64,000 nucleotides of DNA from Gemmatimonadaceae bacterium (GTDB lineage: Bacteria; Gemmatimonadota; Gemmatimonadetes; Gemmatimonadales; Gemmatimonadaceae), in assembly GCA_036504815.1 (NCBI GenBank), contig DASXUN010000011.1, forward strand, positions 1 to 64,000. The letters are read 5' to 3'. The notes under the pieces were generated by a model, which saw only the letters and a list, made by a program, of their open reading frames with translations, was not told the DNA's origin and did not search any database. Shown here one piece after another: positions 1 to 64,000 of the stretch (its first letter is position 1; each line of letters starts with the position of its first letter). A program made the position numbers and the translations under genes.

Positions 1-439
1 CGCTGCGAACGACGCCGAGCTGCTCGAGTGCGGGGACATCCGGACGCGCGCCAGCGAGCCGCTCGCGGCGCGCCTGGCCGACATCTACGAGGGGGTGCGT
101 GAACTGCTGGCGCGCCACTCCCCACAGGCGATGGCGGTCGAGGACGTGTTCTACGCACGGAACGTCCGCACGACAGTGGTGCTGGGGCACGCCCGCGGCG
201 TGGTGTTGCTGGCGGGACAGCAGGCCGGGCTCCCGATCTACGAGTATCCGCCGGCGGAAATCAAGAAATCCGTCACGGGAAGCGGCGCCGCCACCAAGGA
301 ACAGGTACAGTTCATGGTGACCAAGCTGCTGCGCCTCAAGCACGCGCCGGAACCGGCCGATGCGGCGGACGGCGTGGCGGCGGCGCTGGCCTGTGTGCTG
401 CGCGCCGAGGTGACGCGACTGATGGAGGCGGCCCGATGA
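1..439 (+). CDS. ruvC: Crossover junction endodeoxyribonuclease RuvC, 3' part
   Basis: RuvC is the Holliday-junction resolvase that cuts the four-way junctions moved by RuvAB. The reading frame is open from base 2 to the stop at 437-439, so the start lies left of the window. Three of the four acidic catalytic positions expected of the RNase-H fold can be recognised: the Glu in AVEDVF and the two Asp in PADAADG near the C-terminus. The first catalytic Asp is outside the window. The stop overlaps the ruvA start (ATGA at 436), which points to translational coupling in a ruvC-ruvA-ruvB group. Confidence 0.93.
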   Translation, partial: AANDAELLECGDIRTRASEPLAARLADIYEGVRELLARHSPQAMAVEDVFYARNVRTTVVLGHARGVVLLAGQQAGLPIYEYPPAEIKKSVTGSGAATKEQVQFMVTKLLRLKHAPEPADAADGVAAALACVLRAEVTRLMEAAR

Positions 440-1035
440 TCGCACGCATCTCCGGCACCCTGCTCGCGGCGGACATCGACCGCATCGAGGTGATGACGGC
501 CGGCGGCGTGGCGTACGCGCTGCAGATCCCGCTGTCGGTCGCCGAGTCGCTCCCCCGCCCCGGCGGCACCGTCGACCTGCACACGGCGCTGGTCGTGCGC
601 GAGGACAGCTGGACGCTGTATGGCTTTGCCACGGCGGCGGAGCGCGCGCTGTTCCAGCGCCTGATGGGAACGACGGGCGTGGGTCCCGCCCTGGCGATGA
701 ACCTGCTCTCGGCGCTCGGCGGGGATCGCCTGGTGCGCGCCGTGCAGGAGAACGACCTCGCCACCCTCACGCGCGTGCCGCGGGTCGGCAAGAAGCTGGC
801 GGAGCGGCTCGTGCTGGAACTGCGCGACAAGCTCGTGGCCAGCGGCGAGGCGACGGCGCCGGGTCGGAAGGCCGCGCCGACCGGACCGGGGGCCGACGCG
901 GTGCGCGCGCTGATCGCGCTCGGGTATCAGGCCAGTGAAGCCGAGAAGGCCGTCCTCGCGACGATCGCCGAGAGCGGCGCCGGCGACACAGCCGACCTGA
1001 TCCGCACCGCATTGACTCGCATCTCCAAACGCTGA
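436..1035 (+). CDS. ruvA: Holliday junction branch migration protein RuvA
   Basis: RuvA binds the Holliday junction as a tetramer and loads the RuvB motors. The 199-residue length is typical. An N-terminal OB-fold domain (about residues 1-62) is followed by helix-hairpin-helix segments, with MGTTGVGPALAMNLL and the second hairpin VPRVGKKLAERLVLEL. A linker then leads to a C-terminal RuvB-binding domain (RALIALGYQASEAEKAV). It starts inside the ruvC stop and is followed by an 85-base gap before ruvB. Confidence 0.96.
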   Translation: MIARISGTLLAADIDRIEVMTAGGVAYALQIPLSVAESLPRPGGTVDLHTALVVREDSWTLYGFATAAERALFQRLMGTTGVGPALAMNLLSALGGDRLVRAVQENDLATLTRVPRVGKKLAERLVLELRDKLVASGEATAPGRKAAPTGPGADAVRALIALGYQASEAEKAVLATIAESGAGDTADLIRTALTRISKR

Positions 1036-1120
1036 TCCCGACGGGTGCCGGCCTGCGCCGGCGCGCGCGTGACGCCGACGCGCGCGGTTTACACGAATCC
1101 ACACCGACGTACATTCAGGC

Positions 1121-2152
1121 ATGTCCCGCCCCGAAATCACCACGCCCGAAGTGCTCGCCGAGGAATCGGTCGTTGAGCTGTCGCTGCGTCCGCAGCGGCT
1201 CGCCGAGTTCATCGGCCAGGCGAAGGTGAAGGATGCGCTGCGCATTTACATCGACGCGGCGCGCGAGCGAAAGGAGCCGCTGGACCACGCGCTCTTCTTC
1301 GGTCCGCCGGGACTCGGCAAGACGACGCTGGCGGAGCTGGTGGCGCGCGAACTCGGCGTGAACATCCGCACCACGAGCGGCCCGGCGCTCGAGAAGCCGG
1401 GCGACCTCGTGGGAACGCTGACGAACCTGCGCGAAGGCGACATCCTGTTCATCGACGAGATCCACCGCCTGCGGCCGATCATCGATGAGTTCCTCTATCC
1501 GGCGATGGAGGACTACAAGATCGACATCCGCCTGAGCGAGGGACCGAAGGCGCAGACCATCACCATGCCGGTGGAGCGCTTCACGCTGATTGGAGCCACC
1601 ACGCGCCTCGGCATGCTGACGGCGCCGCTGCGCGCGCGGTTCGGCATCGAGCTGCGGCTCAACTATTACCCGGCCGACGAACTGGAGCACATCGTGCACC
1701 GCACGGCCGAGGTGATGAAGGTGGAGATCGACGCCGAGGGGGCCCGGGAGCTGGCGCGGCGCGCCCGCGGTACGCCGCGCGTGGCCAACCGGCTGCTGCG
1801 CCGCGTGCGTGACTACGCGCAGGTGCGGGCGGCCGGGATCGTCACCGAGGCGGTGGCCCGCGAGGCGCTGGAGATGCTCGACGTCGACCACTTTGGCCTC
1901 GACGAGATGGATGCCCGGCTGCTGCGCACCATCATCGAGAAGTTCGACGGCGGTCCCGTGGGCGTGCAGACGATCGCCGCGGCGGTCGGCGAGGACGCCG
2001 ATACGATCGAGGAGGTGTACGAGCCCTTCCTCGTGCAGAACGGGTTCCTGCAGCGCACGTCGCGCGGTCGCATGGCGACGGCGCTGGCCTACCGGCACTT
2101 CGGCTACACGCCGCCTGCGCAGCACGGCGATGCGCAGGGCTCGCTGCTGTAG
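1121..2152 (+). CDS. ruvB: Holliday junction branch migration ATPase RuvB
   Basis: RuvB is the hexameric AAA+ motor that drives branch migration with RuvA. The 343-residue protein has Walker [10 protein letters not shown] at residues 61-69, Walker B FIDEIHRL near residue 111, the sensor segment [17 protein letters not shown] and a C-terminal winged helix ([19 protein letters not shown]). The ATG at 1121 gives the family's usual N-terminus ([13 protein letters not shown]). It lies in the same direction as ruvCA and queA and completes the resolvasome set. Confidence 0.97.
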
Positions 2153-2206
2153 CATGCGCACGGCGCGCCGCCTCCGTGCGGCGCCAAGCCGTCGAGCGAC
2201 TCGCGC

Positions 2207-3241
2207 ATGAAAGGGACCCGCACCAGCGACTACGACTTTCACCTGCCGGAGGGGCGCATTGCCCAGACGCCGGCAGCGCGGCGCGACGCGTCGCGATTGA
2301 TGGTCGTGCACCGGGAGACGGGGGCGATCGAGCATCGGCACTTTGCCGATCTCGCCGACCTGATCCCGGGCGGCGATGTGCTGGTGCTCAACACCACGCG
2401 CGTCTTCCGCGCGCGGCTGCTCGGCAAGCGCGACTCCGGCGCGCCGGCGGAGATCCTGCTGCTGCGACGGCACGAGGACGGCCGCTGGGAGGCGATGGTG
2501 CATCCCGGGGGCAAGCTCAAGCCCGGCCGCACCGTGCACATCGCCCTCGGGTTCGATGCCATCGTCGAGGAAGTGACGGAGCGCCGCACGCGCATCGTGC
2601 GTCTCGTCACGGCGGGGGGCGAGGCGGCGATGATCGAGGCCCACGGGCACGTCCCGCTGCCGCCGTACATCGAGCGTGGCGACGCGGCCGCCGACGTCGA
2701 GCGGTACCAGACCGTCTACGCGCGGCAGACCGGTTCGGTGGCGGCGCCGACGGCAGGACTGCATTTCACACCCGAATTGCTCGCCATGCTCGACGCGCGC
2801 GGCGTCGAACGCGCCGAGGTGCTGCTGCACGTCGGCGCCGGCACCTTCAAGCCGGTGGACGTCGAGGAACTCGCCCAGCACGTCATGCACGACGAGTGGT
2901 ACTCCGTGTCGCCGGCGACCGTCGACCGGCTGAACGCCGCGCGCGCGCGCGGCGGCAAGGTCTGGTGCGTGGGCACGACCTCGCTGCGCACGCTCGAGAG
3001 CGTCGTGGACGCGCAGCGGGTCTTCCACGCCGGCGAGGGGGAGACGCGGATCTTCATTCATCCGCCCCGCCGGGTGCTGAGTGCCGACCACCTCGTGACG
3101 AACTTCCACCTCCCCCGCTCGACGCTGCTGATGCTCGTCGCAGCCTTTGCGGGCTACGACCTGACGATGCAGGCGTACGCCACGGCGATGGCCGAGGGGT
3201 ACCGGTTCTACTCGTACGGGGATGCGATGGTCATCCTGTGA
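2207..3241 (+). CDS. queA: S-adenosylmethionine:tRNA ribosyltransferase-isomerase QueA
   Basis: QueA transfers and isomerises the ribosyl group of SAM onto 7-aminomethyl-7-deazaguanine in tRNA, making epoxyqueuosine. The 344-residue length and family sequence blocks fit: LPEGRIAQTPAARRDASRL at the N-terminus, NTTRVFRARL, YQTVYARQTGSVAAPTAGLHFT in the middle, and LVTNFHLPRSTLLMLV near the end. It is followed by tgt, the enzyme for the preceding base-exchange step, so the two queuosine genes are adjacent. A large nested inverted repeat fills the gap between them. Confidence 0.96.
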   Translation: MKGTRTSDYDFHLPEGRIAQTPAARRDASRLMVVHRETGAIEHRHFADLADLIPGGDVLVLNTTRVFRARLLGKRDSGAPAEILLLRRHEDGRWEAMVHPGGKLKPGRTVHIALGFDAIVEEVTERRTRIVRLVTAGGEAAMIEAHGHVPLPPYIERGDAAADVERYQTVYARQTGSVAAPTAGLHFTPELLAMLDARGVERAEVLLHVGAGTFKPVDVEELAQHVMHDEWYSVSPATVDRLNAARARGGKVWCVGTTSLRTLESVVDAQRVFHAGEGETRIFIHPPRRVLSADHLVTNFHLPRSTLLMLVAAFAGYDLTMQAYATAMAEGYRFYSYGDAMVIL

Positions 3242-3248
3242 GTGGGAG

Positions 3249-3390
3249 CGGAACGGGGAGGGGGTAGAGGCGTAGGGACGGGAGAGGGGAGTCGGAACGA
3301 GGAGGGAGGTCCCTGGCGCTCGAGGGGGGCCTCCCTCCTCGTTCCGAATCCCTTCTCCCCTCGCTGGGCCTCTACCCCCTCCTCGTTCCG
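3249..3390. repeat. Nested inverted repeat between queA and tgt
   Basis: Two palindromes are nested. The outer arms, 3249-3271 and 3368-3390, are 23 bases with a single G/T wobble. The inner arms, 3292-3309 and 3330-3347, are 18 bases and perfectly complementary. A short 8-bp pair (3284-3291 with 3355-3362) lies between them. Inner and outer arms share the word CGGAACG(A/G)GGAGGG, so they also look like duplicated copies of each other. It begins 8 bases after the queA stop and ends 30 bases before tgt. It could be a terminator or attenuator, a cruciform, or a remnant of a short mobile repeat. Confidence 0.85.
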
Positions 3391-3420
3391 CCCCCCGTCC
3401 CTTCGCGTGTAGCTTTCCTC

Positions 3421-4560
3421 ATGTTCTCGTTCGACATCCAGTCCTCCTCCGGCCGCGCCCGCGCTGGCGTCTTCCGCACCCCCCGCGGGGTGGTGGAGAC
3501 GCCGGTCTTCATGCCGGTGGGGACGCTCGCCACGGTGAAGGCGCTGGATCCGGACGAACTGCGCGGGATGCACGCCCAGATCATTCTCGCGAACGCGTAC
3601 CACCTGCACCTGCGCCCCGGTGACGAGCTCGTGCAGCGACTCGGCGGCCTGCACCGGTTCATGGCGTGGAACGGTCCCATTCTCACGGACTCCGGCGGCT
3701 TCCAGGTTTTCTCGCTCGCGTCGCTGAACCGGGTGGACGAGGACGGCGTCACGTTCCGCAGCCATATCGACGGCTCGTCGCGGCACTTCACGCCGGAAAG
3801 CGTGATGCACATCGAGACGAACCTCGGCGCCGACGTGGTGATGCAGTTCGACCACGTCATTCCAGGCCAGAGCGAACTGGGCGCGGCCAAGGACGCGAGC
3901 GAGCGGTCCATCCGCTGGCTCGCGCGCTGTCGCGCCGAGTTTGACCGGTTGCATGCCGCACCCGAGGCGCCGCGCCAAACGCTGTTTCCCATCGTGCAGG
4001 GCGGCATCCATCCCGAGCTGCGGCAGGCAGCCGCGCGGTCCATCGCCGATCTGGGTGAATGGGACGGCTTCGCCATCGGCGGGCTGTCGGTGGGCGAGGC
4101 CAAACCGGACATGTACGCGATGCTCGAGACGTGTGACGCGGCGATTCCGGCCGACCGGCCGCGCTACCTGATGGGGGTCGGCTACCCCGAGGACCTGCTC
4201 GAGGGGGTGGCCCGCGGCGTCGATCTCTTCGATTGCGTGGCCCCCACCCGCATGGGGCGCAACGCCGCCGCGCTGACGCCGGACGGGCGCGTCAACATGC
4301 GGCGCGCCGAGTTCCGCGACGACGACCGGCCGATTGTCGAGGACTGCGGATGCGCCTGCTGCCGCCGCTTCTCGCGCGCCTACGTGCGCCACCTGGTCCA
4401 GGCCGACGAGATGCTGGGTGCGCGCCTGCTGTCGCTGCACAATGTACATTTCCTCATCGCGCTGATGCGCGAGGCCCGCCGCCGCATCGTCGCGGGCGAC
4501 TTCGACTCGTGGAGCCGCGACTGGCTCGCACGGTACCATTCGCAACCCACCCGCTCATGA
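3421..4560 (+). CDS. tgt: tRNA-guanine transglycosylase (bacterial Tgt)
   Basis: Tgt swaps guanine-34 of GUN-anticodon tRNAs for preQ1, the step before QueA. The protein has 379 residues. It shows FMPVGTLATVKAL near the N-terminus, DSGGFQVFSL with the general-acid/base Asp, GGLSVGE in the substrate loop, and a zinc site in the C-terminal third (DCGCACCRRF with a following His). The stop overlaps the yajC start (ATGA), which indicates co-transcription with the translocon gene, a linkage common in bacteria. Confidence 0.96.
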   Translation: MFSFDIQSSSGRARAGVFRTPRGVVETPVFMPVGTLATVKALDPDELRGMHAQIILANAYHLHLRPGDELVQRLGGLHRFMAWNGPILTDSGGFQVFSLASLNRVDEDGVTFRSHIDGSSRHFTPESVMHIETNLGADVVMQFDHVIPGQSELGAAKDASERSIRWLARCRAEFDRLHAAPEAPRQTLFPIVQGGIHPELRQAAARSIADLGEWDGFAIGGLSVGEAKPDMYAMLETCDAAIPADRPRYLMGVGYPEDLLEGVARGVDLFDCVAPTRMGRNAAALTPDGRVNMRRAEFRDDDRPIVEDCGCACCRRFSRAYVRHLVQADEMLGARLLSLHNVHFLIALMREARRRIVAGDFDSWSRDWLARYHSQPTRS

Positions 4561-4922
4561 ACGCCTTCGTGCCGATCTTCGCGCAGACCGCAGCTCCCGC
4601 CTCCGGCGGCGGCTCGCTGATGCCGTTCCTGTTCCAGCTCGCCGCCATCATGGCGATCTTCTACTTCCTCATGATCCGTCCGCAGCAGAAGCAGCGGAAG
4701 CAGCTGGAGACGGCCATCATGGCGCTCAAGAAGGGCGATGGCGTGGTGACCACGGGCGGCATCGTCGGCGAGGTGGTGCACATCAAGGAGACGATCGACG
4801 AGGGCAAGCCCGGCAAGGGGATGGATGATCTGGTGACCATCCGGACCGGCGACACCAAGGTCGTGATCCAGCGTCGCGCCGTCGCGCAGGTCTTCACGCC
4901 CGGAGGCTCGTCGGCCGCGTGA
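4557..4922 (+). CDS. yajC: Preprotein translocase accessory protein YajC
   Basis: YajC is a small single-pass membrane protein of the SecDF-YajC complex. The 121-residue product has one transmembrane helix at about residues 20-42 (FLFQLAAIMAIFYFLMI). The hallmark RPQQKQRKQ follows it, then a cytoplasmic SH3-like domain with KKGDGVVTTGGIVGEV. An insert rich in Lys/Gly (GKPGKGMDD) lies in the loop. It overlaps tgt by four bases and def by four bases (GTGA). secD/secF are not next to it here. Confidence 0.95.
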   Translation: MNAFVPIFAQTAAPASGGGSLMPFLFQLAAIMAIFYFLMIRPQQKQRKQLETAIMALKKGDGVVTTGGIVGEVVHIKETIDEGKPGKGMDDLVTIRTGDTKVVIQRRAVAQVFTPGGSSAA

Positions 4923-5476
4923 GCGTCCTGCCCATCCGCGTGCTCGGCGATCCGGTCCTCCGCGAGGAGACCGCTCCGGTTGCCGAGGTGACCGACGAGA
5001 TCCGCCGGCTGATCGACGACATGTTCGACACGATGTATGCGGCGCAGGGCATCGGCCTGGCGGCGCCGCAGGTCGGGCGCACCGAGCGCGTGGCGGTGGT
5101 GGACGTCGAGGGGGCGGTCTACGCGCTCGTGAACCCCCAGATCATCGCCGCACAGGGACCGAAGGCCAAGGCCGAAGAAGGCTGCCTGTCGATCCCGGAT
5201 GTATACGGCGACGTGGAGCGTCCGTCGCGGGTGACCGTGCGCGCGCTTGACCGCGACGGCCAGTCGTTCGAGGTCACGGCCGAAGCGCTGCTGGCGCGCT
5301 GCTTTCAGCACGAGATTGACCACCTGCACGGCAAGCTGTTCATCGACTACCTCAGCTACCTCAAGCGGCGCAGCGCGCTGGCGCGGTGGGAGGAGGAGAA
5401 GGACCGGTACCCCGGCTGCATCCGGCACCTGAAGGCGGGGGCCCACGCCAGCGAGCATCCCGAAGAGGAGCTCTAG
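4919..5476 (+). CDS. def: Peptide deformylase
   Basis: This metalloenzyme removes the formyl group from nascent N-terminal methionine. All three motifs are intact in the 185 residues: GIGLAAPQVG at 44-53, EEGCLSIP with metal ligand Cys89, and HEIDH at 131-135 with two His ligands and the catalytic Glu. The GTG at 4919 overlaps the yajC stop and gives the correct family N-terminus. It is directly followed by fmt, which installs the formyl group on initiator tRNA, so the formylation/deformylation pair is coupled. Confidence 0.96.
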   Translation: MSVLPIRVLGDPVLREETAPVAEVTDEIRRLIDDMFDTMYAAQGIGLAAPQVGRTERVAVVDVEGAVYALVNPQIIAAQGPKAKAEEGCLSIPDVYGDVERPSRVTVRALDRDGQSFEVTAEALLARCFQHEIDHLHGKLFIDYLSYLKRRSALARWEEEKDRYPGCIRHLKAGAHASEHPEEEL

Positions 5477-6405
5477 TGCGCATCCTCTTCTGGGGGACGC
5501 CCGATTTCGCCACGCCGCCGCTTCGCGCGCTGATCGGCGAGGGATTTGACGTTGTGGGCGTGGTCACCCAGCCGGATCGGCCGCGTGGCCGGTCGCGTTC
5601 GCAGCTGGATCCGTCCCCGGTGAAGCAGGTCGCCCTTGAGGAGGGGCTCCCGGTGCTGCAGCCCGAGAAGCCGCGCGGGGCCGACTTTGTGCAGTCGCTC
5701 CATGATCTCGCCCCCGACCTCTCCGTCGTGGTGGCGTACGGGCATATCCTCCCGCGCGACGTCATCGACCTGCCGACGAAGGGGACGCTCAACATCCACG
5801 CCTCCGTCCTCCCCGCCCTGCGCGGGGCGGCGCCGATTCAGGCGGCCATCGCCGAGGGCTACGAGGAGACCGGCGTCACGATCATGCGCATGGTACCGGC
5901 GCTCGACGCGGGACCGGTGATTCACACGCTCACGACGCCCATCGAGGCCGACGAGACGGGTGGCGAGCTGACGTTACGGCTCTCCGAACTCGGCGCGACC
6001 GCGCTGATCGAGGCGCTCGCGCTCATCGAACTCGGCGAGGCCACCGAGCAGGGGCAGGATGACGCGCGGGCAACGTACGCCAAGAAGATCGAGCGCGAGG
6101 ACGCGCGGGTGCACTGGGACCTGCCGGCGGACGTCGTCGCGCGGCGAATTCGCGCGTATGATCCGAAGCCCGGCGCCTGGAGCAGCGTGCGCGGCGGCGA
6201 GGTGCGGCTCTTCGGCGCCCGGGCGATCGAGGACCGCGCGGGAACGCCCGGCGAGGTGCTGGAGACGGACGAGATGGGGATGATTGTCGCGTGCGGCAGC
6301 GGCGCCGTCGCCATTCGCGAGGTGCATCCGGCGGGGAAGCGCCGGATGGCGGCGCTAGATTGGGCGCAGGGACGCTCCGTGATGGTCGGAGACAGCTGGG
6401 GCTGA
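5476..6405 (+). CDS. fmt: Methionyl-tRNA formyltransferase
   Basis: Fmt formylates the methionine on initiator tRNA using 10-formyl-tetrahydrofolate. The GTG at 5476 shares one base with the def stop. It puts RILFWGTPDFA at the N-terminus, as the family requires, giving 309 residues. The catalytic block NIHASVLPALRGAAPIQ (Asn106, His108) and LDAGPVIH are present. A C-terminal OB-like domain follows. An in-frame ATG at 5386 would add 30 residues inside def and is unlikely. Confidence 0.95.
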   Translation: MRILFWGTPDFATPPLRALIGEGFDVVGVVTQPDRPRGRSRSQLDPSPVKQVALEEGLPVLQPEKPRGADFVQSLHDLAPDLSVVVAYGHILPRDVIDLPTKGTLNIHASVLPALRGAAPIQAAIAEGYEETGVTIMRMVPALDAGPVIHTLTTPIEADETGGELTLRLSELGATALIEALALIELGEATEQGQDDARATYAKKIEREDARVHWDLPADVVARRIRAYDPKPGAWSSVRGGEVRLFGARAIEDRAGTPGEVLETDEMGMIVACGSGAVAIREVHPAGKRRMAALDWAQGRSVMVGDSWG

Positions 6406-6446
6406 TTGAGGATATGGAATTCGGATTGCGATTCCGGCGTGCGATT
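6406..6446 (+). repeat. 41-bp dispersed repeat, copy A
   Basis: This copy starts on the base after the fmt stop and begins TTGAGGAT, continuing with GGAAT and ATTCCGG blocks. It matches the reverse complement of 54555-54595 at 33 of 41 positions by hand alignment. That second copy borders the intervening-sequence protein gene. A 12-bp perfect inverted repeat (CGATTACGGATT at 6442-6453 and its complement at 6531-6542) encloses the terminator hairpin that follows. The region is less G+C-rich than its surroundings. Confidence 0.7.
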
Positions 6447-6473
6447 ACGGATTGCGATTGACGATCTCCAGCA

Positions 6474-6507
6474 AATGGGGCGCCCGGCTGAGGCCGGGCG
6501 CCCCATT
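6474..6507. terminator. Bidirectional terminator hairpin between fmt and the RCC1 gene
   Basis: A perfect 15-bp stem (6474-6488 with 6493-6507) closes on a TGAG loop, with AAT and ATT at the stem ends. The flanking genes are convergent, so the hairpin can serve both. There is no long U tract. Confidence 0.8.
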
Positions 6508-6545
6508 CGTCTGTCGCTCTCCTCGATCGGAATCCGTAATCGCGG

Positions 6546-8756
6546 TTACGGCGACGCCTGCTGTCCCTTCACGATCCGCGGGGTCAGCACAGGCTGTCCA
6601 TTGACGCCGGCGGTGCGCTGGCCAATCTGGCCGTACTCATTGTCGCCCCAGCAGTAGACGGTGCCGGCGGTGGCGGTCGTGCCCCCACCCGACGTGGTAC
6701 CGGTCACGCCGCAGGTGAAGAGCTCCCCAGCGCTCAGCGAACGCCAAGTCAGGGAGCCGCCGACCGTCACAGGTACCGCGGTGGCCGGCGTCACCTGCGT
6801 GCCGTCGCCGAGCTGGCCCGCATTGTTCCGTCCCCAGCAGAGCGCGGCACCGGCGGTCGTGACGCCGCAGGTGTGATACTCACCCGCCGTCAGCGATGTG
6901 AACGTCTGCCCCGAGGCTGCGGGGACCGCCACGTTCGAGAATGAGGTGCTGGTATACGCGGCGGCGTTGCCCAGCTGTCCGTAGCCGTTGCTGCCCCAGC
7001 AGAGCACGCTGCCGATCGGACTTGTGGCACTCGTGCTCGCACTGACGATCGCACAGCTGTGCGCGGCGCCGACAACGAGCGACGTGGAGTCCATCTCCGT
7101 GACCAGCGCCGGCAGGGTGACGGCGACCGGAATGTTCGATGTCGCCACGGCGCCGTTGCCAAGCTGACCCGACGAGTTGAACCCCCAGCAGGACGGCTTC
7201 ACGGTGCCGGCGCCGGCGTAGCGTGGCATGGCGCAGGTATGGAGCGAGCCGGCGGCGATGCCAGACCACGTCGACAACGCCGGAAGCACCGCGACGTAGT
7301 TCGAAGCCGTGACGAACGTACCGTTGCCCAGTTCGCCTTCGTCGTTCGTCCCCGAGCAGTAGGCAAGCCCTGACGGGGTCGTCATGCACGTATGGCGTTC
7401 CCCCGTGGCGATCGTGTTCACCGTCGTGGGCGGCACGAAGGTCACCGCGGTTGGCAGCGGTTGCAGCGTGCTGCCATTCAGGCGTCCCCAGCAGTACATC
7501 TGCTTCGCCACGGTGATGCCGCAGCCAAAGGTGCGACCGAGCTGAATCGTGCGGAACTGGAGGAACGGTCCGAGGAGCGTGTCGCTCGCCGTGACGGCGG
7601 CGGAGGGCGCGTACGTCGTCTTGAGCGTGCCCTTGCCAAGTTGCCCATCGTCCCCATAGCCCCAGCAATAGGCCCGATCGTTCGTGCCGATGGCGCAGGC
7701 CTGGTAGTTGCCAGCGAACACCTGAGTGAAGTCGATCCAGGCCGACGCGGTGAACGAGACGCGCTCCTGCCGCGGCATCAGTCGCGCGCGCAGGAACTGT
7801 GTTCCCGGATTCGGGCCCAGCGTCCAGGTCGTGGACGCCAGCCCGCTGGCGTTTGTGGTCGCCGTCGCCACCGAGACGCTGCCGCCTCCGGCGGTAGAGT
7901 CGGCGAAGTTCACGACGTCTCCCGAGATGGGATTGGAGAAGCGGTCGGTGACTTTCACGGTGATCGTGCCGGCGTTAGCACCCACGGCGGCTGAGGTCGC
8001 CGGACTCACGGTGGTCGTGAAAACCCGACTGGTATCCGGCGTGGCGGTCGCGGTGAACGCAATCGGCGCGATGCCGGTGACCGTGGCGGACGCCGTCTGT
8101 CCCGTGGCGGCAGTCCCGAGGACCCACGTCGCGCTGGCGTTGCCGGACGCATCCGTGGTGTCCGCGACGGCGGCGACTGACCCACTGAACAGGCCCGCGG
8201 CCCACGTGACGCGCTTGCCGGAAACGGCGTAACCGAACTGGTCCTTGACGTTGACGGTGAGTTGCTGCGCCAACGGCGCGGCCACCCGTCCGGTTTGCGC
8301 ATTGCCGGCGACCAGCGTCAGTCGCGAGGCCGGACCCACGCCGGCCGTCGCCGTGAAGACCACGCTGTCCTTCACGTAGCTGCCCTGCAGGATGGCCACC
8401 GCCTTATTGGCGCCGAGCGTCGAGCCCAGCGTCCATGTCACGGACGCGAGGCCGGTTGCCGACGAAGTGGAGGCGGGCGGGTTGATGGTGCCACCGCCGT
8501 CTCGCACCTGCCAGAGCACCGTGGCGCCGGCCACCGGTTGTCCGCCGGCGTCGACGACCTTGACCGTCAGGACCTCGGCGAGCGCGGCGCCAACCGAGCC
8601 GCTCTGCGAGTTGCCGGAGAGCAGTTTGAGGCTGGCAGCGAAATCCTGCGGCTTCACCGAAGTGGGACCCGTGGTTGCCTCGCCGCACCCGCCAATGAGG
8701 GCGAGGATGGCGAGCGTCGCAGCGGTTCCAGTGGTGACAAGCTTGCGGCCGTGCAT
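6546..8756 (-). CDS. Lipoprotein with bacterial Ig-like domains and RCC1 repeats
   Basis: This is a predicted surface-exposed adhesion or scaffold protein of unknown partner. The chosen ATG at 8756 gives 736 residues with a signal sequence and lipobox ending IGGC near residue 24; a start at 8804 would add 16 residues. About three BIG_1-like domains follow, each with a repeated 'GNSQSG/GNAQTG..V..A..LTVKVVDA..G.PV.G..V.W' pattern and a 'TWTLG' strand. The C-terminal half carries about seven RCC1-type blade repeats with the recurring motif CWG.N..GQLG.GT, paired with 'HTCA/FTCG' strands. It stands alone on the minus strand between housekeeping genes. Ligand and role are unknown. Confidence 0.82.
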   Translation of the reverse strand: MHGRKLVTTGTAATLAILALIGGCGEATTGPTSVKPQDFAASLKLLSGNSQSGSVGAALAEVLTVKVVDAGGQPVAGATVLWQVRDGGGTINPPASTSSATGLASVTWTLGSTLGANKAVAILQGSYVKDSVVFTATAGVGPASRLTLVAGNAQTGRVAAPLAQQLTVNVKDQFGYAVSGKRVTWAAGLFSGSVAAVADTTDASGNASATWVLGTAATGQTASATVTGIAPIAFTATATPDTSRVFTTTVSPATSAAVGANAGTITVKVTDRFSNPISGDVVNFADSTAGGGSVSVATATTNASGLASTTWTLGPNPGTQFLRARLMPRQERVSFTASAWIDFTQVFAGNYQACAIGTNDRAYCWGYGDDGQLGKGTLKTTYAPSAAVTASDTLLGPFLQFRTIQLGRTFGCGITVAKQMYCWGRLNGSTLQPLPTAVTFVPPTTVNTIATGERHTCMTTPSGLAYCSGTNDEGELGNGTFVTASNYVAVLPALSTWSGIAAGSLHTCAMPRYAGAGTVKPSCWGFNSSGQLGNGAVATSNIPVAVTLPALVTEMDSTSLVVGAAHSCAIVSASTSATSPIGSVLCWGSNGYGQLGNAAAYTSTSFSNVAVPAASGQTFTSLTAGEYHTCGVTTAGAALCWGRNNAGQLGDGTQVTPATAVPVTVGGSLTWRSLSAGELFTCGVTGTTSGGGTTATAGTVYCWGDNEYGQIGQRTAGVNGQPVLTPRIVKGQQASP

Positions 8757-8952
8757 TCGCACTCCGTGCTGAGAAGGACGGGGGAGACGAATATCGTAAT
8801 CCAATGGGCATGCCGCAAACCGGCACCTGTCGCGGTGCCAGTTCGCTGCTTTCTATGGACGGGCCGGGAGGTCACGAGGTAACGGTGATCCCGGAAGCGT
8901 CCAGAGGCCCCCCCTGCTATTATACAGGATCTTCCGCTCGCCGCCTCTGCCC

Positions 8953-10293
8953 GTGACCCACCGCAGCCACACCTCGGCCTCGATCAGCACCCCGGTGACG
9001 GACGCGCGCCGGGCGGCCGCCGACGTATGCGCCGACCTGCGGGCGGGGGTCCTTTTGGGCGCCGCGCTCGAGCGCCGCGGGGTGCGGCTCGAGAATCGGG
9101 ACCGCCGGTGGGCCCAGGAGCTCATCTATGGGATGCTGCGCCGCCGCGGCTGGATCGACCACGCGCTGATCTCGCGGGTGCGCGGCGGCCTGGCCCGGCT
9201 CGACGGCGATCTTGCCGACTTGATCCGGCTGGGCGCCTACCAGCTGCTCGAAATGGGAAGCGTCCCGGCCTACGCCGCCATCGCGCAGACGGTCGAACTG
9301 GCCAAGCAGCGTCACGGCCTGGGCGCCAGCAAGCTGGTGAACGCCGTCTTGCGCCGACTGGACCGCGAACGCTCCACGCTCGGCGCCGACCTCCCGACCG
9401 ATCCGGTGGATGCCCTGGCCACGGAATTCTCGCATCCGCGGTGGCTCGTCGCCCGCTGGGCGGAACGCTGGGGGCCGGAGCCGACGCGCGCCCTGCTCGA
9501 GGCGAACAACCGCGAGGCGCCGGTGATCGTGCGCCCGTGGGGCCTGGTGCGCGAACAGCTGGAAGCGATGCTCGAGACCGCCGGCCTTCACGTGGCGGAC
9601 GCCCCGCTCGCGGACGATGCCATCCGCGTGGTGGGCTCGGTCAATCTCGTGGAGCTTCCCGCCTTTACGCAGGGCTACTGCTTCGTGCAGGATCCCGCGG
9701 CCACGATGGTGACTCGCTACGCCGCGATCCCCGCCGGCGGGACCGTCGCCGACCTCTGCAGCGCCCCTGGGGGGAAGAGCGTCGAGCTGGCCCGACGCGC
9801 GGACCTCGTGGTCAGCGCCGACCTCTCGGTCGTGCGCCTCGGGCGACTCCGGGCCACCAAGCAGCGGCTTGAACTGGAGAATGTCGCGCCGGTCGCCTTC
9901 GACGCGAAGCAGCCCGCAATCAGCCCCGTGGATGCCGTGCTCGTGGACGCACCCTGCACCGGGACGGGCACGTTCCGGCGCCATCCCGATGCCCGCTGGC
10001 GGCTGCGGACGAGCGATCTCGCGGTGACCGCAATGATACAGCGCGATATCCTGCGTTCCGCCGCGCAGCTGGTGAGGCCGGGCGGACTGCTGATCTACTC
10101 CACCTGCTCCCTTGAGCCGGAAGAAAACGAGGTGCAGGTGGACGCCTTCCTCGCCGCGCACCCCGCCTGGCGGCTCGAGCCGCCTCCCGCCGGCGCCGTG
10201 CCCGACTCGACCCTCGACCACGGCTTCCTGCGCGTCCTGCCGCACGTGCACGGGGCCGATGGCGCGTTCGCCGCGCGCCTCCGGAGCCCGTAA
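8953..10293 (+). CDS. rsmB: 16S rRNA (cytosine-967-C5) methyltransferase RsmB
   Basis: RsmB methylates C967 of 16S rRNA with SAM. The 446-residue protein has an N-terminal NusB-like RNA-binding domain (about residues 20-150; RDRRWAQELIYGMLRRRGWID). The Rossmann methyltransferase domain carries the SAM motif VADLCSAPGGKS, catalytic DAPCTGTGTFRRHPD (Cys335) and YSTCSLEPEENE (Cys385). The GTG at 8953 is chosen because no other start gives a family-like N-terminus. A TATTAT hexamer at 8918-8923 could be its -10, but no matching -35 was seen. rpe follows immediately. Confidence 0.94.
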   Translation: MTHRSHTSASISTPVTDARRAAADVCADLRAGVLLGAALERRGVRLENRDRRWAQELIYGMLRRRGWIDHALISRVRGGLARLDGDLADLIRLGAYQLLEMGSVPAYAAIAQTVELAKQRHGLGASKLVNAVLRRLDRERSTLGADLPTDPVDALATEFSHPRWLVARWAERWGPEPTRALLEANNREAPVIVRPWGLVREQLEAMLETAGLHVADAPLADDAIRVVGSVNLVELPAFTQGYCFVQDPAATMVTRYAAIPAGGTVADLCSAPGGKSVELARRADLVVSADLSVVRLGRLRATKQRLELENVAPVAFDAKQPAISPVDAVLVDAPCTGTGTFRRHPDARWRLRTSDLAVTAMIQRDILRSAAQLVRPGGLLIYSTCSLEPEENEVQVDAFLAAHPAWRLEPPPAGAVPDSTLDHGFLRVLPHVHGADGAFAARLRSP

Positions 10294-10968
10294 ATGAGCG
10301 CTGCCAGCGTGCGCATCGCCCCCTCGCTGCTTTCCGTCGATTTCGCCCGTCTCACCGCCCAGCTCGCGATGATCGAGGCGGGCGGCGCCGACTGGCTGCA
10401 CGTGGACGTGATGGATGGCTGCTTCGTGCCCAACCTGACGTTCGGCGCCAAGGTCATCGAGACGTGCGCCCGCGCCACCAAGCTGCCGCTCGACGTGCAC
10501 CTGATGGTCGTCGAGCCGGAGAAGTACTTCGACAGCTTTGCCAAGGCCGGCGCCGCCGTTATCACCATTCACGCCGAGGCCGCGCCACACCTGCACCGAC
10601 AGGTCGCGCGCATCAAGGAACTCGGGTGCAAGGCCGGCGTGGCACTCAATCCCGCCACTTCGCTCGAAGGCGTGCGGGAGGTTGCCGCCGATCTCGACCT
10701 GCTGCTCGTGATGACGGTGAACCCCGGTTTCGGCGGGCAGGCGTTCATCCCCGGCTCGTACGACAAGATCCGGCGCGCCCGCGCCCTGCTCGATGCCGCC
10801 GGCAGTCGCGCCGCGCTCGAAGTGGACGGCGGCATCGCCCGCGAGACGATCACCGCCTGCTGGCGCGCCGGCGCCGACACGTTCGTCGCCGGCAACGCCG
10901 TCTTCAGCGCGGCCGACCCCGCGGCCGAAGTGCGGGCGCTGCGCGCGCGCTGCGCGGAGTCGGCGTGA
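10294..10968 (+). CDS. rpe: Ribulose-phosphate 3-epimerase
   Basis: This TIM-barrel enzyme interconverts ribulose-5-phosphate and xylulose-5-phosphate in the pentose phosphate pathway. The 224 residues include APSLLSVDFARL, the metal-site block WLHVDVMDGCFVPNLTFG, DVHLMVVEP, MTVNPGFGGQAFIP and EVDGGI for phosphate binding. The start abuts the rsmB stop. The linkage fmt-rsmB-rpe is widespread in bacteria, and here it is split by the RCC1 gene. Confidence 0.96.
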   Translation: MSAASVRIAPSLLSVDFARLTAQLAMIEAGGADWLHVDVMDGCFVPNLTFGAKVIETCARATKLPLDVHLMVVEPEKYFDSFAKAGAAVITIHAEAAPHLHRQVARIKELGCKAGVALNPATSLEGVREVAADLDLLLVMTVNPGFGGQAFIPGSYDKIRRARALLDAAGSRAALEVDGGIARETITACWRAGADTFVAGNAVFSAADPAAEVRALRARCAESA

Positions 10969-11519
10969 CGGCGCGCCGCCAGTGGGCGATCGTCGCCGGT
11001 GTCGTGGTGGTGCTGGCCGGTGCGCTCTACGCCGCGACGCGCATCTTCGGTGCCGACCTGTTCCCGGTGGCACCGGGCTCCAGGGCCCCGGAGTTTCACG
11101 CGGCCACCATGGTCGCCGGCGGCCCGAAAACCAAGAACATCACCGACTATCGCGGTCAGGTGGTGCTGCTCAACATGTGGGCCACGTGGTGCGGCCCGTG
11201 CAAGCAGGAGATGCCCGGCATCCAGGCTCTGCACGATTCCCTGGGACCTCAGGGACTGAAGGTCGTCGCGATCAGCGTGGATGATCCGGGCTTCGACGAC
11301 GCCATCCGGAGCTTCGTGGCGGAGCACCGACTGACGTTCGAGATCCTGCACGAGGGAAGCGGCACGATCGAGCGCGATTACCAGACGAGCGGGATTCCCG
11401 AGACGTTCGTGATCGGGAAGGACGGCGTGATCCGCAAGCGCGTCATCGGCGCGGCCCAATGGAATTCCGAGGCCAACCTGAAGCTGATGCGCGGGCTCCT
11501 CGCCGAGGAAGCGCCGTAG
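10965..11519 (+). CDS. TlpA/ResA-like membrane-anchored thioredoxin
   Basis: This is a predicted periplasm-facing thiol-disulfide reductase. The GTG at 10965 overlaps the rpe stop (GTGA) and yields 184 residues. A single uncleaved membrane anchor spans about residues 7-24. The thioredoxin fold carries the active-site motif WATWCGPC (Cys76, Cys79) and cis-proline segment GIPETFVI. Family members reduce apocytochrome c or other exported Cys proteins. No cytochrome maturation gene is adjacent, so the target is open. Confidence 0.9.
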   Translation: MTARRQWAIVAGVVVVLAGALYAATRIFGADLFPVAPGSRAPEFHAATMVAGGPKTKNITDYRGQVVLLNMWATWCGPCKQEMPGIQALHDSLGPQGLKVVAISVDDPGFDDAIRSFVAEHRLTFEILHEGSGTIERDYQTSGIPETFVIGKDGVIRKRVIGAAQWNSEANLKLMRGLLAEEAP

Positions 11520-11523
11520 GCGG

Positions 11524-12576
11524 ATGCGCGTCCTCGGCATCGAGAGCTCCTGCGACGAGACGTCGGCCGCGGTGGTGAGCGGCAGCGGCGACGCCGTGCG
11601 CCTCGACTCGCTCGTGATCCTCTCGCAGGACGTGCACCGCATCTTCGGGGGCGTCGTGCCCGAGATCGCGTCGCGGGCCCACCTCACCGCCGTCGTGCCG
11701 GTCACCCGGCAGGCGCTGGCCGATGCCGGGCTGCCGTCGACGGGCGACGGCCTGGACGCCATCGCGGTGACGCATGCACCGGGACTGGTCGGCGCGCTGC
11801 TGGTGGGCGTCGCCTACGCGAAGGCGCTGGCAACGGCGTGGCAGGTGCCGTTCCTCGGCGTGCACCACATGGAAGGACATCTCTTCGCAACCGCGCTCGA
11901 TCACGCCGACGCGGTGCCGCCCTTCACCGCCCTTCTCGTAAGCGGCGGGCACACGCTGCTGCTGGATGTCGCCGCGTGGGGGGAGTACCGCTTGCTCGGC
12001 AGCACCCGCGATGACGCGGCGGGCGAGGCGTTCGACAAGGTGGCCAAGCTGCTCGGCCTGCCATATCCGGGCGGGCGGCCCATCGAGGTGGCGGCTCGCG
12101 ATGGGGATCCCACGCGGCATCGATTCGCGCCGCCGATGCTGCACGGCGGACAGCAGCCGGGCGACGAGGACTACTACGACCTCTCGTTCTCGGGACTCAA
12201 GACGGCCGTGCTGCGCAAGGTGCACGCCGCCGACGCGGCCGGCACGCTCGACGAGGAGCGGCCCCACCTCGCCCGCGGATTTCAGGATGCGCTGATCACC
12301 ACGCTGGCGGAAAAGACGGCACGCGCGGCGCGCGCGTTCGGCCGGCGGCGCGTGGTGCTGGGGGGCGGCGTGGCGTGCAACGTGGCGCTGCAGGAAGGCG
12401 TGCGGCGCGCGGTGGCGCCGTTTGGCGGCGCCGTCTTCGCCCCGTCGCCCCGGCTCGCCACCGACAACGCCGCGATGATCGCGCGCGCCGGCCACTGGCG
12501 GCTGGCCCGCGGCGAGCGCAGCGACGCCTCGCTCAACGCCTACGCGTCGCTCCCGATTCCCGGCCTGCGCACGTAG
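11524..12576 (+). CDS. tsaD: tRNA N6-adenosine threonylcarbamoyltransferase TsaD
   Basis: TsaD transfers the threonylcarbamoyl group to A37 of ANN-decoding tRNAs with TsaB/TsaE. The 350-residue ASKHA-fold protein has GIESSCDETSAAVV at the N-terminus, the HMEGH metal motif (His115, His119), LVSGGHTLL, and DDAAGEAFDKVAKLLGLPYPGG. A DNAAMIA segment near the end supplies the remaining metal ligand. The start is four bases after the preceding gene. A 158-base gap follows, in which I see no gene or clear regulatory structure. Confidence 0.96.
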   Translation: MRVLGIESSCDETSAAVVSGSGDAVRLDSLVILSQDVHRIFGGVVPEIASRAHLTAVVPVTRQALADAGLPSTGDGLDAIAVTHAPGLVGALLVGVAYAKALATAWQVPFLGVHHMEGHLFATALDHADAVPPFTALLVSGGHTLLLDVAAWGEYRLLGSTRDDAAGEAFDKVAKLLGLPYPGGRPIEVAARDGDPTRHRFAPPMLHGGQQPGDEDYYDLSFSGLKTAVLRKVHAADAAGTLDEERPHLARGFQDALITTLAEKTARAARAFGRRRVVLGGGVACNVALQEGVRRAVAPFGGAVFAPSPRLATDNAAMIARAGHWRLARGERSDASLNAYASLPIPGLRT

Positions 12577-12734
12577 CGGAACAGACCGCGGCGCGCCGGA
12601 GTACACGGAGGGTTCGCCGCGCCGCGTGCGCGTTCCGCGGGTGAGTCGCCGCGGTTAGTATTGGCAGACGCGGAGGCGTGCGCCGTGCGGCACTTCCAGC
12701 ATCCCTCGGCGCGCGCTCCTCGTCAGGGCCCCGC

Positions 12735-14066
12735 ATGAACTACTGGATCAGCAAACTCATCCACCGTGTGCTGCGCCTCAAGCGACGCTGGGTGATGCTG
12801 CTGGCCGTCATCGGACCCGGCGTCATCACGATGGTGGCGGACAACGATGCCGGCGGCATCTCGACGTACGCCTCCACCGGCGCGAAGACCGGCTTCAACA
12901 TGCTGTGGGCGTTCATCCTGCTCGTCCCCATGGCGTATTTCATCCAGGAGATGACGGTCCGGCTGGGCGCGGTCACCAAGCGCGGGCACGCCGAGGCCAT
13001 CTTCGACGGCTTCGGCCCGGGTTGGGGCTGGTTCGCGATCTTCAACCTCGCGCTCGTGAACTGGCTGACGCTCGTCACCGAGTACATCGGCATGACGCAG
13101 GCGGCGCGCATCTTCGGCGTGCCGGAGTGGCTGACGTTCACGCTGGTCACCGCCCTGTTGATGGCCATCGTCTTCAGCGGGCGCTACTGGACCTTCGAAC
13201 GCATCACGCTGTTCTTCTGCCTGTTCAATCTCGTGTACATCCCGGCCGCCATCTGGGCGATGCGCACCCACAACGTCGCCGACGGCTGGCTCTCCGTTGG
13301 ACGCGGGTTCCTGACGCCCAGCTTCGACTTTGGCCCCGCCCTCGGCACGAGCGCGCTGTTCACGCTCATCATGGCGAACATCGGCACGACCATCACCCCC
13401 TGGCAGATCTTCTTCCAGCAGTCGGCGGTGGTGGACAAGGGGATGGACATCAAGGACATCAAGTACGGCAAGATCGACACGCTGGCCGGCGCGCTGCTCA
13501 CCTGCGGCGTGGCGGCCTTCATCGTCATCGCCACCGCGGCGGCATTCCATCACCATCCGGGCGGGCAGATTATCGTCGAGTCGGCGGCGGAGACCGCCAA
13601 CCGGATGCCGGACGTGATGGCCGGACGGCTGGGGCTCTGGGCCAAGGGCCTCTTCGCCATCGGCCTCTTCGACGCGGGACTGCTGGGCGCCCTCTGCATC
13701 TCGCTCGCGACGAGCTGGTCGCTGGGCGAAGTGTTCGGCTGGGCGCACTCGCTGAATGAGAGCGTGCGCGAGGCGCCGTGGTTCTACGTCGCGTATCTCG
13801 TGATGCTCACCAGCGCCGGCGCCGTCTCGCTGGTGGCGAGCACGCACGTGCAGGACGTGATCACGATCTTCGTGCAGGTCGTGGCCGTCGTCCTGCTTCC
13901 GTCGGCCCTCGTCTTCCTCATCCTGCTGCTCAACGACAAGCCGCTCATGGGCGAGCACGTGAACACGCCCACCCAGAACATCGCCAACTGGTCGATCACC
14001 GGCCTCGTCATCGTCGTCTCGACGGCGTATGCGCTTTCGGTGATCTTCCCCGACCTTTTCACGTAG
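12735..14066 (+). CDS. Nramp-related (SLC11-type) divalent metal permease
   Basis: This is a polytopic inner-membrane protein of 443 residues with about eleven predicted helices. The ATG at 12735 is preferred over 12678 because it places the first helix right after a short basic leader. Helix 1 reads GPGVITMVADNDAGG and aligns with the Nramp GPG...DPGN block, so DPGN is replaced by DAGG. Helix 6 reads NIGTTITPWQ where classical Nramp has MPH. The Met and Asn that select transition metals are therefore missing, while one Asp is kept. The coupled downstream MgtE_N/CBS protein suggests magnesium or another hard divalent cation. Substrate assignment is inference. Confidence 0.85.
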   Translation: MNYWISKLIHRVLRLKRRWVMLLAVIGPGVITMVADNDAGGISTYASTGAKTGFNMLWAFILLVPMAYFIQEMTVRLGAVTKRGHAEAIFDGFGPGWGWFAIFNLALVNWLTLVTEYIGMTQAARIFGVPEWLTFTLVTALLMAIVFSGRYWTFERITLFFCLFNLVYIPAAIWAMRTHNVADGWLSVGRGFLTPSFDFGPALGTSALFTLIMANIGTTITPWQIFFQQSAVVDKGMDIKDIKYGKIDTLAGALLTCGVAAFIVIATAAAFHHHPGGQIIVESAAETANRMPDVMAGRLGLWAKGLFAIGLFDAGLLGALCISLATSWSLGEVFGWAHSLNESVREAPWFYVAYLVMLTSAGAVSLVASTHVQDVITIFVQVVAVVLLPSALVFLILLLNDKPLMGEHVNTPTQNIANWSITGLVIVVSTAYALSVIFPDLFT

Positions 14067-14078
14067 GCGGGCCCGACC

Positions 14079-15341
14079 TTGACCGCCACCAACGGTTCGC
14101 TCCACCCGACCACGCACGGCGCCGAGTATGAGCTGCACTTCTTCTCGGCGCTGCTCGACCGCCCCGTCGCGGTCTCACGCCCCGACCTGAAGATCGGCAC
14201 GCTCGACGATCTCGTGTTCAAGGTGGCGGAGCCGTTCCCCGAGGCCGTGGGGATCGTGGTGGCACACAAGCGCGGCCTCCCCAATGAGTTCATCCCGTGG
14301 GAGCGGGTCACGCGCATCGACCCGCACGCGATCGTGGTGATGCCACCCGACCACGCCGAACGGTATCCCTCGTTCGTGGACCAGCCTGGCTGGCTCCTGC
14401 TCAACGAGCACCTCATCGGCCGCACCATCCTCGACATGGATGGCCGCAAGGTGGAGCTCGTGAACGACGTTCACCTCCTGGCCAGCCACGGCCGCATGAT
14501 CGTCGCGCACGTGGACGTCTCGCTGAACGGCTTCCTGCGCAAATGGGGGCTGGGGCTGCTCGCCTTCGGCAAGGATCGCCTGATCTCGTGGAGCTACGTG
14601 CAGCCGCTGTCCATCGAGGACGCGACGTCGTCGGACAAGGTGTCGCTGTCGCTGGCGCGCGAACAGCTGCAGGAGCTGCCCAGCGAGGACCTGGCCGACG
14701 CGCTGGAGGAGCTGTCGGGACGCGAGCAGGAGGCGATGTTCTCGGTGCTCGAACCCGAGAAGGCCGCCGACACGCTGCTCGAGACGGAGCCCCGCGCCCA
14801 GCGTCAGATCGTCGCCGACCTGCCGCCGGACCGCGCCAAGGAGATCCTCTCGGAAATGTCCGTCGGCGAGATCGCCGACCTGCTGTCGGCGCTGCCGCAC
14901 GATGACCGTACGGAACTGCTCGCGCACCTGAGTCCCGAGGAGTCGCAGCGCGTGCGGCACATCCTGGGGACGCACGAGGCGACGGCCGGATCGCTCCTGT
15001 CCCAGCAGTTCGTGGCGCTCCCCAAGCAGGTCACCGCGGGCGAGGCCATCCGGACGCTGCGCGAGCGCGCGCCGGACCCGGACTCCATCTCGTACCTCTA
15101 TGTCGTCACGGAGACGAACCAGGTGCTGCTGGGCGTCGTGGACCTGCGGGAGCTGGTGCTGGCGCGCGAATCGGCGACGCTGGAGGAACTGATGGTCTCA
15201 CCGGTCGTCTCCGTGGACTCGGAGCTTGGCGAGCAGGATGTCGCCGAGCTGTTCGAGAAGTACAACTGGCGCATGTTCCCGGTGGTGGACGCGAGCGACC
15301 ACCTGCTGGGCGTGATCGGCTACAAGGATGTGCGCCGATGA
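14079..15341 (+). CDS. Soluble MgtE-N/CBS-domain protein, probable metal sensor of the permease
   Basis: The TTG at 14079, 12 bases after the permease stop, gives 420 residues with no membrane helix. The N-terminal 180 residues contain two PRC-barrel-like segments (IGTLDDLVFKV and IGRTILDMDGRKVELV). A superhelical MgtE_N domain follows, with repeated 'LP.ED.ADALEELS', 'LPPDRAKEILSEM' and 'LPHDDRTELLAHL' units. A CBS pair ends it (ISYLYVV...VVDLREL and MVSPVVSVDSEL...GVIGYKDV). In MgtE channels this N-CBS unit senses Mg2+ and gates the pore. Here the pore domain is absent and an Nramp-like permease sits next door, so a regulatory role on that permease is the simplest inference. Confidence 0.85.
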   Translation: MTATNGSLHPTTHGAEYELHFFSALLDRPVAVSRPDLKIGTLDDLVFKVAEPFPEAVGIVVAHKRGLPNEFIPWERVTRIDPHAIVVMPPDHAERYPSFVDQPGWLLLNEHLIGRTILDMDGRKVELVNDVHLLASHGRMIVAHVDVSLNGFLRKWGLGLLAFGKDRLISWSYVQPLSIEDATSSDKVSLSLAREQLQELPSEDLADALEELSGREQEAMFSVLEPEKAADTLLETEPRAQRQIVADLPPDRAKEILSEMSVGEIADLLSALPHDDRTELLAHLSPEESQRVRHILGTHEATAGSLLSQQFVALPKQVTAGEAIRTLRERAPDPDSISYLYVVTETNQVLLGVVDLRELVLARESATLEELMVSPVVSVDSELGEQDVAELFEKYNWRMFPVVDASDHLLGVIGYKDVRR

Positions 15342-15377
15342 GCCCGCGGGCCGTGACCCGACGGCAGGGGCGGTCGC

Positions 15378-15491
15378 ATGCCGCGCGTTGAGCGGACGCG
15401 CACGGTGCGCATCGCGCTTGGCGTGCTGCGCATCTACTTGATCGTGATGCTCGTCCTGCTCGCCCTGCGCGCCGTGCAGCTGTTCAGCTGA
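15378..15491 (+). CDS. Predicted 37-residue single-pass membrane protein
   Basis: The ORF starts MPRVERTRTVR and continues into a hydrophobic stretch of about 20 residues, then ends LFS. An AGGGG purine tract lies about 8 bases before the ATG. The basic N-terminus followed by one helix fits an N-in small membrane protein. It lies 36 bases after the MgtE_N/CBS gene in the same direction, so it may be a small subunit or regulator of the metal module. With no homolog in hand, chance ORF remains possible in this G+C-rich DNA. Confidence 0.45.
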   Translation: MPRVERTRTVRIALGVLRIYLIVMLVLLALRAVQLFS

Positions 15492-15496
15492 CGGCA

Positions 15497-15538
15497 TGGC
15501 GCGCGGCGCGTGGCGCGCGGCGAGTGGCGCGCGGCGGT
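15497..15538 (+). repeat. 14-bp tandem repeat, three units
   Basis: Three consecutive 14-base units each begin TGGCGCGCGGCG and differ only in the last two bases. They fill the short convergent junction between the metal module and the LeuD-like gene. A partly complementary GACCGCGCGCCGC follows, so the stretch may fold and end transcription. Confidence 0.7.
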
Positions 15539-15569
15539 TCCGGTCAGACCGCGCGCCGCAGAACGCGCC

Positions 15570-16061
15570 CTACAGGCGCGCCATCAGCAGGCGGCGCGTG
15601 TAGGGAATGAGCCCACCGGCATCCATGATCCCCTTGCGGGCCGCCGGCATCTGCACCTGCGCGAACGACTTGTCGGTGGTCGCGTTGATCACGCGGTCAT
15701 CCGTGATCTCCAGCTCGTCGCCTTCGCTTGCCTCGATTTCGGGGCAGATGACCACCTTGAGCCCGAGGTTGATGCTGTTCTGCAGGAAGATGCGCGCGAT
15801 GGACTTGGCGACGACGGTCACGTCGTAGCCCTTGAGCGTCGAGCACGCCTGCTCGCGGCTCGACCCGCAGCCGAAGTTCTCGCCGCCGACGATCACGCTG
15901 CCGGCCGGGAACTGCCGCGCCTTGAGAAAGGCGTTGAACTCCGTGCGATCGAAGAAGGCGAACTGCGGCGTCTCCGTGGGCAGCACCGTGGCCATGAAGC
16001 GCCCCGGATAGATGTCGTCGGTGCTGATGTCGTTGCCCAGCGTGATGATGACCTTGGCCAT
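15570..16061 (-). CDS. LeuD-like small subunit of an aconitase-family hydro-lyase
   Basis: This swivel-domain protein of 163 residues partners the adjacent LeuC-like subunit to isomerise or hydrate a 2-substituted malate. Seen are GNDISTDDIYPG at residues 9-20, FGCGSSREQA at 63-72, and the C-terminal PYTRRLL. The substrate-selecting loop, usually YL(R/V)X or FLQK, reads FMAT here (residues 22-25). The ATG at 16061 has a GGGAG ribosome site 8 bases upstream. It is the last gene of a five-gene operon. Specificity (isopropylmalate, citramalate, homocitrate or other) cannot be fixed from sequence alone. Confidence 0.85.
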   Translation of the reverse strand: MAKVIITLGNDISTDDIYPGRFMATVLPTETPQFAFFDRTEFNAFLKARQFPAGSVIVGGENFGCGSSREQACSTLKGYDVTVVAKSIARIFLQNSINLGLKVVICPEIEASEGDELEITDDRVINATTDKSFAQVQMPAARKGIMDAGGLIPYTRRLLMARL

Positions 16062-16083
16062 GACAGACTCCCGCCTCTCGGCG

Positions 16084-17370
16084 CTAGTTCGCGTTGGGAT
16101 CGGTGATGACGCCGGTGATGGCGGACGCGGCGGCGACGGCGGGACTGCACAGGTAGACCTCGGACTTCGGATTCCCCATGCGCCCCTTGAAGTTCCGGTT
16201 GGTGGTGCTGAGCGCAACTTCGTTGTCGCCTAGCGCGCCTTCGTGCACGCCGAGGCACGGGCCGCACCCGGAGTTCATGACCACGGCGCCGGCCTTCATG
16301 AAGTCCTGCACGTAGCCGCGCTCGAGCGCCTGCGCGAAGATGCGCCCGGAGGCGGGGAAGACCAGCATCCTCGTGCCCTCGGCCACCTTCTTGCCGCGCA
16401 GGATGTCCGCGGCAATCGCCAGGTCATCGAGGCGTCCATTGGTGCAGCTGCCGATGACGATCTGCTGCACGCGCGTTCCCAGCACGTCCTTGATCGGCTT
16501 GACGTTGTCCACCATGTGCGGGCACGCGATCTGCGAGCCGAGCGTCGAGACGTCAATCTCCACGGTGCGCACGTACTTCGCGTCCGCGTCCGGCGTCACG
16601 CAGGCGATCGGGTCCGTCACCCCCGCCTCCTCGCGGAGATAGCGCAGCGTCTCCTCATCGCCTGGCACGATGCCCGACGTCGCGCCCGCTTCGACGCTCA
16701 TGTTGCAGATGGCGATGCGGCCGCTCGTACCCAGCCGGCGAATGGTCTCGCCATGGAACTCGAGCACCTTGTAGTTGGCGCCCTGCGCGGTGAGCAGGCC
16801 AATGAGGTGCAGGATCAGGTCCTTCGCGCCGACCAGCGGCGGGAACTCCCCCTTCACGACGACCTTGATGGTCTCCGGCACTTCGATGTTGACGGCGAAG
16901 CCAAGGCTCCAGACCGAGGCCATCTCCGTGGCGCCGATGCCGAAGCTGAACGCGCCGAGCGCGCCATGCGACGTGGTGTGCGAGTCGGTCCCGACCACCA
17001 CGAACCCCGGGCGCACGTAGCCATACTCCGGCAGGATCTGGTGGCAGATGCCGCCGGTATCGCCGCGGATGTCGTGGAACTTGCGGATGCCATTGGCCGC
17101 GACGAATTCGCGGATCTTCTTCTGGTTGGTGGCCGTCTTCGGCGACTCAGCGGGCACGCGATGGTCGAAGATGATCGCGATGCGCGACGGATCCCAGACC
17201 TTCGGCGCGTGGCCCGTGCCCTGGAAGATCTCCTGGAACTGGTTGACCACCAGCGCCGCGTTCTCGTGCGACATCGCGAGGTCCACCTTCGGTTCCACCA
17301 CATCGCCGGCCTTGGTGGCGGGCAGTCCCGCGGCGCGCGCGAGGATCTTTTCAACGACGGTCATTCCCAT
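16084..17370 (-). CDS. LeuC-like large subunit of an aconitase-family hydro-lyase (type 2)
   Basis: The 428-residue protein is the [4Fe-4S] catalytic subunit of a heterodimeric hydro-lyase. Cluster cysteines are Cys309 (IGSCTNGRLDD), Cys369 and Cys372 (NSGCGPCLGVHEG). GTDSHTTSHGALGAFSFGIGATE at 128-149 is the family signature block, with DHRVPAESP earlier. The length fits the LeuC2/homoaconitase branch. The start ATG at 17370 has GGAG upstream; an internal ATG lies at 17364. It is separated from the CoA-transferase by 14 bases and from the small subunit by 22, which fits one transcript. Confidence 0.88.
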   Translation of the reverse strand: MGMTVVEKILARAAGLPATKAGDVVEPKVDLAMSHENAALVVNQFQEIFQGTGHAPKVWDPSRIAIIFDHRVPAESPKTATNQKKIREFVAANGIRKFHDIRGDTGGICHQILPEYGYVRPGFVVVGTDSHTTSHGALGAFSFGIGATEMASVWSLGFAVNIEVPETIKVVVKGEFPPLVGAKDLILHLIGLLTAQGANYKVLEFHGETIRRLGTSGRIAICNMSVEAGATSGIVPGDEETLRYLREEAGVTDPIACVTPDADAKYVRTVEIDVSTLGSQIACPHMVDNVKPIKDVLGTRVQQIVIGSCTNGRLDDLAIAADILRGKKVAEGTRMLVFPASGRIFAQALERGYVQDFMKAGAVVMNSGCGPCLGVHEGALGDNEVALSTTNRNFKGRMGNPKSEVYLCSPAVAAASAITGVITDPNAN

Positions 17371-17384
17371 GGGATTGCTCCGGT

Positions 17385-18584
17385 TCAGATGACACCCTTC
17401 GACTTGAGCGCGGCCTGCTCGCCGGGCGTGATGCCCAAGGCGCCGTAGATCTCCGTGTTGTGCTCGCCGAGCGTTGGCGGTGGCGTGTCCACCGCGCCCG
17501 GCGTCTTGCTGAACTGCGCCGTGAGGCCAAAGACCTCCACGTCCCCGAAACCGGCCAACGGCACCTTCTTCAGCACGTCGCGGTGCACCACCTGCGGCTG
17601 ACGCAGCGCCTCCTCCAGGGTCAGGATGGCGCCGCTTGGCACGTCGGCCGCGTTCAGCGCCTCCACCCACGCGGCGGTCGGCTTGGTGACGAGCTTCTCC
17701 TCCAGCAGCGGCGAGAGCGCCTTGCGGTTCTTCTTGCGCGTGTCGCGCTCCTGGAAGCGGGCATCGGCCTTCAGCTCCGGGACGCCGAGCACGTCGCAGA
17801 CCGCCTCCCACTGCTCCTGCTTGTTGGCGGCAATGTTGATGAAGCCGTCGGCCGTGCGGAACGTCCCGCTCGGCGCGGCGGTGAAGTTGTCGTTGCCCAT
17901 CAGCACCGGCTGCTGCTTGCCGATGAGCAGGTTGGCGGCCACCCAGCCCATCAGCGGCATGATGCTGTCGAGCAGGGCGACGTCGATGAACTGCCCCTCG
18001 CCGGTGCGTTCGCGGTGGTACAGCGCGGCCATGACGGCGAAGGCCGCGTTGAGTCCGCCCACGGTGTCGCAGACCGGGAAGCCCGTGCGCAGCGGATTCA
18101 GTCGCTCGTCACCGTTCACCGACATCTCGCCCGAGAGCCCCTGGATGATCTGGTCGTACGCCGGGAAGAGCGCGTCGGGACCCGTCTGGCCGAAGCCCGA
18201 GATGGCGCAGTAGACGAGCCGCGGATTGAGCTCGGCGAGCGTCTTGTAGCCGATGCCGAGCCGGTCCATCACGCCAGGACGGAAATTCTCGACGAGAACG
18301 TCGGCATCCTTGACCATCCTCAGGAAGATCGCCTTCCCTTCGGCGCTCTTCGTGTTGAGCGTGATCGATTTCTTGTTGCAGTTCTGGGCCACGAAACTGG
18401 TGCCCATCAGTCGCTTGTTGAGCTCCGGAAGGATGCCGAGCTTGCGCGCCAGGTCACCGTCCTTGGGGTTCTCGACCTTGATGACATCGGCGCCCAGCAG
18501 GGCGAGATGCAAGGTGGTGAACGGACCCGAAAGGACGTTCGTGAGGTCGAGGACTTTGATGCCTTGAAGGATGCGAGAGGTCAT
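17385..18584 (-). CDS. Family III (CaiB/BaiF) CoA-transferase
   Basis: This enzyme moves CoA between carboxylic acids. The 399 residues from the ATG at 18584 have GIKVLDLTNVLSGPFTTLHLALLGADVIKVE at the N-terminus, VENFRPGVMDRLG, and the catalytic Asp144 in PAYDQIIQGLSG (the formyl-CoA transferase Asp169 position). GEGQFIDVALLDS is also typical. It lies between a CoA-ester lyase and a hydro-lyase, suggesting it activates the hydroxyacid made by the hydro-lyase so that the lyase can split it. Succinyl-CoA is a likely donor by analogy with citramalate and itaconate systems; this is inference. Confidence 0.9.
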   Translation of the reverse strand: MTSRILQGIKVLDLTNVLSGPFTTLHLALLGADVIKVENPKDGDLARKLGILPELNKRLMGTSFVAQNCNKKSITLNTKSAEGKAIFLRMVKDADVLVENFRPGVMDRLGIGYKTLAELNPRLVYCAISGFGQTGPDALFPAYDQIIQGLSGEMSVNGDERLNPLRTGFPVCDTVGGLNAAFAVMAALYHRERTGEGQFIDVALLDSIMPLMGWVAANLLIGKQQPVLMGNDNFTAAPSGTFRTADGFINIAANKQEQWEAVCDVLGVPELKADARFQERDTRKKNRKALSPLLEEKLVTKPTAAWVEALNAADVPSGAILTLEEALRQPQVVHRDVLKKVPLAGFGDVEVFGLTAQFSKTPGAVDTPPPTLGEHNTEIYGALGITPGEQAALKSKGVI

Positions 18585-18642
18585 CTGGAGAGAACCACTG
18601 AGGGCCACAGAGTATGACAGAGTACGATCGTGAACGTGGGCA

Positions 18643-19557
18643 TCAGGTGGGGGTGCCGGCGGTGATGGGACCGATCTTGTAGACGCAGCCGGGGAGTTCG
18701 CGGCCGAGGAAGGCAGCGACATCGCGGGCAACGGCGATCAGGGCGCCGAGCTGGATGTCGGCGCGCTGGCCGGTGCGCTGGAGCGCGTGGACCAGGTCCT
18801 CGGTGGCCACGTTGCCCGCCGCCACCTTGGTGAATGGGCAGCCGCCGAGTCCGCCGAAGCTGGCTTCGATGGACGTGGCGCCGGCGTCGAGGGCCGCGTA
18901 CACGTTGGCCATCCCCACGCCGTACGTGTTGTGGATGTGCGCGGTGACCTTGGCATCGGGATGCATGCCGAGAATGCGGCGCACGTACTTCGAGACCTGC
19001 GACGGGTGTGCGTGCCCGGCGGTATCGGCGAGACTGATCGAGGTCAGGCCGGCCTCCAGGTACGCCGCGACGATGCCCATCACGCGCGCCTCGGGCACCG
19101 CATCCTCGAAGCCGCAGCCGAACGCGCTCTGCACGCTCACCTGCACCTCGTGCGCGGCGCTTTTCGCCTCGAGCGCCGTGAGGATGATGCGCCGCGTCGC
19201 GTCGTCCGTGCCCATTCCCGTGTTCTTGCGACTGTGCGTCTCCGAGGCCGACACACCCATGCAGAACATCTCCACGCCGCAGGCCAGGCCGCGTTCGAGG
19301 CCCTTCTCGTTGAGCACGAGCCCCGAGAGCACGGCGTTGCCGGGACGCTTGGCGGCCGCGAGCTGCCGGAAGAGCTCGTCCGTATCCGCCATCTGCGGCA
19401 CCTTCTGCGGATGCACGAACGAACCGACCTGCACGATGTCGAGGCCGCTGCCGATCAGGCGCCGCAGCCAGTCGAGCTTGGTTTCCGTCGGCACCACCCG
19501 CGACTCCACCTGCAAGCCGTCGCGCGGGCCGACCTCGTGAATCAGGACCTGCGCCAT
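18643..19557 (-). CDS. HMG-CoA lyase-family enzyme
   Basis: This 304-residue TIM-barrel enzyme should cleave a 3-hydroxy-acyl-CoA to acetyl-CoA plus a keto compound. EVGPRDGLQ supplies Arg12 and Asp13. AHIHNTYG supplies the metal ligands His207 and His209. GLGGCPFTKVAAGNVATEDLV holds the signature Cys240. The family includes HMG-CoA lyase and (R)-citramalyl-CoA lyase, which these motifs do not separate. HNTYG differs from the HDTYG of human HMG-CoA lyase. The ATG at 19557 has GGGAG about 8 bases upstream and avoids a low-complexity Arg-rich extension. Confidence 0.88.
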   Translation of the reverse strand: MAQVLIHEVGPRDGLQVESRVVPTETKLDWLRRLIGSGLDIVQVGSFVHPQKVPQMADTDELFRQLAAAKRPGNAVLSGLVLNEKGLERGLACGVEMFCMGVSASETHSRKNTGMGTDDATRRIILTALEAKSAAHEVQVSVQSAFGCGFEDAVPEARVMGIVAAYLEAGLTSISLADTAGHAHPSQVSKYVRRILGMHPDAKVTAHIHNTYGVGMANVYAALDAGATSIEASFGGLGGCPFTKVAAGNVATEDLVHALQRTGQRADIQLGALIAVARDVAAFLGRELPGCVYKIGPITAGTPT

Positions 19558-19582
19558 CTGCGCGCTCCCGTGATTGCCGTGC

Positions 19583-20701
19583 TCAGAGTTTCCTCGCGAT
19601 CGCCTCGCCCATCTCGAGCGTCGTCGCGCTGCCACCCATGTCGTACGTGCGCACCGCGCCCTCGCGAATGACCGCCGCCGTGGCCGCCTCGAGCTTCGCC
19701 GCCTTGTCCGTCTCGCCCAGCCAGGCGAGCATCATCTTGGCGGAGAGGATCATCGCGATGGGGTTCACCTTGTATTGCCCCGCATACTTGGGGGCGCTGC
19801 CGTGGCTGGGCTCGAAGACGCCCAGCTTGTCGCCGATGTTCGCCGAGCAGGCGAAGCCGAGGCCGCCGACCATCTGCGCCGCCAGGTCGCTGATGATGTC
19901 ACCGAAGAGGTTGGTCGCCACCAGCACGCTGTAGCTCGCCGGATTCTTCAGCAGCCACATGGTGATGGCGTCGACGTTCGCGTCGTCCATCGCGATGCCC
20001 GGGTACTCCTTGGCAATGCGCTTGCCGATCTCGAGGAACATTCCCTCGGTGGCGCGCACGACGTTCGCCTTGTGGACGACGGTGACCTTCGGGTAGCCGT
20101 GCGTCTTCGCGTACTCGAAGGCGGCGCGGATGATCCGCTCGCAACCCTTCTTCGTGTTCACCTTGCAGGTGATCGCGTATTCGTCGCCCGGAATGTCGGC
20201 GAAGTGCGCGAACGGCTTGCTGAGCTGCTTGAGCGTGGCGCGCAGTTCCTCGGGGACGGGGCTGAACTCGACGCCGGCGTAGAGCCCTTCGGTGTTCTCG
20301 CGGAAGATCACGAGGTCGATGGCGTCCCTGTAATTCAGCGGATTCCCGGGGTATGCCTTGCACGGGCGCAAGCAGGTATAGAGGTCGAACATCTGCCGCA
20401 TGCGCACGATCGGACTACGATACGTCAGTCCTTTCCCCTTCAGCCCGGGGATTAGCTCGGCCTCGGCGTCCTTGGCCGGCTTGGACGTGATGGCGCCGAA
20501 CAGCGCGGCGTGACTTGCCTTCAGCAGGTCCACGGTGCGCTGGGGGAAGGCCTCGCCTTCGGTGCGCCAGAACTCCCAGCCGATGTCCCCGTGGGTGTAT
20601 TGCGCGTCGAACTTCAGCGCGTCGAGGCAGATGCGGGCCGCCTCCATCACCTCGACGCCCACGCCATCCCCTGGCAGCCATGCAATGCGGTACTGGCTCA
20701 C
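19583..20701 (-). CDS. Isocitrate/isopropylmalate dehydrogenase-family enzyme, unusual substrate site
   Basis: This beta-decarboxylating dehydrogenase oxidises and decarboxylates a 3-substituted malate. The GTG at 20701 (AGGAG about 8 bases upstream) gives 372 residues. The substrate helix reads SPIVRMRQMFDLYTCLRP: Ser96 and Arg102 match E. coli isocitrate dehydrogenase Ser113 and Arg119, but the Asn115 position is Ile98. APKYAG at 303-308 carries the Lys-Tyr pair typical of NADP enzymes. FREN, VHKANV and the Asp ligands in NLFGDIISD are present. The Ile suggests a non-polar gamma group on the substrate rather than isocitrate. It is the first gene of the operon. Confidence 0.87.
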   Translation of the reverse strand: MSQYRIAWLPGDGVGVEVMEAARICLDALKFDAQYTHGDIGWEFWRTEGEAFPQRTVDLLKASHAALFGAITSKPAKDAEAELIPGLKGKGLTYRSPIVRMRQMFDLYTCLRPCKAYPGNPLNYRDAIDLVIFRENTEGLYAGVEFSPVPEELRATLKQLSKPFAHFADIPGDEYAITCKVNTKKGCERIIRAAFEYAKTHGYPKVTVVHKANVVRATEGMFLEIGKRIAKEYPGIAMDDANVDAITMWLLKNPASYSVLVATNLFGDIISDLAAQMVGGLGFACSANIGDKLGVFEPSHGSAPKYAGQYKVNPIAMILSAKMMLAWLGETDKAAKLEAATAAVIREGAVRTYDMGGSATTLEMGEAIARKL

Positions 20702-21163
20702 GACGAGACTCCTGCGCCCGTACGGACGCTCAACGGCCGGAGTCAGCGCGCGGCGCGCAAGCCAACCCCGAGCGAGTGGATCGAACCTGACTCGGCACAC
20801 GGGGGGCGCGGGGCGGTCGCGTACGGCCGCCACCCGAGGAAGCTACGGGTCGCTCGCGGCAATTACCACCGAGAAAGTGCCTGACGGCGTGCCAGCTTCC
20901 ACCTGACGGCGCTCGGTGGATCACGCGGCGCCGCCAGAGCGCACGATGCGCATGAATGTGCGGCGCACTGCAGGAAAAAACCTTGTCAACGAAAGTACCG
21001 CGGCGCACGTTAGTGCGAGTATCCGGCGTCCGTAGGCCCCCTAACGCCGAACATCGCGGATGTCGCGCGACGCCGTGCGCTCTTCTGCGGCGCATTGCAG
21101 CCCATCCCCAGCGCGTGTGCTGGGATCTCCACCCCGAGACACTTCATGGCGAGGGACCACTTC
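20702..21163. other. Divergent intergenic region upstream of two operons
   Basis: About 460 bases separate the dehydrogenase operon (leftward) from the SusC-like gene (rightward). It should hold both promoters. A TTGTCA hexamer at 20983-20988 just after an A-tract is a possible -35 for the rightward genes, but no good -10 follows at the usual distance. No ORF with a supportable ribosome site and no hairpin of note was found. Confidence 0.5.
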
Positions 21164-24112
21164 ATGTGGAATCGAGCGCGGCACAGCATTCGCTGGTGCC
21201 TCTCACTCCTCACGCTCGCGGCAGCCGCATCGGCTGGCGCGCAGCAGGGGACCGGCACGATCACCGGCACCGTGGTCGAACGTGGATCCGACAAGCCCAT
21301 CGACGCCGCCCAGGTCACGGTGCTGGGCACGCGGCTGGGAGCGCAGGTGAATGCGCAGGGCGCGTTCACGATTCGCGGCGCACCGCTTGGCGCACAGAAG
21401 ATCCGCGCGCAGTTCATCGGCTTTGAGCCCGTCGAACAGACCGTGACCGTCACCTCCGCCGGGGTGAAGGTCTCCTTCCAGATGACGCGCGCCGCGTTTG
21501 CGTTGAGCGGCGTCGTCGTGACCGCCACCGGCGAAGAAAAGCGCCGCGCGGTCGGCACGGCGATGGCCACGATGGACACCATGTCCATCGCGCGCACGGC
21601 GGCGTCCAACCCGCAGCAGCTGCTCGCCGCGGCGAGCACGGGCGTCAGCGTGCTGGCCAACTCCGGCCAGCCCGGCGCCGGCGCCACGCTGCGCCTGCGC
21701 GGCGTCAATAGCGTGAGCCAGGGCAACAACCCGCTCATCTACATCGACGGCGTGCGCGTCTACAACGGCAACGGCCCGGTTGCGGTCGGCGGCGGCCAGC
21801 AATCGTCGCCGCTCAACGACATCGCGCCGGACGACATCGACCATATCGAGATCGTGAAGGGCCCGTCGGCGACCACGCTGTACGGCACCGAGGCGTCGGG
21901 CGGCGTCATCCAGATCTTCACCAAGCAGGGACGCGCCGGTGCGCCGCAGTGGACGGCCACCCTCAGCTCCGGCTTCAACTTCCAGGGCCACGTCGGGTTC
22001 AAGGACGACCCGACCGGCATGTGGTTCAACAAGTGCCGCGGCCCGCTCAACGTGAACGGCAACGGCGTCAAGTTCGAGGACCTCGGCTGCCCCGAGAGCG
22101 GCAGCTGGCTGAGCGACGGTCCGGTCCAGCGCATCAGCCTGAACGTGCGCGGCGGGACGCAGGGCGGCACCACGTACTACGTCGGCAGCAACTGGGACGA
22201 CGAGAAGGGCACGCTCCCCCGCAGCGGCCTCCACAACCGCGGCCTGCGCGTGAACCTCGGCTTCGTGCCGGCGAAGTTCTTCAACCTCGCCATCAACTCG
22301 TCGATCGCGCAGAACTCCAGCCAGGGCTTCGCCGATGGCAACAGCGCCGGCGGCGCGGCGCTGAACATCTCGCGCGGCACCAACTCGAACTACAAGACCA
22401 CCGGCTGCAGTGACGCCACGGTGACGTGCGTGAACAATGCCGACCTCTTCAAGTCGGACATTCTCAACACGACCGTGCACTTCATCACCGGCGCGGTGCT
22501 GACCTACCAGCCGACCGAGGGATTCAGCAACCGGCTCGCGGTGGGCTATGACAACAACAACGCCGAGATCAACTACGTCGTGCCGTTTGCCAACCTGCGC
22601 CTCCCGCTCGGCGCGATGTGGCAGACGCTGTGGCACCGGCAGCTGATCACGGCCGACTTCTCCAGCACCTACCGGCATGCGCTGGGCGAGAAGTGGACGA
22701 CGTCCAGCTCGCTGGGAGGCCAGGTCTTCGACAGCCGCCTGTATTCGACGTCGCTGGAAACCGACAACTTCTCGGGTCCCGGCTACCCGACGCTGGTCAG
22801 CGGCTCCACGCGCCTGATCAACGACGTCAACAACCAGCGCGTCATCAATGCCGGCTTCTTCGGGCAGGAGATGATCGGCTGGCGCGACATCCTGTTCGTC
22901 ACGGCCGGCCTCCGCATCGACGGCAACAGCGCCTTCGGCAAGAGCTTCGGCCTGCAGTCGTACCCCAAGATCAGCGCCTCGTACGTGATCTCGGACGAGT
23001 CGTTCTGGCCCCGCCAGTGGGTGCCGTCGCTCAAGCTGCGCGCCGCGATCGGTTCGTCGGGCAAGGCGCCGGGCGCGTTTGACGCCGTTCGCACGTGGGA
23101 TCCGGTCGCCGCGGAAAACGGCAAGCCGGGCTTCGCGCCGAACCAGATCGGCAACGCCGACCTCGGGCCGGAGCGGTCCGAGGAAACCGAAGTTGGCTTC
23201 GACCTGGCCGCCCTGGACGGGCGCCTCAACGTGGCGTTCACGCACTTCAGCCAGACCACGAAGGACGCGCTGATTCCGGTCATCCAGGCGCCGTCGCTCG
23301 GCTTCAGCAGCAGCCAGCTGGAGAACGTCGGCACGCTGGAGAACAGCGGCAATGAAGTCACGGTCTCCGGTGACCTGCTGCGCCTCAGCAAGGCGACGCT
23401 CAGCGCCAAGGTGGGCATGACCACCCTGAGCAGCAACGCCGTGGATGTGGGCGGCCAGACGCTGACCATCTTCACCAACGGCCGCACCTACGTGCGGGCG
23501 GGCTATCCCGTGCCGTCGTACATGGGCAAGCGCGTCACCAACCCAGATGCGATTGCGAGCCCGATCTACAACACCTTCGACTATGTCGGCTCGGTCTTCG
23601 CGACGCGCACGTACAACGCGACGCTGACCCTGCAGATGTACAAGCGCTTCACGTTCGAGGCGCTGGGGGAATGGCAGTTCGGCGGGCACAACCTGAACGC
23701 CGCCGGCTACCAGAACGCCAACCTCCGCGTCTGGCGTCCGTGCTTCGCGGCGCAGGAGGCGCTGAAGAAGGCGGCGGCGGGCGACTCGTCGGCGCTGGGC
23801 GGCTTCACCGCCCTGGCGCGCGCGCGCTGCACGATCACCTCCTCGGAGCGCGATTACTCGCTCTGGGTGGAGAAGGCCGACTTCTTCAAGCTCCGCAGCA
23901 TCTCGGTGACGTACGACATGCCGAACAAGTGGCTGCCGGGCTCGCGCAACGCCGCGCTCACGATTGCCGGCCGCAACCTCTTCAAGTCCACGCCGTACAC
24001 CGGCTTCGACCCGGAGAGCGCCGACAAGACCGACAACACCTTCGGACGGCGCGACTACTACACGTTCGGGCCGTACAAGACGTTCATCATGACCCTCCGC
24101 GTGGGATTCTGA
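21164..24112 (+). CDS. SusC/RagA-type TonB-dependent outer-membrane receptor
   Basis: The 982-residue outer-membrane protein imports a ligand delivered by its SusD-like partner. The ATG at 21164 (GAGGG about 9 bases upstream) starts a signal peptide ending near SAGAQQ. A carboxypeptidase-regulatory-like domain (GTITGTVVERGSDKPIDAAQVTV) follows, then a plug domain with LRLRGVNSVSQGNNPLIYIDGV and IEIVKGPSATTLYGTEASGGVIQI. The rest is a beta-barrel ending in YKTFIMTLRVGF with a terminal Phe. The SusD-like gene follows after two bases. The ligand is unknown; a peptide is possible given the peptidase downstream. Confidence 0.94.
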   Translation: MWNRARHSIRWCLSLLTLAAAASAGAQQGTGTITGTVVERGSDKPIDAAQVTVLGTRLGAQVNAQGAFTIRGAPLGAQKIRAQFIGFEPVEQTVTVTSAGVKVSFQMTRAAFALSGVVVTATGEEKRRAVGTAMATMDTMSIARTAASNPQQLLAAASTGVSVLANSGQPGAGATLRLRGVNSVSQGNNPLIYIDGVRVYNGNGPVAVGGGQQSSPLNDIAPDDIDHIEIVKGPSATTLYGTEASGGVIQIFTKQGRAGAPQWTATLSSGFNFQGHVGFKDDPTGMWFNKCRGPLNVNGNGVKFEDLGCPESGSWLSDGPVQRISLNVRGGTQGGTTYYVGSNWDDEKGTLPRSGLHNRGLRVNLGFVPAKFFNLAINSSIAQNSSQGFADGNSAGGAALNISRGTNSNYKTTGCSDATVTCVNNADLFKSDILNTTVHFITGAVLTYQPTEGFSNRLAVGYDNNNAEINYVVPFANLRLPLGAMWQTLWHRQLITADFSSTYRHALGEKWTTSSSLGGQVFDSRLYSTSLETDNFSGPGYPTLVSGSTRLINDVNNQRVINAGFFGQEMIGWRDILFVTAGLRIDGNSAFGKSFGLQSYPKISASYVISDESFWPRQWVPSLKLRAAIGSSGKAPGAFDAVRTWDPVAAENGKPGFAPNQIGNADLGPERSEETEVGFDLAALDGRLNVAFTHFSQTTKDALIPVIQAPSLGFSSSQLENVGTLENSGNEVTVSGDLLRLSKATLSAKVGMTTLSSNAVDVGGQTLTIFTNGRTYVRAGYPVPSYMGKRVTNPDAIASPIYNTFDYVGSVFATRTYNATLTLQMYKRFTFEALGEWQFGGHNLNAAGYQNANLRVWRPCFAAQEALKKAAAGDSSALGGFTALARARCTITSSERDYSLWVEKADFFKLRSISVTYDMPNKWLPGSRNAALTIAGRNLFKSTPYTGFDPESADKTDNTFGRRDYYTFGPYKTFIMTLRVGF

Positions 24113-24114
24113 CC

Positions 24115-25332
24115 ATGACCTATACCTCACGCTTCCAGAGCATTCGCCACCTCGCGGCCGCGGCCGCCGTGGTGGTCCTGGCGACGGCCTGCGAAATGAC
24201 CGTCACCAACCCCGGACCGATCCAGGATGACGCGCTCAACGTGCCGTCCGCGGTCCCCGCGATCGTGAACGGGATGTCGGGCGACCTGTCGCTCGCCCTT
24301 GGCGGCATCGCCACGCGCACCGGGCTCGCATCGGGCGAACTGACCCACTCGGGCAACTACGCCGACGAAGGCTTCTTCTTCGCCGGCACCTTCTCGGGCC
24401 TCAACGCCAACACCGACTGGGCCAACGCGCAGCGCGCGCGCTGGACGTCGGAGTCCGGACTGGAGCGCATGAAGACGGTGCTCGGCAGTTCGTTCGAGTC
24501 GAACGCCGACACCCCGCGCGCCTATCTGTACGCGGGCTTCGCCAACCGCCTGCTGGGTGAGAACTTCTGCACGGCGGTGATCGACGGCGGGCCGGCCCAG
24601 AGCGACAGCGTCTACTTCCAGCGCGCCGACTCGCTCTTCACCCGGGCGTACACCATCGCGACGGCGCTCAACAACACCACCGTCAAGAACGCGGCGCTGG
24701 CCGGTCGCGCGTCGGTGCGCGCCTGGCTCGGCAACTGGACAACGGCGGTTGCGGACGCCGCCCTTGTGCCGAACAACTTCGTGTTCAACGCGATCTACGG
24801 CATCGGCACCAGCCGTGAGAACATGTACCTCGCCGAGCAGACGATCACGCGCCGCGAAGTGACGGTGTGGGGGACGTACTGGGCGAGCGTCAGGGATCCG
24901 CGCTTCCCGTGGGACACGGTGAAGACGGGATCGACCCTGACGAAGGGTCAGGACGGCAAGACCATCTTCTTCCGCCAGACCAAGTACCTGTCGCTTGGCC
25001 CGACGGCGCCGCTCGTGAAGGGCGCGGAGATGCTGGTGTTGCGCGCCGAGGCGGCGTTGCGCAGCGGCGACATTGCCGGCATGACGGCGTTCCTCAACAC
25101 CGCGCGCGCCCAGTACACCGGGCTCGCTCCGCTCACCGCGCCGGCAACGACCGCCGCGGCGTGGACCCTCCTGCAGACCGAGCGCGGCGCGGTCACCTGG
25201 CTCGAGGGACGGCGCCTGTGGGACATGCGCCGCTGGAATGCCGAAGGGACCAACACGTTCCTGACCGGGCGCAACAAGTGCATCCCGGTCAGCGACAACG
25301 AGTACGCTTCGAACCCGAACCTGCACAAGTAA
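24115..25332 (+). CDS. SusD/RagB-type outer-membrane lipoprotein
   Basis: This is the surface lid that binds the ligand for the SusC-like channel. The 405 residues start with a signal sequence and a lipobox ending ATAC near residue 26. Mostly alpha-helical TPR-like segments follow (LYAGFANRLLGENFCTAV, RADSLFTRAYTIATAL). The family C-terminal pattern LVLRAEAALRSGDIAGMTAFLNTAR and WLEGRRLWDMRRW is clear. It is shorter than the roughly 500 residues of Bacteroides SusD, matching a compact branch. It is translationally close to the receptor gene. Confidence 0.9.
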   Translation: MTYTSRFQSIRHLAAAAAVVVLATACEMTVTNPGPIQDDALNVPSAVPAIVNGMSGDLSLALGGIATRTGLASGELTHSGNYADEGFFFAGTFSGLNANTDWANAQRARWTSESGLERMKTVLGSSFESNADTPRAYLYAGFANRLLGENFCTAVIDGGPAQSDSVYFQRADSLFTRAYTIATALNNTTVKNAALAGRASVRAWLGNWTTAVADAALVPNNFVFNAIYGIGTSRENMYLAEQTITRREVTVWGTYWASVRDPRFPWDTVKTGSTLTKGQDGKTIFFRQTKYLSLGPTAPLVKGAEMLVLRAEAALRSGDIAGMTAFLNTARAQYTGLAPLTAPATTAAAWTLLQTERGAVTWLEGRRLWDMRRWNAEGTNTFLTGRNKCIPVSDNEYASNPNLHK

Positions 25333-25353
25333 CCTCGCAGCACGCAGTCCACG

Positions 25354-25381
25354 GCGGGCTCCCCGGCAACGGGGAGCCCGC
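25354..25381. terminator. GNRA-loop hairpin after the SusD-like gene
   Basis: A perfect 12-bp stem (25354-25365 with 25370-25381) closes on a GCAA tetraloop. It extends by further pairs outward with one wobble. No strong U tract follows, so it may terminate only partly or stabilise the 3' end of the SusCD transcript before the peptidase gene. Confidence 0.7.
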
Positions 25382-25473
25382 TGTGCTTCGGCAGCCGATT
25401 GGCTGGCGCCCTCCGTGCCAGCGGGCAAATTCCCAGAGGCTCCATTCGACCAACCTCTGCAAACAGGCAGGTC

Positions 25474-28400
25474 ATGACCGTCGCCCGCTTTCTCACCGTC
25501 CTGGCGCTCAGCGCCGCCACCGCCGCCGTCACGCTTGCGCAGGGTGCGGCCAGTTGGATGCGCTACCCCACCCTGTCGCCCGACGGCAAGACGATCGCCT
25601 TCACCTATCGCGGCGACCTCTACCGCGTGAGCGCGGCCGGCGGCATGGCCACCCAGTTGACGCAGCATCCGGCGCAGGACTTCATGCCGGTCTGGAGCCA
25701 CGATGGCACGCGCATCGCGTTTGCGAGCGATCGGCACGGCAACTTTGACCTGTACGTGATCCCGGCGACCGGTGGCGAGGCCCAGCGCCTCACCTACCAC
25801 TCGGCACCCGAGTATCCGTACAGCTTCACACCCGACGACAAATCGATTGTCTTCGGCGCCGCGCGCATGGATGCCGCCGCCAACCGGCAGTATCCCGCCA
25901 ACTCGATGCCCGAACTATGGTCGGTTCCCGCCGCCGGCGGCCGCCCCGTGCAGATCCTCACGACACCCGCGGAGGACGCGCGCTACAGCCGCGACGGCTC
26001 TTTTCTCGTTTACACCGACAACAAGGGTCGCGAGAACGTTTGGCGCAAGCATCATGTGTCGTCGGTGGCGCGGGACATCTGGGTTTATGACGTGAAGGCG
26101 GGAACGCACCGCCAGGTCACGACCTTCCCGGGCGAGGATCGCCAGCCGGTGCTCGCCGACGGCGACCGGGCCTTCTACTACCTCAGCGAGGAGAGCGGCA
26201 CGTTCAACGTGCACAAGCTCCCGCTCGCCGGCGGCAAGTCGCAGCAGCTCACCGCATTCAAGGGACTGCCGGTCCGCTTTCTCAGCATCGCCGACAACGG
26301 CACGCTGGCCTTCGGCCACGACGGCCAGCTCTACACCATGCTGCCCGGCGGACAGCCGCAACGCGTCGCCGTGACGATTGCGGCCGATGCCAAGTCCAAC
26401 GGTGACCTCGTGCTTGCGGTGACCGGCAACGCGCGCGAACTGGCGGTTGCGCCGAGCGGCAAGGAAGTGGCGTTCGTCTTCCGCGGCGATGTCTTCACGG
26501 CCAGCGTCGAGGGCGGCGTCACCAAGCGCATCACGAACACTCCCGCCGTCGAGACCGGCGTGCGCTTCTCCCCGGACGGCAAGGCGCTCGTCTACGCCTC
26601 CGAACGCGACGGCAAGTGGGCAATCTATGAAGCGCGACGCGCCCGCGACGTCGAGCCGTACTTCTACGCCGCGACGGTTGTCAAGGAATCGCCACTGGTC
26701 GCCAACGAGCACCAGAATTACCAGCCGCTCTTCTCGCCCGATGGCAAGGAGCTGGCGTTCATCGAGGATCGCAACACGTTGCGCGTGCTCAACCTCGCCT
26801 CCCGGCAGGCGCGCACGCTGCTCGACGACAAGTCCATCTTCGCCAACACGCCCAGCCAGCGCTTCTCGTGGAGTCCCGACGGCCGGTGGATGCTGTTCGA
26901 CCTCTCGGTGCCGGGGATCGCCCCGGGCGAGATCGGCCTGGTGCCAACCGACGGCAAGGGCAGCGTGACCAACCTCACGCAGAGCGGCTTCGACGACGGC
27001 GACGCCAAGTGGATCCTCGGCGGCAAGGCGATGCTCTGGTTCAGCAATCGCGACGGCCTGAAGGCGGTGGCACAGTCGGGCGGCAGCCAGCGCGATGCCT
27101 ACGCGATGTTCTTCACCAGGGATGCGTGGGACCGCTTCCGCCTGACCAAGGAGGAGTACGCGCTGGTGAAGGAGCTGGAGGACAAGGCGCCGAAGCCGAA
27201 GCCCGATACCGCCAAGGCGAAGGGTGACAGCGCCAAGGCAAAGGCGGACAGCGCGGCCAAGGCGGAGCCGGTGAAGTTCGAGTTCGATGGCATCGAGACG
27301 CGCAAGGCGCGCCTGACCATCCACTCGTCGTCGCTCGGCGACGCGCTCGTCAGCAAGGACGGCGAGACCCTCTACTATCTCGCGCGGTTTGAAAAGGGGA
27401 TGAACCTCTGGTCCACCAACCTGCGCACCAAGGAGACCAAGCAGGTCCTGGCGTTGAACGCCAACAGTGGGAGCATGACCTGGGACAACGAGCAGAAGAG
27501 CATCTTCCTGCTCGCCGATGGCGCCATCGCGAGGATCGACCCGGCCGCCGCCAAGCGCGACGCCGTGCCGCTGAGCGGCGAGCTGACGCTCGACGTGGAC
27601 GCCGAGCGCGAGGCGATGTTCGACCACGTCTGGCGCAAGGTCCGCGACACGTTCTACACCAGGGGCTATCACGGCATCGACTGGACCGCGATCCGCCCCG
27701 TGTATGCCAAGTACCTGCCGCACATCGGCACGTCGTTCGAGTTCGCGGAGATGCTGGCCGAGATGCTCGGCGAGCTGAACATCAGCCACAGCGGGGCGAC
27801 GTATTCGCAATCATCGCCGACTGACGATGCCACCGCGTCGCTCGGCATCTTCCTCGACCAGTCGTACGCCGGTGCCGGCGTGAGGATAGCGGAGGTCATC
27901 AAGGACGGCCCGCTCGACAAGGCGGGGATCACGGTCAAGCCCGGCATGATTCTCGAGGCGATCGACGGCCAGCCCATCAGCCCGTCGCGTGACCTGTCGG
28001 AGTTCCTCAACCGCAAGGCGGGCAGGAGCGTGCTGCTCGCCTTCGCCGATGGCACGGCGAAGAGCGAGGTGGTTGCCAAGCCGGTCACGCCCGCCGAGGA
28101 GAACCGGCTGCTGTACGCCCGCTGGGTGCGACGCAACGCGGACGAGGTGGACCGCCTGAGCAATGGCCAGCTCGGCTACGTGCACATTCCGGGGATGAAC
28201 GACGGCGCGATGCGCACGACGGTCGAGGATGTGATGGGCAAGTACGCCACCCGGAAGGGCGTGGTGGTGGACACGCGCTTCAACGGCGGCGGTGACCTCG
28301 TGGCCGACCTCGCGATGTTCCTGAGCGGGAAGAAGTTCTTTGACTACACCACCGACACCCGCTCCACCGGCTACGAGCCGAACTTCCGCTGGAGCAAGCC

Positions 28401-28719
28401 GAGCGTGTCGCTGGCGAACGAAGCCAACTACTCCGACGGCCACTGCTACGCGTACGTGTACAAGGACCAGAAGCTGGGCCCCCTCGTCGGCATGCCGGTT
28501 CCCGGCACGTGCACGTTCGCCGGGTGGGAAGGACTCGAGGGCGGCATCCGGTGGGGCGTGCCCGGCGTGGGCGTGAAGGATGTGAACACCGGCAGGTATC
28601 TCGAGAACCTGCAGACGGAGCCGGACATCCGGGTGATGAACGAGTACGCGGTGGTCAGCCGCGGCAAGGACCAGCAGCTCGAGGCGGCAGTGGCGGCGCT
28701 GCTGCAGCTCATCAAGTGA
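25474..28719 (+). CDS. Exported tricorn-like S41 peptidase with beta-propeller
   Basis: The 1081-residue protein starts at ATG 25474 with a Sec signal peptide ending TLAQGA. The N-terminal 650 residues are WD40/PD40 propeller repeats (YPTLSPDGKTIAFTYRGDLY, MPVWSHDGTRIAFASDR). A charged Lys/Ala/Asp linker (about residues 570-600) follows. A PDZ domain (GPLDKAGITVKPGMILEAIDG) precedes the S41 core. Candidate active-site residues are His733 in TRGYHGID and Ser987-Asp988 in NYSDG, matching tricorn His746 and Ser965-Asp966. Tricorns degrade peptides; the SusCD neighbours suggest extracytoplasmic peptide use. An upstream ATG at 25399 lacks a signal-like N-terminus. Confidence 0.9.
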   Translation: MTVARFLTVLALSAATAAVTLAQGAASWMRYPTLSPDGKTIAFTYRGDLYRVSAAGGMATQLTQHPAQDFMPVWSHDGTRIAFASDRHGNFDLYVIPATGGEAQRLTYHSAPEYPYSFTPDDKSIVFGAARMDAAANRQYPANSMPELWSVPAAGGRPVQILTTPAEDARYSRDGSFLVYTDNKGRENVWRKHHVSSVARDIWVYDVKAGTHRQVTTFPGEDRQPVLADGDRAFYYLSEESGTFNVHKLPLAGGKSQQLTAFKGLPVRFLSIADNGTLAFGHDGQLYTMLPGGQPQRVAVTIAADAKSNGDLVLAVTGNARELAVAPSGKEVAFVFRGDVFTASVEGGVTKRITNTPAVETGVRFSPDGKALVYASERDGKWAIYEARRARDVEPYFYAATVVKESPLVANEHQNYQPLFSPDGKELAFIEDRNTLRVLNLASRQARTLLDDKSIFANTPSQRFSWSPDGRWMLFDLSVPGIAPGEIGLVPTDGKGSVTNLTQSGFDDGDAKWILGGKAMLWFSNRDGLKAVAQSGGSQRDAYAMFFTRDAWDRFRLTKEEYALVKELEDKAPKPKPDTAKAKGDSAKAKADSAAKAEPVKFEFDGIETRKARLTIHSSSLGDALVSKDGETLYYLARFEKGMNLWSTNLRTKETKQVLALNANSGSMTWDNEQKSIFLLADGAIARIDPAAAKRDAVPLSGELTLDVDAEREAMFDHVWRKVRDTFYTRGYHGIDWTAIRPVYAKYLPHIGTSFEFAEMLAEMLGELNISHSGATYSQSSPTDDATASLGIFLDQSYAGAGVRIAEVIKDGPLDKAGITVKPGMILEAIDGQPISPSRDLSEFLNRKAGRSVLLAFADGTAKSEVVAKPVTPAEENRLLYARWVRRNADEVDRLSNGQLGYVHIPGMNDGAMRTTVEDVMGKYATRKGVVVDTRFNGGGDLVADLAMFLSGKKFFDYTTDTRSTGYEPNFRWSKPSVSLANEANYSDGHCYAYVYKDQKLGPLVGMPVPGTCTFAGWEGLEGGIRWGVPGVGVKDVNTGRYLENLQTEPDIRVMNEYAVVSRGKDQQLEAAVAALLQLIK

Positions 28720-29744
28720 CCCGTCCGGCGCGACGCGCGCCGGAGGCGCGGGGCTTGCTGCGCAAGCCCGCGCGCGCCGCGGCGCGCGCCGTCGCGCGCC
28801 AACGCCTGGAGCGGGCCGTGGAAAAGGCGTCCCCACTCCTGCTCCCCAGGGTCGGGGAACCGGCCGCGACGATCGGCAACGAGGAGGTGCACGACTTCCG
28901 CGTCGCGTTGCGCCGCCTGCGCAGCTGGATTCGCGCCGCGGACGACCTGCTGCGCGACGACCTCCCGCGGCGCGAGCGCGTCGCCCTGCGCCGCCTGGCC
29001 CGCTGTGCCGGCGCGGCGCGCGATGCCCAGGTGGAGTGGCAGTGGCTCACTTCCCCGGGCGAACCCTTCAGTGCACCGGCGGCGCGCGCCGCCGCCTGGC
29101 TTGCCGGCGAACGACTGGCCATCTATGCGCGCGAGCGGGAGCGCCTGCAGCGCCGCACCGCCGAGCGTTGGCCCGACGTGGCCGCGGCGGTCGCCGCGGC
29201 GCTCGCCCGCGCGACCGACCCGACGGACGTTCCACCCGAATCGCTCGGAGCCCATCTCGCCCCCGTGATGCGCCGCCATCTCGACACGGCTCGCGCCGCG
29301 CTCGACCGCATCGAGCACCGGACGCAGGTGAAGGTCATCCACCGCGCGCGCATCGAGGTCAAGCGCCTGCGGTATCTCGTGGAAACCGTTGACGCCCAGT
29401 CGCCGAGCGGGGCACGGGCCCTGCGACAACTGCGGCAGCTGCAGGACACGCTCGGCGAACTGCACGACGCGCACGTGATCACCCTGCAGCTCGATCCCAA
29501 CCTGGTCCCGCGCCGCGGACGGCGGCGGCCAACCGGCCGCCCTGCCCTGCGTGACCTGCGGGCACTGCGCGCCGCCGTGCGCCGGCGGGAACTCGCTGCC
29601 TTCCGGCATGCCATGGACCTGCTGGCTTCGCCGACGGCGGCGGCCTCGTGGCGAGTGCTCGAACAGCTCCCCGCGCGCCTGACGGCCGCCGCAGCGCCCC
29701 GCACGCGACGCCGTGTCGCCCCGGCCGTTACGCGGACCGCGTAG
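28716..29744 (+). CDS. CHAD-domain protein, probable polyphosphate binding
   Basis: The GTG at 28716 overlaps the peptidase stop (GTGA) and gives a very basic, Arg-rich protein of 342 residues. CHAD helical bundles bind inorganic polyphosphate through conserved His, Lys and Arg. Seen are EEVHDFRVALRRLRSWIR, the second-half repeat HRARIEVKRLRYLVE, and LGELHDAHV. No CYTH domain is fused; a separate CYTH gene lies at 36143-36736. The G+C-rich first 30 codons (RPARRAPEARG) are low complexity, so the true start could be slightly downstream. Confidence 0.85.
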   Translation: MTRPARRAPEARGLLRKPARAAARAVARQRLERAVEKASPLLLPRVGEPAATIGNEEVHDFRVALRRLRSWIRAADDLLRDDLPRRERVALRRLARCAGAARDAQVEWQWLTSPGEPFSAPAARAAAWLAGERLAIYARERERLQRRTAERWPDVAAAVAAALARATDPTDVPPESLGAHLAPVMRRHLDTARAALDRIEHRTQVKVIHRARIEVKRLRYLVETVDAQSPSGARALRQLRQLQDTLGELHDAHVITLQLDPNLVPRRGRRRPTGRPALRDLRALRAAVRRRELAAFRHAMDLLASPTAAASWRVLEQLPARLTAAAAPRTRRRVAPAVTRTA

Positions 29745-29819
29745 GCGTTACATGGAGGCGCCTTTCAGCGCGCCGGTGCGCCTGCGATGTTTCAGGATCC
29801 ACCCAGAGCGCATCCTCCC

Positions 29820-30041
29820 ATGACCTCCGAGCCACGGTTCGTGCTGCTCGCTTCCTTCGCCAACGGGTTCGCCGCCGACATCGCACGCGAACGCCTCGAG
29901 GCGGACGGTATTCCCGTACTCCTGAAGGGACCGCAGGTGGGGATCTTCGGCGGCGGCTTCCAGGGGACTACGGTGGGCGGCGTGGAGCTGTTCGTGCCGT
30001 CACCGGAACTGGATCGCGCCAAGGATCTCCTCGACAACTGA
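29820..30041 (+). CDS. Small DUF2007-type protein
   Basis: The 73-residue product has the DUF2007 pattern: FVLLASFANGFAADIARERLEADGIPVLLKG, a glycine-rich turn, then VELFVPSPELDRAKDLLD. The family resembles PII-like ferredoxin folds and is labelled putative signal transducing; its function is unknown. The ATG at 29820 gives the usual N-terminus. An alternative ATG at 29787 adds 11 residues, and neither has a clear ribosome site. It stands between the CHAD gene and an exported molybdopterin-domain-like protein. Confidence 0.75.
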   Translation: MTSEPRFVLLASFANGFAADIARERLEADGIPVLLKGPQVGIFGGGFQGTTVGGVELFVPSPELDRAKDLLDN

Positions 30042-30085
30042 TCGTTCCGCCCGCGACGCCAACCCTGAAATCCAGCCTCCCTCCC

Positions 30086-30601
30086 GTGACCGTCCCAACT
30101 CTGCGCTCCTTTGTATTGGCCGCCACGGCGGCCCTCCTCGGCACCTCCTCGTTGCTCGCACAGACGCCGGCGCTGCGCGTCGAACGAGACGGACGACCCG
30201 CGGTGACGCTGACCCTCGACGCGCTGCGCGGCCTCCCCGGTGACACCATCAGCCTCGCCTCGCATGGCGGACCCGCGGTGCGCTATCGCGCGGTCAGGCT
30301 GCTCGACGTGATGGCGGCCGCCGGTTCCCCCATCGACTCGCTCCGGCTCGGCCGCGCGGGATGGATCGTCGTCGCGCTGGCGAAGGACGGATACAGTGCG
30401 GTCTTCTCGGCCGCCGAGCTCGAGCCGAAGCTGGGCCCGACGCGCGCCTACATCGCGTATGAGCGCGACGGCGCGCCGCTGACCGACAAGGAGGCACCGT
30501 ACCACGTGATCGTCCCGACCGACGCGCACGGTACCCGCAGCGCACGGATGGTGACCACCGTGCGCATCCTCGACGCGCTCGCCGTCTCCCGAACGCCCTG
30601 A
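30086..30601 (+). CDS. Exported protein with a molybdopterin-oxidoreductase-like fold
   Basis: The GTG at 30086 starts a signal peptide (FVLAATAALLGTSSLLAQ) on a 171-residue protein. The mature part reads like the small form of the sulfite-oxidase-type domain: YRAVRLLDVMAAAG, VVALAKDGYSAVFSAAELEP, YIAYERDGAPLTDKEAPYHVIVP and RMVTTVRIL. No cofactor-binding Cys is present, so it may not be a redox enzyme. Its stop shares one base with the next start (TGATG), suggesting coupling to the acetyltransferase. Family assignment is by overall pattern only. Confidence 0.65.
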   Translation: MTVPTLRSFVLAATAALLGTSSLLAQTPALRVERDGRPAVTLTLDALRGLPGDTISLASHGGPAVRYRAVRLLDVMAAAGSPIDSLRLGRAGWIVVALAKDGYSAVFSAAELEPKLGPTRAYIAYERDGAPLTDKEAPYHVIVPTDAHGTRSARMVTTVRILDALAVSRTP

Positions 30602-31140
30602 TGCGCCGCCTGCCCGCGCTGGCGACTGCCCGGCTCCAATTGCGGCCGTTTCTGCTGAGCGACGCACGCATCGTGCAGCGCCTGGCTGGCGAACGCGCCG
30701 TGGCCGACACCACGCTGCGCATCCCGCATCCGTACGAAGACGGGATGGCAGAAGCGTGGATCGCGACGCACGAAGGCGCCTGGACCCGTCACGAGGAAGC
30801 GACGCTCGCGATTGCGGAGGCCGAGGCCGGCCTCGTGGGCGCCATCTCCGTTCGCATTGATCTCGCCCAGCGCCGCGGCGAACTCGCGTACTGGATCGGC
30901 CAGCCCTACTGGGGACGCGGCTACGCCACCGAGGCCGTGCGCGCCATGCTCGGCTTCGGCTTCGACCGCCTGTCGCTGCATCGCCTCTGGGCGCAGCATT
31001 TCACCCGTAATCCGGCCTCCGGACGGGTGCTGGCCAAGTCTGGCATGCGCCACGAGGGGACGCTGCGCGGCCACCTGATCCACCGGGGTGTACCAGAGGA
31101 CGTGGAGATATGGGGAATCCTCGCCGCGGATCGTCCGTAA
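30601..31140 (+). CDS. GNAT N-acetyltransferase (RimJ/RimL-like)
   Basis: This 179-residue acetyl-CoA-dependent transferase matches the branch that acetylates protein N-termini or small amines. It begins ARLQLRPFLLSDARIVQRLAG. The middle has GAISVRIDLAQRRGELAYWIGQPYWGRGYATEAVRAMLGFGF, including the acetyl-CoA pyrophosphate loop (Q/R-x-x-G-x-G/A equivalent GRGYAT). HRLWAQHFTRNPASGRVLAKSGMRHEGTLRGH follows. The substrate is unknown; the gene is not next to a ribosomal protein gene. Confidence 0.88.
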   Translation: MRRLPALATARLQLRPFLLSDARIVQRLAGERAVADTTLRIPHPYEDGMAEAWIATHEGAWTRHEEATLAIAEAEAGLVGAISVRIDLAQRRGELAYWIGQPYWGRGYATEAVRAMLGFGFDRLSLHRLWAQHFTRNPASGRVLAKSGMRHEGTLRGHLIHRGVPEDVEIWGILAADRP

Positions 31141-31255
31141 GGTTGAGCATGGGGCGATGCGCCGCACCCCTTGGCGCGCGGCGCGCTGGCCCCGCGCACT
31201 ACTCCGAGCGTATTTTCCCCGTTCGAGGCACGCGTCACTTCCCCCGGAGAACGCG

Positions 31256-32137
31256 ATGGTCCTGATCCACGAAAGCCCGACCGGTGGCATCCCGCGCAAA
31301 CCGCGGGACAACGAGCTTGACGTCTACGGCGTCACGCACATCGGCAAGGTGCGGAAGCAGAATCAGGATCACTTCCTCATCGCCTCGCTGCACAAGCATC
31401 TCTCCATTCACCAGACCAGCATCCCCGCCGAGAACTTGACCGGGGGCGGCACCGACCGGCTTGCCTTTCTCGCGATGGTGGCCGACGGCGTCGGCGGCTC
31501 GGCGGGCGGCGAGGAGGCCAGCCGGTTCGCGCTGGACGCCATCACGGCCTACATCACGCGCTCGGTGCACTGCTACTACGCCGCCGATCCCAACAATGAC
31601 GCGGAGTTCACCCACGTCCTGCAGGAAGGGGCGATGCGCGTGCATGCCCGGCTCAACGAGCGCAGCACCGAGGCGGACCGGGCCGGCATGGCGACGACGC
31701 TGACCGCCTTCCTCGGCGTCTGGCCGCGGGCGTACGTGCTGCAGGTGGGCGACAGCCGGTACTACACGCTGCGCGACGGCGCGCTGCACCAGATGTCGCG
31801 CGACCAGACCGTGGCGGAGGACCTGATTGCCGCCGGTGTCATCCGGCGCTCCGACCCCGGGCACGAACGCTGGAAGCACGTCCTCTCGAGTGCGATCGGC
31901 GGACCGGAGGCCTCGCCGGTGGTGACGGCCATCGAGAACGACTGGTACCACGTGCACCTGCTCTGCAGCGACGGACTCCCCAAGCACGTCAGCGACGAGC
32001 AGATCACCCAGCGGCTGCGCGCGATGACCTCCTCGCGTCAGGCCTGCGAGGCGCTGCTGCAGGACGCCCTCGACGGCGGCGGCAGCGACAACATTTCGAT
32101 CATCGTCGGTCGCGCCGTGCCGTTGTCAGCCGACTGA
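31256..32137 (+). CDS. PP2C-family serine/threonine protein phosphatase
   Basis: This Mn/Mg-dependent phosphatase probably reverses Ser/Thr kinase signalling. The ATG at 31256 with GGAG about 7 bases upstream gives 293 residues. Motifs are VTHIGKVRKQNQDHFLI, MVADGVGGSAGGEEASRFAL, MATTLTAFLGVWPRAYVLQVGDSRYYTLR and GGGSDNISIIV, which supply the metal-binding aspartates. No membrane helix is seen. The upstream ATG at 31088 lies inside the acetyltransferase gene and is unlikely. A kinase that could pair with it is encoded at 55754. Confidence 0.92.
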   Translation: MVLIHESPTGGIPRKPRDNELDVYGVTHIGKVRKQNQDHFLIASLHKHLSIHQTSIPAENLTGGGTDRLAFLAMVADGVGGSAGGEEASRFALDAITAYITRSVHCYYAADPNNDAEFTHVLQEGAMRVHARLNERSTEADRAGMATTLTAFLGVWPRAYVLQVGDSRYYTLRDGALHQMSRDQTVAEDLIAAGVIRRSDPGHERWKHVLSSAIGGPEASPVVTAIENDWYHVHLLCSDGLPKHVSDEQITQRLRAMTSSRQACEALLQDALDGGGSDNISIIVGRAVPLSAD

Positions 32138-32143
32138 GCGCTC

Positions 32144-32169
32144 GCCCCGGCGCCGCGGGAGGCCGGGGC
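32144..32169 (+). terminator. G+C-rich hairpin after the phosphatase gene
   Basis: An 8-bp stem (GCCCCGGC at 32144-32151 with GCCGGGGC at 32162-32169) lies 6 bases after the PP2C stop. It has no U tract and is a weak terminator candidate. Confidence 0.45.
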
Positions 32170-32216
32170 CGCATCGCAGGCTTCGCGCCTACGGCTCCAG
32201 CGGCTATCTTCCCCCT

Positions 32217-33068
32217 ATGATCGCCTCCTCCATCGTCGTCCAGCCGTTCGAACTGCACGTCGGCCCGCTGACCCTCACCGGGTTCGGCCTCGCCATGCTG
32301 CTCGCGTTCGTCGTGGCGCAGTACATCGGCCAGGTGGAGCTCGACCGTCGGGGGCACGACTCCGAGATCATGGGTGACGTGCTCGTCGGCGCCGTGATCG
32401 GCGGCCTGGTCGGGGCGAAGGTCTACTACGCCATCCTGTTTCACGATCCGCGGGCGCTGCTGCACACGGCGGGCTTCGTCTTCTGGGGCGGCCTGATCGG
32501 CGGCATTCTCGCCACGGCCTTGGTGATCCGGTGGCGCCGCCAGCCGTTCACGCGCATCAGCGATGTCTCGGCCGCGGGACTCGCGGCGGCCTATGCCATC
32601 GGCCGCACGGGGTGCTGGGCGGTGGGCGACGACTACGGTCGCCCGTGGGATTCCCGCTGGGCCGTGGCCTTTCCCAACGGCTACCCGGCTTCCACGGTGC
32701 AGAATCTCGTGGAGCAGTTCGGGGTGAAGGAACTTGCCGGTCGCCCGCCGCTCGAAGTGGTGTCGGTGCATCCCACGCAGCTTTATGAGGTGGCGATGGG
32801 GATGGTGATGTTCGCCATCATATGGCGGCTGCGCGACCACAAGCACGCCGAGGGATGGCTGTTCGGCCTGTATTGCGTGTTGGCCGGCCTCGAGCGGTTC
32901 ATCGTGGAGTTCTTCCGCGCCAAGGATGATCGCTTCGTGGGGCCGTTCACGATGGCACAGATGATCGCGCTCGCCTTTGCCGTGGGTGGCGCGATCTGGA
33001 TGCAGATGCGCCGTGAGGCGGGCGACGGCCGGCCGGGGATCTACGCGCGGCAGCGCGCCAGGAACTGA
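32217..33068 (+). CDS. lgt: Prolipoprotein diacylglyceryl transferase
   Basis: Lgt attaches diacylglycerol to the lipobox Cys of exported prolipoproteins in the inner membrane. The 283-residue polytopic protein has about seven helices. The signature region reads AIGRTGCWAVGDDYGRPWDSRWA, the divergent 'GRxGC..YGRP' form rather than E. coli GRIGNF, keeping the essential Arg. HPTQLYE and LERFIVEFFRAKDDR near the C-terminus are typical. It would process the lipoproteins encoded nearby (BIG/RCC1, SusD-like, SCO1-like). Confidence 0.9.
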   Translation: MIASSIVVQPFELHVGPLTLTGFGLAMLLAFVVAQYIGQVELDRRGHDSEIMGDVLVGAVIGGLVGAKVYYAILFHDPRALLHTAGFVFWGGLIGGILATALVIRWRRQPFTRISDVSAAGLAAAYAIGRTGCWAVGDDYGRPWDSRWAVAFPNGYPASTVQNLVEQFGVKELAGRPPLEVVSVHPTQLYEVAMGMVMFAIIWRLRDHKHAEGWLFGLYCVLAGLERFIVEFFRAKDDRFVGPFTMAQMIALAFAVGGAIWMQMRREAGDGRPGIYARQRARN

Positions 33069-33079
33069 CGACCGCCGCG

Positions 33080-33098
33080 GGCGGCGCCTGGCGCCGCC
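33080..33098. terminator. Hairpin at the lgt/acpS convergent junction
   Basis: A perfect 8-bp stem (33080-33087 with 33091-33098) closes on a CTG loop and touches the acpS stop codon. It fits a bidirectional terminator without a U tract. Confidence 0.55.
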
Positions 33099-33481
33099 TA
33101 GCCCGTTTCGAGGACGACGACGGCACCCGCCGTCGAATCGGTGTGGGAGAGCGTCAGCCAGTGGCGCGTGACTCCCAGCACCTCGGCGCGCTGCTGCGCG
33201 CGCCCGTGAAGCACCAGTTCCGGTGCGTGGCCGGGACGTGAAATCACCTCGATGTCCTTCCATCCGATCAGTCGCGCGCTCTCGGTTCCCGCCAGGGCCT
33301 TGAACGCCGCCTCCTTGGCGGCGAGACGCGCCGCGAGGTGCATCGCCGGGCGAGCCCGGGCGGTGGCGTAGGCCACTTCACGATCCAGGAAGAGCCGCGC
33401 CAGCGCGCGATCGCCCTTGCCGTGCAGCAGTTGCTCCACGCGCCCGATTTCCACCAGGTCGAAACCCACACCGACGATCAC
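33098..33481 (-). CDS. acpS: Holo-[acyl-carrier-protein] synthase
   Basis: AcpS transfers 4'-phosphopantetheine from CoA to acyl carrier protein. The GTG at 33481 gives 127 residues starting IVGVGFDLVEIGRVE (Asp8 binds Mg). RLAAKEAAFKAL carries the second metal-binding Glu, and LTLSHTDSTAGAVVVLE closes the domain. The start overlaps the stop of the upstream M14 peptidase gene (GTGA), so translation is coupled. A longer in-frame start at 33586 lies wholly inside that gene and is rejected. Confidence 0.93.
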   Translation of the reverse strand: MIVGVGFDLVEIGRVEQLLHGKGDRALARLFLDREVAYATARARPAMHLAARLAAKEAAFKALAGTESARLIGWKDIEVISRPGHAPELVLHGRAQQRAEVLGVTRHWLTLSHTDSTAGAVVVLETG

Positions 33482-36138
33482 GGAATCTCCCGCGCGACAA
33501 AGAGCCTCAAGCGTGCACGTGAACTCCCGCTTTCGGCAAGCACCAGATAGGCGCCGTTGGGAATCTGCCGCCCGGTGAGCGTCCACGTCACGTCGTCCGC
33601 GCCGGCGATCACTTCGGCAGTCCAGACGAGGCGTCCGGAGAAGTCATAGATGCTCACCCGACCGCCCTTGCCGGCAAACGGCCACGTGAAGGTCACCGAG
33701 TTGCCGCGCACCGGATTGGCCGACGGCAAAAGGCGTGTGGCCGACCCCGCGCCACCGCCTGTTGACGACAGCGCACCATTCGCAAAGACCGCGAGTTCGT
33801 CAACCCACCACGGCAGGTTGGACGTGAGAAACGAGAGCATTACGCGCTTGCCGCGCAGGCCGCCGATGCGCACGTCTTCGGGATACCACTGCACGGCACC
33901 ACCTGCAAGGCGCGCGACCGCGCGCCACGTGCGACCGCTGTCGGCCGAGACGCGCACCAGGCCGAACGGCGTCTCCTTGTAGCCGTCGCCGCTGTACTTC
34001 GTCCAGAACGTGACGCTCACGGTGTCGACGGTGGCGGGCACCGCGAATTCCGTGGATCGCATCTCCATGTTGCCGGTGCCGCGGAAGGAGGCGCGCCCGG
34101 CATAGCGCTGCGCTGTGTCGGCCACGAATCCCGTAAGTGTCCAGGCCGTGTCGCTGGCCTCCGCGCCGGTCACCGCGAGCAGCGACCACGTCAGGCGCTC
34201 GCCGCCGGCCGTGACGCCGATCGTCGCGGGACGCGCCGCCACGCCCCCCTGCGTGACGAGCCGTCGGCTGTATCTCCCCCCCGACGCCGAGTCGATCGCC
34301 ACCGCCGCCGCCTGTCCCGCGATGGTCAGCGTGGTGCCGGCCACCGAGGCGGCCGGCCCGCGCACGCGCACTGGCGGGGTGCCGCTCTCCAGCACCCACC
34401 GGTCCGCGCGCAGGCCCGTCGTGGGACTCCGGTACGCCCGCGGATTCCCCGCCATCTCGATCGCGTCGAGTGCGAAGGGGAGGTTGTCGGTGAAGAGTTG
34501 CTGCAGCAGCGACTCGTTGTCCGGAAACTCGAACCCGTAGTATCCCGTCGGCCCGTAGCCGCTGGTCAACTCCGGGTTGATGCTGATGGTGCCAAAGGTC
34601 GCGCTCGCCCAGTCGGTGTACTCGCCGTTCGTAGGATAGAGCATCCAGGCGGTGCCCGCCGCATAGAACGTGCGCGCCGAACCCGGCAGATGATCGAGCG
34701 CGGCCGGCGCGGTGTTGGTTCCGCCGAGCACGCGGTACGCGTCGATGTCGGCTCCCAGCACGCCGTAGCGCGCACCCGGGGGAAAGAGCAACAGTCCCGC
34801 GTACGTGTGGTAGGTGACGGAGATGACCGGCGGATGTAGCGCATGCCACGCCTGCAGCGCGCTCACCTCGGGTTCCGAGGCCGGTGCGGGGCCGCGATAA
34901 ATCTCCGACGACGCGTTCGGTGAGGAGCCGACGTTGTCGAGGCCCCAACTGGTGCTGTGGTTGCGGTTGAGGTCGACGCCGATTTCGCCGCCCGCCATGG
35001 GCCGGCGGTTCTTCCGCCACAGCCGGTCGGTCGTGAAGGTGTACTCGTAGCCATCCGGGTTGACCACCGGCACGATCCAGATGTCGCGCGCGGCGAGCAG
35101 CGAATCGACCCGCGCGTCGGTGGCGGTCGCAAGCCGCTGGATGAGGCGCAGGGCCATTTCCGTCGCGGCCCATTCGCGCGCATGGTGTGTCGCGACGAAG
35201 AGCACGTTCGGCCGGGCGGGCGCGTCGCCGCGCGCCCCGACCTTCACGGCGAGGATTGGGCGTCCCTCAGACGAACGTCCCACCGTGTCCACGCTGACCC
35301 GCGCGTTGGACGCCGCGAGCGAGTCCACCCACGCGCGGATGCCGCGGCGCGGATCGTCGTAGGACCGGTAGACCACCGTGGCCGTGCCGACGACGGACAA
35401 TTGCATCAGGCGGCGACGGTCCGTATCCGGCGCGGTGACGAGCTGCGCCTGCACGCCGAGGCCCTGCAGCCGGGTGAGTTCGGCCGGCGCGGCGACCACG
35501 AGCACCGCCGCCCCCTCGGTACCGACCACATCGAAGCCGTTCGCCTGCAACACCGTGGGGGCCGCCCCGGTGACGCGATAGGTCAGGTGCTGCTGGGCCG
35601 ACGCAAGGGCGGGCGTGAGCGCGAGCGCGAGTACCAGGACCAGTGAACGAAGACCACCGTGCGTGCCGCGGGGGCCGGTTCCGTCGCGCAACTCCACGAT
35701 CGTGGCCCACCAGGCGTCCGCGGCGAGGAAGAACTGTTCGAGCGCGCGAACCCACGCCGCCCACGTCGCGCCACGCGCGTCCGTCGTCGCGGCGGTGGCC
35801 GCGATGCCGCACGTCTCGACCAGGTCGAGGGCGCGCCACACGGCCCCGCCTGCGTCGATCACGCGCGCCGCGAAGGCGCGCCGGTCGGGGGCCGACTTGG
35901 GATGGTGCGTCGCCGCCATCTGCTCCACCGCCTCGGTGAGCGTGCGGCGCAGGCGGTCGGCCTGAAAGGCCGCGACCTGTCCTTCCACCGTGCGCACCCG
36001 CGCCGCGCTCCGCCGCGCGGCGAGCATCGGCGTGAACAGGCGCGCATGGTCGGCGTCGCGCAGCCAGCGCGCCGCTCCGAGCGCGCGCAGCGGCCGCGTG
36101 AGCTCGGGGAGCGTGAACTCGGCGTCGCGGTCGGTCAC
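33478..36138 (-). CDS. M14 zinc carboxypeptidase joined to an unknown N-terminal domain
   Basis: The 886-codon frame is open from GTG 36138. Residues 1-147 are a helical, Ala/Arg-rich domain I do not recognise. A Sec-like signal peptide then appears at about 163-182 (SLVLVLALALTPALASAQQ). The M14 domain follows with HAREWAATE (zinc His and Glu), SVTYHTY (third zinc ligand) and GFEFPDNE (catalytic Glu). A C-terminal FlgD-like/sorting-type beta-domain (NPVRGNSVTFTW...YDFSGRLVWT) ends it. A GTG at 35697 would give a normal 739-residue secreted preprotein. So either a separate upstream gene has fused in frame, or translation begins internally. Confidence 0.8.
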   Translation of the reverse strand: MTDRDAEFTLPELTRPLRALGAARWLRDADHARLFTPMLAARRSAARVRTVEGQVAAFQADRLRRTLTEAVEQMAATHHPKSAPDRRAFAARVIDAGGAVWRALDLVETCGIAATAATTDARGATWAAWVRALEQFFLAADAWWATIVELRDGTGPRGTHGGLRSLVLVLALALTPALASAQQHLTYRVTGAAPTVLQANGFDVVGTEGAAVLVVAAPAELTRLQGLGVQAQLVTAPDTDRRRLMQLSVVGTATVVYRSYDDPRRGIRAWVDSLAASNARVSVDTVGRSSEGRPILAVKVGARGDAPARPNVLFVATHHAREWAATEMALRLIQRLATATDARVDSLLAARDIWIVPVVNPDGYEYTFTTDRLWRKNRRPMAGGEIGVDLNRNHSTSWGLDNVGSSPNASSEIYRGPAPASEPEVSALQAWHALHPPVISVTYHTYAGLLLFPPGARYGVLGADIDAYRVLGGTNTAPAALDHLPGSARTFYAAGTAWMLYPTNGEYTDWASATFGTISINPELTSGYGPTGYYGFEFPDNESLLQQLFTDNLPFALDAIEMAGNPRAYRSPTTGLRADRWVLESGTPPVRVRGPAASVAGTTLTIAGQAAAVAIDSASGGRYSRRLVTQGGVAARPATIGVTAGGERLTWSLLAVTGAEASDTAWTLTGFVADTAQRYAGRASFRGTGNMEMRSTEFAVPATVDTVSVTFWTKYSGDGYKETPFGLVRVSADSGRTWRAVARLAGGAVQWYPEDVRIGGLRGKRVMLSFLTSNLPWWVDELAVFANGALSSTGGGAGSATRLLPSANPVRGNSVTFTWPFAGKGGRVSIYDFSGRLVWTAEVIAGADDVTWTLTGRQIPNGAYLVLAESGSSRARLRLFVAREIP

Positions 36139-36142
36139 GGGC

Positions 36143-36736
36143 TCAGGCGTCGAAGGTGCTGTAGCGGTAGTCGCCGTCGAGCTCGCGGCGGCAGATGGCC
36201 GCGCGTTCGCCGGTGCGCGCCTCGAAGCGGAGGATGAAGTCCGGGAGGCGCTCGCTCGTGAATGCGTCGCGGGCCATCCCGGCCACCGCGATGGCCGCTT
36301 CGATCGCCTCCGGCGTCCCCTCCACCTCGAGCAGCACGTCCATGCGCGGATACCGCTCGACGCGGCAAACCGTGCCGAGCACCTCGTACTGCTCGATGTC
36401 GCGGTCGATCTCGCGGATCACGACATATCCCAGGCGCGCCAGCACGTCGGCCATCGCGATCCCGTCACCGCAGGGCGTGGAGATTTCCTCACGCACCTTG
36501 TACCCCGTGTCGTAGCTCGTGGGCCCCTTGAAGTCGAGCACGGCGCGGCGGCCGGCCGCGTCCTCGTAGACGCGCAGGCGCAGCACATGGTCCTTGGCGA
36601 GCAGCTCGCGCGACGGCAGGTCGTAGCGGCTGTCCGAGAGCGCCCCGCGGAAGACCTCGCGCGCGCCGGCGGCCAGCAGCCGCGCGCGCAGCGCGGCGGG
36701 ATCGGCGACGACGCCCTTGAGCTCGACTTCACGCAT
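36143..36736 (-). CDS. CYTH-domain protein (CyaB/thiamine-triphosphatase type)
   Basis: CYTH proteins form an acidic beta-tunnel that binds Mg and triphosphates; members include class IV adenylate cyclases and tripolyphosphatases. The ATG at 36736 gives 197 residues starting MREVELKG, which is the ExExK signature. RLRVYEDAAGRRAVLDFKGP, REIDRDIEQYEVLGTVCRVERYPRMDVLLEVEG supply the conserved basic and acidic strands. It overlaps the upstream HAD gene by 8 bases and is 4 bases from the peptidase gene. Whether it makes cAMP or hydrolyses triphosphate is open. Confidence 0.88.
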   Translation of the reverse strand: MREVELKGVVADPAALRARLLAAGAREVFRGALSDSRYDLPSRELLAKDHVLRLRVYEDAAGRRAVLDFKGPTSYDTGYKVREEISTPCGDGIAMADVLARLGYVVIREIDRDIEQYEVLGTVCRVERYPRMDVLLEVEGTPEAIEAAIAVAGMARDAFTSERLPDFILRFEARTGERAAICRRELDGDYRYSTFDA

Positions 36737-37424
36737 CGCAGATCGCGCGCAGGGCGGCGTCGACGTCGGTGAAGTCCTCGAAGACCGCGTGAGGGTCATG
36801 CGCCGCGAGATCGGCCGTGGTGAAGTGCCCGGTGGCGACGGCCACGGCGCGCGCGCCGATGCCGCGCCCGCACGCCACGTCGGCCGGCGTGTCCCCGATG
36901 ATGACCACGTCGCCGCCGCTCACCGGGCGCTGCAGCAGCACCGACGCGCGCTGCTGCGCGATGGCGGGGAGCGCCGGCCGGTCCTCATGATCGGAACCGA
37001 ACGCCCCCACGCGGAACCGTTCCGGCGCGAGGCCCGCCGCGCGCAGCTTGAGCACCGCACCCGCCGCGACATTGCCGGTCAGGAGTCCCAGCAGCACGTC
37101 GGCGCGCGCCTCGAGGGCGTCCACCAGCGCCGGAATGCCAAGATGCATGCGCACCGCATGCTCGCCCGACGTCACCGTGTGCTCGAGGCGCCCCAGATAG
37201 TCCGCCAGCAGGGCCGGCATGCGCGCATCGATGTCCGCATCGCTGAAACCGGCCAGATGCATCGACTCGCGGACGATCTGCTTGTCGGTCTTGCCATCGT
37301 ACCGGTAGTGCGTGGGGCCGATCGTGCCGAAGTGCACCATCAGCGCCCCTTCCATGGCGCGCCGCCCGACGCCGCCGCTCGCGAGCAGCGTGCCGTCGAT
37401 GTCGAAGAGCACGACGCGGGTCAT
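36729..37424 (-). CDS. HAD-superfamily phosphatase
   Basis: The 231-residue protein has the nucleophile motif FDIDGTLL (Asp8, Asp10), a helical cap (MVHFGTIGPTHYRYDGKTDKQIVRE), motif II LLGLLTGN and motif IV GDTPADVACG. It resembles the phosphoglycolate/pyrophosphate phosphatase branch, but the substrate cannot be stated. The ATG at 37424 overlaps the transporter stop (ATGA), and its end overlaps the CYTH start, so it is in a tightly coupled operon. Confidence 0.9.
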   Translation of the reverse strand: MTRVVLFDIDGTLLASGGVGRRAMEGALMVHFGTIGPTHYRYDGKTDKQIVRESMHLAGFSDADIDARMPALLADYLGRLEHTVTSGEHAVRMHLGIPALVDALEARADVLLGLLTGNVAAGAVLKLRAAGLAPERFRVGAFGSDHEDRPALPAIAQQRASVLLQRPVSGGDVVIIGDTPADVACGRGIGARAVAVATGHFTTADLAAHDPHAVFEDFTDVDAALRAICDA

Positions 37425-38323
37425 GAGCGGGTGAGCAGCAGGCCGGTGAGCACGGCGGCCGCGCCCATTCCCTGCGCGAGCGTCGGCGTCTCGCCAAGCG
37501 CCATCCACGCGAACAGCACGGCGATGATCGGCTGCAGGTTGCTGAACATGGAGGTCCGCGTGGGCCCGATGAGACGAATGCCGCGATACCAGATGAGGTA
37601 GGCGATCACGAGCGCGAAGAGCGCGCCGTAGACGACCGATCCCCATGCCGCTGCCGGCAGCGCCGTCCAGTCGGTGCGCATGATCGCCGGCAGCGAGAGC
37701 ACGCCGAGCGGCAGCGCCCCGCCCACCAGCGTGAGCGCCGAGACCTGCACGCCGTCCACGTGGTGCGTGTACGGCTTCAGGAAGACCGTGTAGATGGCCC
37801 AGCTCGCCGATGCCATGAGGATGAGCGCGTCGCCGACGATCGAGGCGTCCCCCGCCCCGGCCGCCGCGCTGCCGCTCATCACGACGGCGATGCCGGCGAT
37901 GGAAAGCGCGATGCCCGCATAGCCGCGCGCGTGCAGCCGTTCCACGCCGCGCAGGCGACCCAGCATGGCGATCAGCACGGGCGTGCCGGCCATCACCAGC
38001 GAGGCGCTGCCGGCGCGCGTGCGCGCCATCCCTTCGACGAAGAGCGCCTGGTAGACGCCGTGTCCCAGCACGCCAAGCGCGAGCAGTCCCCACAGCTGGC
38101 GGCGCGGCGGCAGCGGCAGTCCCCGCGCCCGCGCAATCACCAGGAGCGTCACCGCGGCGAGCGTCACGCGCACGGCATTGAACGCCAGCGGCTCCATGAA
38201 CCGCAGGCCGAACTTGACCACCGAGAAATTCACGCCCCAGATGGTCGCCATCAGGAGCAACAGCAGGTCGGTGATCCAGAGCCGGTGCGCGGGATGCGCG
38301 GCGGGCGCGGTCGTTGCGTGCAT
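37421..38323 (-). CDS. EamA/DMT-family permease
   Basis: The 300-residue protein has about ten transmembrane helices in two EamA halves. The family starts are visible at LLLLMATIWGVNFSVVKFGL and in the second half at GDALILMASASWAIYTVFLKPY. Members export amino acids, nucleotide metabolites or other small solutes. No substrate clue is seen. Its stop overlaps the HAD gene start. The ATG at 38323 is 10 bases from the CtaG-like gene end. Confidence 0.88.
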   Translation of the reverse strand: MHATTAPAAHPAHRLWITDLLLLLMATIWGVNFSVVKFGLRFMEPLAFNAVRVTLAAVTLLVIARARGLPLPPRRQLWGLLALGVLGHGVYQALFVEGMARTRAGSASLVMAGTPVLIAMLGRLRGVERLHARGYAGIALSIAGIAVVMSGSAAAGAGDASIVGDALILMASASWAIYTVFLKPYTHHVDGVQVSALTLVGGALPLGVLSLPAIMRTDWTALPAAAWGSVVYGALFALVIAYLIWYRGIRLIGPTRTSMFSNLQPIIAVLFAWMALGETPTLAQGMGAAAVLTGLLLTRS

Positions 38324-38332
38324 CAGGGAAAC

Positions 38333-39151
38333 TTAGTCCCGCGGCGGGGCCGACGGCGGCGCATCGCCCGCCACGCCACCGCTCCAGCGGAAGAACATCA
38401 CGGTGATGATTCCGAAGATCACCGCCGCCCCCGCCAGTTCCATCACTCCGCCGGCGAGATGCTGGTCCTCCAGCGGCGACCAGGCCGGCCACGGCGGCGC
38501 AAGCTCGTAGATGCCGTACATCGGAAAATCGCGGATCAGCATGACCATCGCGATTCCGGTGTGCACCAGCGTCGACAGGAACAGGTAGAGCACCCGCACG
38601 GGCATGCTGAACCACGGGCGCGTTGGCGCGTCAACGACAATCGGCCACCAGAGCACGAGGCCGCCGGCGAGCCAGAGCATGTCGATGACGAAGGCCCCGG
38701 CCTGGGATGGCATCAGCAGGTCCACGACCGCCGGCACGTGCGTCGTGATGGCCACGAGGTTGAACACCACCGCGGCGATGAGCGGCTGCGAGAGCACGGC
38801 CAGCACCCGGCGCGTCGCGCCAGACGCGGGGATCGCCGCGGCCAGCGGCCGTCGCGTGGCGAGCAGGAGGAGCGGCGGCGTGACGAGCGCCAGCGCCACG
38901 AACTGCACGGCGTGCGCGCTCGACAAATAGCCGGCCGCGAGCGGCCCCAGCGGCCAGTCCAGCACCTGCCAGACGAGGCCAACCCCCGTCCAGCCGCCCC
39001 AGTAGACGAGGCGCGACTCGCCCATCGTGCGGCCGCGGCGCGAGAGGGTGTGATACGCGATCGCGAGCACCGCCACCATCAGCCACACGCCGGGATAGTA
39101 CTGCGGCTCCCACGTCCACGGCTTCCCCGAGGCGGAACACCACCATTGCAT
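38333..39151 (-). CDS. CtaG-type cytochrome c oxidase assembly factor (caa3_CtaG)
   Basis: The 272-residue membrane protein has about seven helices and conserved His residues facing the periplasm. The family pattern is clear: GWTGVGLVWQVLDWPLGPLAAGYLSSAHAVQF, ITTHVPAVVDLLM, and HTGIAMVMLIRDFPMYGIY with PLEDQHLAGGVMEL. Members of this family assist copper insertion into heme-copper oxidases. It is 2 bases from the SCO1-like gene, another CuA-site assembly factor, which supports the assignment. Confidence 0.87.
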   Translation of the reverse strand: MQWWCSASGKPWTWEPQYYPGVWLMVAVLAIAYHTLSRRGRTMGESRLVYWGGWTGVGLVWQVLDWPLGPLAAGYLSSAHAVQFVALALVTPPLLLLATRRPLAAAIPASGATRRVLAVLSQPLIAAVVFNLVAITTHVPAVVDLLMPSQAGAFVIDMLWLAGGLVLWWPIVVDAPTRPWFSMPVRVLYLFLSTLVHTGIAMVMLIRDFPMYGIYELAPPWPAWSPLEDQHLAGGVMELAGAAVIFGIITVMFFRWSGGVAGDAPPSAPPRD

Positions 39152-39153
39152 CG

Positions 39154-39768
39154 CTACTTCCCCCTCGCCGGCCGCACCTTGAGCAGGCGCGGAATGTCCT
39201 CCGCCCAGTCCAGCTGCCGCGTGCCGAACGGATAGAGCACGTGCGCCGAGTCATCAGCCGTGAAGACGAGCACCGTCGCCGGATGCCCCACCTCGTACCG
39301 GCCGTCCGGCCCCGCCGCGCCGCGCATCGCCGGCGGCAACCCGATGGCGCTCATCACGCGCGCCACGTCGGCCTCGTCGCCGCGCAGCCCGACGAACGAC
39401 GCATCGAACTGGTCGAGCCAGCGGCGCAGCGCGGGGAGCGTGTCGCGCGCCGGATCTGTCGTGACGAAGACGAAGCGCGCCTTCTGCTGGTCTTCGAACG
39501 GCAGCTTGCGCAGCACCGCCGCGACGTTGGCCACGTGCACGGGACAGACGTCGGGACAGTTGGTGTAGCCGAAGAACAGGAATGTCAGCAGCCCGTGCGT
39601 CTCCTTCGCAAACTCGAACGGCGCGCCCCGGGTGTCGGTGAGCGTGAACGCGGGACGCGGCAGCGCGGGCTCGATGGCGACGCCATGCTTGGGGGCAGGC
39701 GCGGTGCACGCCGCGGCGCCGAGCACGGCGGCCGCGAGCGAATGGCGGAGCAAACGCAGCGGGGGCAT
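39154..39768 (-). CDS. SCO1/SenC-type copper chaperone lipoprotein
   Basis: SCO proteins deliver copper to the CuA site of cytochrome c oxidase. The ATG at 39768 gives 204 residues with a signal sequence and lipobox AAAC (Cys21). The thioredoxin-like domain has FFGYTNCPDVCP (Cys71, Cys75) and the third copper ligand His162 in VGHPATVLVF. It is co-transcribed with the CtaG-like factor. Longer in-frame starts extend into the upstream divergent region and lack a signal sequence. Confidence 0.93.
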   Translation of the reverse strand: MPPLRLLRHSLAAAVLGAAACTAPAPKHGVAIEPALPRPAFTLTDTRGAPFEFAKETHGLLTFLFFGYTNCPDVCPVHVANVAAVLRKLPFEDQQKARFVFVTTDPARDTLPALRRWLDQFDASFVGLRGDEADVARVMSAIGLPPAMRGAAGPDGRYEVGHPATVLVFTADDSAHVLYPFGTRQLDWAEDIPRLLKVRPARGK

Positions 39769-39853
39769 CGGGAGAAAACTAATAAGGCCCGCGCCCGGCC
39801 GTGTCGACGCGCGTCGACTCGCCGCCCCACCGTACCCGACGTAGTATTCCCGC

Positions 39854-40282
39854 ATGTATTGTTCCTTTGCCCTCTTCGCCGACGCCGCCAACCTCTCGCA
39901 GGAAGGCAAGCTGAATGTGCTCGGCGTCTTCGATGCCCTGCACGTCGCCTCCGTTCCGGCGGTGCATCCGCGCGCCACGCTCGTCGTCCGCCTCAAGGCC
40001 AGTCCCGATGATGCGGGGACGCACGCGCTCGCGCTGGCCTGGCTCTCGCCGAGCGGTGAGGAGATCTGGTCGTCGAGCGGCGAGGTCGAGGTGCACGCGC
40101 CGCCGCCCGGCGCCGTGGAGGTGGACATCCCGGTGATCGCGGCCATCGACCTGCCCATCGCGGAAGGCGGCGTGCACCTCATGCGCGTCGAGCTCGACGG
40201 AGAAGTCGAGGCGGAGGTGGGGCTGCACGTGCACATCGGCAGCACCGTGGCGCCGCTCGCCGCCGGCGGGCTCGTCTCCTAA
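39854..40282 (+). CDS. Small beta-rich protein of unknown function (DUF6941-like)
   Basis: The 142-residue protein reads like a cytoplasmic beta-sandwich: MYCSFALFADAANLSQEGKLNVLGVFDALHV, then ATLVVRLKA, HALALAWLSPSGEEIW and GGVHLMRVELDGEVEAEVGLHV. The opening pattern 'FALFAD...GKLNVLGVFD' recalls the DUF6941 family. No signal peptide or catalytic motif is seen. It is monocistronic and convergent with the P1 peptidase gene; the two stop codons overlap (40279-40282). Confidence 0.7.
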   Translation: MYCSFALFADAANLSQEGKLNVLGVFDALHVASVPAVHPRATLVVRLKASPDDAGTHALALAWLSPSGEEIWSSSGEVEVHAPPPGAVEVDIPVIAAIDLPIAEGGVHLMRVELDGEVEAEVGLHVHIGSTVAPLAAGGLVS

Positions 40283-41244
40283 TCGCCCAGCCCGGGGACG
40301 CCGTCGCGCCCCGCGGCGGTGCGCACCGCGCGCTCGATCGCCTGCTCGAGCGCCGCGACCGCCAGCATCTCGGCGCGCACGGGATCGGCCGCGGCGCCCG
40401 TCAGCGGCCCGAGCGCAAAGATGACGTCGCCATCCACCAGCGAACCCGCCGGCCGCACCCGGCGGTGCAGCGCGGCCCCGGCGGCACGCGCCACGCCCTG
40501 CAGCCCCAGCTTGTCGAGCACCCCGTCGACGACGATGACGGCAATCGTGGTATTGTGCGCGCCGCCGAATGCGCCGCCCATTCCATGCGCGGCGAGCAGT
40601 CGCTCGGTCTCCGCAAACCCGCCGTCACGGCGCGCGCCGGCGATCACGCGGCCCTGGGCATCGCAGATGTCCCCGAACGCATTCACGGCCGCGATCGCGC
40701 AGGCGGCCGCTCCGCCGGCATCGGCCACGGCGATGCCCACGCCTCCCTTCATGCACGCCGGCGCGCCAAGCACCTTGCCGACGGTCAGTCCGGTGCCCGC
40801 ACCGACACTACCCTCGGCGACATCTCTCGACTCGGCGATCGCGCACGCGTCATAGCCCATCGCCGGCGTCGGGCGCGCCCTGAAGCTCCCCAGCGGCTGC
40901 AGATCGAAGAGCACCGCGGCCGGCACGATGGGCACCACCCCGTTGCCCACGGGAAAGCCGCGTCCCTGCTCTTCCATCCATCTCATCACGCCATCGGCGG
41001 CGGCCAGCCCGTACGCGGAACCGCCGGTCACTAGCACGGCGTCCACGCGGTCGACCAGGTGCCCCGGCTCGAGGGGCGCCAGTTCCCGCGTGCCGGTGGC
41101 GCGCCCGAAGACGACGCAGGCGCCGCGCAGCGGCGCCGTGGCGCCCCGCACCACCGTGCATCCCGTCGCGCCCGCTTCGTCCGTCGCGTGCCCCACCGCG
41201 ATGCCGAAGCGGCGCAGGTCCGCGCCGCGGCCGACGCCGGTCAT
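40279..41244 (-). CDS. P1/S58-family self-processing aminopeptidase (DmpA-like)
   Basis: These Ntn-fold enzymes cleave themselves to expose an N-terminal nucleophile and then act as aminopeptidases, amidases or beta-peptidyl peptidases. The 321 residues include VTGGSAYGLAAADGVMRWMEEQGRGFPVG, VGAGTGLTVGK, CAIAAVNAFGDI and the probable processing site GAHN-TTIAV, with Thr232 as nucleophile where DmpA has Ser. No signal peptide is present. Its start overlaps the zinc-ribbon gene's stop (ATGA), making it the last gene of the two-component operon. Confidence 0.85.
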   Translation of the reverse strand: MTGVGRGADLRRFGIAVGHATDEAGATGCTVVRGATAPLRGACVVFGRATGTRELAPLEPGHLVDRVDAVLVTGGSAYGLAAADGVMRWMEEQGRGFPVGNGVVPIVPAAVLFDLQPLGSFRARPTPAMGYDACAIAESRDVAEGSVGAGTGLTVGKVLGAPACMKGGVGIAVADAGGAAACAIAAVNAFGDICDAQGRVIAGARRDGGFAETERLLAAHGMGGAFGGAHNTTIAVIVVDGVLDKLGLQGVARAAGAALHRRVRPAGSLVDGDVIFALGPLTGAAADPVRAEMLAVAALEQAIERAVRTAAGRDGVPGLGD

Positions 41245-41435
41245 CGGGCGCCCCGCTCCTTGAGTGGATCACCGTCGCGCGGCGGCCCCTTGGCCGCGCA
41301 GTCGCGGCAGCGCACCACGCCCTTCATTTCGCACATGTTGCAGATGAACGTGCCGCACTCCTGGCAGGGATAACCCTCGGAGGCGCGTTCCTCGCGCCCG
41401 CAGGCGCGGCAGACCATCGCGTCTTTTTCCGTCAT
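41241..41435 (-). CDS. Small four-CxxC zinc-ribbon protein
   Basis: The 64-residue product has four CxxC pairs (Cys9/12, 24/27, 32/35, 43/46), enough for two zinc knuckles, with a basic tail. The ATG at 41435 has GGGAA about 6 bases upstream; a longer start at 41456 would overlap the regulator gene. Such small ribbons often mediate protein-protein or nucleic-acid contacts. The place between an NtrC-like regulator and a P1 peptidase suggests co-expression but no defined role. Confidence 0.75.
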   Translation of the reverse strand: MTEKDAMVCRACGREERASEGYPCQECGTFICNMCEMKGVVRCRDCAAKGPPRDGDPLKERGAR

Positions 41436-41448
41436 CGTCGTTCCCGGG

Positions 41449-42801
41449 TCAGGCACGGCCGCGCGGGCGGTCGGCGAGGTTGTATTCCTTGATCTTCTTG
41501 ATCAGCGTCGCGCGCGCAATGCCCAACTCGCGCGCGGCGTGCGTGCGGTTGAAGTGGTGCGCCTTCAGCGTGCGGTCGATGTGCGCGCGCTCGACGTCGG
41601 CCAGCGTGCGCGGGGTGTGATGCGCGACGTCCGCCCCGCTTGACGCCGTGATCTCGCGCGCGAGGTGGCGGGCCTCGATGCGCGCGGCGCCGCGCGCCAG
41701 CAGCAGCGCGCGCTCGAGCGTATTGCGCAATTCGCGGATGTTCCCCGGCCAGCCGTAGCGCAGCACCGCATCCAGCGCCTCCTCCGAAAGCGCCCCCGGC
41801 GCCTCGGGGAGCGTCGGCGACAGCTCCGCCAGCACCTGGCTGAGCAGTTCCAGCATGTCCTCGCGGGTCCGTTCGCGCAGCGGAAGCAGCCGGATGGGCA
41901 TCACCGCCAGGCGATAGAAGAGGTCCTCGCGGAAGCGGCCCGCCGCCACCTCCTCGCCCAGGTCGCGGCTCGTCGCCGCCACCACCCGCACGTCGGGGAC
42001 GATCTCCACGGCGCCGCCGTGACGGCGGAAGCCGCGCCCTTCCAGCGCCCGCAGCAGCTTCGGCTGCAGTTGCGGCGCCAGGTCGCCCACCTCGTCCAGG
42101 AACAGCGTGCCGCCGTCGGCAATCTCAAAGAGGCCGCGCCGGGCCGGCTTGCCGCCCGACCCTTCCTCGCCAAACAGCTCGAGGTCGAGCGACTCGGACG
42201 TCAGCGCCGCACAGTTCACCTCGACGAACGGCCCCGACACGCGCGGACTCTGCTGATGGATCAGCGCCGCGACGCGCCCCTTCCCCGACCCGCGCTCGCC
42301 CGTGATCAGGCCCGTCGTGCGTTCGCTCTGCGCCAGCACGCTCACCTGCCGTGCGAGTTCGCGCATGGCCGGCGACGAACCGACGAGCACCTTCGACCCC
42401 GCCACGCGCTGCTCGAGCAGGTATCGATTCATCCGCCGCAAGTGCGATTTCTCCAGCGCGCGCTCCGCCGCCGCCGCGAGATGGCTGAGGTCCACCGGCT
42501 TCGTCAGGAAGTTCTCGGCCCCCTTGTGCAGCGCGTCGACAGCCATCGGCACGTCGCCGTAGGCGGTGACCATGATCACCACGGGATCATCCTCGCGGAT
42601 CTTCGCGAGGACGTCGAAGCCGGTGATGTCCGGCAGCCGCACGTCGAGCAGCACCAGGTCCGGACGGAGGCGCCAGTACGCGTCGACGCCGTCGTTGCCA
42701 GTGTACGCCTCGGTCACGACGTGCTGTCCGTCGTGGCGGAAGAACATCGCGAACGCCGAGGCGATCGCGACTTCGTCGTCAATGATGAGAATGGAGGCCA
42801 T
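41449..42801 (-). CDS. NtrC-family response regulator lacking the GAFTGA motif
   Basis: The 450 residues form three domains. A receiver (1-115) has phospho-acceptor Asp53 in LLDVRLPD and Lys101. An AAA+ domain has Walker A GERGSGKG at 168-175, Walker B GTLFLDEVGD at 231-240 and an Arg finger region REDLFYRL. A Fis-type HTH ends it (NRTHAARELGIARATLIKKIKEY). The loop that should read GAFTGA, between ELFG and RRGLFE, is GSGGKPA (212-220). That loop contacts sigma-54, so activation of a sigma-54 promoter is doubtful. It lies 3 bases after its probable kinase gene. Confidence 0.92.
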   Translation of the reverse strand: MASILIIDDEVAIASAFAMFFRHDGQHVVTEAYTGNDGVDAYWRLRPDLVLLDVRLPDITGFDVLAKIREDDPVVIMVTAYGDVPMAVDALHKGAENFLTKPVDLSHLAAAAERALEKSHLRRMNRYLLEQRVAGSKVLVGSSPAMRELARQVSVLAQSERTTGLITGERGSGKGRVAALIHQQSPRVSGPFVEVNCAALTSESLDLELFGEEGSGGKPARRGLFEIADGGTLFLDEVGDLAPQLQPKLLRALEGRGFRRHGGAVEIVPDVRVVAATSRDLGEEVAAGRFREDLFYRLAVMPIRLLPLRERTREDMLELLSQVLAELSPTLPEAPGALSEEALDAVLRYGWPGNIRELRNTLERALLLARGAARIEARHLAREITASSGADVAHHTPRTLADVERAHIDRTLKAHHFNRTHAARELGIARATLIKKIKEYNLADRPRGRA

Positions 42802-42804
42802 CGG

Positions 42805-45800
42805 TCAGGTAGCGGGGGTGAGCGGAAGCTCGACTTCGAAGGTCGCGCCCTGGCCCGGTTCCGACCTGGCCCGCAGCACGCCCCGATGCTCTCGAATGAT
42901 GCCGTCGGAGATGGACAGGCCCAGGCCCGTCCCCGCTCCGCGCGGCTTGGTGGTGAAGAACGGATTGAAGATGTGCGGCAGCGCCTCCGGGGCGATCCCC
43001 GCACCGTTGTCGCTGATGGTGACGACGAACGACTCGCCGCGCACCTCGCTGCTGACCTCCAGGCGGCGCTCGCCGGGCTGGTGCGCCACCGCCTGCTCGG
43101 CGTTCGACAGGAGGTTGATGAAGACCTGCTGCAGCTGGAAGGGATCGGCGAGCACCAGCGGCGGATCCGCCATCAGCGTGACCGAGAGCTTGATCTCCTG
43201 CATGCGCAGCGCATAGCGCCGCAGGTCGATGGTGTCGCGCAGCGCCTGGTTCACGTCGGTCGGAATCCGTTCCGGCTGCCCCTGGCGCCCGAACGCGAGC
43301 AGCTTGCCCACGATGCGCGATGCCCGCTTGGCCTCGCGCGAGATCGACTCCATGGCCTGCGTCGCGTCCTCGCCGCCGACCCCCCGCTCGAGCACCTGCG
43401 CGTAGGCGAGGATGCTCGTGAGCGGCGAATTGACCTCGTGCGCGACCCCGCCCACGAGCTCGCCCATCGCCACCATCCGGTCCTGGCGGATGGCCTGGTC
43501 CAGCAGCATGCGCTCATCGGTCACGTCGCGCGCAATGGCGAGCACGCCCGTCACGCGGCCGCCCTCGCTGATCGGCGCCACGATCAGCGTGGCGTACCCG
43601 CGCACGCCCCCCGCCCGCGTGAAGCGAATGGTGTTGCGCGTGCGATCGCCGGCCAGCGCCGCGACGAAGGCCTGCCACATCACCGGCGCCTCCGACTCGT
43701 CGACGAGTTCGGAGAACGGATGCCCGAGCAATTCCTCGCGCGACTTGCCCGCCACGCGCACCATCGACCGGTTGACGGCCGTGAGGTTGCCTTCCTCGTC
43801 CACGCAGACGATCGCATCCTCGGCCGCCTCGACCAGTCGCGTGTAGCGCGCCTCGGCGCGCTCGAGCGCCAGCGTGTGCTCGCGCTCCTCGGTCACGTCG
43901 CGGGCGATGCCGAGCACGCCGACGGTCACGCCGGCCCGCCGCATCGCCGACACCGAGACGGCCAGCAGCCGCTTCACGCCATCGCCCCGCGTCAGGTGCA
44001 TCTCCACGTGCCGCAGCTTGCCGGCCGTGGCGTCGCGGACGGCGTCCTCCACTTCCTTCGACTCCGCCGGCTCGAGGAAGGCGTGGTACGAGCGCCCGAG
44101 GATCTGGCCGCGGTCGAAGCCCACGAGTTGCTCGCCCGCCGGGTTCACCGACGTGATGGTGCCGCGCGTGTCGAGCGTGAAGATCGCATCGGCCGCCATC
44201 TCCACCAGGTCGCGGTAGCGCGCGTTGGCCACCAGCATCTCGTCGCGCGCTTCCACTTCATCGGTCACGTCGCGGAGCGTGATGACCAGGCGATGCACCT
44301 GCTGTTCGTCTTCCATCGGCGCGAGGCGCACCGACACCTGGCGTCGGTTGCCATCGCTCGGCAGCACCGAGCCGTCAATGCGCGCCGGTTCGCCGCGCCG
44401 CGCGCGCGCGATGGCCTCGGCCCAGACGGTGGCCTCGCTCGCCGGCACCAGGCCGCCGATGCGTGCGCCGGTCAGCTCGGACGCAACCCCGAACAGCCGC
44501 CGCGCCGCCCGATTGGCAAACTCGACCGCGCCCTCCGCCGACGTGATCAGGATCGCGTCGGTCGTGTTCTCCACCACCAGCCGGTGCTGCTCGGCCAGGG
44601 CGTGCATCGCGGTCTGGTCGCTGATCGACACGACGGCGCCGCCCGTCCCCGGATGCGGCGCCGCCAGCACGTCGAGCACGCGGCCGTTCCACGCCGACCG
44701 CAGCTGCTCACGCGCCGTCTGGCCGCCCAGAATCGCCCGGCCCACCGCGGTCTCCTCGCCCAACGGCCGCGGTTCGTGCAGGACCGTGTCGTAGAAGTCG
44801 CGACCGCGGGCGCCGTCGGCCGACGGCAGCCCCGCGATTTCGAGGAACCGGGCGTTGTGGCGCACGACGCGCGCCTCGGCATCGAGCACGACGATGCCGT
44901 CGCCGATCGCCTCGAATGCGGCGCTGATCTCGCGCTGCGCCTCGGCCGCCTCTTCCAGCAAGCGCGCGTTCACGATCGCCACCGCCACCTGCGACGCGAA
45001 CTGCTGCAGCATGCGCGCGTCTTCGGCGTCGAACGGCTGCTCGCGGTTCACCAGGCTCAACACACCCACCGCCTCGCCCTCAGACATCATCGGTGCCAGG
45101 ATCGTGCGGCGAACCCCGGCCAGGCGGCGCGTCGGCTCGAAGGCATCCGGCTCCGCCTCCGCGTCGTTCACGATGATCACGCGCGCTTCGCGCACCGCGC
45201 GCCCGGATATCGAGGCCTGCATCGGCAGGAACATGCCCTGCAGAGAGCGCGCCGCCCCCTCGGCCGACACGATCTGCAGGAACTCATCGCGCCGCAGCGC
45301 AATGTCGGCGCCGCCCACCCCAAAGAGCGCAATGGCGTGGCGGAGCGCCAGGCGCAGGACTTCGGGGAGGCGTGTCGCCGAACCGAGCGCTTGCGCCAGC
45401 GAAGCGAGCGCCCCGGTCTGGCGCCGTTCACGCTCGCTTTGCGCATAAAGTGCCGAGTTCACCAGCGCCGTCGCGGCATGGGTCGCCAGCGTCTGGGTGG
45501 CTTCGAGCTCGTCGTCGCTGAAGCCATCCGCTTCCCGGGCGTAGGCGCCGATCAGCCCCACCATCCGGAAGCCCTGCATGATGGGGACGGCAATCAGCGC
45601 GGTGGAATCGTCGGCGCGACCCTTCATCCGCGCCGGACGTCCCGTCCTTATCACCTCGCCGAACGCCGAGAAGACCAGCTCGGCGGCGTCGAGCGGCGCG
45701 CGTCCCTCCGGCGTCACGTGCACGGTCGCGGTCGGCGCGTCACCGGCAACTAGCGGCGGGCGCGCGACCACCACGCCGTTAGCCTGCACGACCCGCAGCA

Positions 45801-46068
45801 GCTGAAGCGCCACCTCCATCTCCAGCTCGTCGCGGTCGAGCGAACGCAGCAGCGAGGAGGCGGCCTCATGGAGGCGATGCACGTGGGCCGCGCGCCGCGC
45901 GGCGGCCGCCGCCTCGCGGTCGCGATCCCAGAGATGCGCCTCGAGCAACGCCGACTGCTCACGCGGCAGCGACTTCAGCAGCGCGCGCAGGCGCGCGTCG
46001 ATGGACGCGAACCCGCCTTGGGCGATTGGGAGAGGGTCAACCACGATGGTATCTGGACGGTGACACAA
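42805..46068 (-). CDS. Cytoplasmic multi-sensor histidine kinase (2 GAF, 4 PAS)
   Basis: The 1087-residue protein has no membrane helix. Two GAF-like domains lie at about 65-210 and 220-370. PAS domains follow near 375-490, 500-615, 620-740 and 745-865. The HisKA phospho-acceptor is His near residue 877 in GGVAHEVNSPLTSIL. The ATPase core has NLLSNAEQAV, DNGAGI and GTGLGLS. It should phosphorylate the adjacent regulator in response to internal signals (redox, ligand or cyclic nucleotide; unknown). The start codon is a TTG at 46068 with no ribosome site; GTG at 46044 is an alternative. Confidence 0.9.
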   Translation of the reverse strand: MCHRPDTIVVDPLPIAQGGFASIDARLRALLKSLPREQSALLEAHLWDRDREAAAAARRAAHVHRLHEAASSLLRSLDRDELEMEVALQLLRVVQANGVVVARPPLVAGDAPTATVHVTPEGRAPLDAAELVFSAFGEVIRTGRPARMKGRADDSTALIAVPIMQGFRMVGLIGAYAREADGFSDDELEATQTLATHAATALVNSALYAQSERERRQTGALASLAQALGSATRLPEVLRLALRHAIALFGVGGADIALRRDEFLQIVSAEGAARSLQGMFLPMQASISGRAVREARVIIVNDAEAEPDAFEPTRRLAGVRRTILAPMMSEGEAVGVLSLVNREQPFDAEDARMLQQFASQVAVAIVNARLLEEAAEAQREISAAFEAIGDGIVVLDAEARVVRHNARFLEIAGLPSADGARGRDFYDTVLHEPRPLGEETAVGRAILGGQTAREQLRSAWNGRVLDVLAAPHPGTGGAVVSISDQTAMHALAEQHRLVVENTTDAILITSAEGAVEFANRAARRLFGVASELTGARIGGLVPASEATVWAEAIARARRGEPARIDGSVLPSDGNRRQVSVRLAPMEDEQQVHRLVITLRDVTDEVEARDEMLVANARYRDLVEMAADAIFTLDTRGTITSVNPAGEQLVGFDRGQILGRSYHAFLEPAESKEVEDAVRDATAGKLRHVEMHLTRGDGVKRLLAVSVSAMRRAGVTVGVLGIARDVTEEREHTLALERAEARYTRLVEAAEDAIVCVDEEGNLTAVNRSMVRVAGKSREELLGHPFSELVDESEAPVMWQAFVAALAGDRTRNTIRFTRAGGVRGYATLIVAPISEGGRVTGVLAIARDVTDERMLLDQAIRQDRMVAMGELVGGVAHEVNSPLTSILAYAQVLERGVGGEDATQAMESISREAKRASRIVGKLLAFGRQGQPERIPTDVNQALRDTIDLRRYALRMQEIKLSVTLMADPPLVLADPFQLQQVFINLLSNAEQAVAHQPGERRLEVSSEVRGESFVVTISDNGAGIAPEALPHIFNPFFTTKPRGAGTGLGLSISDGIIREHRGVLRARSEPGQGATFEVELPLTPAT

Positions 46069-46213
46069 GAACTTACAGTATCATCTCGCTGTCCATAATC
46101 CATACAGCAATTCCCGTAAATCGAACAGGGGTGGCCCTATGCCCTGCTGGGCAGGAACCCGGTTCTCGGGGCTTGGAGACTGGCGGCTAATCAAAGCGCC
46201 CCCACGCACCCTT

Positions 46214-47128
46214 CTATACTAGGCGCGAGTCGGCCGGCATCAGGAATTGGGCTCCGAGCGGAGCGATCACCATCGCAAGGCGTCGGGCGTTGATCAGATC
46301 GCCGTCGACTTGGGCCGGGACGTCATCCTCGGCGGTCTCGATGCTGATCGCGGCGCCGCGAGCAAAGGTCCACCGGTGATCGGCGTGGCGTCGGCGCAGC
46401 AGCATCTCGAAGATGGAAAAGTTGAGCGCGTCCAGCAGCGAGCGCGTCTCCACGATGACGAGGTCGAGCTGACCGTCCACCAGCGACGCGCCGGGGGCGA
46501 TCTCGATCAGTTCATTGAATACCCGGCCCAGGTTGAGCACCATCGCCACCGACGCCTGTCGTTCGATGATGCGCCCATCGACCACGGCCCGCACCCCGAA
46601 CCGCCGCGGACGCGACGCCGCGGCCGTCGCCGACACGACATACGAAGCGGCACCCAGACGCTCCTTGAGGATCCCGTGGGCGCCCGCGATCATCGCCGCG
46701 TCAAGCCCGAGGCCGACCCCGATGCCGACGCGGCGGTGCCCATTGAGCACGCCCACATCCATCCGGTGGGCGGTCCCTCGCAGGAGCTGTGCCACGGCGC
46801 GCGGCGGCGACAGCGAGATGCCGAGTGCCCGCGCCAGCTGGTTGCCGGTGCCGGCGGCGAGGATGCCGATGGGCAGCGCGGCGCCCATCGCCGCGAGCCC
46901 CGTGACCGCTTCCATGACCGTGCCGTCGCCGCCAAGGATGAACAACTGGTCGTGCGACGCCGCCAGTTCGCGCGCCACGCGCTCGCCGTCGCCGGCGGCG
47001 CGGGTATACGCCACCGTCGGCTGCAGGCCGGCCGCGGCGAAGGCGCGGCGGACGGCGGCCTCACTGTCCGCGCCGCGGCGCGACGCGGGATTGACGAGCA
47101 ACGCCGCGCGTGCCGTCAGAACTGCCAC
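46214..47128 (-). CDS. Diacylglycerol kinase-family lipid kinase (YegS/DgkB type)
   Basis: The GTG at 47128, overlapping the TamB-like stop by 13 bases, gives 304 residues. The catalytic domain has LLVNPASRRG, FILGGDGTVMEAVTGLA and GILAAGTGNQLARALG, the nucleotide-binding blocks of DAG/sphingosine/ceramide kinases. The second domain carries FNELIEIAPGASLVDGQLDLVIVE and a Pro-rich AEDDVPAQVDGD motif. The lipid substrate is unknown. Coupling to outer-membrane biogenesis genes suggests a role in envelope lipid turnover. A CTG at 47119 is another possible start. Confidence 0.88.
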   Translation of the reverse strand: MAVLTARAALLVNPASRRGADSEAAVRRAFAAAGLQPTVAYTRAAGDGERVARELAASHDQLFILGGDGTVMEAVTGLAAMGAALPIGILAAGTGNQLARALGISLSPPRAVAQLLRGTAHRMDVGVLNGHRRVGIGVGLGLDAAMIAGAHGILKERLGAASYVVSATAAASRPRRFGVRAVVDGRIIERQASVAMVLNLGRVFNELIEIAPGASLVDGQLDLVIVETRSLLDALNFSIFEMLLRRRHADHRWTFARGAAISIETAEDDVPAQVDGDLINARRLAMVIAPLGAQFLMPADSRLV

Positions 47129-50100
47129 GCCCGGAAGAGATCGAAGCCGAATTGCCGTGGAGTGGGAACGAAGCCGCGCACCACCGCGTCGCGCGTGCAC
47201 AGCGCCGCGCTCGTCGAGGGGTCGAGACCGGCCGACGCCGACACGCCATAGTTGAAGCGGTAGTCGACCTTGAGTCCCATCGCTTCGGTGAGCGTCAGCG
47301 GATCGAACGAGCCGCCCTGCCCCAGCAGCTGCCCGATGCTGCACAGCCCGGCATCGAGGCGCACGAAGGCGCGTTCCGTCAGCTGCTTGGCGCAGTTGAA
47401 CCGGGAGCCGCTAAGGATGCTGCTGCCGACGTCGCGCAGGCCGCCCGTGTACTGGTCGAGCCCGGCGGTGGTCACCTGCGCATCGGTGCAGAGCCCCGTC
47501 GGCACCTTGCTGCCGATGACGCTGCCGAAGGATGACAGCACCACACGCGCGGCGGTGGTGCGCGCGCCGCCCGTGGTGCCGAGAATCTCGTTGCTCGGTC
47601 CGCCGGTGATGAGGTAGCTCAGGATGTCACTGTCGGCGACGCGGTTCGAGTCGGGCGTGGAGAACTTGGCCAGCGGCGACCCGAGCGTGCCGTAGATGTT
47701 CACGCGCACCCGCACGTCCTGCCGCGCCGAGTTCTGCGAGAACGTCCGTACGGTGTGCAAGGCGCGGATGTCCATTTCGGCGAGGTTGGGATCGGGATCG
47801 CCGCGGAACCGCACCTCGCCGCCCTCGACGTCGAAGGTGCGCTGCACCGGGCCCGCGTTCAGCCGGTACGAGCCGCGCAGCGTTTGCAGCGTGCCGCTCA
47901 GCGCCAGCTGGTACCGTTCGGCGTTGCGGCCGCGCTGCACCTGCGCCGCGGTAATGCGCACGGATCCGCCGAGCGTGATGTTGGCCTCGTTGGACCGCAG
48001 GGTGACGTCTCGCCCCATCGTCACCGGGACGTCGCGGATGCTGAGGTTCTCGATGACCGATGACGGCGCGCGCGGCAGGATGCCGTGGTCCGCCAGCGCC
48101 GTGGTGTCGATCATTGCGAGGTCGTCGAGCGAGATCAGGTTCTTGGAGTAGATGTCGGGGATGTAGATCGTCCCGCGATCGACGGTCAGCGCGCCGGTGA
48201 GCGTGGACCGGCTCTTGGCGCCGGCCACGCGCAACTCGCCCGTGAGGTCGATGTCCGCCACGCGCGGCTTGTTGATGACGTTGAATCCGCGCGCGTTCAT
48301 GAGCAGGGCGAAGCGAGGGTTCTTGAGGTCGCGCACGCCCAGCCATCCGCTCATCGCGGCGCGCCCCTCGCGCGCGCCGCCGCTTCGCGCCGAGATGTTG
48401 CCGAGCACGATGGAATCGCCGAGGAACCGCACGTCCACGTCGAGGTCGCGCCAGGTCGTGCCCAGGTTCGGGATCTCGAAGCCGCCGCCGTTCACCCGCA
48501 GCGCGCCGGTGGCGCGCGGATCGTGCAGCGTGCCGCTGATGTTCAGGTCGAGCGCCAGCGAGCCCCGGGCCTCGGTGATCGCCGACGTGAGCGTCTCGAG
48601 CAGCACGACGCCCGCCGAGTCGCTTCGCAGCTGCGCCCGCAGCGGGGCGTACTCGAGCAGGCGACGCGACACCGGGCGCAGGGTGAGGTCCACCGGCAGC
48701 GAGGCGTCGAGCCGGAGCGCCGTGACATCCTTCCGCATCGTGCGCACCGACGCGTCGAGCACCTGGCGCGCGTACCGGCCGGTGGCCGTCGCGCGTTCGA
48801 TCTTCATGCCGGCGACCGTCGCGTCGTGGAGCGTCGCGTCCAGGGCGATCTCCGGCGCGTCGCGCGTGCCGGTGATCGCTGCCGACACCGAGACACTCCC
48901 CGCCATCGGGGTCGCCGCCTGCATCAGCTCTCCGAAGTCGCGCAACGGGAACTCGCGCACGTCGACGCGCCCGTTGACGGCTGCCGAATCCGGGAAGTTC
49001 CCCCGCAGGGCGATCCGTCCCGCGGTGCGTCCGACCATTACCAGCGAGTCAACGTGCCAGCCGCCGGCGTCGCGCCGCAGGCGCGAGGGGTTCAGGAGCG
49101 CCCAGTCATTGTCCGCCGTGGACAGGCGCAGCCGGTCGAGGCGCACGTCCGTCGTGTCGCGCGACCAGCCGAGGTCGGCGCGCGCCGTCGCGACCGGACC
49201 GTTGGCGAACTCGGCCCGCACATCTGCCGAGCCGCGTCGCGCGGCCGGCAGGTCGAGGTCCGCGGTCAGCGCGTCGAGCCGCACCGTGCCCGCGGTCACG
49301 CCGTCAAAGCGCGTGCGCACCTGCCCGCGCAGCGAATCCATCGGGAGCTGGAGGCGAGCGCTCGCCTCGAGTTCGCGCACGCTGTTCGTGCCGACGTGCA
49401 CGTCGCGCCCGCGCGCCGCAAGGTTCACGCGCGCCGCGGGCCACGTGCCGGCCACCGCGCCATCCAACCGCAGGACCCCGTCGAGCGCCTCGGTGTCCGC
49501 TTCGGCGCGCGTCGCCGAGTCGGCGCCGGCGCCCGTCAGTCGCGCCAGCGTCCGGCGGAACCCGCCGAGGGAATCAAGCGCCACGCGGAACGTCACCGAG
49601 TCGCCCGCGCGCCCCGGGGCGAGCGCCAGCCGGCCGCGCGCCAGCACCGAGAAGGCCGCGCTCTCGAGGTCGAGCGTGTCCACGGCCAGCGTCCCCGCGA
49701 GGAAGCGCACGCGCGCGCCGCCGCCGAAGATGCGCACGCTGTCAACCAGCGAGCGGTCGAGGTTCAGCGCGGCCGTGCCGCGCAGGTTCGGCAGCGAGTC
49801 GCCGGAGATGTCCGCTGACCAGCGCATCCCCAGGCTCGTATGCGGCAGGTCCCGGCGATCGAGAAAGCGCGGCAGGTCGATGCCGCTGACGCCGCCGCGC
49901 GCCGTGGCGCGATAGACCGGGAAGTTCACGTCGAAGGAACCGTCCACTTCCAGCCGTCCGGCGTCCCCCACGAGATCGGCAACCACGCCCAGATCCTCGG
50001 TCGTCCCCTTCACGCGGAGCGGACCGCTGTACTCGCCGCGGGCCGGCAGCCCCGGATACGAGCGCGCGATCGCCGTCAGCGACAGCGGCAGCGCCGCCAG

Positions 50101-51663
50101 CCGCAGGTCGTAGGTCATGAGCTTCTCGCCCCACGTCACGCGCCCCGAACCGGTGAAGTGCGAGACCGGCGAGTCGCCGTCGTGGTGCGTGATGTCCGCG
50201 TCCGAGAAGCGCACGTCGAGCCACGACGAGTCGAGCACGGCGCGCCCGGCGACGAGGCCATTGAGCCGCGCGAACGAGGTGTCGAGCGCCTGCAGCGTGC
50301 GCAGGTCGAGCTGTGCCAGCTCCACCGTGGCGCCATGGAAGGCGGTGAACGCCGGAAAGAGGATGTCCAGCTCGCCGCGCATCGTGCCGCGCGTGATCGC
50401 CCCCGGCACGTTGGCGTCGGCGAAGGTGAAACGCCCGTCATCCAGCCGCCAGCGGTTCACGGGCCCGCCGCGCGCGCGCACCGTCCCGGTGATCGCGCCG
50501 CGCCACGGCAGCGGCAGCGGCTCGCCATTGAACCGCTCGATCAGCTTGAAGTCGAGCGGCAGCGCCTCGAGCGCGACGTCCTTGACGATCAGCACCGGCG
50601 CGCCGACGCCGAAGGTCATGCTCCCGCGCAGGTGCGAGTTCGTGGACCGGATGTCCATGTTCGTGAGCACGTAGTCCATCACGTGCAGGTCGCGCTCGTT
50701 CCGGATGTGCAGGTCCATCCGGCCGCCGCCCGTCACCGGCAGGCCGGTCCAGACCCACGCCACGTCGCGCATCGACACCGAGTCGCCCCGCACGTGGATG
50801 TCGTAGCGCGTGGGCAGTCCGTGCCCCCACACCACCTTGCCCTTGGCGCTGCCGTTCGAGCCGGGCAGGTCGAAGCGTGGAATGTCGACCCAGAGCGAAT
50901 CGCCGCGCCGCCAGACGGTGCCGCGCGCATTGCGGACGTTGAACGGCGGGTACCGCTCCGTCACGTCGAGCCGCGCGATCTCGAAGTGGTGGCCGCTCGT
51001 GTCGGGGTCGGCCACGTGCGCGTGCGCCAGCTGCAGCGCGACTCCGCTCCACTTCCACACCTTCTCGTACTCGTTGGGGCCGATGCGGTGCACGCCGCCC
51101 ACCGTGTCGGCCAGCGCCGCGGCGATGGCACTGTCGCGCCGCACGCCGTGCAGCGAGTCGGCCGGTGTCCACGGCAGCTGCACGCGCACCTCGCCGCCGC
51201 GGATGCGCACGTTCGACAGCGCAATGCGGCTCCCGAAACCGCGCCGCGGCCCCGTGCTCGGCGGCCCCTCGGGGAAGATCGACCGGTAGTTCCATTCGTC
51301 GTGCCGGCGCTGCAGCCGCACGAACGGGCGCTGGACGTCGAGCGACCGCAGGGCGATGACGCCGTCGACGATGTCGCGCGGGTCGTACGTCAGCCGCACC
51401 GGGCCGGTGGCGAGGAAGAGCGAGTCGTTCGGCTCGCGGAACTCGAGCGAGTCGATGGTGAGTCCCGTGAAGAAGCTCCCGCCCAGGGCCCCGACGTGGA
51501 TCGTGCCGTGCGTCGCGCCGGCCAGCACGCGCTGCACCTGCGCCCGGATCCATTCGCGCCCCGCCGTCGAGCGCGTCAGCCCGCCAAGCATCGCGGCGAG
51601 CGCCGATCCCATCAGCAGGATGACGATCGCGCTGGCGAGGGCGACGTGTCGGCGGCGAGCCAT
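47116..51663 (-). CDS. TamB-type translocation and assembly protein
   Basis: The 1515-residue protein is anchored in the inner membrane by one N-terminal helix (about residues 7-29) and extends as a long beta-helix through the periplasm. TamB-like proteins move phospholipids and assist beta-barrel assembly with an Omp85 partner. The AsmA-like N-terminus (IDSLEFREPNDSLFLATGPVRLTYDPRDI) and the C-terminal DUF490 block (DILSYLITGGPSNEILG) are visible. It starts 1 base after the Omp85 gene ends, matching tamA-tamB order. Sequence is divergent, so orthology to E. coli TamB is by family and context. Confidence 0.9.
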   Translation of the reverse strand: MARRRHVALASAIVILLMGSALAAMLGGLTRSTAGREWIRAQVQRVLAGATHGTIHVGALGGSFFTGLTIDSLEFREPNDSLFLATGPVRLTYDPRDIVDGVIALRSLDVQRPFVRLQRRHDEWNYRSIFPEGPPSTGPRRGFGSRIALSNVRIRGGEVRVQLPWTPADSLHGVRRDSAIAAALADTVGGVHRIGPNEYEKVWKWSGVALQLAHAHVADPDTSGHHFEIARLDVTERYPPFNVRNARGTVWRRGDSLWVDIPRFDLPGSNGSAKGKVVWGHGLPTRYDIHVRGDSVSMRDVAWVWTGLPVTGGGRMDLHIRNERDLHVMDYVLTNMDIRSTNSHLRGSMTFGVGAPVLIVKDVALEALPLDFKLIERFNGEPLPLPWRGAITGTVRARGGPVNRWRLDDGRFTFADANVPGAITRGTMRGELDILFPAFTAFHGATVELAQLDLRTLQALDTSFARLNGLVAGRAVLDSSWLDVRFSDADITHHDGDSPVSHFTGSGRVTWGEKLMTYDLRLAALPLSLTAIARSYPGLPARGEYSGPLRVKGTTEDLGVVADLVGDAGRLEVDGSFDVNFPVYRATARGGVSGIDLPRFLDRRDLPHTSLGMRWSADISGDSLPNLRGTAALNLDRSLVDSVRIFGGGARVRFLAGTLAVDTLDLESAAFSVLARGRLALAPGRAGDSVTFRVALDSLGGFRRTLARLTGAGADSATRAEADTEALDGVLRLDGAVAGTWPAARVNLAARGRDVHVGTNSVRELEASARLQLPMDSLRGQVRTRFDGVTAGTVRLDALTADLDLPAARRGSADVRAEFANGPVATARADLGWSRDTTDVRLDRLRLSTADNDWALLNPSRLRRDAGGWHVDSLVMVGRTAGRIALRGNFPDSAAVNGRVDVREFPLRDFGELMQAATPMAGSVSVSAAITGTRDAPEIALDATLHDATVAGMKIERATATGRYARQVLDASVRTMRKDVTALRLDASLPVDLTLRPVSRRLLEYAPLRAQLRSDSAGVVLLETLTSAITEARGSLALDLNISGTLHDPRATGALRVNGGGFEIPNLGTTWRDLDVDVRFLGDSIVLGNISARSGGAREGRAAMSGWLGVRDLKNPRFALLMNARGFNVINKPRVADIDLTGELRVAGAKSRSTLTGALTVDRGTIYIPDIYSKNLISLDDLAMIDTTALADHGILPRAPSSVIENLSIRDVPVTMGRDVTLRSNEANITLGGSVRITAAQVQRGRNAERYQLALSGTLQTLRGSYRLNAGPVQRTFDVEGGEVRFRGDPDPNLAEMDIRALHTVRTFSQNSARQDVRVRVNIYGTLGSPLAKFSTPDSNRVADSDILSYLITGGPSNEILGTTGGARTTAARVVLSSFGSVIGSKVPTGLCTDAQVTTAGLDQYTGGLRDVGSSILSGSRFNCAKQLTERAFVRLDAGLCSIGQLLGQGGSFDPLTLTEAMGLKVDYRFNYGVSASAGLDPSTSAALCTRDAVVRGFVPTPRQFGFDLFRAWQF

Positions 51664-51664
51664 G

Positions 51665-53926
51665 CTAGAACGCCTGGCCGATGGAGAACTGGAAGGCCAG
51701 CTTCTTCACGAAATTGTGCTCGCGTCGCGGCGTGAAATCCGCGGGACAGCTGCCGTTCGCCTGCGCCAGCGTCGTCGCGCCGCCGCCCGGCGCGCTGGTG
51801 GCCGTCACGCGCAGCGTGTTCCCCGGGCTGACGCAGAACAACTGGCCGCCCAGCGCGATGGGCGTGTCGAAGAAGGCCGCGCCGCTCGCGCGCTGGTACG
51901 GGTTGTAGCCGATGTCCACGCGAATCAGCCCCACCAGCGTGCGCACGCGCGCCCCGACGCCCGGGGTCCACTGCACCGCGCCCAGGTTCAGGCGCTGCGC
52001 GGTGCCGCGATTCCAGACGCGCCCGGCATCGGCGAAGAACGCCAGTTGCAGCACGTCCGCCAAAACGGGACTGCGCACGCGCGCCTCGAGGTTCGCCACC
52101 AGCATCGCGTTGCCGCCCGTCGGGATCGTGCGCGGATTCGCCGTCGCGGCGCGCGCGCGGAAGTAGACCTCTTGCGCGGGATCCGCCGGATCGCCGCCGA
52201 TGGTGCCATCGGCGCGCACCGTATCGTACGCGGCGACGTTGTACACCACCGGGCCCAGTTCATTCTGACGGAAGCCGCGCACCGTCGTCGCGCCGCCGGC
52301 ATAGAGCCGCTCCTGCACCGGCACGTACGCGTCGCCCACCGACGTCTGGAAGGTCGGCCCGAGCACGGCGCCGATGCGCACGCGCGCCGCGAGGACGACG
52401 TCGGTGCCAAGTGGCAGGTATCCGGCGCCGTCGAGCGTGAGCCGCGTGAACTGCAGCCGGTTGTCCGAGCCGATCGCGCTCGAGGCGTGGCGCACCTCGG
52501 CGCGCAATACCGTGCCGCGGTTCGGGCTCGACGGATTGTCGGTGCGCTCCTCGGTGAACGAGACGCCCAGCACCGCCAGCCGCTGGCGCCGCAGCAGCGC
52601 CGCCTGGTCGCCGCTGTCGCAGGCGTTGAAGACCGCGCACAGGAAGGCCGGCGACGATTTCGTGTCGCCGTATTCCATCGTGTACGAGGCGTTCTGCGTG
52701 CGCCGCCCCATGCCGTGCGCCAGGGAGAGCGCGCCGCCGATCGGCGTGGTGCGCAGGTAGGCGTTGTACTCCGAGCGGCGCTCGCTGAAGAGCGTGAGCG
52801 ACGGCTGCACCGAGGCCCGCGCCGACAGGGCCGGCGTGAGGGTCAGGCCGGTCGAGTAGTTCAGGCGGCCGCCGAACGCGTCGTGGCGCGCGTCCCCCGA
52901 GCAGAGCGACTCCAGTCCATTCAACGGCTTGCCGACGCCGATGCGCGAGACGCGCGCGCGCAGGTCGAGGCGCGTGGCGCGCCGCGCCACGTTCAGGTGC
53001 GTGTAGTCGGAGTAGGCGCGGAAGCAGTCGAGCGTCCCCCAGCCGCCGCCCACGCGCGCACTCTGCATCGGCCCCTCGGCCACCAGCACGTCGATGCGCA
53101 CGGTCGAGTCGGGGCGCGCGCCGCCCGTGTCCGGCTCGACGCTCACCTGCGCGAAGAGCTGGTTGGCGTAGAGCGCCCGCTTGGCGCGCTCCAGGTCCTG
53201 CTCGCGGTACCAGCGGCCGACCGCAAGCGCCGTGAGGCGACGCACCACGGAGGTGTCGATCACCGGCGACGCGCCGCGCGGCCGCACCTGCACCCGCACC
53301 TCGCCGATGCGCGAGCGCGCGCCGGGGAGCGCCATGAACGAGACCGTCGCGGTGCGCCGGTCGACATCCGTCTCGTAGTTCACCAGCACTTCGGCGTCGG
53401 GATAGCCGCTGTTGCGCAGCCGCCGCTGGAGCGTGTCGCGCGTGGCGGCGAGCGCGAAGCGGTCGAAGGGCGCGCCGGCGCGCAGCGGGAGCGCGCGCTC
53501 GACGGCCTCACGCATCGGCACGTCGGCGAGGCCCGCGATGTCGAGCGTCCGCACCCGCGTCGGGTAGTCCTCGGTGATGCGGAACTTCACCGCGACCTGC
53601 GACGGGCCGAGGCGCGTGACGATCGTGTCGACCGCCACGCCCAGGTACCCGTGGTTGCGGTAGAAGATGACCAGCCGCAGGACGTCGCGCGGAAACTCCG
53701 CCTTGTCGAGACAGTGCCGCGTGCCGAAGACGCGCGTCCACCGTCGCGCCCAGCTGGACGGCGTGGTGGCAATGCCGTTCGCGAGCTCGGCGGACGGGAA
53801 GGCCGCGTTCCCCTCGAACTCCAGCCGCAGCACCTCGGTGTCAGCCTTGTCGCAGACGATGTCCTGCGCCCCAAGAACGGCCGGGAGCACGAAGGCGGCG
53901 AGGAAGGCGAGCAGTGGACGCGTCAC
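51665..53926 (-). CDS. Omp85-family outer-membrane protein, TamA/BamA-like
   Basis: The GTG at 53926 begins a 753-residue preprotein with a signal peptide ending LGAQ. About three POTRA domains follow (VLRLEFEGNAAFPSAELANGI; VRTLDIAGLADVPMREAVERAL; RIGEVRVQVRPRGASPVIDTSVV). The barrel carries the lid-lock motif TVRGFRQNELGP and ends in a terminal Phe (FSIGQAF). It is operonic with TamB. No ribosome site precedes the GTG. A TTGACA hexamer on this strand at 53957-53962 lies close enough that the mRNA could be nearly leaderless. Confidence 0.9.
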   Translation of the reverse strand: MTRPLLAFLAAFVLPAVLGAQDIVCDKADTEVLRLEFEGNAAFPSAELANGIATTPSSWARRWTRVFGTRHCLDKAEFPRDVLRLVIFYRNHGYLGVAVDTIVTRLGPSQVAVKFRITEDYPTRVRTLDIAGLADVPMREAVERALPLRAGAPFDRFALAATRDTLQRRLRNSGYPDAEVLVNYETDVDRRTATVSFMALPGARSRIGEVRVQVRPRGASPVIDTSVVRRLTALAVGRWYREQDLERAKRALYANQLFAQVSVEPDTGGARPDSTVRIDVLVAEGPMQSARVGGGWGTLDCFRAYSDYTHLNVARRATRLDLRARVSRIGVGKPLNGLESLCSGDARHDAFGGRLNYSTGLTLTPALSARASVQPSLTLFSERRSEYNAYLRTTPIGGALSLAHGMGRRTQNASYTMEYGDTKSSPAFLCAVFNACDSGDQAALLRRQRLAVLGVSFTEERTDNPSSPNRGTVLRAEVRHASSAIGSDNRLQFTRLTLDGAGYLPLGTDVVLAARVRIGAVLGPTFQTSVGDAYVPVQERLYAGGATTVRGFRQNELGPVVYNVAAYDTVRADGTIGGDPADPAQEVYFRARAATANPRTIPTGGNAMLVANLEARVRSPVLADVLQLAFFADAGRVWNRGTAQRLNLGAVQWTPGVGARVRTLVGLIRVDIGYNPYQRASGAAFFDTPIALGGQLFCVSPGNTLRVTATSAPGGGATTLAQANGSCPADFTPRREHNFVKKLAFQFSIGQAF

Positions 53927-53956
53927 CGAAGAAATTTCTTACTGTGCTCTAATAGT

Positions 53957-53962
53957 TGTCAA
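53957..53962 (-). promoter_or_regulatory. Candidate -35 box of the Omp85-TamB-kinase operon
   Basis: A consensus TTGACA lies 31 bases before the GTG start. The only -10-like hexamer, TAAGAA at 53936-53941, is 15 bases away, which is short. The AT-rich setting is unusual here, but the assignment is weak. Confidence 0.35.
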
Positions 53963-53969
53963 CAACCGA

Positions 53970-54010
53970 ATTAGGATTTGGAATCCGGAATGGGATCTAG
54001 GACCGCGAAT
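53970..54010 (+). repeat. 41-bp dispersed repeat, copy B (left end of cassette)
   Basis: It contains GGATTTGGAATCCGGAATG and GGACCGCGAAT. By hand alignment it matches the reverse complement of 54555-54595 at 32 of 41 positions, forming inverted repeats around the intervening-sequence protein gene. GGAATC and GATTCC-type blocks within the unit can pair as a small hairpin. Confidence 0.7.
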
Positions 54011-54042
54011 TCGGACTCCGATTTGCGACCGTTTGGTGGGTC

Positions 54043-54555
54043 ATGCGGGAGTCGGGTGACACTTGGATGGTTGCTCCGTCAGATGCTTGTCACATGACGC
54101 TTCCTCCTCTCGACTTCGCCTCGTACGAGACGTCACCGCCGGCCGCGTACGACGGCGACCCGATCTGGCGAACCCGCATGTTTCGCATGTCGTCATTCCT
54201 GGGCGCCCGGTGCAGCACCGATGTCGCGTGTCTGGGGGCCCGCGTCTCCCTCGATGTTGCCCACCAGTTCGTGCGCGCCGTCTCGTCAATCAACGCGAAC
54301 ATCGCCGAAGGCTACTCCCGTGGCGGCACGGCCGACCGCCTTCGGTTCTACACCTACGCGCTCGGATCGACTCGCGAGGCGCTGGCGTGGATCGACGCGC
54401 TGGGCACTGCCCCGTGGCAGCCACGTGAACTGTACCGCGACCTCCTGGTACAGGTTCGCCGTCAGCTCCTCACCTTCATCAGGTCGCTGCGACCAGCCGC
54501 CGGGGAAAGTCGAAAGGGGGCGCGGACACGCCCCCATCGTGAATCGCCGTCCTGA
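54043..54555 (+). CDS. Four-helix-bundle protein of the 23S rRNA intervening-sequence type
   Basis: The signature segment NANIAEGYSRGGTADRLRFYTYALGSTREALAWID identifies the small helical-bundle family often encoded in intervening sequences of 23S rRNA genes and also found elsewhere. Its biochemical role is unknown. From ATG 54043 it has 170 residues; in-frame ATGs at 54067 and 54094 give lengths nearer the family norm (about 120-150), and no start has a clear ribosome site. The usual opening of the family is weakly conserved. A G+C hairpin (54516-54522 with 54529-54535) sits within its last codons. Inverted repeats flank the gene. Confidence 0.75.
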   Translation: MRESGDTWMVAPSDACHMTLPPLDFASYETSPPAAYDGDPIWRTRMFRMSSFLGARCSTDVACLGARVSLDVAHQFVRAVSSINANIAEGYSRGGTADRLRFYTYALGSTREALAWIDALGTAPWQPRELYRDLLVQVRRQLLTFIRSLRPAAGESRKGARTRPHRESPS

Positions 54556-54595
54556 TTCGCAGTCCGGAATCTCATTCCGGATTCCCGATCCTCAA
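54555..54595 (-). repeat. 41-bp dispersed repeat, copy C (right end of cassette)
   Basis: Read on the minus strand it begins TTGAGGATCGGGAATCC. The reductase stop codon (54592-54594) lies within it, and its other end includes the last base of the four-helix-bundle stop. It is inverted relative to copies A and B and is a close match to both (33/41 and 32/41). Confidence 0.7.
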
Positions 54596-55608
54596 TCGTC
54601 CTTCTGCCCAAACACCGCAAGATTGGACGAATGCCCCGGGTTCACCTTCTTCTCCGGGTAGATCCAGTGGTACGCCTGGTTGACGGCGACGGCGGCGTCG
54701 GCGAAGCCGGTCGCGATCAGCTTGAGCTTGCCAGGGTACGTCACGATGTCGCCGGCGGCGTAGATCCCCGGCCGCCCCGTTTCCATCTGCGAGTTCACGA
54801 CGATCTCGTCCTTGGCGAGCGTCATCCCCCACTGCGTGAGCGCGCCAAGGTCGCTGACGAAGCCGAGCATCGGCAGCACCACGTCGCAGCGCACGCGCCG
54901 CGTCGCCTTGGTCTTCACGTCGCGCAGCTCCAGCTCGTGCATCCGCCCGTCCACCGCGTGAATCTCGTGCAGCTCGTGGAAGGTGAAGAGCGCCGTCTCC
55001 CCCGCTGCCACGTCCGCCTGCACCGCCTCCACCGTCGCGTGGTGCGCGCGGAAACGGTCGGTGCGGTGGACGAGCGTCACCGAGGCGGCGCGCCCCCGCA
55101 GCTGGTGCGCCCAGTCGAACGCGCTGTCGCCGCCGCCGATGATCACCACGTGCTGCCCGGTGAATCGCGCCGGATCGAGCACGCGGTCCTCGATCCCGCG
55201 CCCATACCACGGCGCCGCGCACGCCTGCGGCAGCCGCCGCGGCGAGAACGCGCCGATGCCGGCGGCGATCACGATGGACTTCGTCGGAAACTCATCCGTC
55301 GCCGTGCGCAGCACAAAATGTCCGTCCGCCTCATCCAGGCCGGTCACCACCTGTCCCAGGTGGACGGGCTGCGCGAAGCGCGCCGCCTGGCGCTCGAGCG
55401 AGCGGACGAGATCCTTCGCGAGCACCTCGGGAAAGCCCGCGACATCGAAGATCAGCTTCTCGGGATAGAGCGCCGCGAGCTGTCCGCCGGGCGCGTCGAG
55501 CGCATCGACGATTTGCGCGGACGCACCGCGCATGCCAGCGTAGAAGAGCGCAAACAGCCCGGTGGGGCCGGCGCCGATGATGGTCAGGTCCCGCAATTCA
55601 TGCCGCAT
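54592..55608 (-). CDS. Ferredoxin-NADP reductase (thioredoxin-reductase-like type)
   Basis: The 338-residue flavoprotein transfers electrons between NADPH and ferredoxin or flavodoxin. FAD site GAGPTGL (12-18), NADP site IIGGGDSAFDWA, and the C-terminal FAD motif GIYAAGDIVTYPGK are present. The redox CxxC of true thioredoxin reductases is absent, which separates it from TrxB. YPEKLIFDVAGFPEV is typical of this FNR branch. The ATG at 55608 gives the family N-terminus. It is divergent from the Ser/Thr kinase gene, with 145 bases between. Confidence 0.9.
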   Translation of the reverse strand: MRHELRDLTIIGAGPTGLFALFYAGMRGASAQIVDALDAPGGQLAALYPEKLIFDVAGFPEVLAKDLVRSLERQAARFAQPVHLGQVVTGLDEADGHFVLRTATDEFPTKSIVIAAGIGAFSPRRLPQACAAPWYGRGIEDRVLDPARFTGQHVVIIGGGDSAFDWAHQLRGRAASVTLVHRTDRFRAHHATVEAVQADVAAGETALFTFHELHEIHAVDGRMHELELRDVKTKATRRVRCDVVLPMLGFVSDLGALTQWGMTLAKDEIVVNSQMETGRPGIYAAGDIVTYPGKLKLIATGFADAAVAVNQAYHWIYPEKKVNPGHSSNLAVFGQKDD

Positions 55609-55753
55609 GCGTGAAAGGTCGCGAGGCCCGCCGCCCGAAACAACCCGGGGCGGCTTCCCCGCGGCTGGAATATCGTGCATTCTCGTCCACGGGCCGCGCG
55701 TGCGGCGCATCCGCGCCCGCACGCCGCCGCCCGCTCTCCGAACCTGACTTCGC

Positions 55754-56797
55754 ATGGAAGAGACCGCAGGACGACTCATCGAATACGCCGGCCAGTTCCG
55801 CCTCCTCCGCAAGGTGGCGCGCGGCGGCATGGCGACCGTCTATGAGGCCGAGCAGATCGGACCCGCGGGCTTCACCAAGCAGATCGCGCTCAAGATCATC
55901 CACGACCGCTACGCCACGCAGCCCGAATGGCTGCAGCTCTTCATCGACGAGGCGAAGCTCTCCGCCAACCTGGTGCACGGCAACATCGTGCAGATCTACC
56001 AGCTGGGCGAGGTGGACCAGGAGTACTTCATCGCGATGGAGTTCATCAAGGGCGTCACGCTGCGCGCGCTCATCGACCGGCACCGGCAGATGGGCGAGCC
56101 GATGAGCCCCGCGCTCGCCGCCTACATCGCCAGCCGCGTCTGCCGCGCCCTCGATTTCGCCCACAACTTCGTGGACCGCACCGGACACCGCCTCGATATC
56201 GTCCACCGCGACGTCTCGCCCGGCAACGTGCTGCTCACGTGGGACGGCCACGTGAAGCTGGCCGACTTCGGCATCGCGAAGGCGAAGACGATGATCGACC
56301 CGGCCGCGCAGCGCCCGCTCATGATGGGCAAGAAGCACTACATGAGCCCGGAGCAGATCCTCGGCGGGCAGGTGGACTGGCACAGCGACGTTTTCGCGAT
56401 GGGAATCGTGCTGTTCGAACTCCTCGCGCTGAAGCCGCTCTTCACCGAGGACGAGACGGAGGCCGCCATCGACGAGGTGGTGGTGGCGCCGATCCCGGAC
56501 GTCTCGCGCTTCATCGTCGACATCCATCCGACGCTCGAGGGGCTGCTGCGCGCCGCGCTCAGCAAGGGACGCGAGGACCGCCCGAGCGCCGCCGACTTCG
56601 GGCGCGTGCTCGACCAGTATTGCGTCCTGCACCGCGAGCCCGGCTCGCCCGAACGGCTGCAGGCGCATCTCGCCGGCCTCTTCCCCGACAGTTACCGCCC
56701 GCCTACCGAGCCGACGCAAACCGCGGCCTCGGCGTACACGGCGCGCCCCGCGCGTACCCGGCCGTCGCTCATCCGGCGCATCCTCGGCATGCAGTAG
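55754..56797 (+). CDS. Soluble serine/threonine protein kinase
   Basis: The 347-residue Hanks-type kinase has the P-loop ARGGMATVYEAEQ, the ATP-anchoring Lys in IALKII, the catalytic loop IVHRDVSPGNVLL, DFGIAKA, and the activation segment ending HYMSPEQI. No membrane helix, PASTA or other sensor domain follows; the short C-terminal tail is Pro/Thr-rich. It stands alone between the reductase and the adenosyltransferase genes, so its substrates are not indicated. Confidence 0.93.
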   Translation: MEETAGRLIEYAGQFRLLRKVARGGMATVYEAEQIGPAGFTKQIALKIIHDRYATQPEWLQLFIDEAKLSANLVHGNIVQIYQLGEVDQEYFIAMEFIKGVTLRALIDRHRQMGEPMSPALAAYIASRVCRALDFAHNFVDRTGHRLDIVHRDVSPGNVLLTWDGHVKLADFGIAKAKTMIDPAAQRPLMMGKKHYMSPEQILGGQVDWHSDVFAMGIVLFELLALKPLFTEDETEAAIDEVVVAPIPDVSRFIVDIHPTLEGLLRAALSKGREDRPSAADFGRVLDQYCVLHREPGSPERLQAHLAGLFPDSYRPPTEPTQTAASAYTARPARTRPSLIRRILGMQ

Positions 56798-56869
56798 TTT
56801 TCAGCGGGTGGATCCGCGTCCTGCGCTCGCGTTCACCCGGCGTCCCCGACCTTCCGGCTATCTTTCGAC

Positions 56870-57421
56870 ATGACCCTCAAGATCTACACGCGCACCGGCG
56901 ACGAAGGCGACACGGGACTGTTCGGCGGCGGTCGTGTCAGCAAGGACCACCCGCGCGTCGAGGCGTACGGCGACATCGACGAACTGAACGCCTGCATCGG
57001 CGTGGCCCGGTCGGCGGAGATGATGCCCCGCATCGACGAAGTCCTCGCCCCCATCCAGCGCGACCTCTTCGCGATCGGTGCGCTGCTCGCGACGCCCGAC
57101 CTGGTGAAGATGCAGGAGCAGCTCGCCAAGGCGCGCATTTCCGACGAACGCATTGCCCAGATGGAGCAATCGATCGACGACGGCGAGGCCGAACTCGAGC
57201 CGCTCAAGTCGTTCATCCTGCCGGGCGGCACTCCCAAGTCGGCCGCTTTGCACGTGGCGCGCACGATCTGCCGGCGCGCCGAGCGCGCGGTGGTCCGGCT
57301 CCAGCGCGACGTCGAGGTGCCGCAGGTCGTGATCGTCTACCTGAACCGGCTGTCCGACTTGCTCTTCGTGCTGGCGCGCGTGGCGAATCGCCGCGCCGGC
57401 GCGGGCGAAGTGACATGGTGA
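56870..57421 (+). CDS. PduO-type ATP:cob(I)alamin adenosyltransferase
   Basis: This enzyme adds the adenosyl group to cob(I)alamin to make coenzyme B12. The 183 residues contain YTRTGDEGDTGLFGGGRVSKDHPRVEAYGDIDELNA with the ATP-binding N-terminus, FILPGGTPKSAALHVARTICRRAERAVV and YLNRLSDLLFVLAR, all diagnostic of the MMAB/PduO family. It overlaps aroB (57415). No B12-dependent enzyme or cobalamin riboswitch was seen in the window. Confidence 0.95.
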   Translation: MTLKIYTRTGDEGDTGLFGGGRVSKDHPRVEAYGDIDELNACIGVARSAEMMPRIDEVLAPIQRDLFAIGALLATPDLVKMQEQLAKARISDERIAQMEQSIDDGEAELEPLKSFILPGGTPKSAALHVARTICRRAERAVVRLQRDVEVPQVVIVYLNRLSDLLFVLARVANRRAGAGEVTW

Positions 57422-58599
57422 GAAGGACAGGAACGCGCACCGGCACGGACGCGGTTGCGGGCGTGGGCGGCGCGTACATCCCGGCACCGGGCGCCGCGCC
57501 AACCGTCGATCCGGACGGCACCGCCCGCGAAATCGTCGTGCACGGCTCGCGCATCGTGGTGCGCGCCGGCGCGCTGACCGATGCCGCCGCGCTGGTGCGC
57601 GAATGCGCACCGGGGTGCCGGCCCATCATCATCACCGACGCCAACGTCGCGCCGCTCCATGCGGAGCCCATCGCCGCCGCGCTCGACACCGAGATCCTCA
57701 GTTTCCCGCCGGGCGAATCGAGCAAGGTGCGGGCGCAGTGGGCCGCGCTCACTGACGCGCTGCTCGACCGGCAACTGGGCCGCGACACGGTGGTGGTTGC
57801 CGTGGGTGGCGGCGTCTGCGGCGATCTCGCCGGCTTCGTGGCCGCCACCTACCTGCGGGGCGTCCCGGTGGTGCAGGTCCCCACCTCACTCGTCGCCATG
57901 ATCGATGCCGCGATCGGCGGCAAGACGGGCGTCGACACGCGCTACGGCAAGAATCTCGTGGGCGCCTTCCACCAGCCGGCGCTCGTGCTCGTCGATCCGC
58001 TGGCCCTCGCCACGCTTCCCCTCGAACATCGCCGCGCCGGCATGGCCGAGGCGATCAAGCACGGCGTGATCGCGGATGAAGCGTACCTGTACTGGATCGC
58101 CGCGCACGGCGCGTCGCTGCTGTCGCCGTCGCTCGCGCCCGAGACAGCGGAGCGACTCGTGCGCGGGAGCGTCGCCGTGAAGGCTGGCGTCGTGGCCGGC
58201 GACGAGCGCGAGGGCGGCCGCCGCCGCATCCTGAACTTCGGCCACACGATCGGACATGCCATCGAGCACCTCAGCGAGTACACCCTGCTGCACGGCGAGG
58301 CGATCGCCATCGGCATGGTGGCCGAAGCGCGGCTCGGCGAACTCGCGGAGGTGACACTGGCCGGCTGCGCCGATGAGATCGCCGAGCTTTGCGCGACGTT
58401 CGGCCTGCCGGTCCGGATCCCCGCGGCATTCTCCGCGGAGGCGATCATCGCGCTCGCGCGCGGCGACAAGAAGTCGCGCGGCGGCCTGGCCGAGTACGCG
58501 CTCCCGATGCGATTTGGCGAGATGAACGACGGGGGCGGACGATTTGCGCTCCCCATGGACGAGGGCGTCGTCCGCGCAGCGATCGAGGCGACGCGCTAG
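57415..58599 (+). CDS. aroB: 3-dehydroquinate synthase
   Basis: AroB converts DAHP to 3-dehydroquinate, the second step of the shikimate pathway, using NAD and zinc. Motifs include VVAVGGGVCGDLAGFVAATYLRG, VPTSLVAMIDAAIGGKTGVD, RAGMAEAIKHG and FGHTIGHAIE. The 394-residue version starts at ATG 57415, inside the preceding gene's end; GTG at 57418 is equally possible. The N-terminus has about 35 extra Ala/Gly/Thr-rich residues before the catalytic domain. Confidence 0.95.
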   Translation: MVRRTGTRTGTDAVAGVGGAYIPAPGAAPTVDPDGTAREIVVHGSRIVVRAGALTDAAALVRECAPGCRPIIITDANVAPLHAEPIAAALDTEILSFPPGESSKVRAQWAALTDALLDRQLGRDTVVVAVGGGVCGDLAGFVAATYLRGVPVVQVPTSLVAMIDAAIGGKTGVDTRYGKNLVGAFHQPALVLVDPLALATLPLEHRRAGMAEAIKHGVIADEAYLYWIAAHGASLLSPSLAPETAERLVRGSVAVKAGVVAGDEREGGRRRILNFGHTIGHAIEHLSEYTLLHGEAIAIGMVAEARLGELAEVTLAGCADEIAELCATFGLPVRIPAAFSAEAIIALARGDKKSRGGLAEYALPMRFGEMNDGGGRFALPMDEGVVRAAIEATR

Positions 58600-58687
58600 C
58601 GCTCCGGACCGTCGAATTCCGTCCAGTGTCGCGCGGGATGACGGCGGTGCAGTTGCCTTTGATCACAATTCGTCAAAACGCCATAAG

Positions 58688-58707
58688 ATCATATTTCACA
58701 ATATGAT
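58688..58707. promoter_or_regulatory. AT-rich perfect dyad upstream of the sigma gene
   Basis: ATCATATT and AATATGAT form perfect 8-base arms around TCAC. In about 70% G+C DNA such an AT-rich palindrome is rare. It lies about 50 bases before the proposed -35, so it looks like an operator or UP-like element. Confidence 0.5.
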
Positions 58708-58754
58708 ACGCTGTTGATACTCGGCCGGCGGCGCGCTGGCACGAATTTTGGCTG

Positions 58755-58784
58755 TTGACCGCGGCTTGTTCCCAATTCTATGCT
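58755..58784 (+). promoter_or_regulatory. Probable sigma-70 promoter of the sigma factor gene
   Basis: TTGACC at 58755-58760 and TATGCT at 58779-58784 are separated by 18 bases and lie in a locally AT-rich stretch. Transcription would start near 58791, leaving a leader of about 70 bases. Confidence 0.55.
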
Positions 58785-58861
58785 GGCCTTCCCTGCAAGC
58801 TGATTCCAACGGGCGCCGCGGCAACGCCCGTTCCACGCCCAATGTCGTAACGGGGTGCGTA

Positions 58862-59755
58862 ATGCAGCAGACGGAACCGAAGGCCAAAGGTTTTTTCCGT
58901 TCGTCTCCCTCTACCGCGTTTGACCAGTACCTGCAGGACATTCAGAAGCTCCCCCTGATTTCCGACGCGGCCGAAGAACGGCGCCTCGCGCGCCTGGCGC
59001 AGAAAGGGGACGAAGCCGCCGCAGAGCGGCTGGTGACGGCGAATCTCCGATTCGTCATCTCGTATGTGAAGAAGTACCAGGGCCACGGACTCGACCTGTC
59101 CGAACTCGTGGCGATCGGCAACGAAGGGCTGTTGAAGGCGGTCCGGAAGTTCGATCCGGACCAGGGTGTCAAGTTCATCTCGTATGCGGTGTGGTGGGTG
59201 CGCCAGGCGGTGCTCAAGGCGCTGGCCGAGCAGACGCGCTCCGTGCGCATCCCGCTCAACCAGAACTCGCAGCTGATCCGGCTCTCGCGCGCGGAGACGG
59301 TGCTCGCGCAGGTGCTGCGCCGCGACCCGACGGACCACGAAATCGGCCGTTTGCTCGAGGAGAGCCCGGAGCAGGTCCGCGCCGCCAAGCAAATGTCGGC
59401 GACGGAACTCTCGCTCGACGCGCCGGTCGATCGCAGCGATCGCGAAGCGTGCACGCTGGGCGAGCGGTTCTCGGGTGCCGACGGCGCCGAGATCGAGGAA
59501 GTCACCGACGCCAAGCTGATGCGGGAGACGATCACGCGCGTCTTCACGCGCTACCTGACGCCGCGTGAGCGCAAGATCCTCAACCTGTACTACGGCTTGG
59601 ACGAGGGCGCCGAGGCGATGACGCTGGAGAAGATTGGCGCGTTGATGGGCGTGACCCGTGAACGCATCCGGCAGATTCGCGAACGCGCCTTCGAGAAGCT
59701 GCGGGCGTCGCCTGAAGGACGCTCGCTGGCCGGCTTCTGGGCCAACGTGAGCTGA
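58862..59755 (+). CDS. RpoD/SigA-type RNA polymerase sigma factor without region 1.1
   Basis: The 297-residue sigma-70 family protein is of group 1/2 type. Region 1.2 (FDQYLQDIQKLPLISDAAEERRLA), region 2 (NLRFVISYVKKYQGHGLDLSELVAIGNEGLLKAVRKFD and YAVWWVRQAVLKAL), region 3 and region 4 (LTPRERKILNLYYGL, KIGALMGVTRERIRQIRERAFEKLR) are complete. Region 1.1 and the long non-conserved insert of housekeeping RpoD are absent. ATG 58862 has a GGGGTG purine run upstream and gives the family N-terminus; 58748 overlaps the promoter. Whether it is the main or an alternative sigma is unclear. Confidence 0.93.
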   Translation: MQQTEPKAKGFFRSSPSTAFDQYLQDIQKLPLISDAAEERRLARLAQKGDEAAAERLVTANLRFVISYVKKYQGHGLDLSELVAIGNEGLLKAVRKFDPDQGVKFISYAVWWVRQAVLKALAEQTRSVRIPLNQNSQLIRLSRAETVLAQVLRRDPTDHEIGRLLEESPEQVRAAKQMSATELSLDAPVDRSDREACTLGERFSGADGAEIEEVTDAKLMRETITRVFTRYLTPRERKILNLYYGLDEGAEAMTLEKIGALMGVTRERIRQIRERAFEKLRASPEGRSLAGFWANVS

Positions 59756-59785
59756 CAGCGCCGCACCTTCCCGGTAAGGGGTCGG

Positions 59786-59835
59786 CGACACCAACGAGCC
59801 CGAGTCCAGCGATGGAGTCGGGCTCTTTGGTGTCG
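59786..59835 (+). terminator. Strong terminator after the sigma gene
   Basis: A long stem pairs 59786-59794 with 59827-59835 (9 bp). After one mismatch (59795/59826), 59796-59803 pairs with 59818-59825 (8 bp). A small inner hairpin TCCA-GCGA-TGGA caps it. TTT lies on the descending arm. Confidence 0.8.
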
Positions 59836-59860
59836 GCGAAGGATCGTGGCGGCATTCGGG

Positions 59861-59966
59861 AGATGGCGGATGGCGGATGGCGGATTGCGGATGGCGGAAG
59901 GCTGATGGCGGATATCGGACGTGGTGAGCCGCCATCTGCCTTCAGCCATCAGCCATCCGCCATCAC
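59861..59966. repeat. ATGGCGG tandem/inverted repeat cluster
   Basis: The left part is built of imperfect GATGGCG units in direct order. From about 59929 the complementary CCGCCAT/CAGCCAT words follow in inverse order, so the two halves can pair over roughly 40 bases with mismatches. The same word string reappears inside the 3' end of glcD (61389-61420). Confidence 0.75.
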
Positions 59967-59998
59967 TCGCACCGCGGCCAGAATGTAGATTAGTGCGC

Positions 59999-61477
59999 AT
60001 GTCCCTCGCCGCGGACCTTCGTGCGATCGTGGGCGCCAAGCATGTCCTCGAGCGCCCGGCAGAATTGCTCGTCTACGAGTCGGATGGCCTCCCCGGCTAT
60101 CACCGCACGCCGTCGCTGGCCGTCTTTCCGGCCAGCGCGGATGAGGCGCTGGCCGTGGTGCGCGCGCTCGCGCGGGCCCACGTCCCCTTCGTGCCGCGCG
60201 GTGCGGGCACGGGACTGAGCGGCGGCGCACTCGCCGACGGCGTCGTCCTGCTCGGCCTGCAGCGCCTCAAGCGCATCATCGCCATCGACCCCGAGCGCCG
60301 CGTCGCGCGCGTCGAGCCGGGCGTCGTGAACGTCACGCTCACCAAGGCGGCGGCGCCGCACGGCTTGCACTACGCCCCCGATCCGTCGAGCCAGACGGCC
60401 TGCACGATCGGCGGCAACCTAGCCGAGAACGCCGGCGGCCCGCATTGCCTGAAGTACGGCGTGACGCTGAATCACGTGGTGGCCGCGAAGGTCGCGCTCC
60501 CCGACGGCAACGTTGTGGAACTGGAGGCCGACGACGGCGGCTTCGACCTGCTGGGCGCGTTCGTCGGCAGCGAGGGGTGCTTCGGCGTGGCGCTCGAATT
60601 GACGGTGAAGCTCACGCCGAATCCCGAGCGGATCGTCACGCTGCTCGCCGACTTCTCCAGCATCGACGACGCGGCGCAGACGGTCTCGGCGATCATCGCC
60701 GCCGGCATTCTTCCCGCCGCGCTCGAGATGATGGACCGCGCGACGGTCGGCGCGGTGGAGGCCAGCATCTACGCCGCCGGGTATCCCACCGACGCCGCTG
60801 CGGTGCTGCTCGTCGAGGTGGATGGTGCGGCCGTCGGGCTCGACGAGGACGTGCAGAATGTCGACCGCATCTGCCGCGGGCACGGCGCGCGCGACGTGCG
60901 AATCGCCACGGAGCCGGCGGCGCGCGCCAAGCTCTGGCAGGGACGCAAGAAGGCGTTCGGCGCGATGGGACGCATCGCGCCGCATCTCGTCGTGCAGGAC
61001 GCCGTCGTGCCGCGCACCAAGCTGCCGTCGCTCCTGGCGCGCATCGCCGAGATCGGCGCCGCCAATGGCGTGCAGGTCTGCAACGTGTTCCACGCCGGCG
61101 ACGGCAACCTGCACCCGAACATTCCCTACAACGCGAACGACAAGGACGAGTCGGCCCGCGTGCACGTGGCGATGCGGCAGATCATGCAGGCCTGCATCGA
61201 CGCCGGCGGCACGATCACCGGCGAGCACGGCGTGGGGCTGGACAAGCTGCCGTATATGGATGCGCTCTTCACGCCCGATACGCTCGACGGCATGTGCCGG
61301 CTGCGGGACGTGTTCGATCCCGATCGGCGGGCGAACCCCGGGAAAGTGGTTCCGATACGGTATTGCCGGGAGCGGCGGCCGAACACGAAGATGGCGGATG
61401 GCGGACGGCAGATGGCCGATGCGCAGCAGGGGACCGCGGCTGATGCGAGCGGCGCGCTGCGCGGGATCGACGCATGA
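59999..61477 (+). CDS. glcD: FAD-linked oxidase subunit of glycolate oxidase
   Basis: GlcD is the FAD subunit that oxidises glycolate (or D-lactate/another 2-hydroxyacid) to the keto acid. The 492 residues carry the PCMH FAD-binding domain (PRGAGTGLSGGALADGVVL, DPSSQTACTIGGNLAENAGGPHCLKYG, GSEGCFGVALELTV). The C-terminal catalytic part has NVFHAGDGNLHPNI and ITGEHGVGLDK. The last 35 residues (MADGGRQMADAQQ) are encoded by an ATGGCGG repeat and look like a later extension. ATG 59999 is used; a start at 59921 would lie in the repeat cluster. It overlaps glcE. Confidence 0.93.
   Translation: MSLAADLRAIVGAKHVLERPAELLVYESDGLPGYHRTPSLAVFPASADEALAVVRALARAHVPFVPRGAGTGLSGGALADGVVLLGLQRLKRIIAIDPERRVARVEPGVVNVTLTKAAAPHGLHYAPDPSSQTACTIGGNLAENAGGPHCLKYGVTLNHVVAAKVALPDGNVVELEADDGGFDLLGAFVGSEGCFGVALELTVKLTPNPERIVTLLADFSSIDDAAQTVSAIIAAGILPAALEMMDRATVGAVEASIYAAGYPTDAAAVLLVEVDGAAVGLDEDVQNVDRICRGHGARDVRIATEPAARAKLWQGRKKAFGAMGRIAPHLVVQDAVVPRTKLPSLLARIAEIGAANGVQVCNVFHAGDGNLHPNIPYNANDKDESARVHVAMRQIMQACIDAGGTITGEHGVGLDKLPYMDALFTPDTLDGMCRLRDVFDPDRRANPGKVVPIRYCRERRPNTKMADGGRQMADAQQGTAADASGALRGIDA
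61389..61420 (+). repeat. ATGGCGG repeat inside the 3' end of glcD
   Basis: Four imperfect GATGGC(G/C) words in a row encode MADGGRQMAD. They match the words of the cluster at 59861-59966 upstream of the same gene. Confidence 0.6.
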
Positions 61478-62367
61478 GCCATCGCCCGTCATCGCTCGAC
61501 GAACTCACCACGCTGATCACGGAGTCGGCGGCGCGGCGGCGTGCGCTGCGACTGGTGGGGCGCGGCACCTGGCTCGACGGCGGCGCGCCGGTCGTGGCGG
61601 ATGCCGAGCGCGTGGCGCTCGATGCCTTCGATGGAATCATCGAGTACGAACCGGGCGACCTCACCATCACCGTGGGTGCGGCAACGACGCTCGCCGAACT
61701 CGATGCGGCGACGGCGCGGCACCACCAGTGGTGCCCGCTCGCCGCGTGGGGGAGTGACGACGGCTCTGTCGGCGCGACCATCGCCACCGCGACGAGCGGC
61801 CCGTTCGCCCATGCGCTTGGCCTGCCACGTGACCTGGTTCTCGGTCTCGAGTGCGTGGACGGCACCGGCAAGGTGCTGCGCCCCGGCGGCAAGGTCGTGA
61901 AGAACGTCGCTGGCTTCGACCTCGTACGCCTGATGACGGGCTCGTGGGGCGCGCTCGCGGCGATCACGCGCGTGAGCCTGCGGCTGCGCGCACGGCCGTC
62001 GCTGGATGAAACGTGGCATGTGGCGCTTGATGACGCCGCGGCGGCCACGGCGCAAACAACACTGCGCCGCAGTGCGACGCCGCCCATCGCCTGCGAAGTC
62101 ATTGCGCGCGGGCGGGTGGGAGAGCTTGGCCCGGGCTTGCTCGTGCGGATCGCGGGCAACGCCGCAACGGTCGCGGCCGCGCGCACGGCAGTGGCCGCGC
62201 TCGGTACGGCGACGGCCGCCGACAACGCGCTGTGGACCCGACTTCGCGCGGCGGCTCCGTCGCGCGCCCCGCGCATTCCCTCGCTGCCGGCGGTGCGCGC
62301 ACTTAATGAAGGCGTGAAGCGGGCCTTCGATCCCGCCGGGATCCTGAACCCGGGGATCATGGGATGA
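61474..62367 (+). CDS. glcE: FAD-binding subunit of glycolate oxidase
   Basis: GlcE is the second, smaller FAD-binding subunit of the glycolate oxidase complex. The 297 residues include a reduced PCMH domain: LVGRGTWLDGGAPV, IEYEPGDLTITVGAATTLAELDA, GSVGATIATATSGPFAHALGLPRDLVLGLE and KVVKNVAGFDLVRLMTGSWGAL. The C-terminus FDPAGILNPGIMG is typical. Start overlaps glcD (ATGA) and end overlaps glcF (ATGA), so the three subunits are translationally coupled. Confidence 0.92.
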   Translation: MSHRPSSLDELTTLITESAARRRALRLVGRGTWLDGGAPVVADAERVALDAFDGIIEYEPGDLTITVGAATTLAELDAATARHHQWCPLAAWGSDDGSVGATIATATSGPFAHALGLPRDLVLGLECVDGTGKVLRPGGKVVKNVAGFDLVRLMTGSWGALAAITRVSLRLRARPSLDETWHVALDDAAAATAQTTLRRSATPPIACEVIARGRVGELGPGLLVRIAGNAATVAAARTAVAALGTATAADNALWTRLRAAAPSRAPRIPSLPAVRALNEGVKRAFDPAGILNPGIMG

Positions 62368-63656
62368 ACGCCGCCACCGCCCCGCTCGTGCACGACGACG
62401 CCCCCTGCCCGGCCGGACTGGCACCGCTCGAGCGCGCCCGCGCCGGGCTCGACAGCTGCGTGCACTGCGGGTTCTGCCTGCAGGCCTGCCCCACCTATCT
62501 CGCCCTCGAGGACGAGAACGACTCGCCACGCGGTCGGCTGGTGCTGATGCGCGCCGCGCTCGAGGGGCGCGTGGCGCTCGACGACCCCGACGTCGCCACG
62601 CACCTGAGCCGGTGCCTGGGTTGCCGCGGCTGCGAGTCGGCCTGCCCCAGCGGCGTCCCGTACGGACACCTGCTCGAGGCGGCGCGCGAGCAGCTCGCCG
62701 CCGTACGGCCGCTGCCCGTCGTGGCGCGCGTGATCCTCTGGGCGTTCGCCAGACCAGCGGTGCTGCGCGTTGCGCTCTGGTTTGGCCGCCTGGCGCGCGA
62801 CACGGGCATCGCCGCCGAACTCGCGCGCATTCCGGGCGCGGCCGGCTTCCCCTTCGCGATGCTCGCGTCCACGGCGCGCGCGCACACCCCGGCATGGACG
62901 CCGCGAGCGGCCGCGACGCGCGCGTCGGTCGCCACGCTCGACGGGTGCGTCATGGAGGGTCTCTTCACCGAGGTGAACCGCGCCACCGAGCGGGTGCTTG
63001 CGGAGAACGGCTACTCCCTGTGCGCCGCGCCCGGGCAGCAGTGCTGCGGCGCCCTGCACGTGCATGCCGGCGATGCCGCCACCGCGCGCGACCTCGCGAA
63101 GACCAACATCGCGGCGTTCGAGGCGAGCGGCGCGACGTTCGTGGCGTCGAACTCGGCGGGATGCGGCGCGATGATGAAGGAGTACGGCCAGCTGCTCGCC
63201 GACGATCCCGCCTGGCGTGACCGGGCGCGCGCGTTCAGCGCGAAGGTGCGCGATGCCAGCGAGCTGCTGGCCGCGGCGGGACCGCGGCCGGGCGCGCCGT
63301 TGCCGCGTCGCATCACGTACGACGCCCCGTGCCACCTGGAGCACGCGCAGAAGGTGAGCGCGCCGCCGCTGCAGGTGCTCGCCGCCATTCCGGGCCTCGA
63401 GCACACCCCGCTCGATGATCGCGAGCAATGCTGCGGCAGCGCCGGCATCTTCAACCTCATCGAGCCCAACGTCTCGGAGCGGGTGCTCGCCGCCAAGATG
63501 CGGTGCATCCACGCGACGTCGGCGCCGATCGTCGCGACCGGGAACCCCGGCTGCCTGATGCAGATTGGCGCGGGGCTCGTGCGCGAGGGGCGCGGCGCCG
63601 TGGCGCGGCATCCCATCGAATTGCTCGACGAGAGCTATTCGCTGCGGGAGCCCTAG
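62364..63656 (+). CDS. glcF: Iron-sulfur subunit of glycolate oxidase
   Basis: GlcF passes electrons from the flavin subunits to the membrane chain. The 430 residues hold two [4Fe-4S] ferredoxin motifs, CVHCGFCLQACP (Cys32, 35, 38, 42) and CLGCRGCESACP (Cys84, 87, 90, 94). Two CCG domains follow, with QQCCGALHVHAGD and REQCCGSAGIFNLIEP. The set glcDEF is complete. Related complexes use lactate or other hydroxyacids, so glycolate is the default, not proven. Its stop shares a base with the next start (TAGTG). Confidence 0.93.
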   Translation: MNAATAPLVHDDAPCPAGLAPLERARAGLDSCVHCGFCLQACPTYLALEDENDSPRGRLVLMRAALEGRVALDDPDVATHLSRCLGCRGCESACPSGVPYGHLLEAAREQLAAVRPLPVVARVILWAFARPAVLRVALWFGRLARDTGIAAELARIPGAAGFPFAMLASTARAHTPAWTPRAAATRASVATLDGCVMEGLFTEVNRATERVLAENGYSLCAAPGQQCCGALHVHAGDAATARDLAKTNIAAFEASGATFVASNSAGCGAMMKEYGQLLADDPAWRDRARAFSAKVRDASELLAAAGPRPGAPLPRRITYDAPCHLEHAQKVSAPPLQVLAAIPGLEHTPLDDREQCCGSAGIFNLIEPNVSERVLAAKMRCIHATSAPIVATGNPGCLMQIGAGLVREGRGAVARHPIELLDESYSLREP

Positions 63657-64000
63657 TGCAGGTCGTCCTCCTCGAGTTCGAAGGGATCCTCGCCGACACG
63701 ACGCCCCACCGGCTCGCGGCGCTGCGGGACGCGCTGCTTCCGGACGGACTGTCGCTCGACGACGAGACGTGGGTCGAGCACTGCCTGGGCCTTCCCGTCG
63801 AGGCGTCCGTGGCCGCCGCGCGGCGCGCGCTGGGCGCGGCCGACGATCCCACGGCGGCAGAGATCGCGCGGCTCCGCGCGGAGCGTACGTTCGCGCAGCG
63901 CATCAGCCGCGGACTCCTGATGCAGCCCGGCGGTCTCGCGCTCGTGCAGGCGCTCCGCACCCAGGTGCGCCTTGCGCTGGTGACGCGCGCGTCGCGGCGC
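63656..64000 (+). CDS. HAD-like protein with altered nucleophile motif, 5' part
   Basis: The frame opens at GTG 63656, overlapping the glcF stop, and runs off the window. It begins VQVVLLEFEGILADTTPHRLAALRDAL, which has the layout of HAD phosphatases (motif I hhhDxDG.L.DT), and continues with a helical cap and LALVTRAS as motif II. Both motif I aspartates are Glu here (Glu7, Glu9), so normal phosphatase chemistry is doubtful. Phosphoglycolate phosphatase beside glycolate oxidase genes would make sense, but the missing Asp argues for a divergent or inactive form. Confidence 0.7.
   Translation, partial: MQVVLLEFEGILADTTPHRLAALRDALLPDGLSLDDETWVEHCLGLPVEASVAAARRALGAADDPTAAEIARLRAERTFAQRISRGLLMQPGGLALVQALRTQVRLALVTRASRR

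Follow-up and report, generated by a model that had tools for sequence, protein, structure and literature searches.

The window analysed in this study is a stretch of 64,000 nucleotides from a Gemmatimonadaceae bacterium (assembly GCA_036504815.1, contig DASXUN010000011.1, positions 1 to 64,000), in which three genes lie in a row on the forward strand (Table 1). They encode a permease, a soluble protein, hereafter called the partner, and, directly after the partner gene, a protein of 37 amino acids with one hydrophobic helix. The gap between the first two genes is 12 nt, and the partner gene starts with TTG. Searches of the locus found no M-box or other riboswitch in Rfam and no sigma-70-like promoter, while terminator-like matches numbered 2 against 0.9 expected. 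Nor was a fourth conserved neighbour gene found: once ORFs that strand and overlap mark as antisense or frame-shadow are set aside, the largest neighbour family occurs at 11 of 80 related loci.

Table 1. Genes and features of the locus (positions in the window)
Feature	Position	Strand	Basis
Putative NRMT-type (SLC11-related) permease, 443 aa	12735..14066	+	Pfam Nramp E 2.9e-69; closest solved structure EleNRMT; helices of AF2 model
D38-A-G-G, metal site of helix 1 (DxxG)	12846..12857	+	direct reading; NDAGG 81/81
T218-T-I-T-P-W, metal site of helix 6 (TxxT), without Met	13386..13403	+	direct reading; column counts
Soluble partner, 420 aa: PRC-barrel, MgtE_N and CBS pair, without channel domain or plug helix	14079..15341	+	Pfam
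PRC-barrel of partner, residues 112-174	14412..14600	+	Pfam PRC 8.5e-7; 27/27 aligned partners
MgtE_N domain of partner, residues 201-297	14679..14969	+	Pfam
CBS pair of partner, about residues 303-420	14985..15338	+	Pfam; alignment to TtMgtE
37-aa single-TM protein, MPRVERTRTVRIALGVLRIYLIVMLVLLALRAVQLFS	15378..15491	+	sequence homology to fused C-terminal helix of related permeases

Sequence analysis of the permease reveals that D38AGG and TTIT-PW form its metal site, at the places where DPGN and MPH stand in canonical Nramp proteins. For comparison we used the best 80 of 266 relatives from a scan of genome contigs, which share 60-90% identity and, by record title, come from about a dozen phyla, including Gemmatimonadota, Planctomycetota, Verrucomicrobiota, Acidobacteriota, Bacteroidota, Myxococcota and deltaproteobacterial groups. 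NDAGG is kept in every one of the 81 aligned sequences (the window permease and these 80), and the helix-6 motif reads TTITPW in 56, TTIAPW in 21, TTVTPW in 2, and TTITAW and TTITGW in one each. The signature of NRMT carriers has been given as DxxG-TxxA/T, with TxxA/T replacing A/CxxM in helix 6 (Ramanadane et al. 2022, PMC8806188), and the window permease carries both halves, D38AGG in helix 1 and T218TIT in helix 6. Its best solved relative by sequence is EleNRMT (7qia, E 4e-57), the Mn/Fe Nramps reaching 3e-10 or worse, and when the AF2 model (mean pLDDT 77.9; 11 transmembrane helices counted on it) was compared by fold, EleNRMT again came first, ahead of all Mn/Fe Nramps. These results support the assignment of the window permease, from its sequence, to the NRMT-type carriers. 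A sequence-only reading made earlier on this DNA had described a Nramp-like permease without DPGN or MPH, which is confirmed, and had noted the loss of the selective Met reported for SLC11-related magnesium transporters, with which the NRMT-type assignment agrees.

The same reading named the next gene as a pore-less MgtE_N-CBS protein. This is borne out, as only PRC, MgtE_N and two CBS domains pass the Pfam cut-offs and no MgtE channel domain does, but the PRC-barrel had been missed. PRC, MgtE_N and CBS occur together in 27/27 aligned partners. The match of the partner to the MgtE of Thermus thermophilus (TtMgtE; E 3e-31) ends at the equivalent of residue 248, before the plug helix. A fold search confirmed the MgtE and CBS folds and nothing further, and the domain arrangement in the model is uncertain (pTM 0.41). 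The N-terminal region from 17 to 100 is beta-rich in the model; that it might repeat the PRC domain was considered and rejected, as nothing was detectable (hhalign 1.4%).

The partner gene lies directly downstream of the permease gene in 76 of the 80 relatives, and in the remaining 4 the contig ends first. A full-length partner occurs in 7 of 121 Gemmatimonadota genomes, which are exactly the 7 with a close permease; the other partner matches in these genomes, among those listed, extend over no more than about residues 175-420, which the partner has in common with MgtE. In these Gemmatimonadota genomes, the survey of co-occurrence that had been proposed as a check thus did not give the outcome named as refuting, a CBS protein that often occurs where the permease is missing. 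The permease-partner pair is no chance neighbourhood. A second, more distant permease group (type B, 34-40% identity) has the partner upstream in 15/15 Terriglobia loci, some of which are truncated by the end of a contig; in 25/27 Desulfobacterota loci the partner is a direct neighbour, either upstream or in another orientation. One Gemmatimonadota genome (G021, permease identity 39%) carries a permease and the small gene without a partner in the 18 kb examined, and the partner is therefore not obligatory. One case that looked like a partner-permease fusion in a single frame (L156) was discarded, since the join is a run of N in the scaffold. The pairing itself is not new. Shin et al. 2014 (PMC4072509) named the group NrmT, noted that in most members the permease gene adjoins one that encodes the cytoplasmic domain of MgtE, and put forward the idea of feedback regulation. 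Pairing, motif and gating hypothesis are thus already in print (PMC4072509 since 2014; PMC8806188 in 2022), and the interpretation offered by the sequence-only reading, partly supported overall, had mostly been published before.

What that reading called a two-component transporter stands as far as the strict linkage of permease and partner is concerned, but it missed the third gene, of which its text says nothing even though the end coordinate it gave, 15491, is the stop codon of this gene. We built a profile of the small protein from 13 seed ORFs and found the gene after the partner in 71 of the 80 relatives, two of the 71 (L057, L064) being cut by a contig end, while the other 9 contigs end at or before the end of the partner. 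The start codon is ATG in 65/70, a Shine-Dalgarno-like stretch precedes the gene in 57/70, and pN is below pS in 1545 of 1556 pairs, which are not independent of each other, indicating purifying selection. No family in Pfam or NCBIfam matches the 37-aa protein. Strong matches (E<1e-4) are present in 8/121 Gemmatimonadota, 3/198 Desulfobacterota and 8/148 Terriglobia genomes, that is, in 19 of 467; all 19 also have an NRMT-type permease and 18 have the partner. Wherever one contig of the 467 genomes holds both, the small gene adjoins the permease. In G269 the two are found on different contigs, both of them broken at the end, and the one with the small gene begins inside a permease end and continues with the partner. 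The sole Terriglobia genome with a close permease but no match (G282) has a contig that ends inside the partner, and an apparent absence in G336 was resolved when the gene, interrupted by N, was located between permease and partner. Genomes with no permease found other than type B gave no strong match. A draw of 395 Gemmatimonadota genomes, which includes the genomes of all 14 matches obtained from it (8 of them already among the 121), gave a partner for 13; the exception is G021, where the small gene directly follows the permease. Five marginal matches (E 0.003-0.01; G010, G062, G379, G429, G472) were set aside, being about the number expected by chance at E<=0.01 in 467 genomes, and three of these, from Desulfobacterota, have no permease or partner nearby. 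Among the open-access papers that literature searches listed, judged by title and the start of the abstract, none describes the small gene or a permease tail; term searches within two papers (PMC9606685, PMC10606218) found NRMT but no mention of MgtE, CBS domains or a small protein. The third gene is a previously overlooked component of the operon, and this is the new result of the study.

Another line of evidence comes from plasmids, 48 records of which contain relatives of the permease. At 10 of the 17 loci examined, the permease frame carries a C-terminal extension of about 90 aa, the last 35 or so residues of which resemble the small protein. These loci belong to Alicyclobacillus, Mycolicibacterium, Streptantibioticus, Mesorhizobium, Cellulomonas, Rhodococcus, two Paraburkholderia, Arthrobacter and Methylobacterium, so that the fused helix is spread over Actinomycetota, Alicyclobacillus and some Proteobacteria; an eleventh tail, in Alicyclobacillus SO9, sits on a broken gene. 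The small-protein profile matches the tail directly in 7/11 (iE 1.7e-4 to 0.04), and a profile of the ten tails matches that of the small protein with 95.4% and E 2e-8. As a control, the best of 36 segments along the window-clade permease reached 1.3% against the same profile, and the fused permeases exceeded 1% only in the last 3 of 62 segments. Other plasmids carry the helix as a separate gene, right after the permease in A. caldus (71 aa) and two Acidiphilium (98 aa), and between permease and partner in Citrobacter pPSV, where the gene table of the record, which is incomplete by design, has none. No such helix was found at 2 of the 17 loci, those of Alicyclobacillus fastidiosus (type B) and Acidithiobacillus sp. 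AMEEHan. In a tree of 49 rows, all 27 helix-bearing permeases, fused or split, fall on one side of a branch (SH-aLRT 99), with EleNRMT and type B on the other (SH-aLRT 96), and the window permease lies on the sister side of the branch that holds EleNRMT. This tree and a first one were both quick, with SH-aLRT support only and the long branches of MntH and L123 included; the first lacks L156, and the second lacks L242 (permease in two frames), L248 and many type A and B rows. None of the characterised proteins that could be placed falls in the helix-bearing branch.

Gene fusion is classical evidence that separate proteins act together. From their sequences, the 37-aa protein appears to be a split-off helix of the carrier, homologous to the fused permease tail. 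If the core has 11 helices with the N-terminus inside, as Nramps do, a twelfth helix added in the fused forms would place the linker inside, and the tail would run from inside to outside. Such an orientation would fit the basic N-terminus of the free protein, which is more positively charged than the C-terminus in 45/70 sequences and equal in 18, a bias that weakly suggests an N-inside orientation. Alternatively, the 37-aa protein could be a regulator in its own right, comparable to MgtS or AcrZ, with no place in the carrier structure, its role being to stabilise the permease or to recruit the partner. Its size and topology do resemble those of known small regulators, and its gene is found downstream of the partner gene in some loci and between permease and partner in others. 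However, 10 relatives carry this segment covalently joined to the permease as its tail, and the helix directly follows a permease with no partner beside it in A. caldus, Acidiphilium and G021, which makes a purely regulatory protein rather improbable to us.

What the partner may sense can be judged from the sites of TtMgtE, in which closure is lost on mutation of any one of Mg2-Mg7 (PMC5882242) and ATP contacts include Y170, R187, V207 and F227 (PMC5529423). Our counts cover the window partner and 70 of the 76 others, 71 in all, with partners short of either end left out; the other sets comprise 12, 24 and 23 sequences. The equivalents of E59 and D247 are acidic in 67/71 and 71/71, and that of D95 is D in 49/71. 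In contrast, the equivalents of D91 (Mg4) and D226 (Mg5) are D in at most 1/71, which breaks two of the four Mg sites that MgtE has in its soluble domains, and the plug helix with E258/D259 (Mg2, Mg3) is absent in this clade. The description of the partner as Mg-sensing, made in the sequence-only reading, is weakened by these losses and keeps the residues at E59, D247 and mostly D95 in its favour. The residues aligned with the ATP contacts, Y339, R357, V377 and W397 in the window, are kept throughout the clade (Y170 71/71, R187 71/71, V207 70/71, F227 aromatic in 71/71); the D188 equivalent is acidic in at least 57/71, and the N203 equivalent is lost. Among 23 ordinary MgtE proteins of the same phylum, the four ATP contacts have equivalents in only 4, 8, 7 and 3, respectively, whereas D91 is kept in 23 and D247 in 22. 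The six ATP columns rank high in conservation in the window clade, a modest enrichment (P 0.036, uncorrected for the four groups tested), and show no such ranking in the 23 ordinary MgtE (P 0.88). Because the Mg sites are partly lost and the ATP contacts are kept, an adenine nucleotide, possibly Mg-ATP, is more likely to be the signal of the window-clade partner than free Mg2+ acting by the MgtE mechanism.

These findings also bear on a rival account of the locus along the lines of the sequence-only reading. Under it, the importer of Mg2+ has two parts, a permease and a partner that gates it in response to free cytosolic Mg2+ detected at the MgtE sites, and the small gene is incidental. The homology of the partner to MgtE, the acidic residues that remain and the same proposal by Shin et al. 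(PMC4072509) speak for this account. It is hard to reconcile with the loss of D91, D226 and the plug helix, given that a single mutation at one of these sites suffices to stop closure of TtMgtE (PMC5882242), and with a small gene that was found wherever the sequence allowed it to be seen and that elsewhere forms part of the permease, and we consider it unlikely.

As for the transported ion, the evidence is divided. EleNRMT is a proven Mg transporter, and the absence of the selective Met gives the window permease a site that fits the Mg signature. In the work of Shin et al. (PMC4072509), the pair from A. capsulatum fully compensated for a Mn defect but for a Mg defect at low millimolar Mg only, the permease acted mainly as a Mn transporter, and co-expression of the MgtE fragment did not improve the Mg rescue. 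The pattern of rescue of the two defects speaks for a rival reading, a system for import of Mn2+ or another transition metal, with a partner that responds to that metal or to energy state and a low-Met site that only relaxes selectivity. Several plasmid relatives, moreover, lie amid heavy-metal resistance genes (ArsR/SmtB, CDF, CadR and a heavy-metal ATPase), which could indicate another ion. Against import of Mn2+ stands, besides the missing Met, a second Nramp of canonical type (at least 347 bits) in 23 of 32 genomes checked. The source genome likewise encodes a canonical MntH, together with CorA and an ordinary MgtE, so that neither a Mg nor a Mn need is specific to the system. On balance, our analysis leaves Mg2+ slightly favoured as the substrate, with Mn2+ or another transition metal a less probable candidate, and the whole account built on such a metal remains, in our judgement, doubtful.

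Taken together, we propose, with a probability of roughly 0.6, that the three genes form one operon whose products make up a single import system for divalent metals, with a core, a split-off helix and a soluble regulator. The sequence shows which genes are present, how they are linked, which residues are conserved and that the small protein is homologous to the fused tail; how the parts assemble, what is carried, in which direction control runs and what signal is read we infer. The 11-helix permease, given its DxxG-TxxT site, would take up a divalent ion that keeps most of its hydration shell, most likely Mg2+. The 37-aa protein would be a further helix of the carrier, placed beside the core in the membrane with its basic N-terminus inside. 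The PRC-MgtE_N-CBS protein would dock on the cytosolic side and throttle the carrier according to the state of the cell, probably reading an adenine nucleotide, possibly Mg-ATP, rather than free Mg2+. More tentatively still, and at less than even odds, we speculate that this branch of Nramp-related proteins consists of a core plus a movable helix, joined to the permease or separated from it in the course of evolution, and that the split form with its adenine-nucleotide-reading partner is a heteromeric importer set by the energy state of the cell and not by free Mg2+. SLC11 carriers have been studied as self-contained proteins. If the proposal is true, a separately encoded subunit exists for the SLC11 fold, in one operon with a CBS regulator. 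The helix gene is a part that was not looked for in the earlier expression tests of permease and MgtE fragment, and the question left open in 2014 on the role of this fragment becomes testable with the third part present. The result also draws attention to a small gene that belongs to no Pfam or NCBIfam family and occurs in about a dozen phyla.

Compared with known systems, the window permease shares Pfam family and fold with canonical Nramp/MntH but lacks DPGN and MPH, both of which the separate MntH of the source genome retains. KdpF is a protein of about 30-50 aa with one helix that is associated with a transporter, much like the 37-aa protein. The same applies to MgtS and AcrZ (PMC10710835). 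Unlike these three, the 37-aa protein has no sequence family match and is also found fused to its transporter. With T. thermophilus MgtE the partner has MgtE_N and the CBS pair in common, whereas it lacks the channel domain and plug helix, has gained a PRC-barrel and has lost D91 and D226. The SLC11-related fold, the DxxG-TxxA/T site and the neighbouring gene for the cytosolic part of MgtE are common to the window and the NRMT family (Ca_c0685, Ca_c3329, EleNRMT and A. capsulatum ACP2977). The window permease, however, stands on a branch separate from that of EleNRMT, and its partner gene lies downstream rather than upstream as in A. capsulatum. The M-box occurs in a subset of NRMT members and not in every one (PMC4072509); the window differs from the family in having no M-box and in carrying the extra helix gene.

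Helix-bearing relatives of the NRMT-type permease, those whose branch carries the small-helix segment, are also borne on plasmids (L232, Citrobacter freundii pPSV; L233, L234, L239 and L246). In these five plasmid records the neighbouring genes encode ArsR/SmtB, CadR, CDF, heavy-metal P-type ATPase or metal/formaldehyde-sensitive repressor proteins. Because these relatives adjoin metal genes, we conclude that the NRMT system is carried along with metal-resistance cargo on plasmids. On another plasmid, p1 of Alicyclobacillus sp. SO9 (L242), two frames share the fused permease and the gene looks broken; the copy in A. curvatus (L235) is intact.

Adjacent MgtE_N-CBS matches were found in several Gemmatimonadota genomes, and some of these pairs consist of a short open frame (about 290-310 aa) and a full-length, MgtE-sized frame. 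The short frames are perhaps pore-less paralogues that partner an ordinary MgtE.

Features of the partner, small-helix and MgtE_N-CBS families (pairs are among the matches listed)
Locus or genome	Contig	Position	Feature
L040 (Sumerlaeota)		2637 and 3718	partner match ending at about residue 310; degenerate second copy of the small-helix segment about 1 kb downstream
G013	C1	1111929-1113459	adjacent MgtE_N-CBS pair
G037	C15	34158-35655	adjacent MgtE_N-CBS pair
G015	C14		adjacent MgtE_N-CBS pair
G103	C14		adjacent MgtE_N-CBS pair
G090	C219		adjacent MgtE_N-CBS pair

In 11 genomes (G121, G124, G132, G135, G136, G141, G144, G145, G149, G151 and G152) the canonical-type Nramp match lies inside an open frame of 590-834 aa that far exceeds the Nramp domain, and this Nramp is possibly fused to a further domain. 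Additional Nramp relatives in Gemmatimonadota (L124-L145) carry the sites DDDPAG...GTTLAPW or DDDPSG...GTTISPY, and they fall outside both NRMT branches, the helix-bearing one and that holding EleNRMT and type B.
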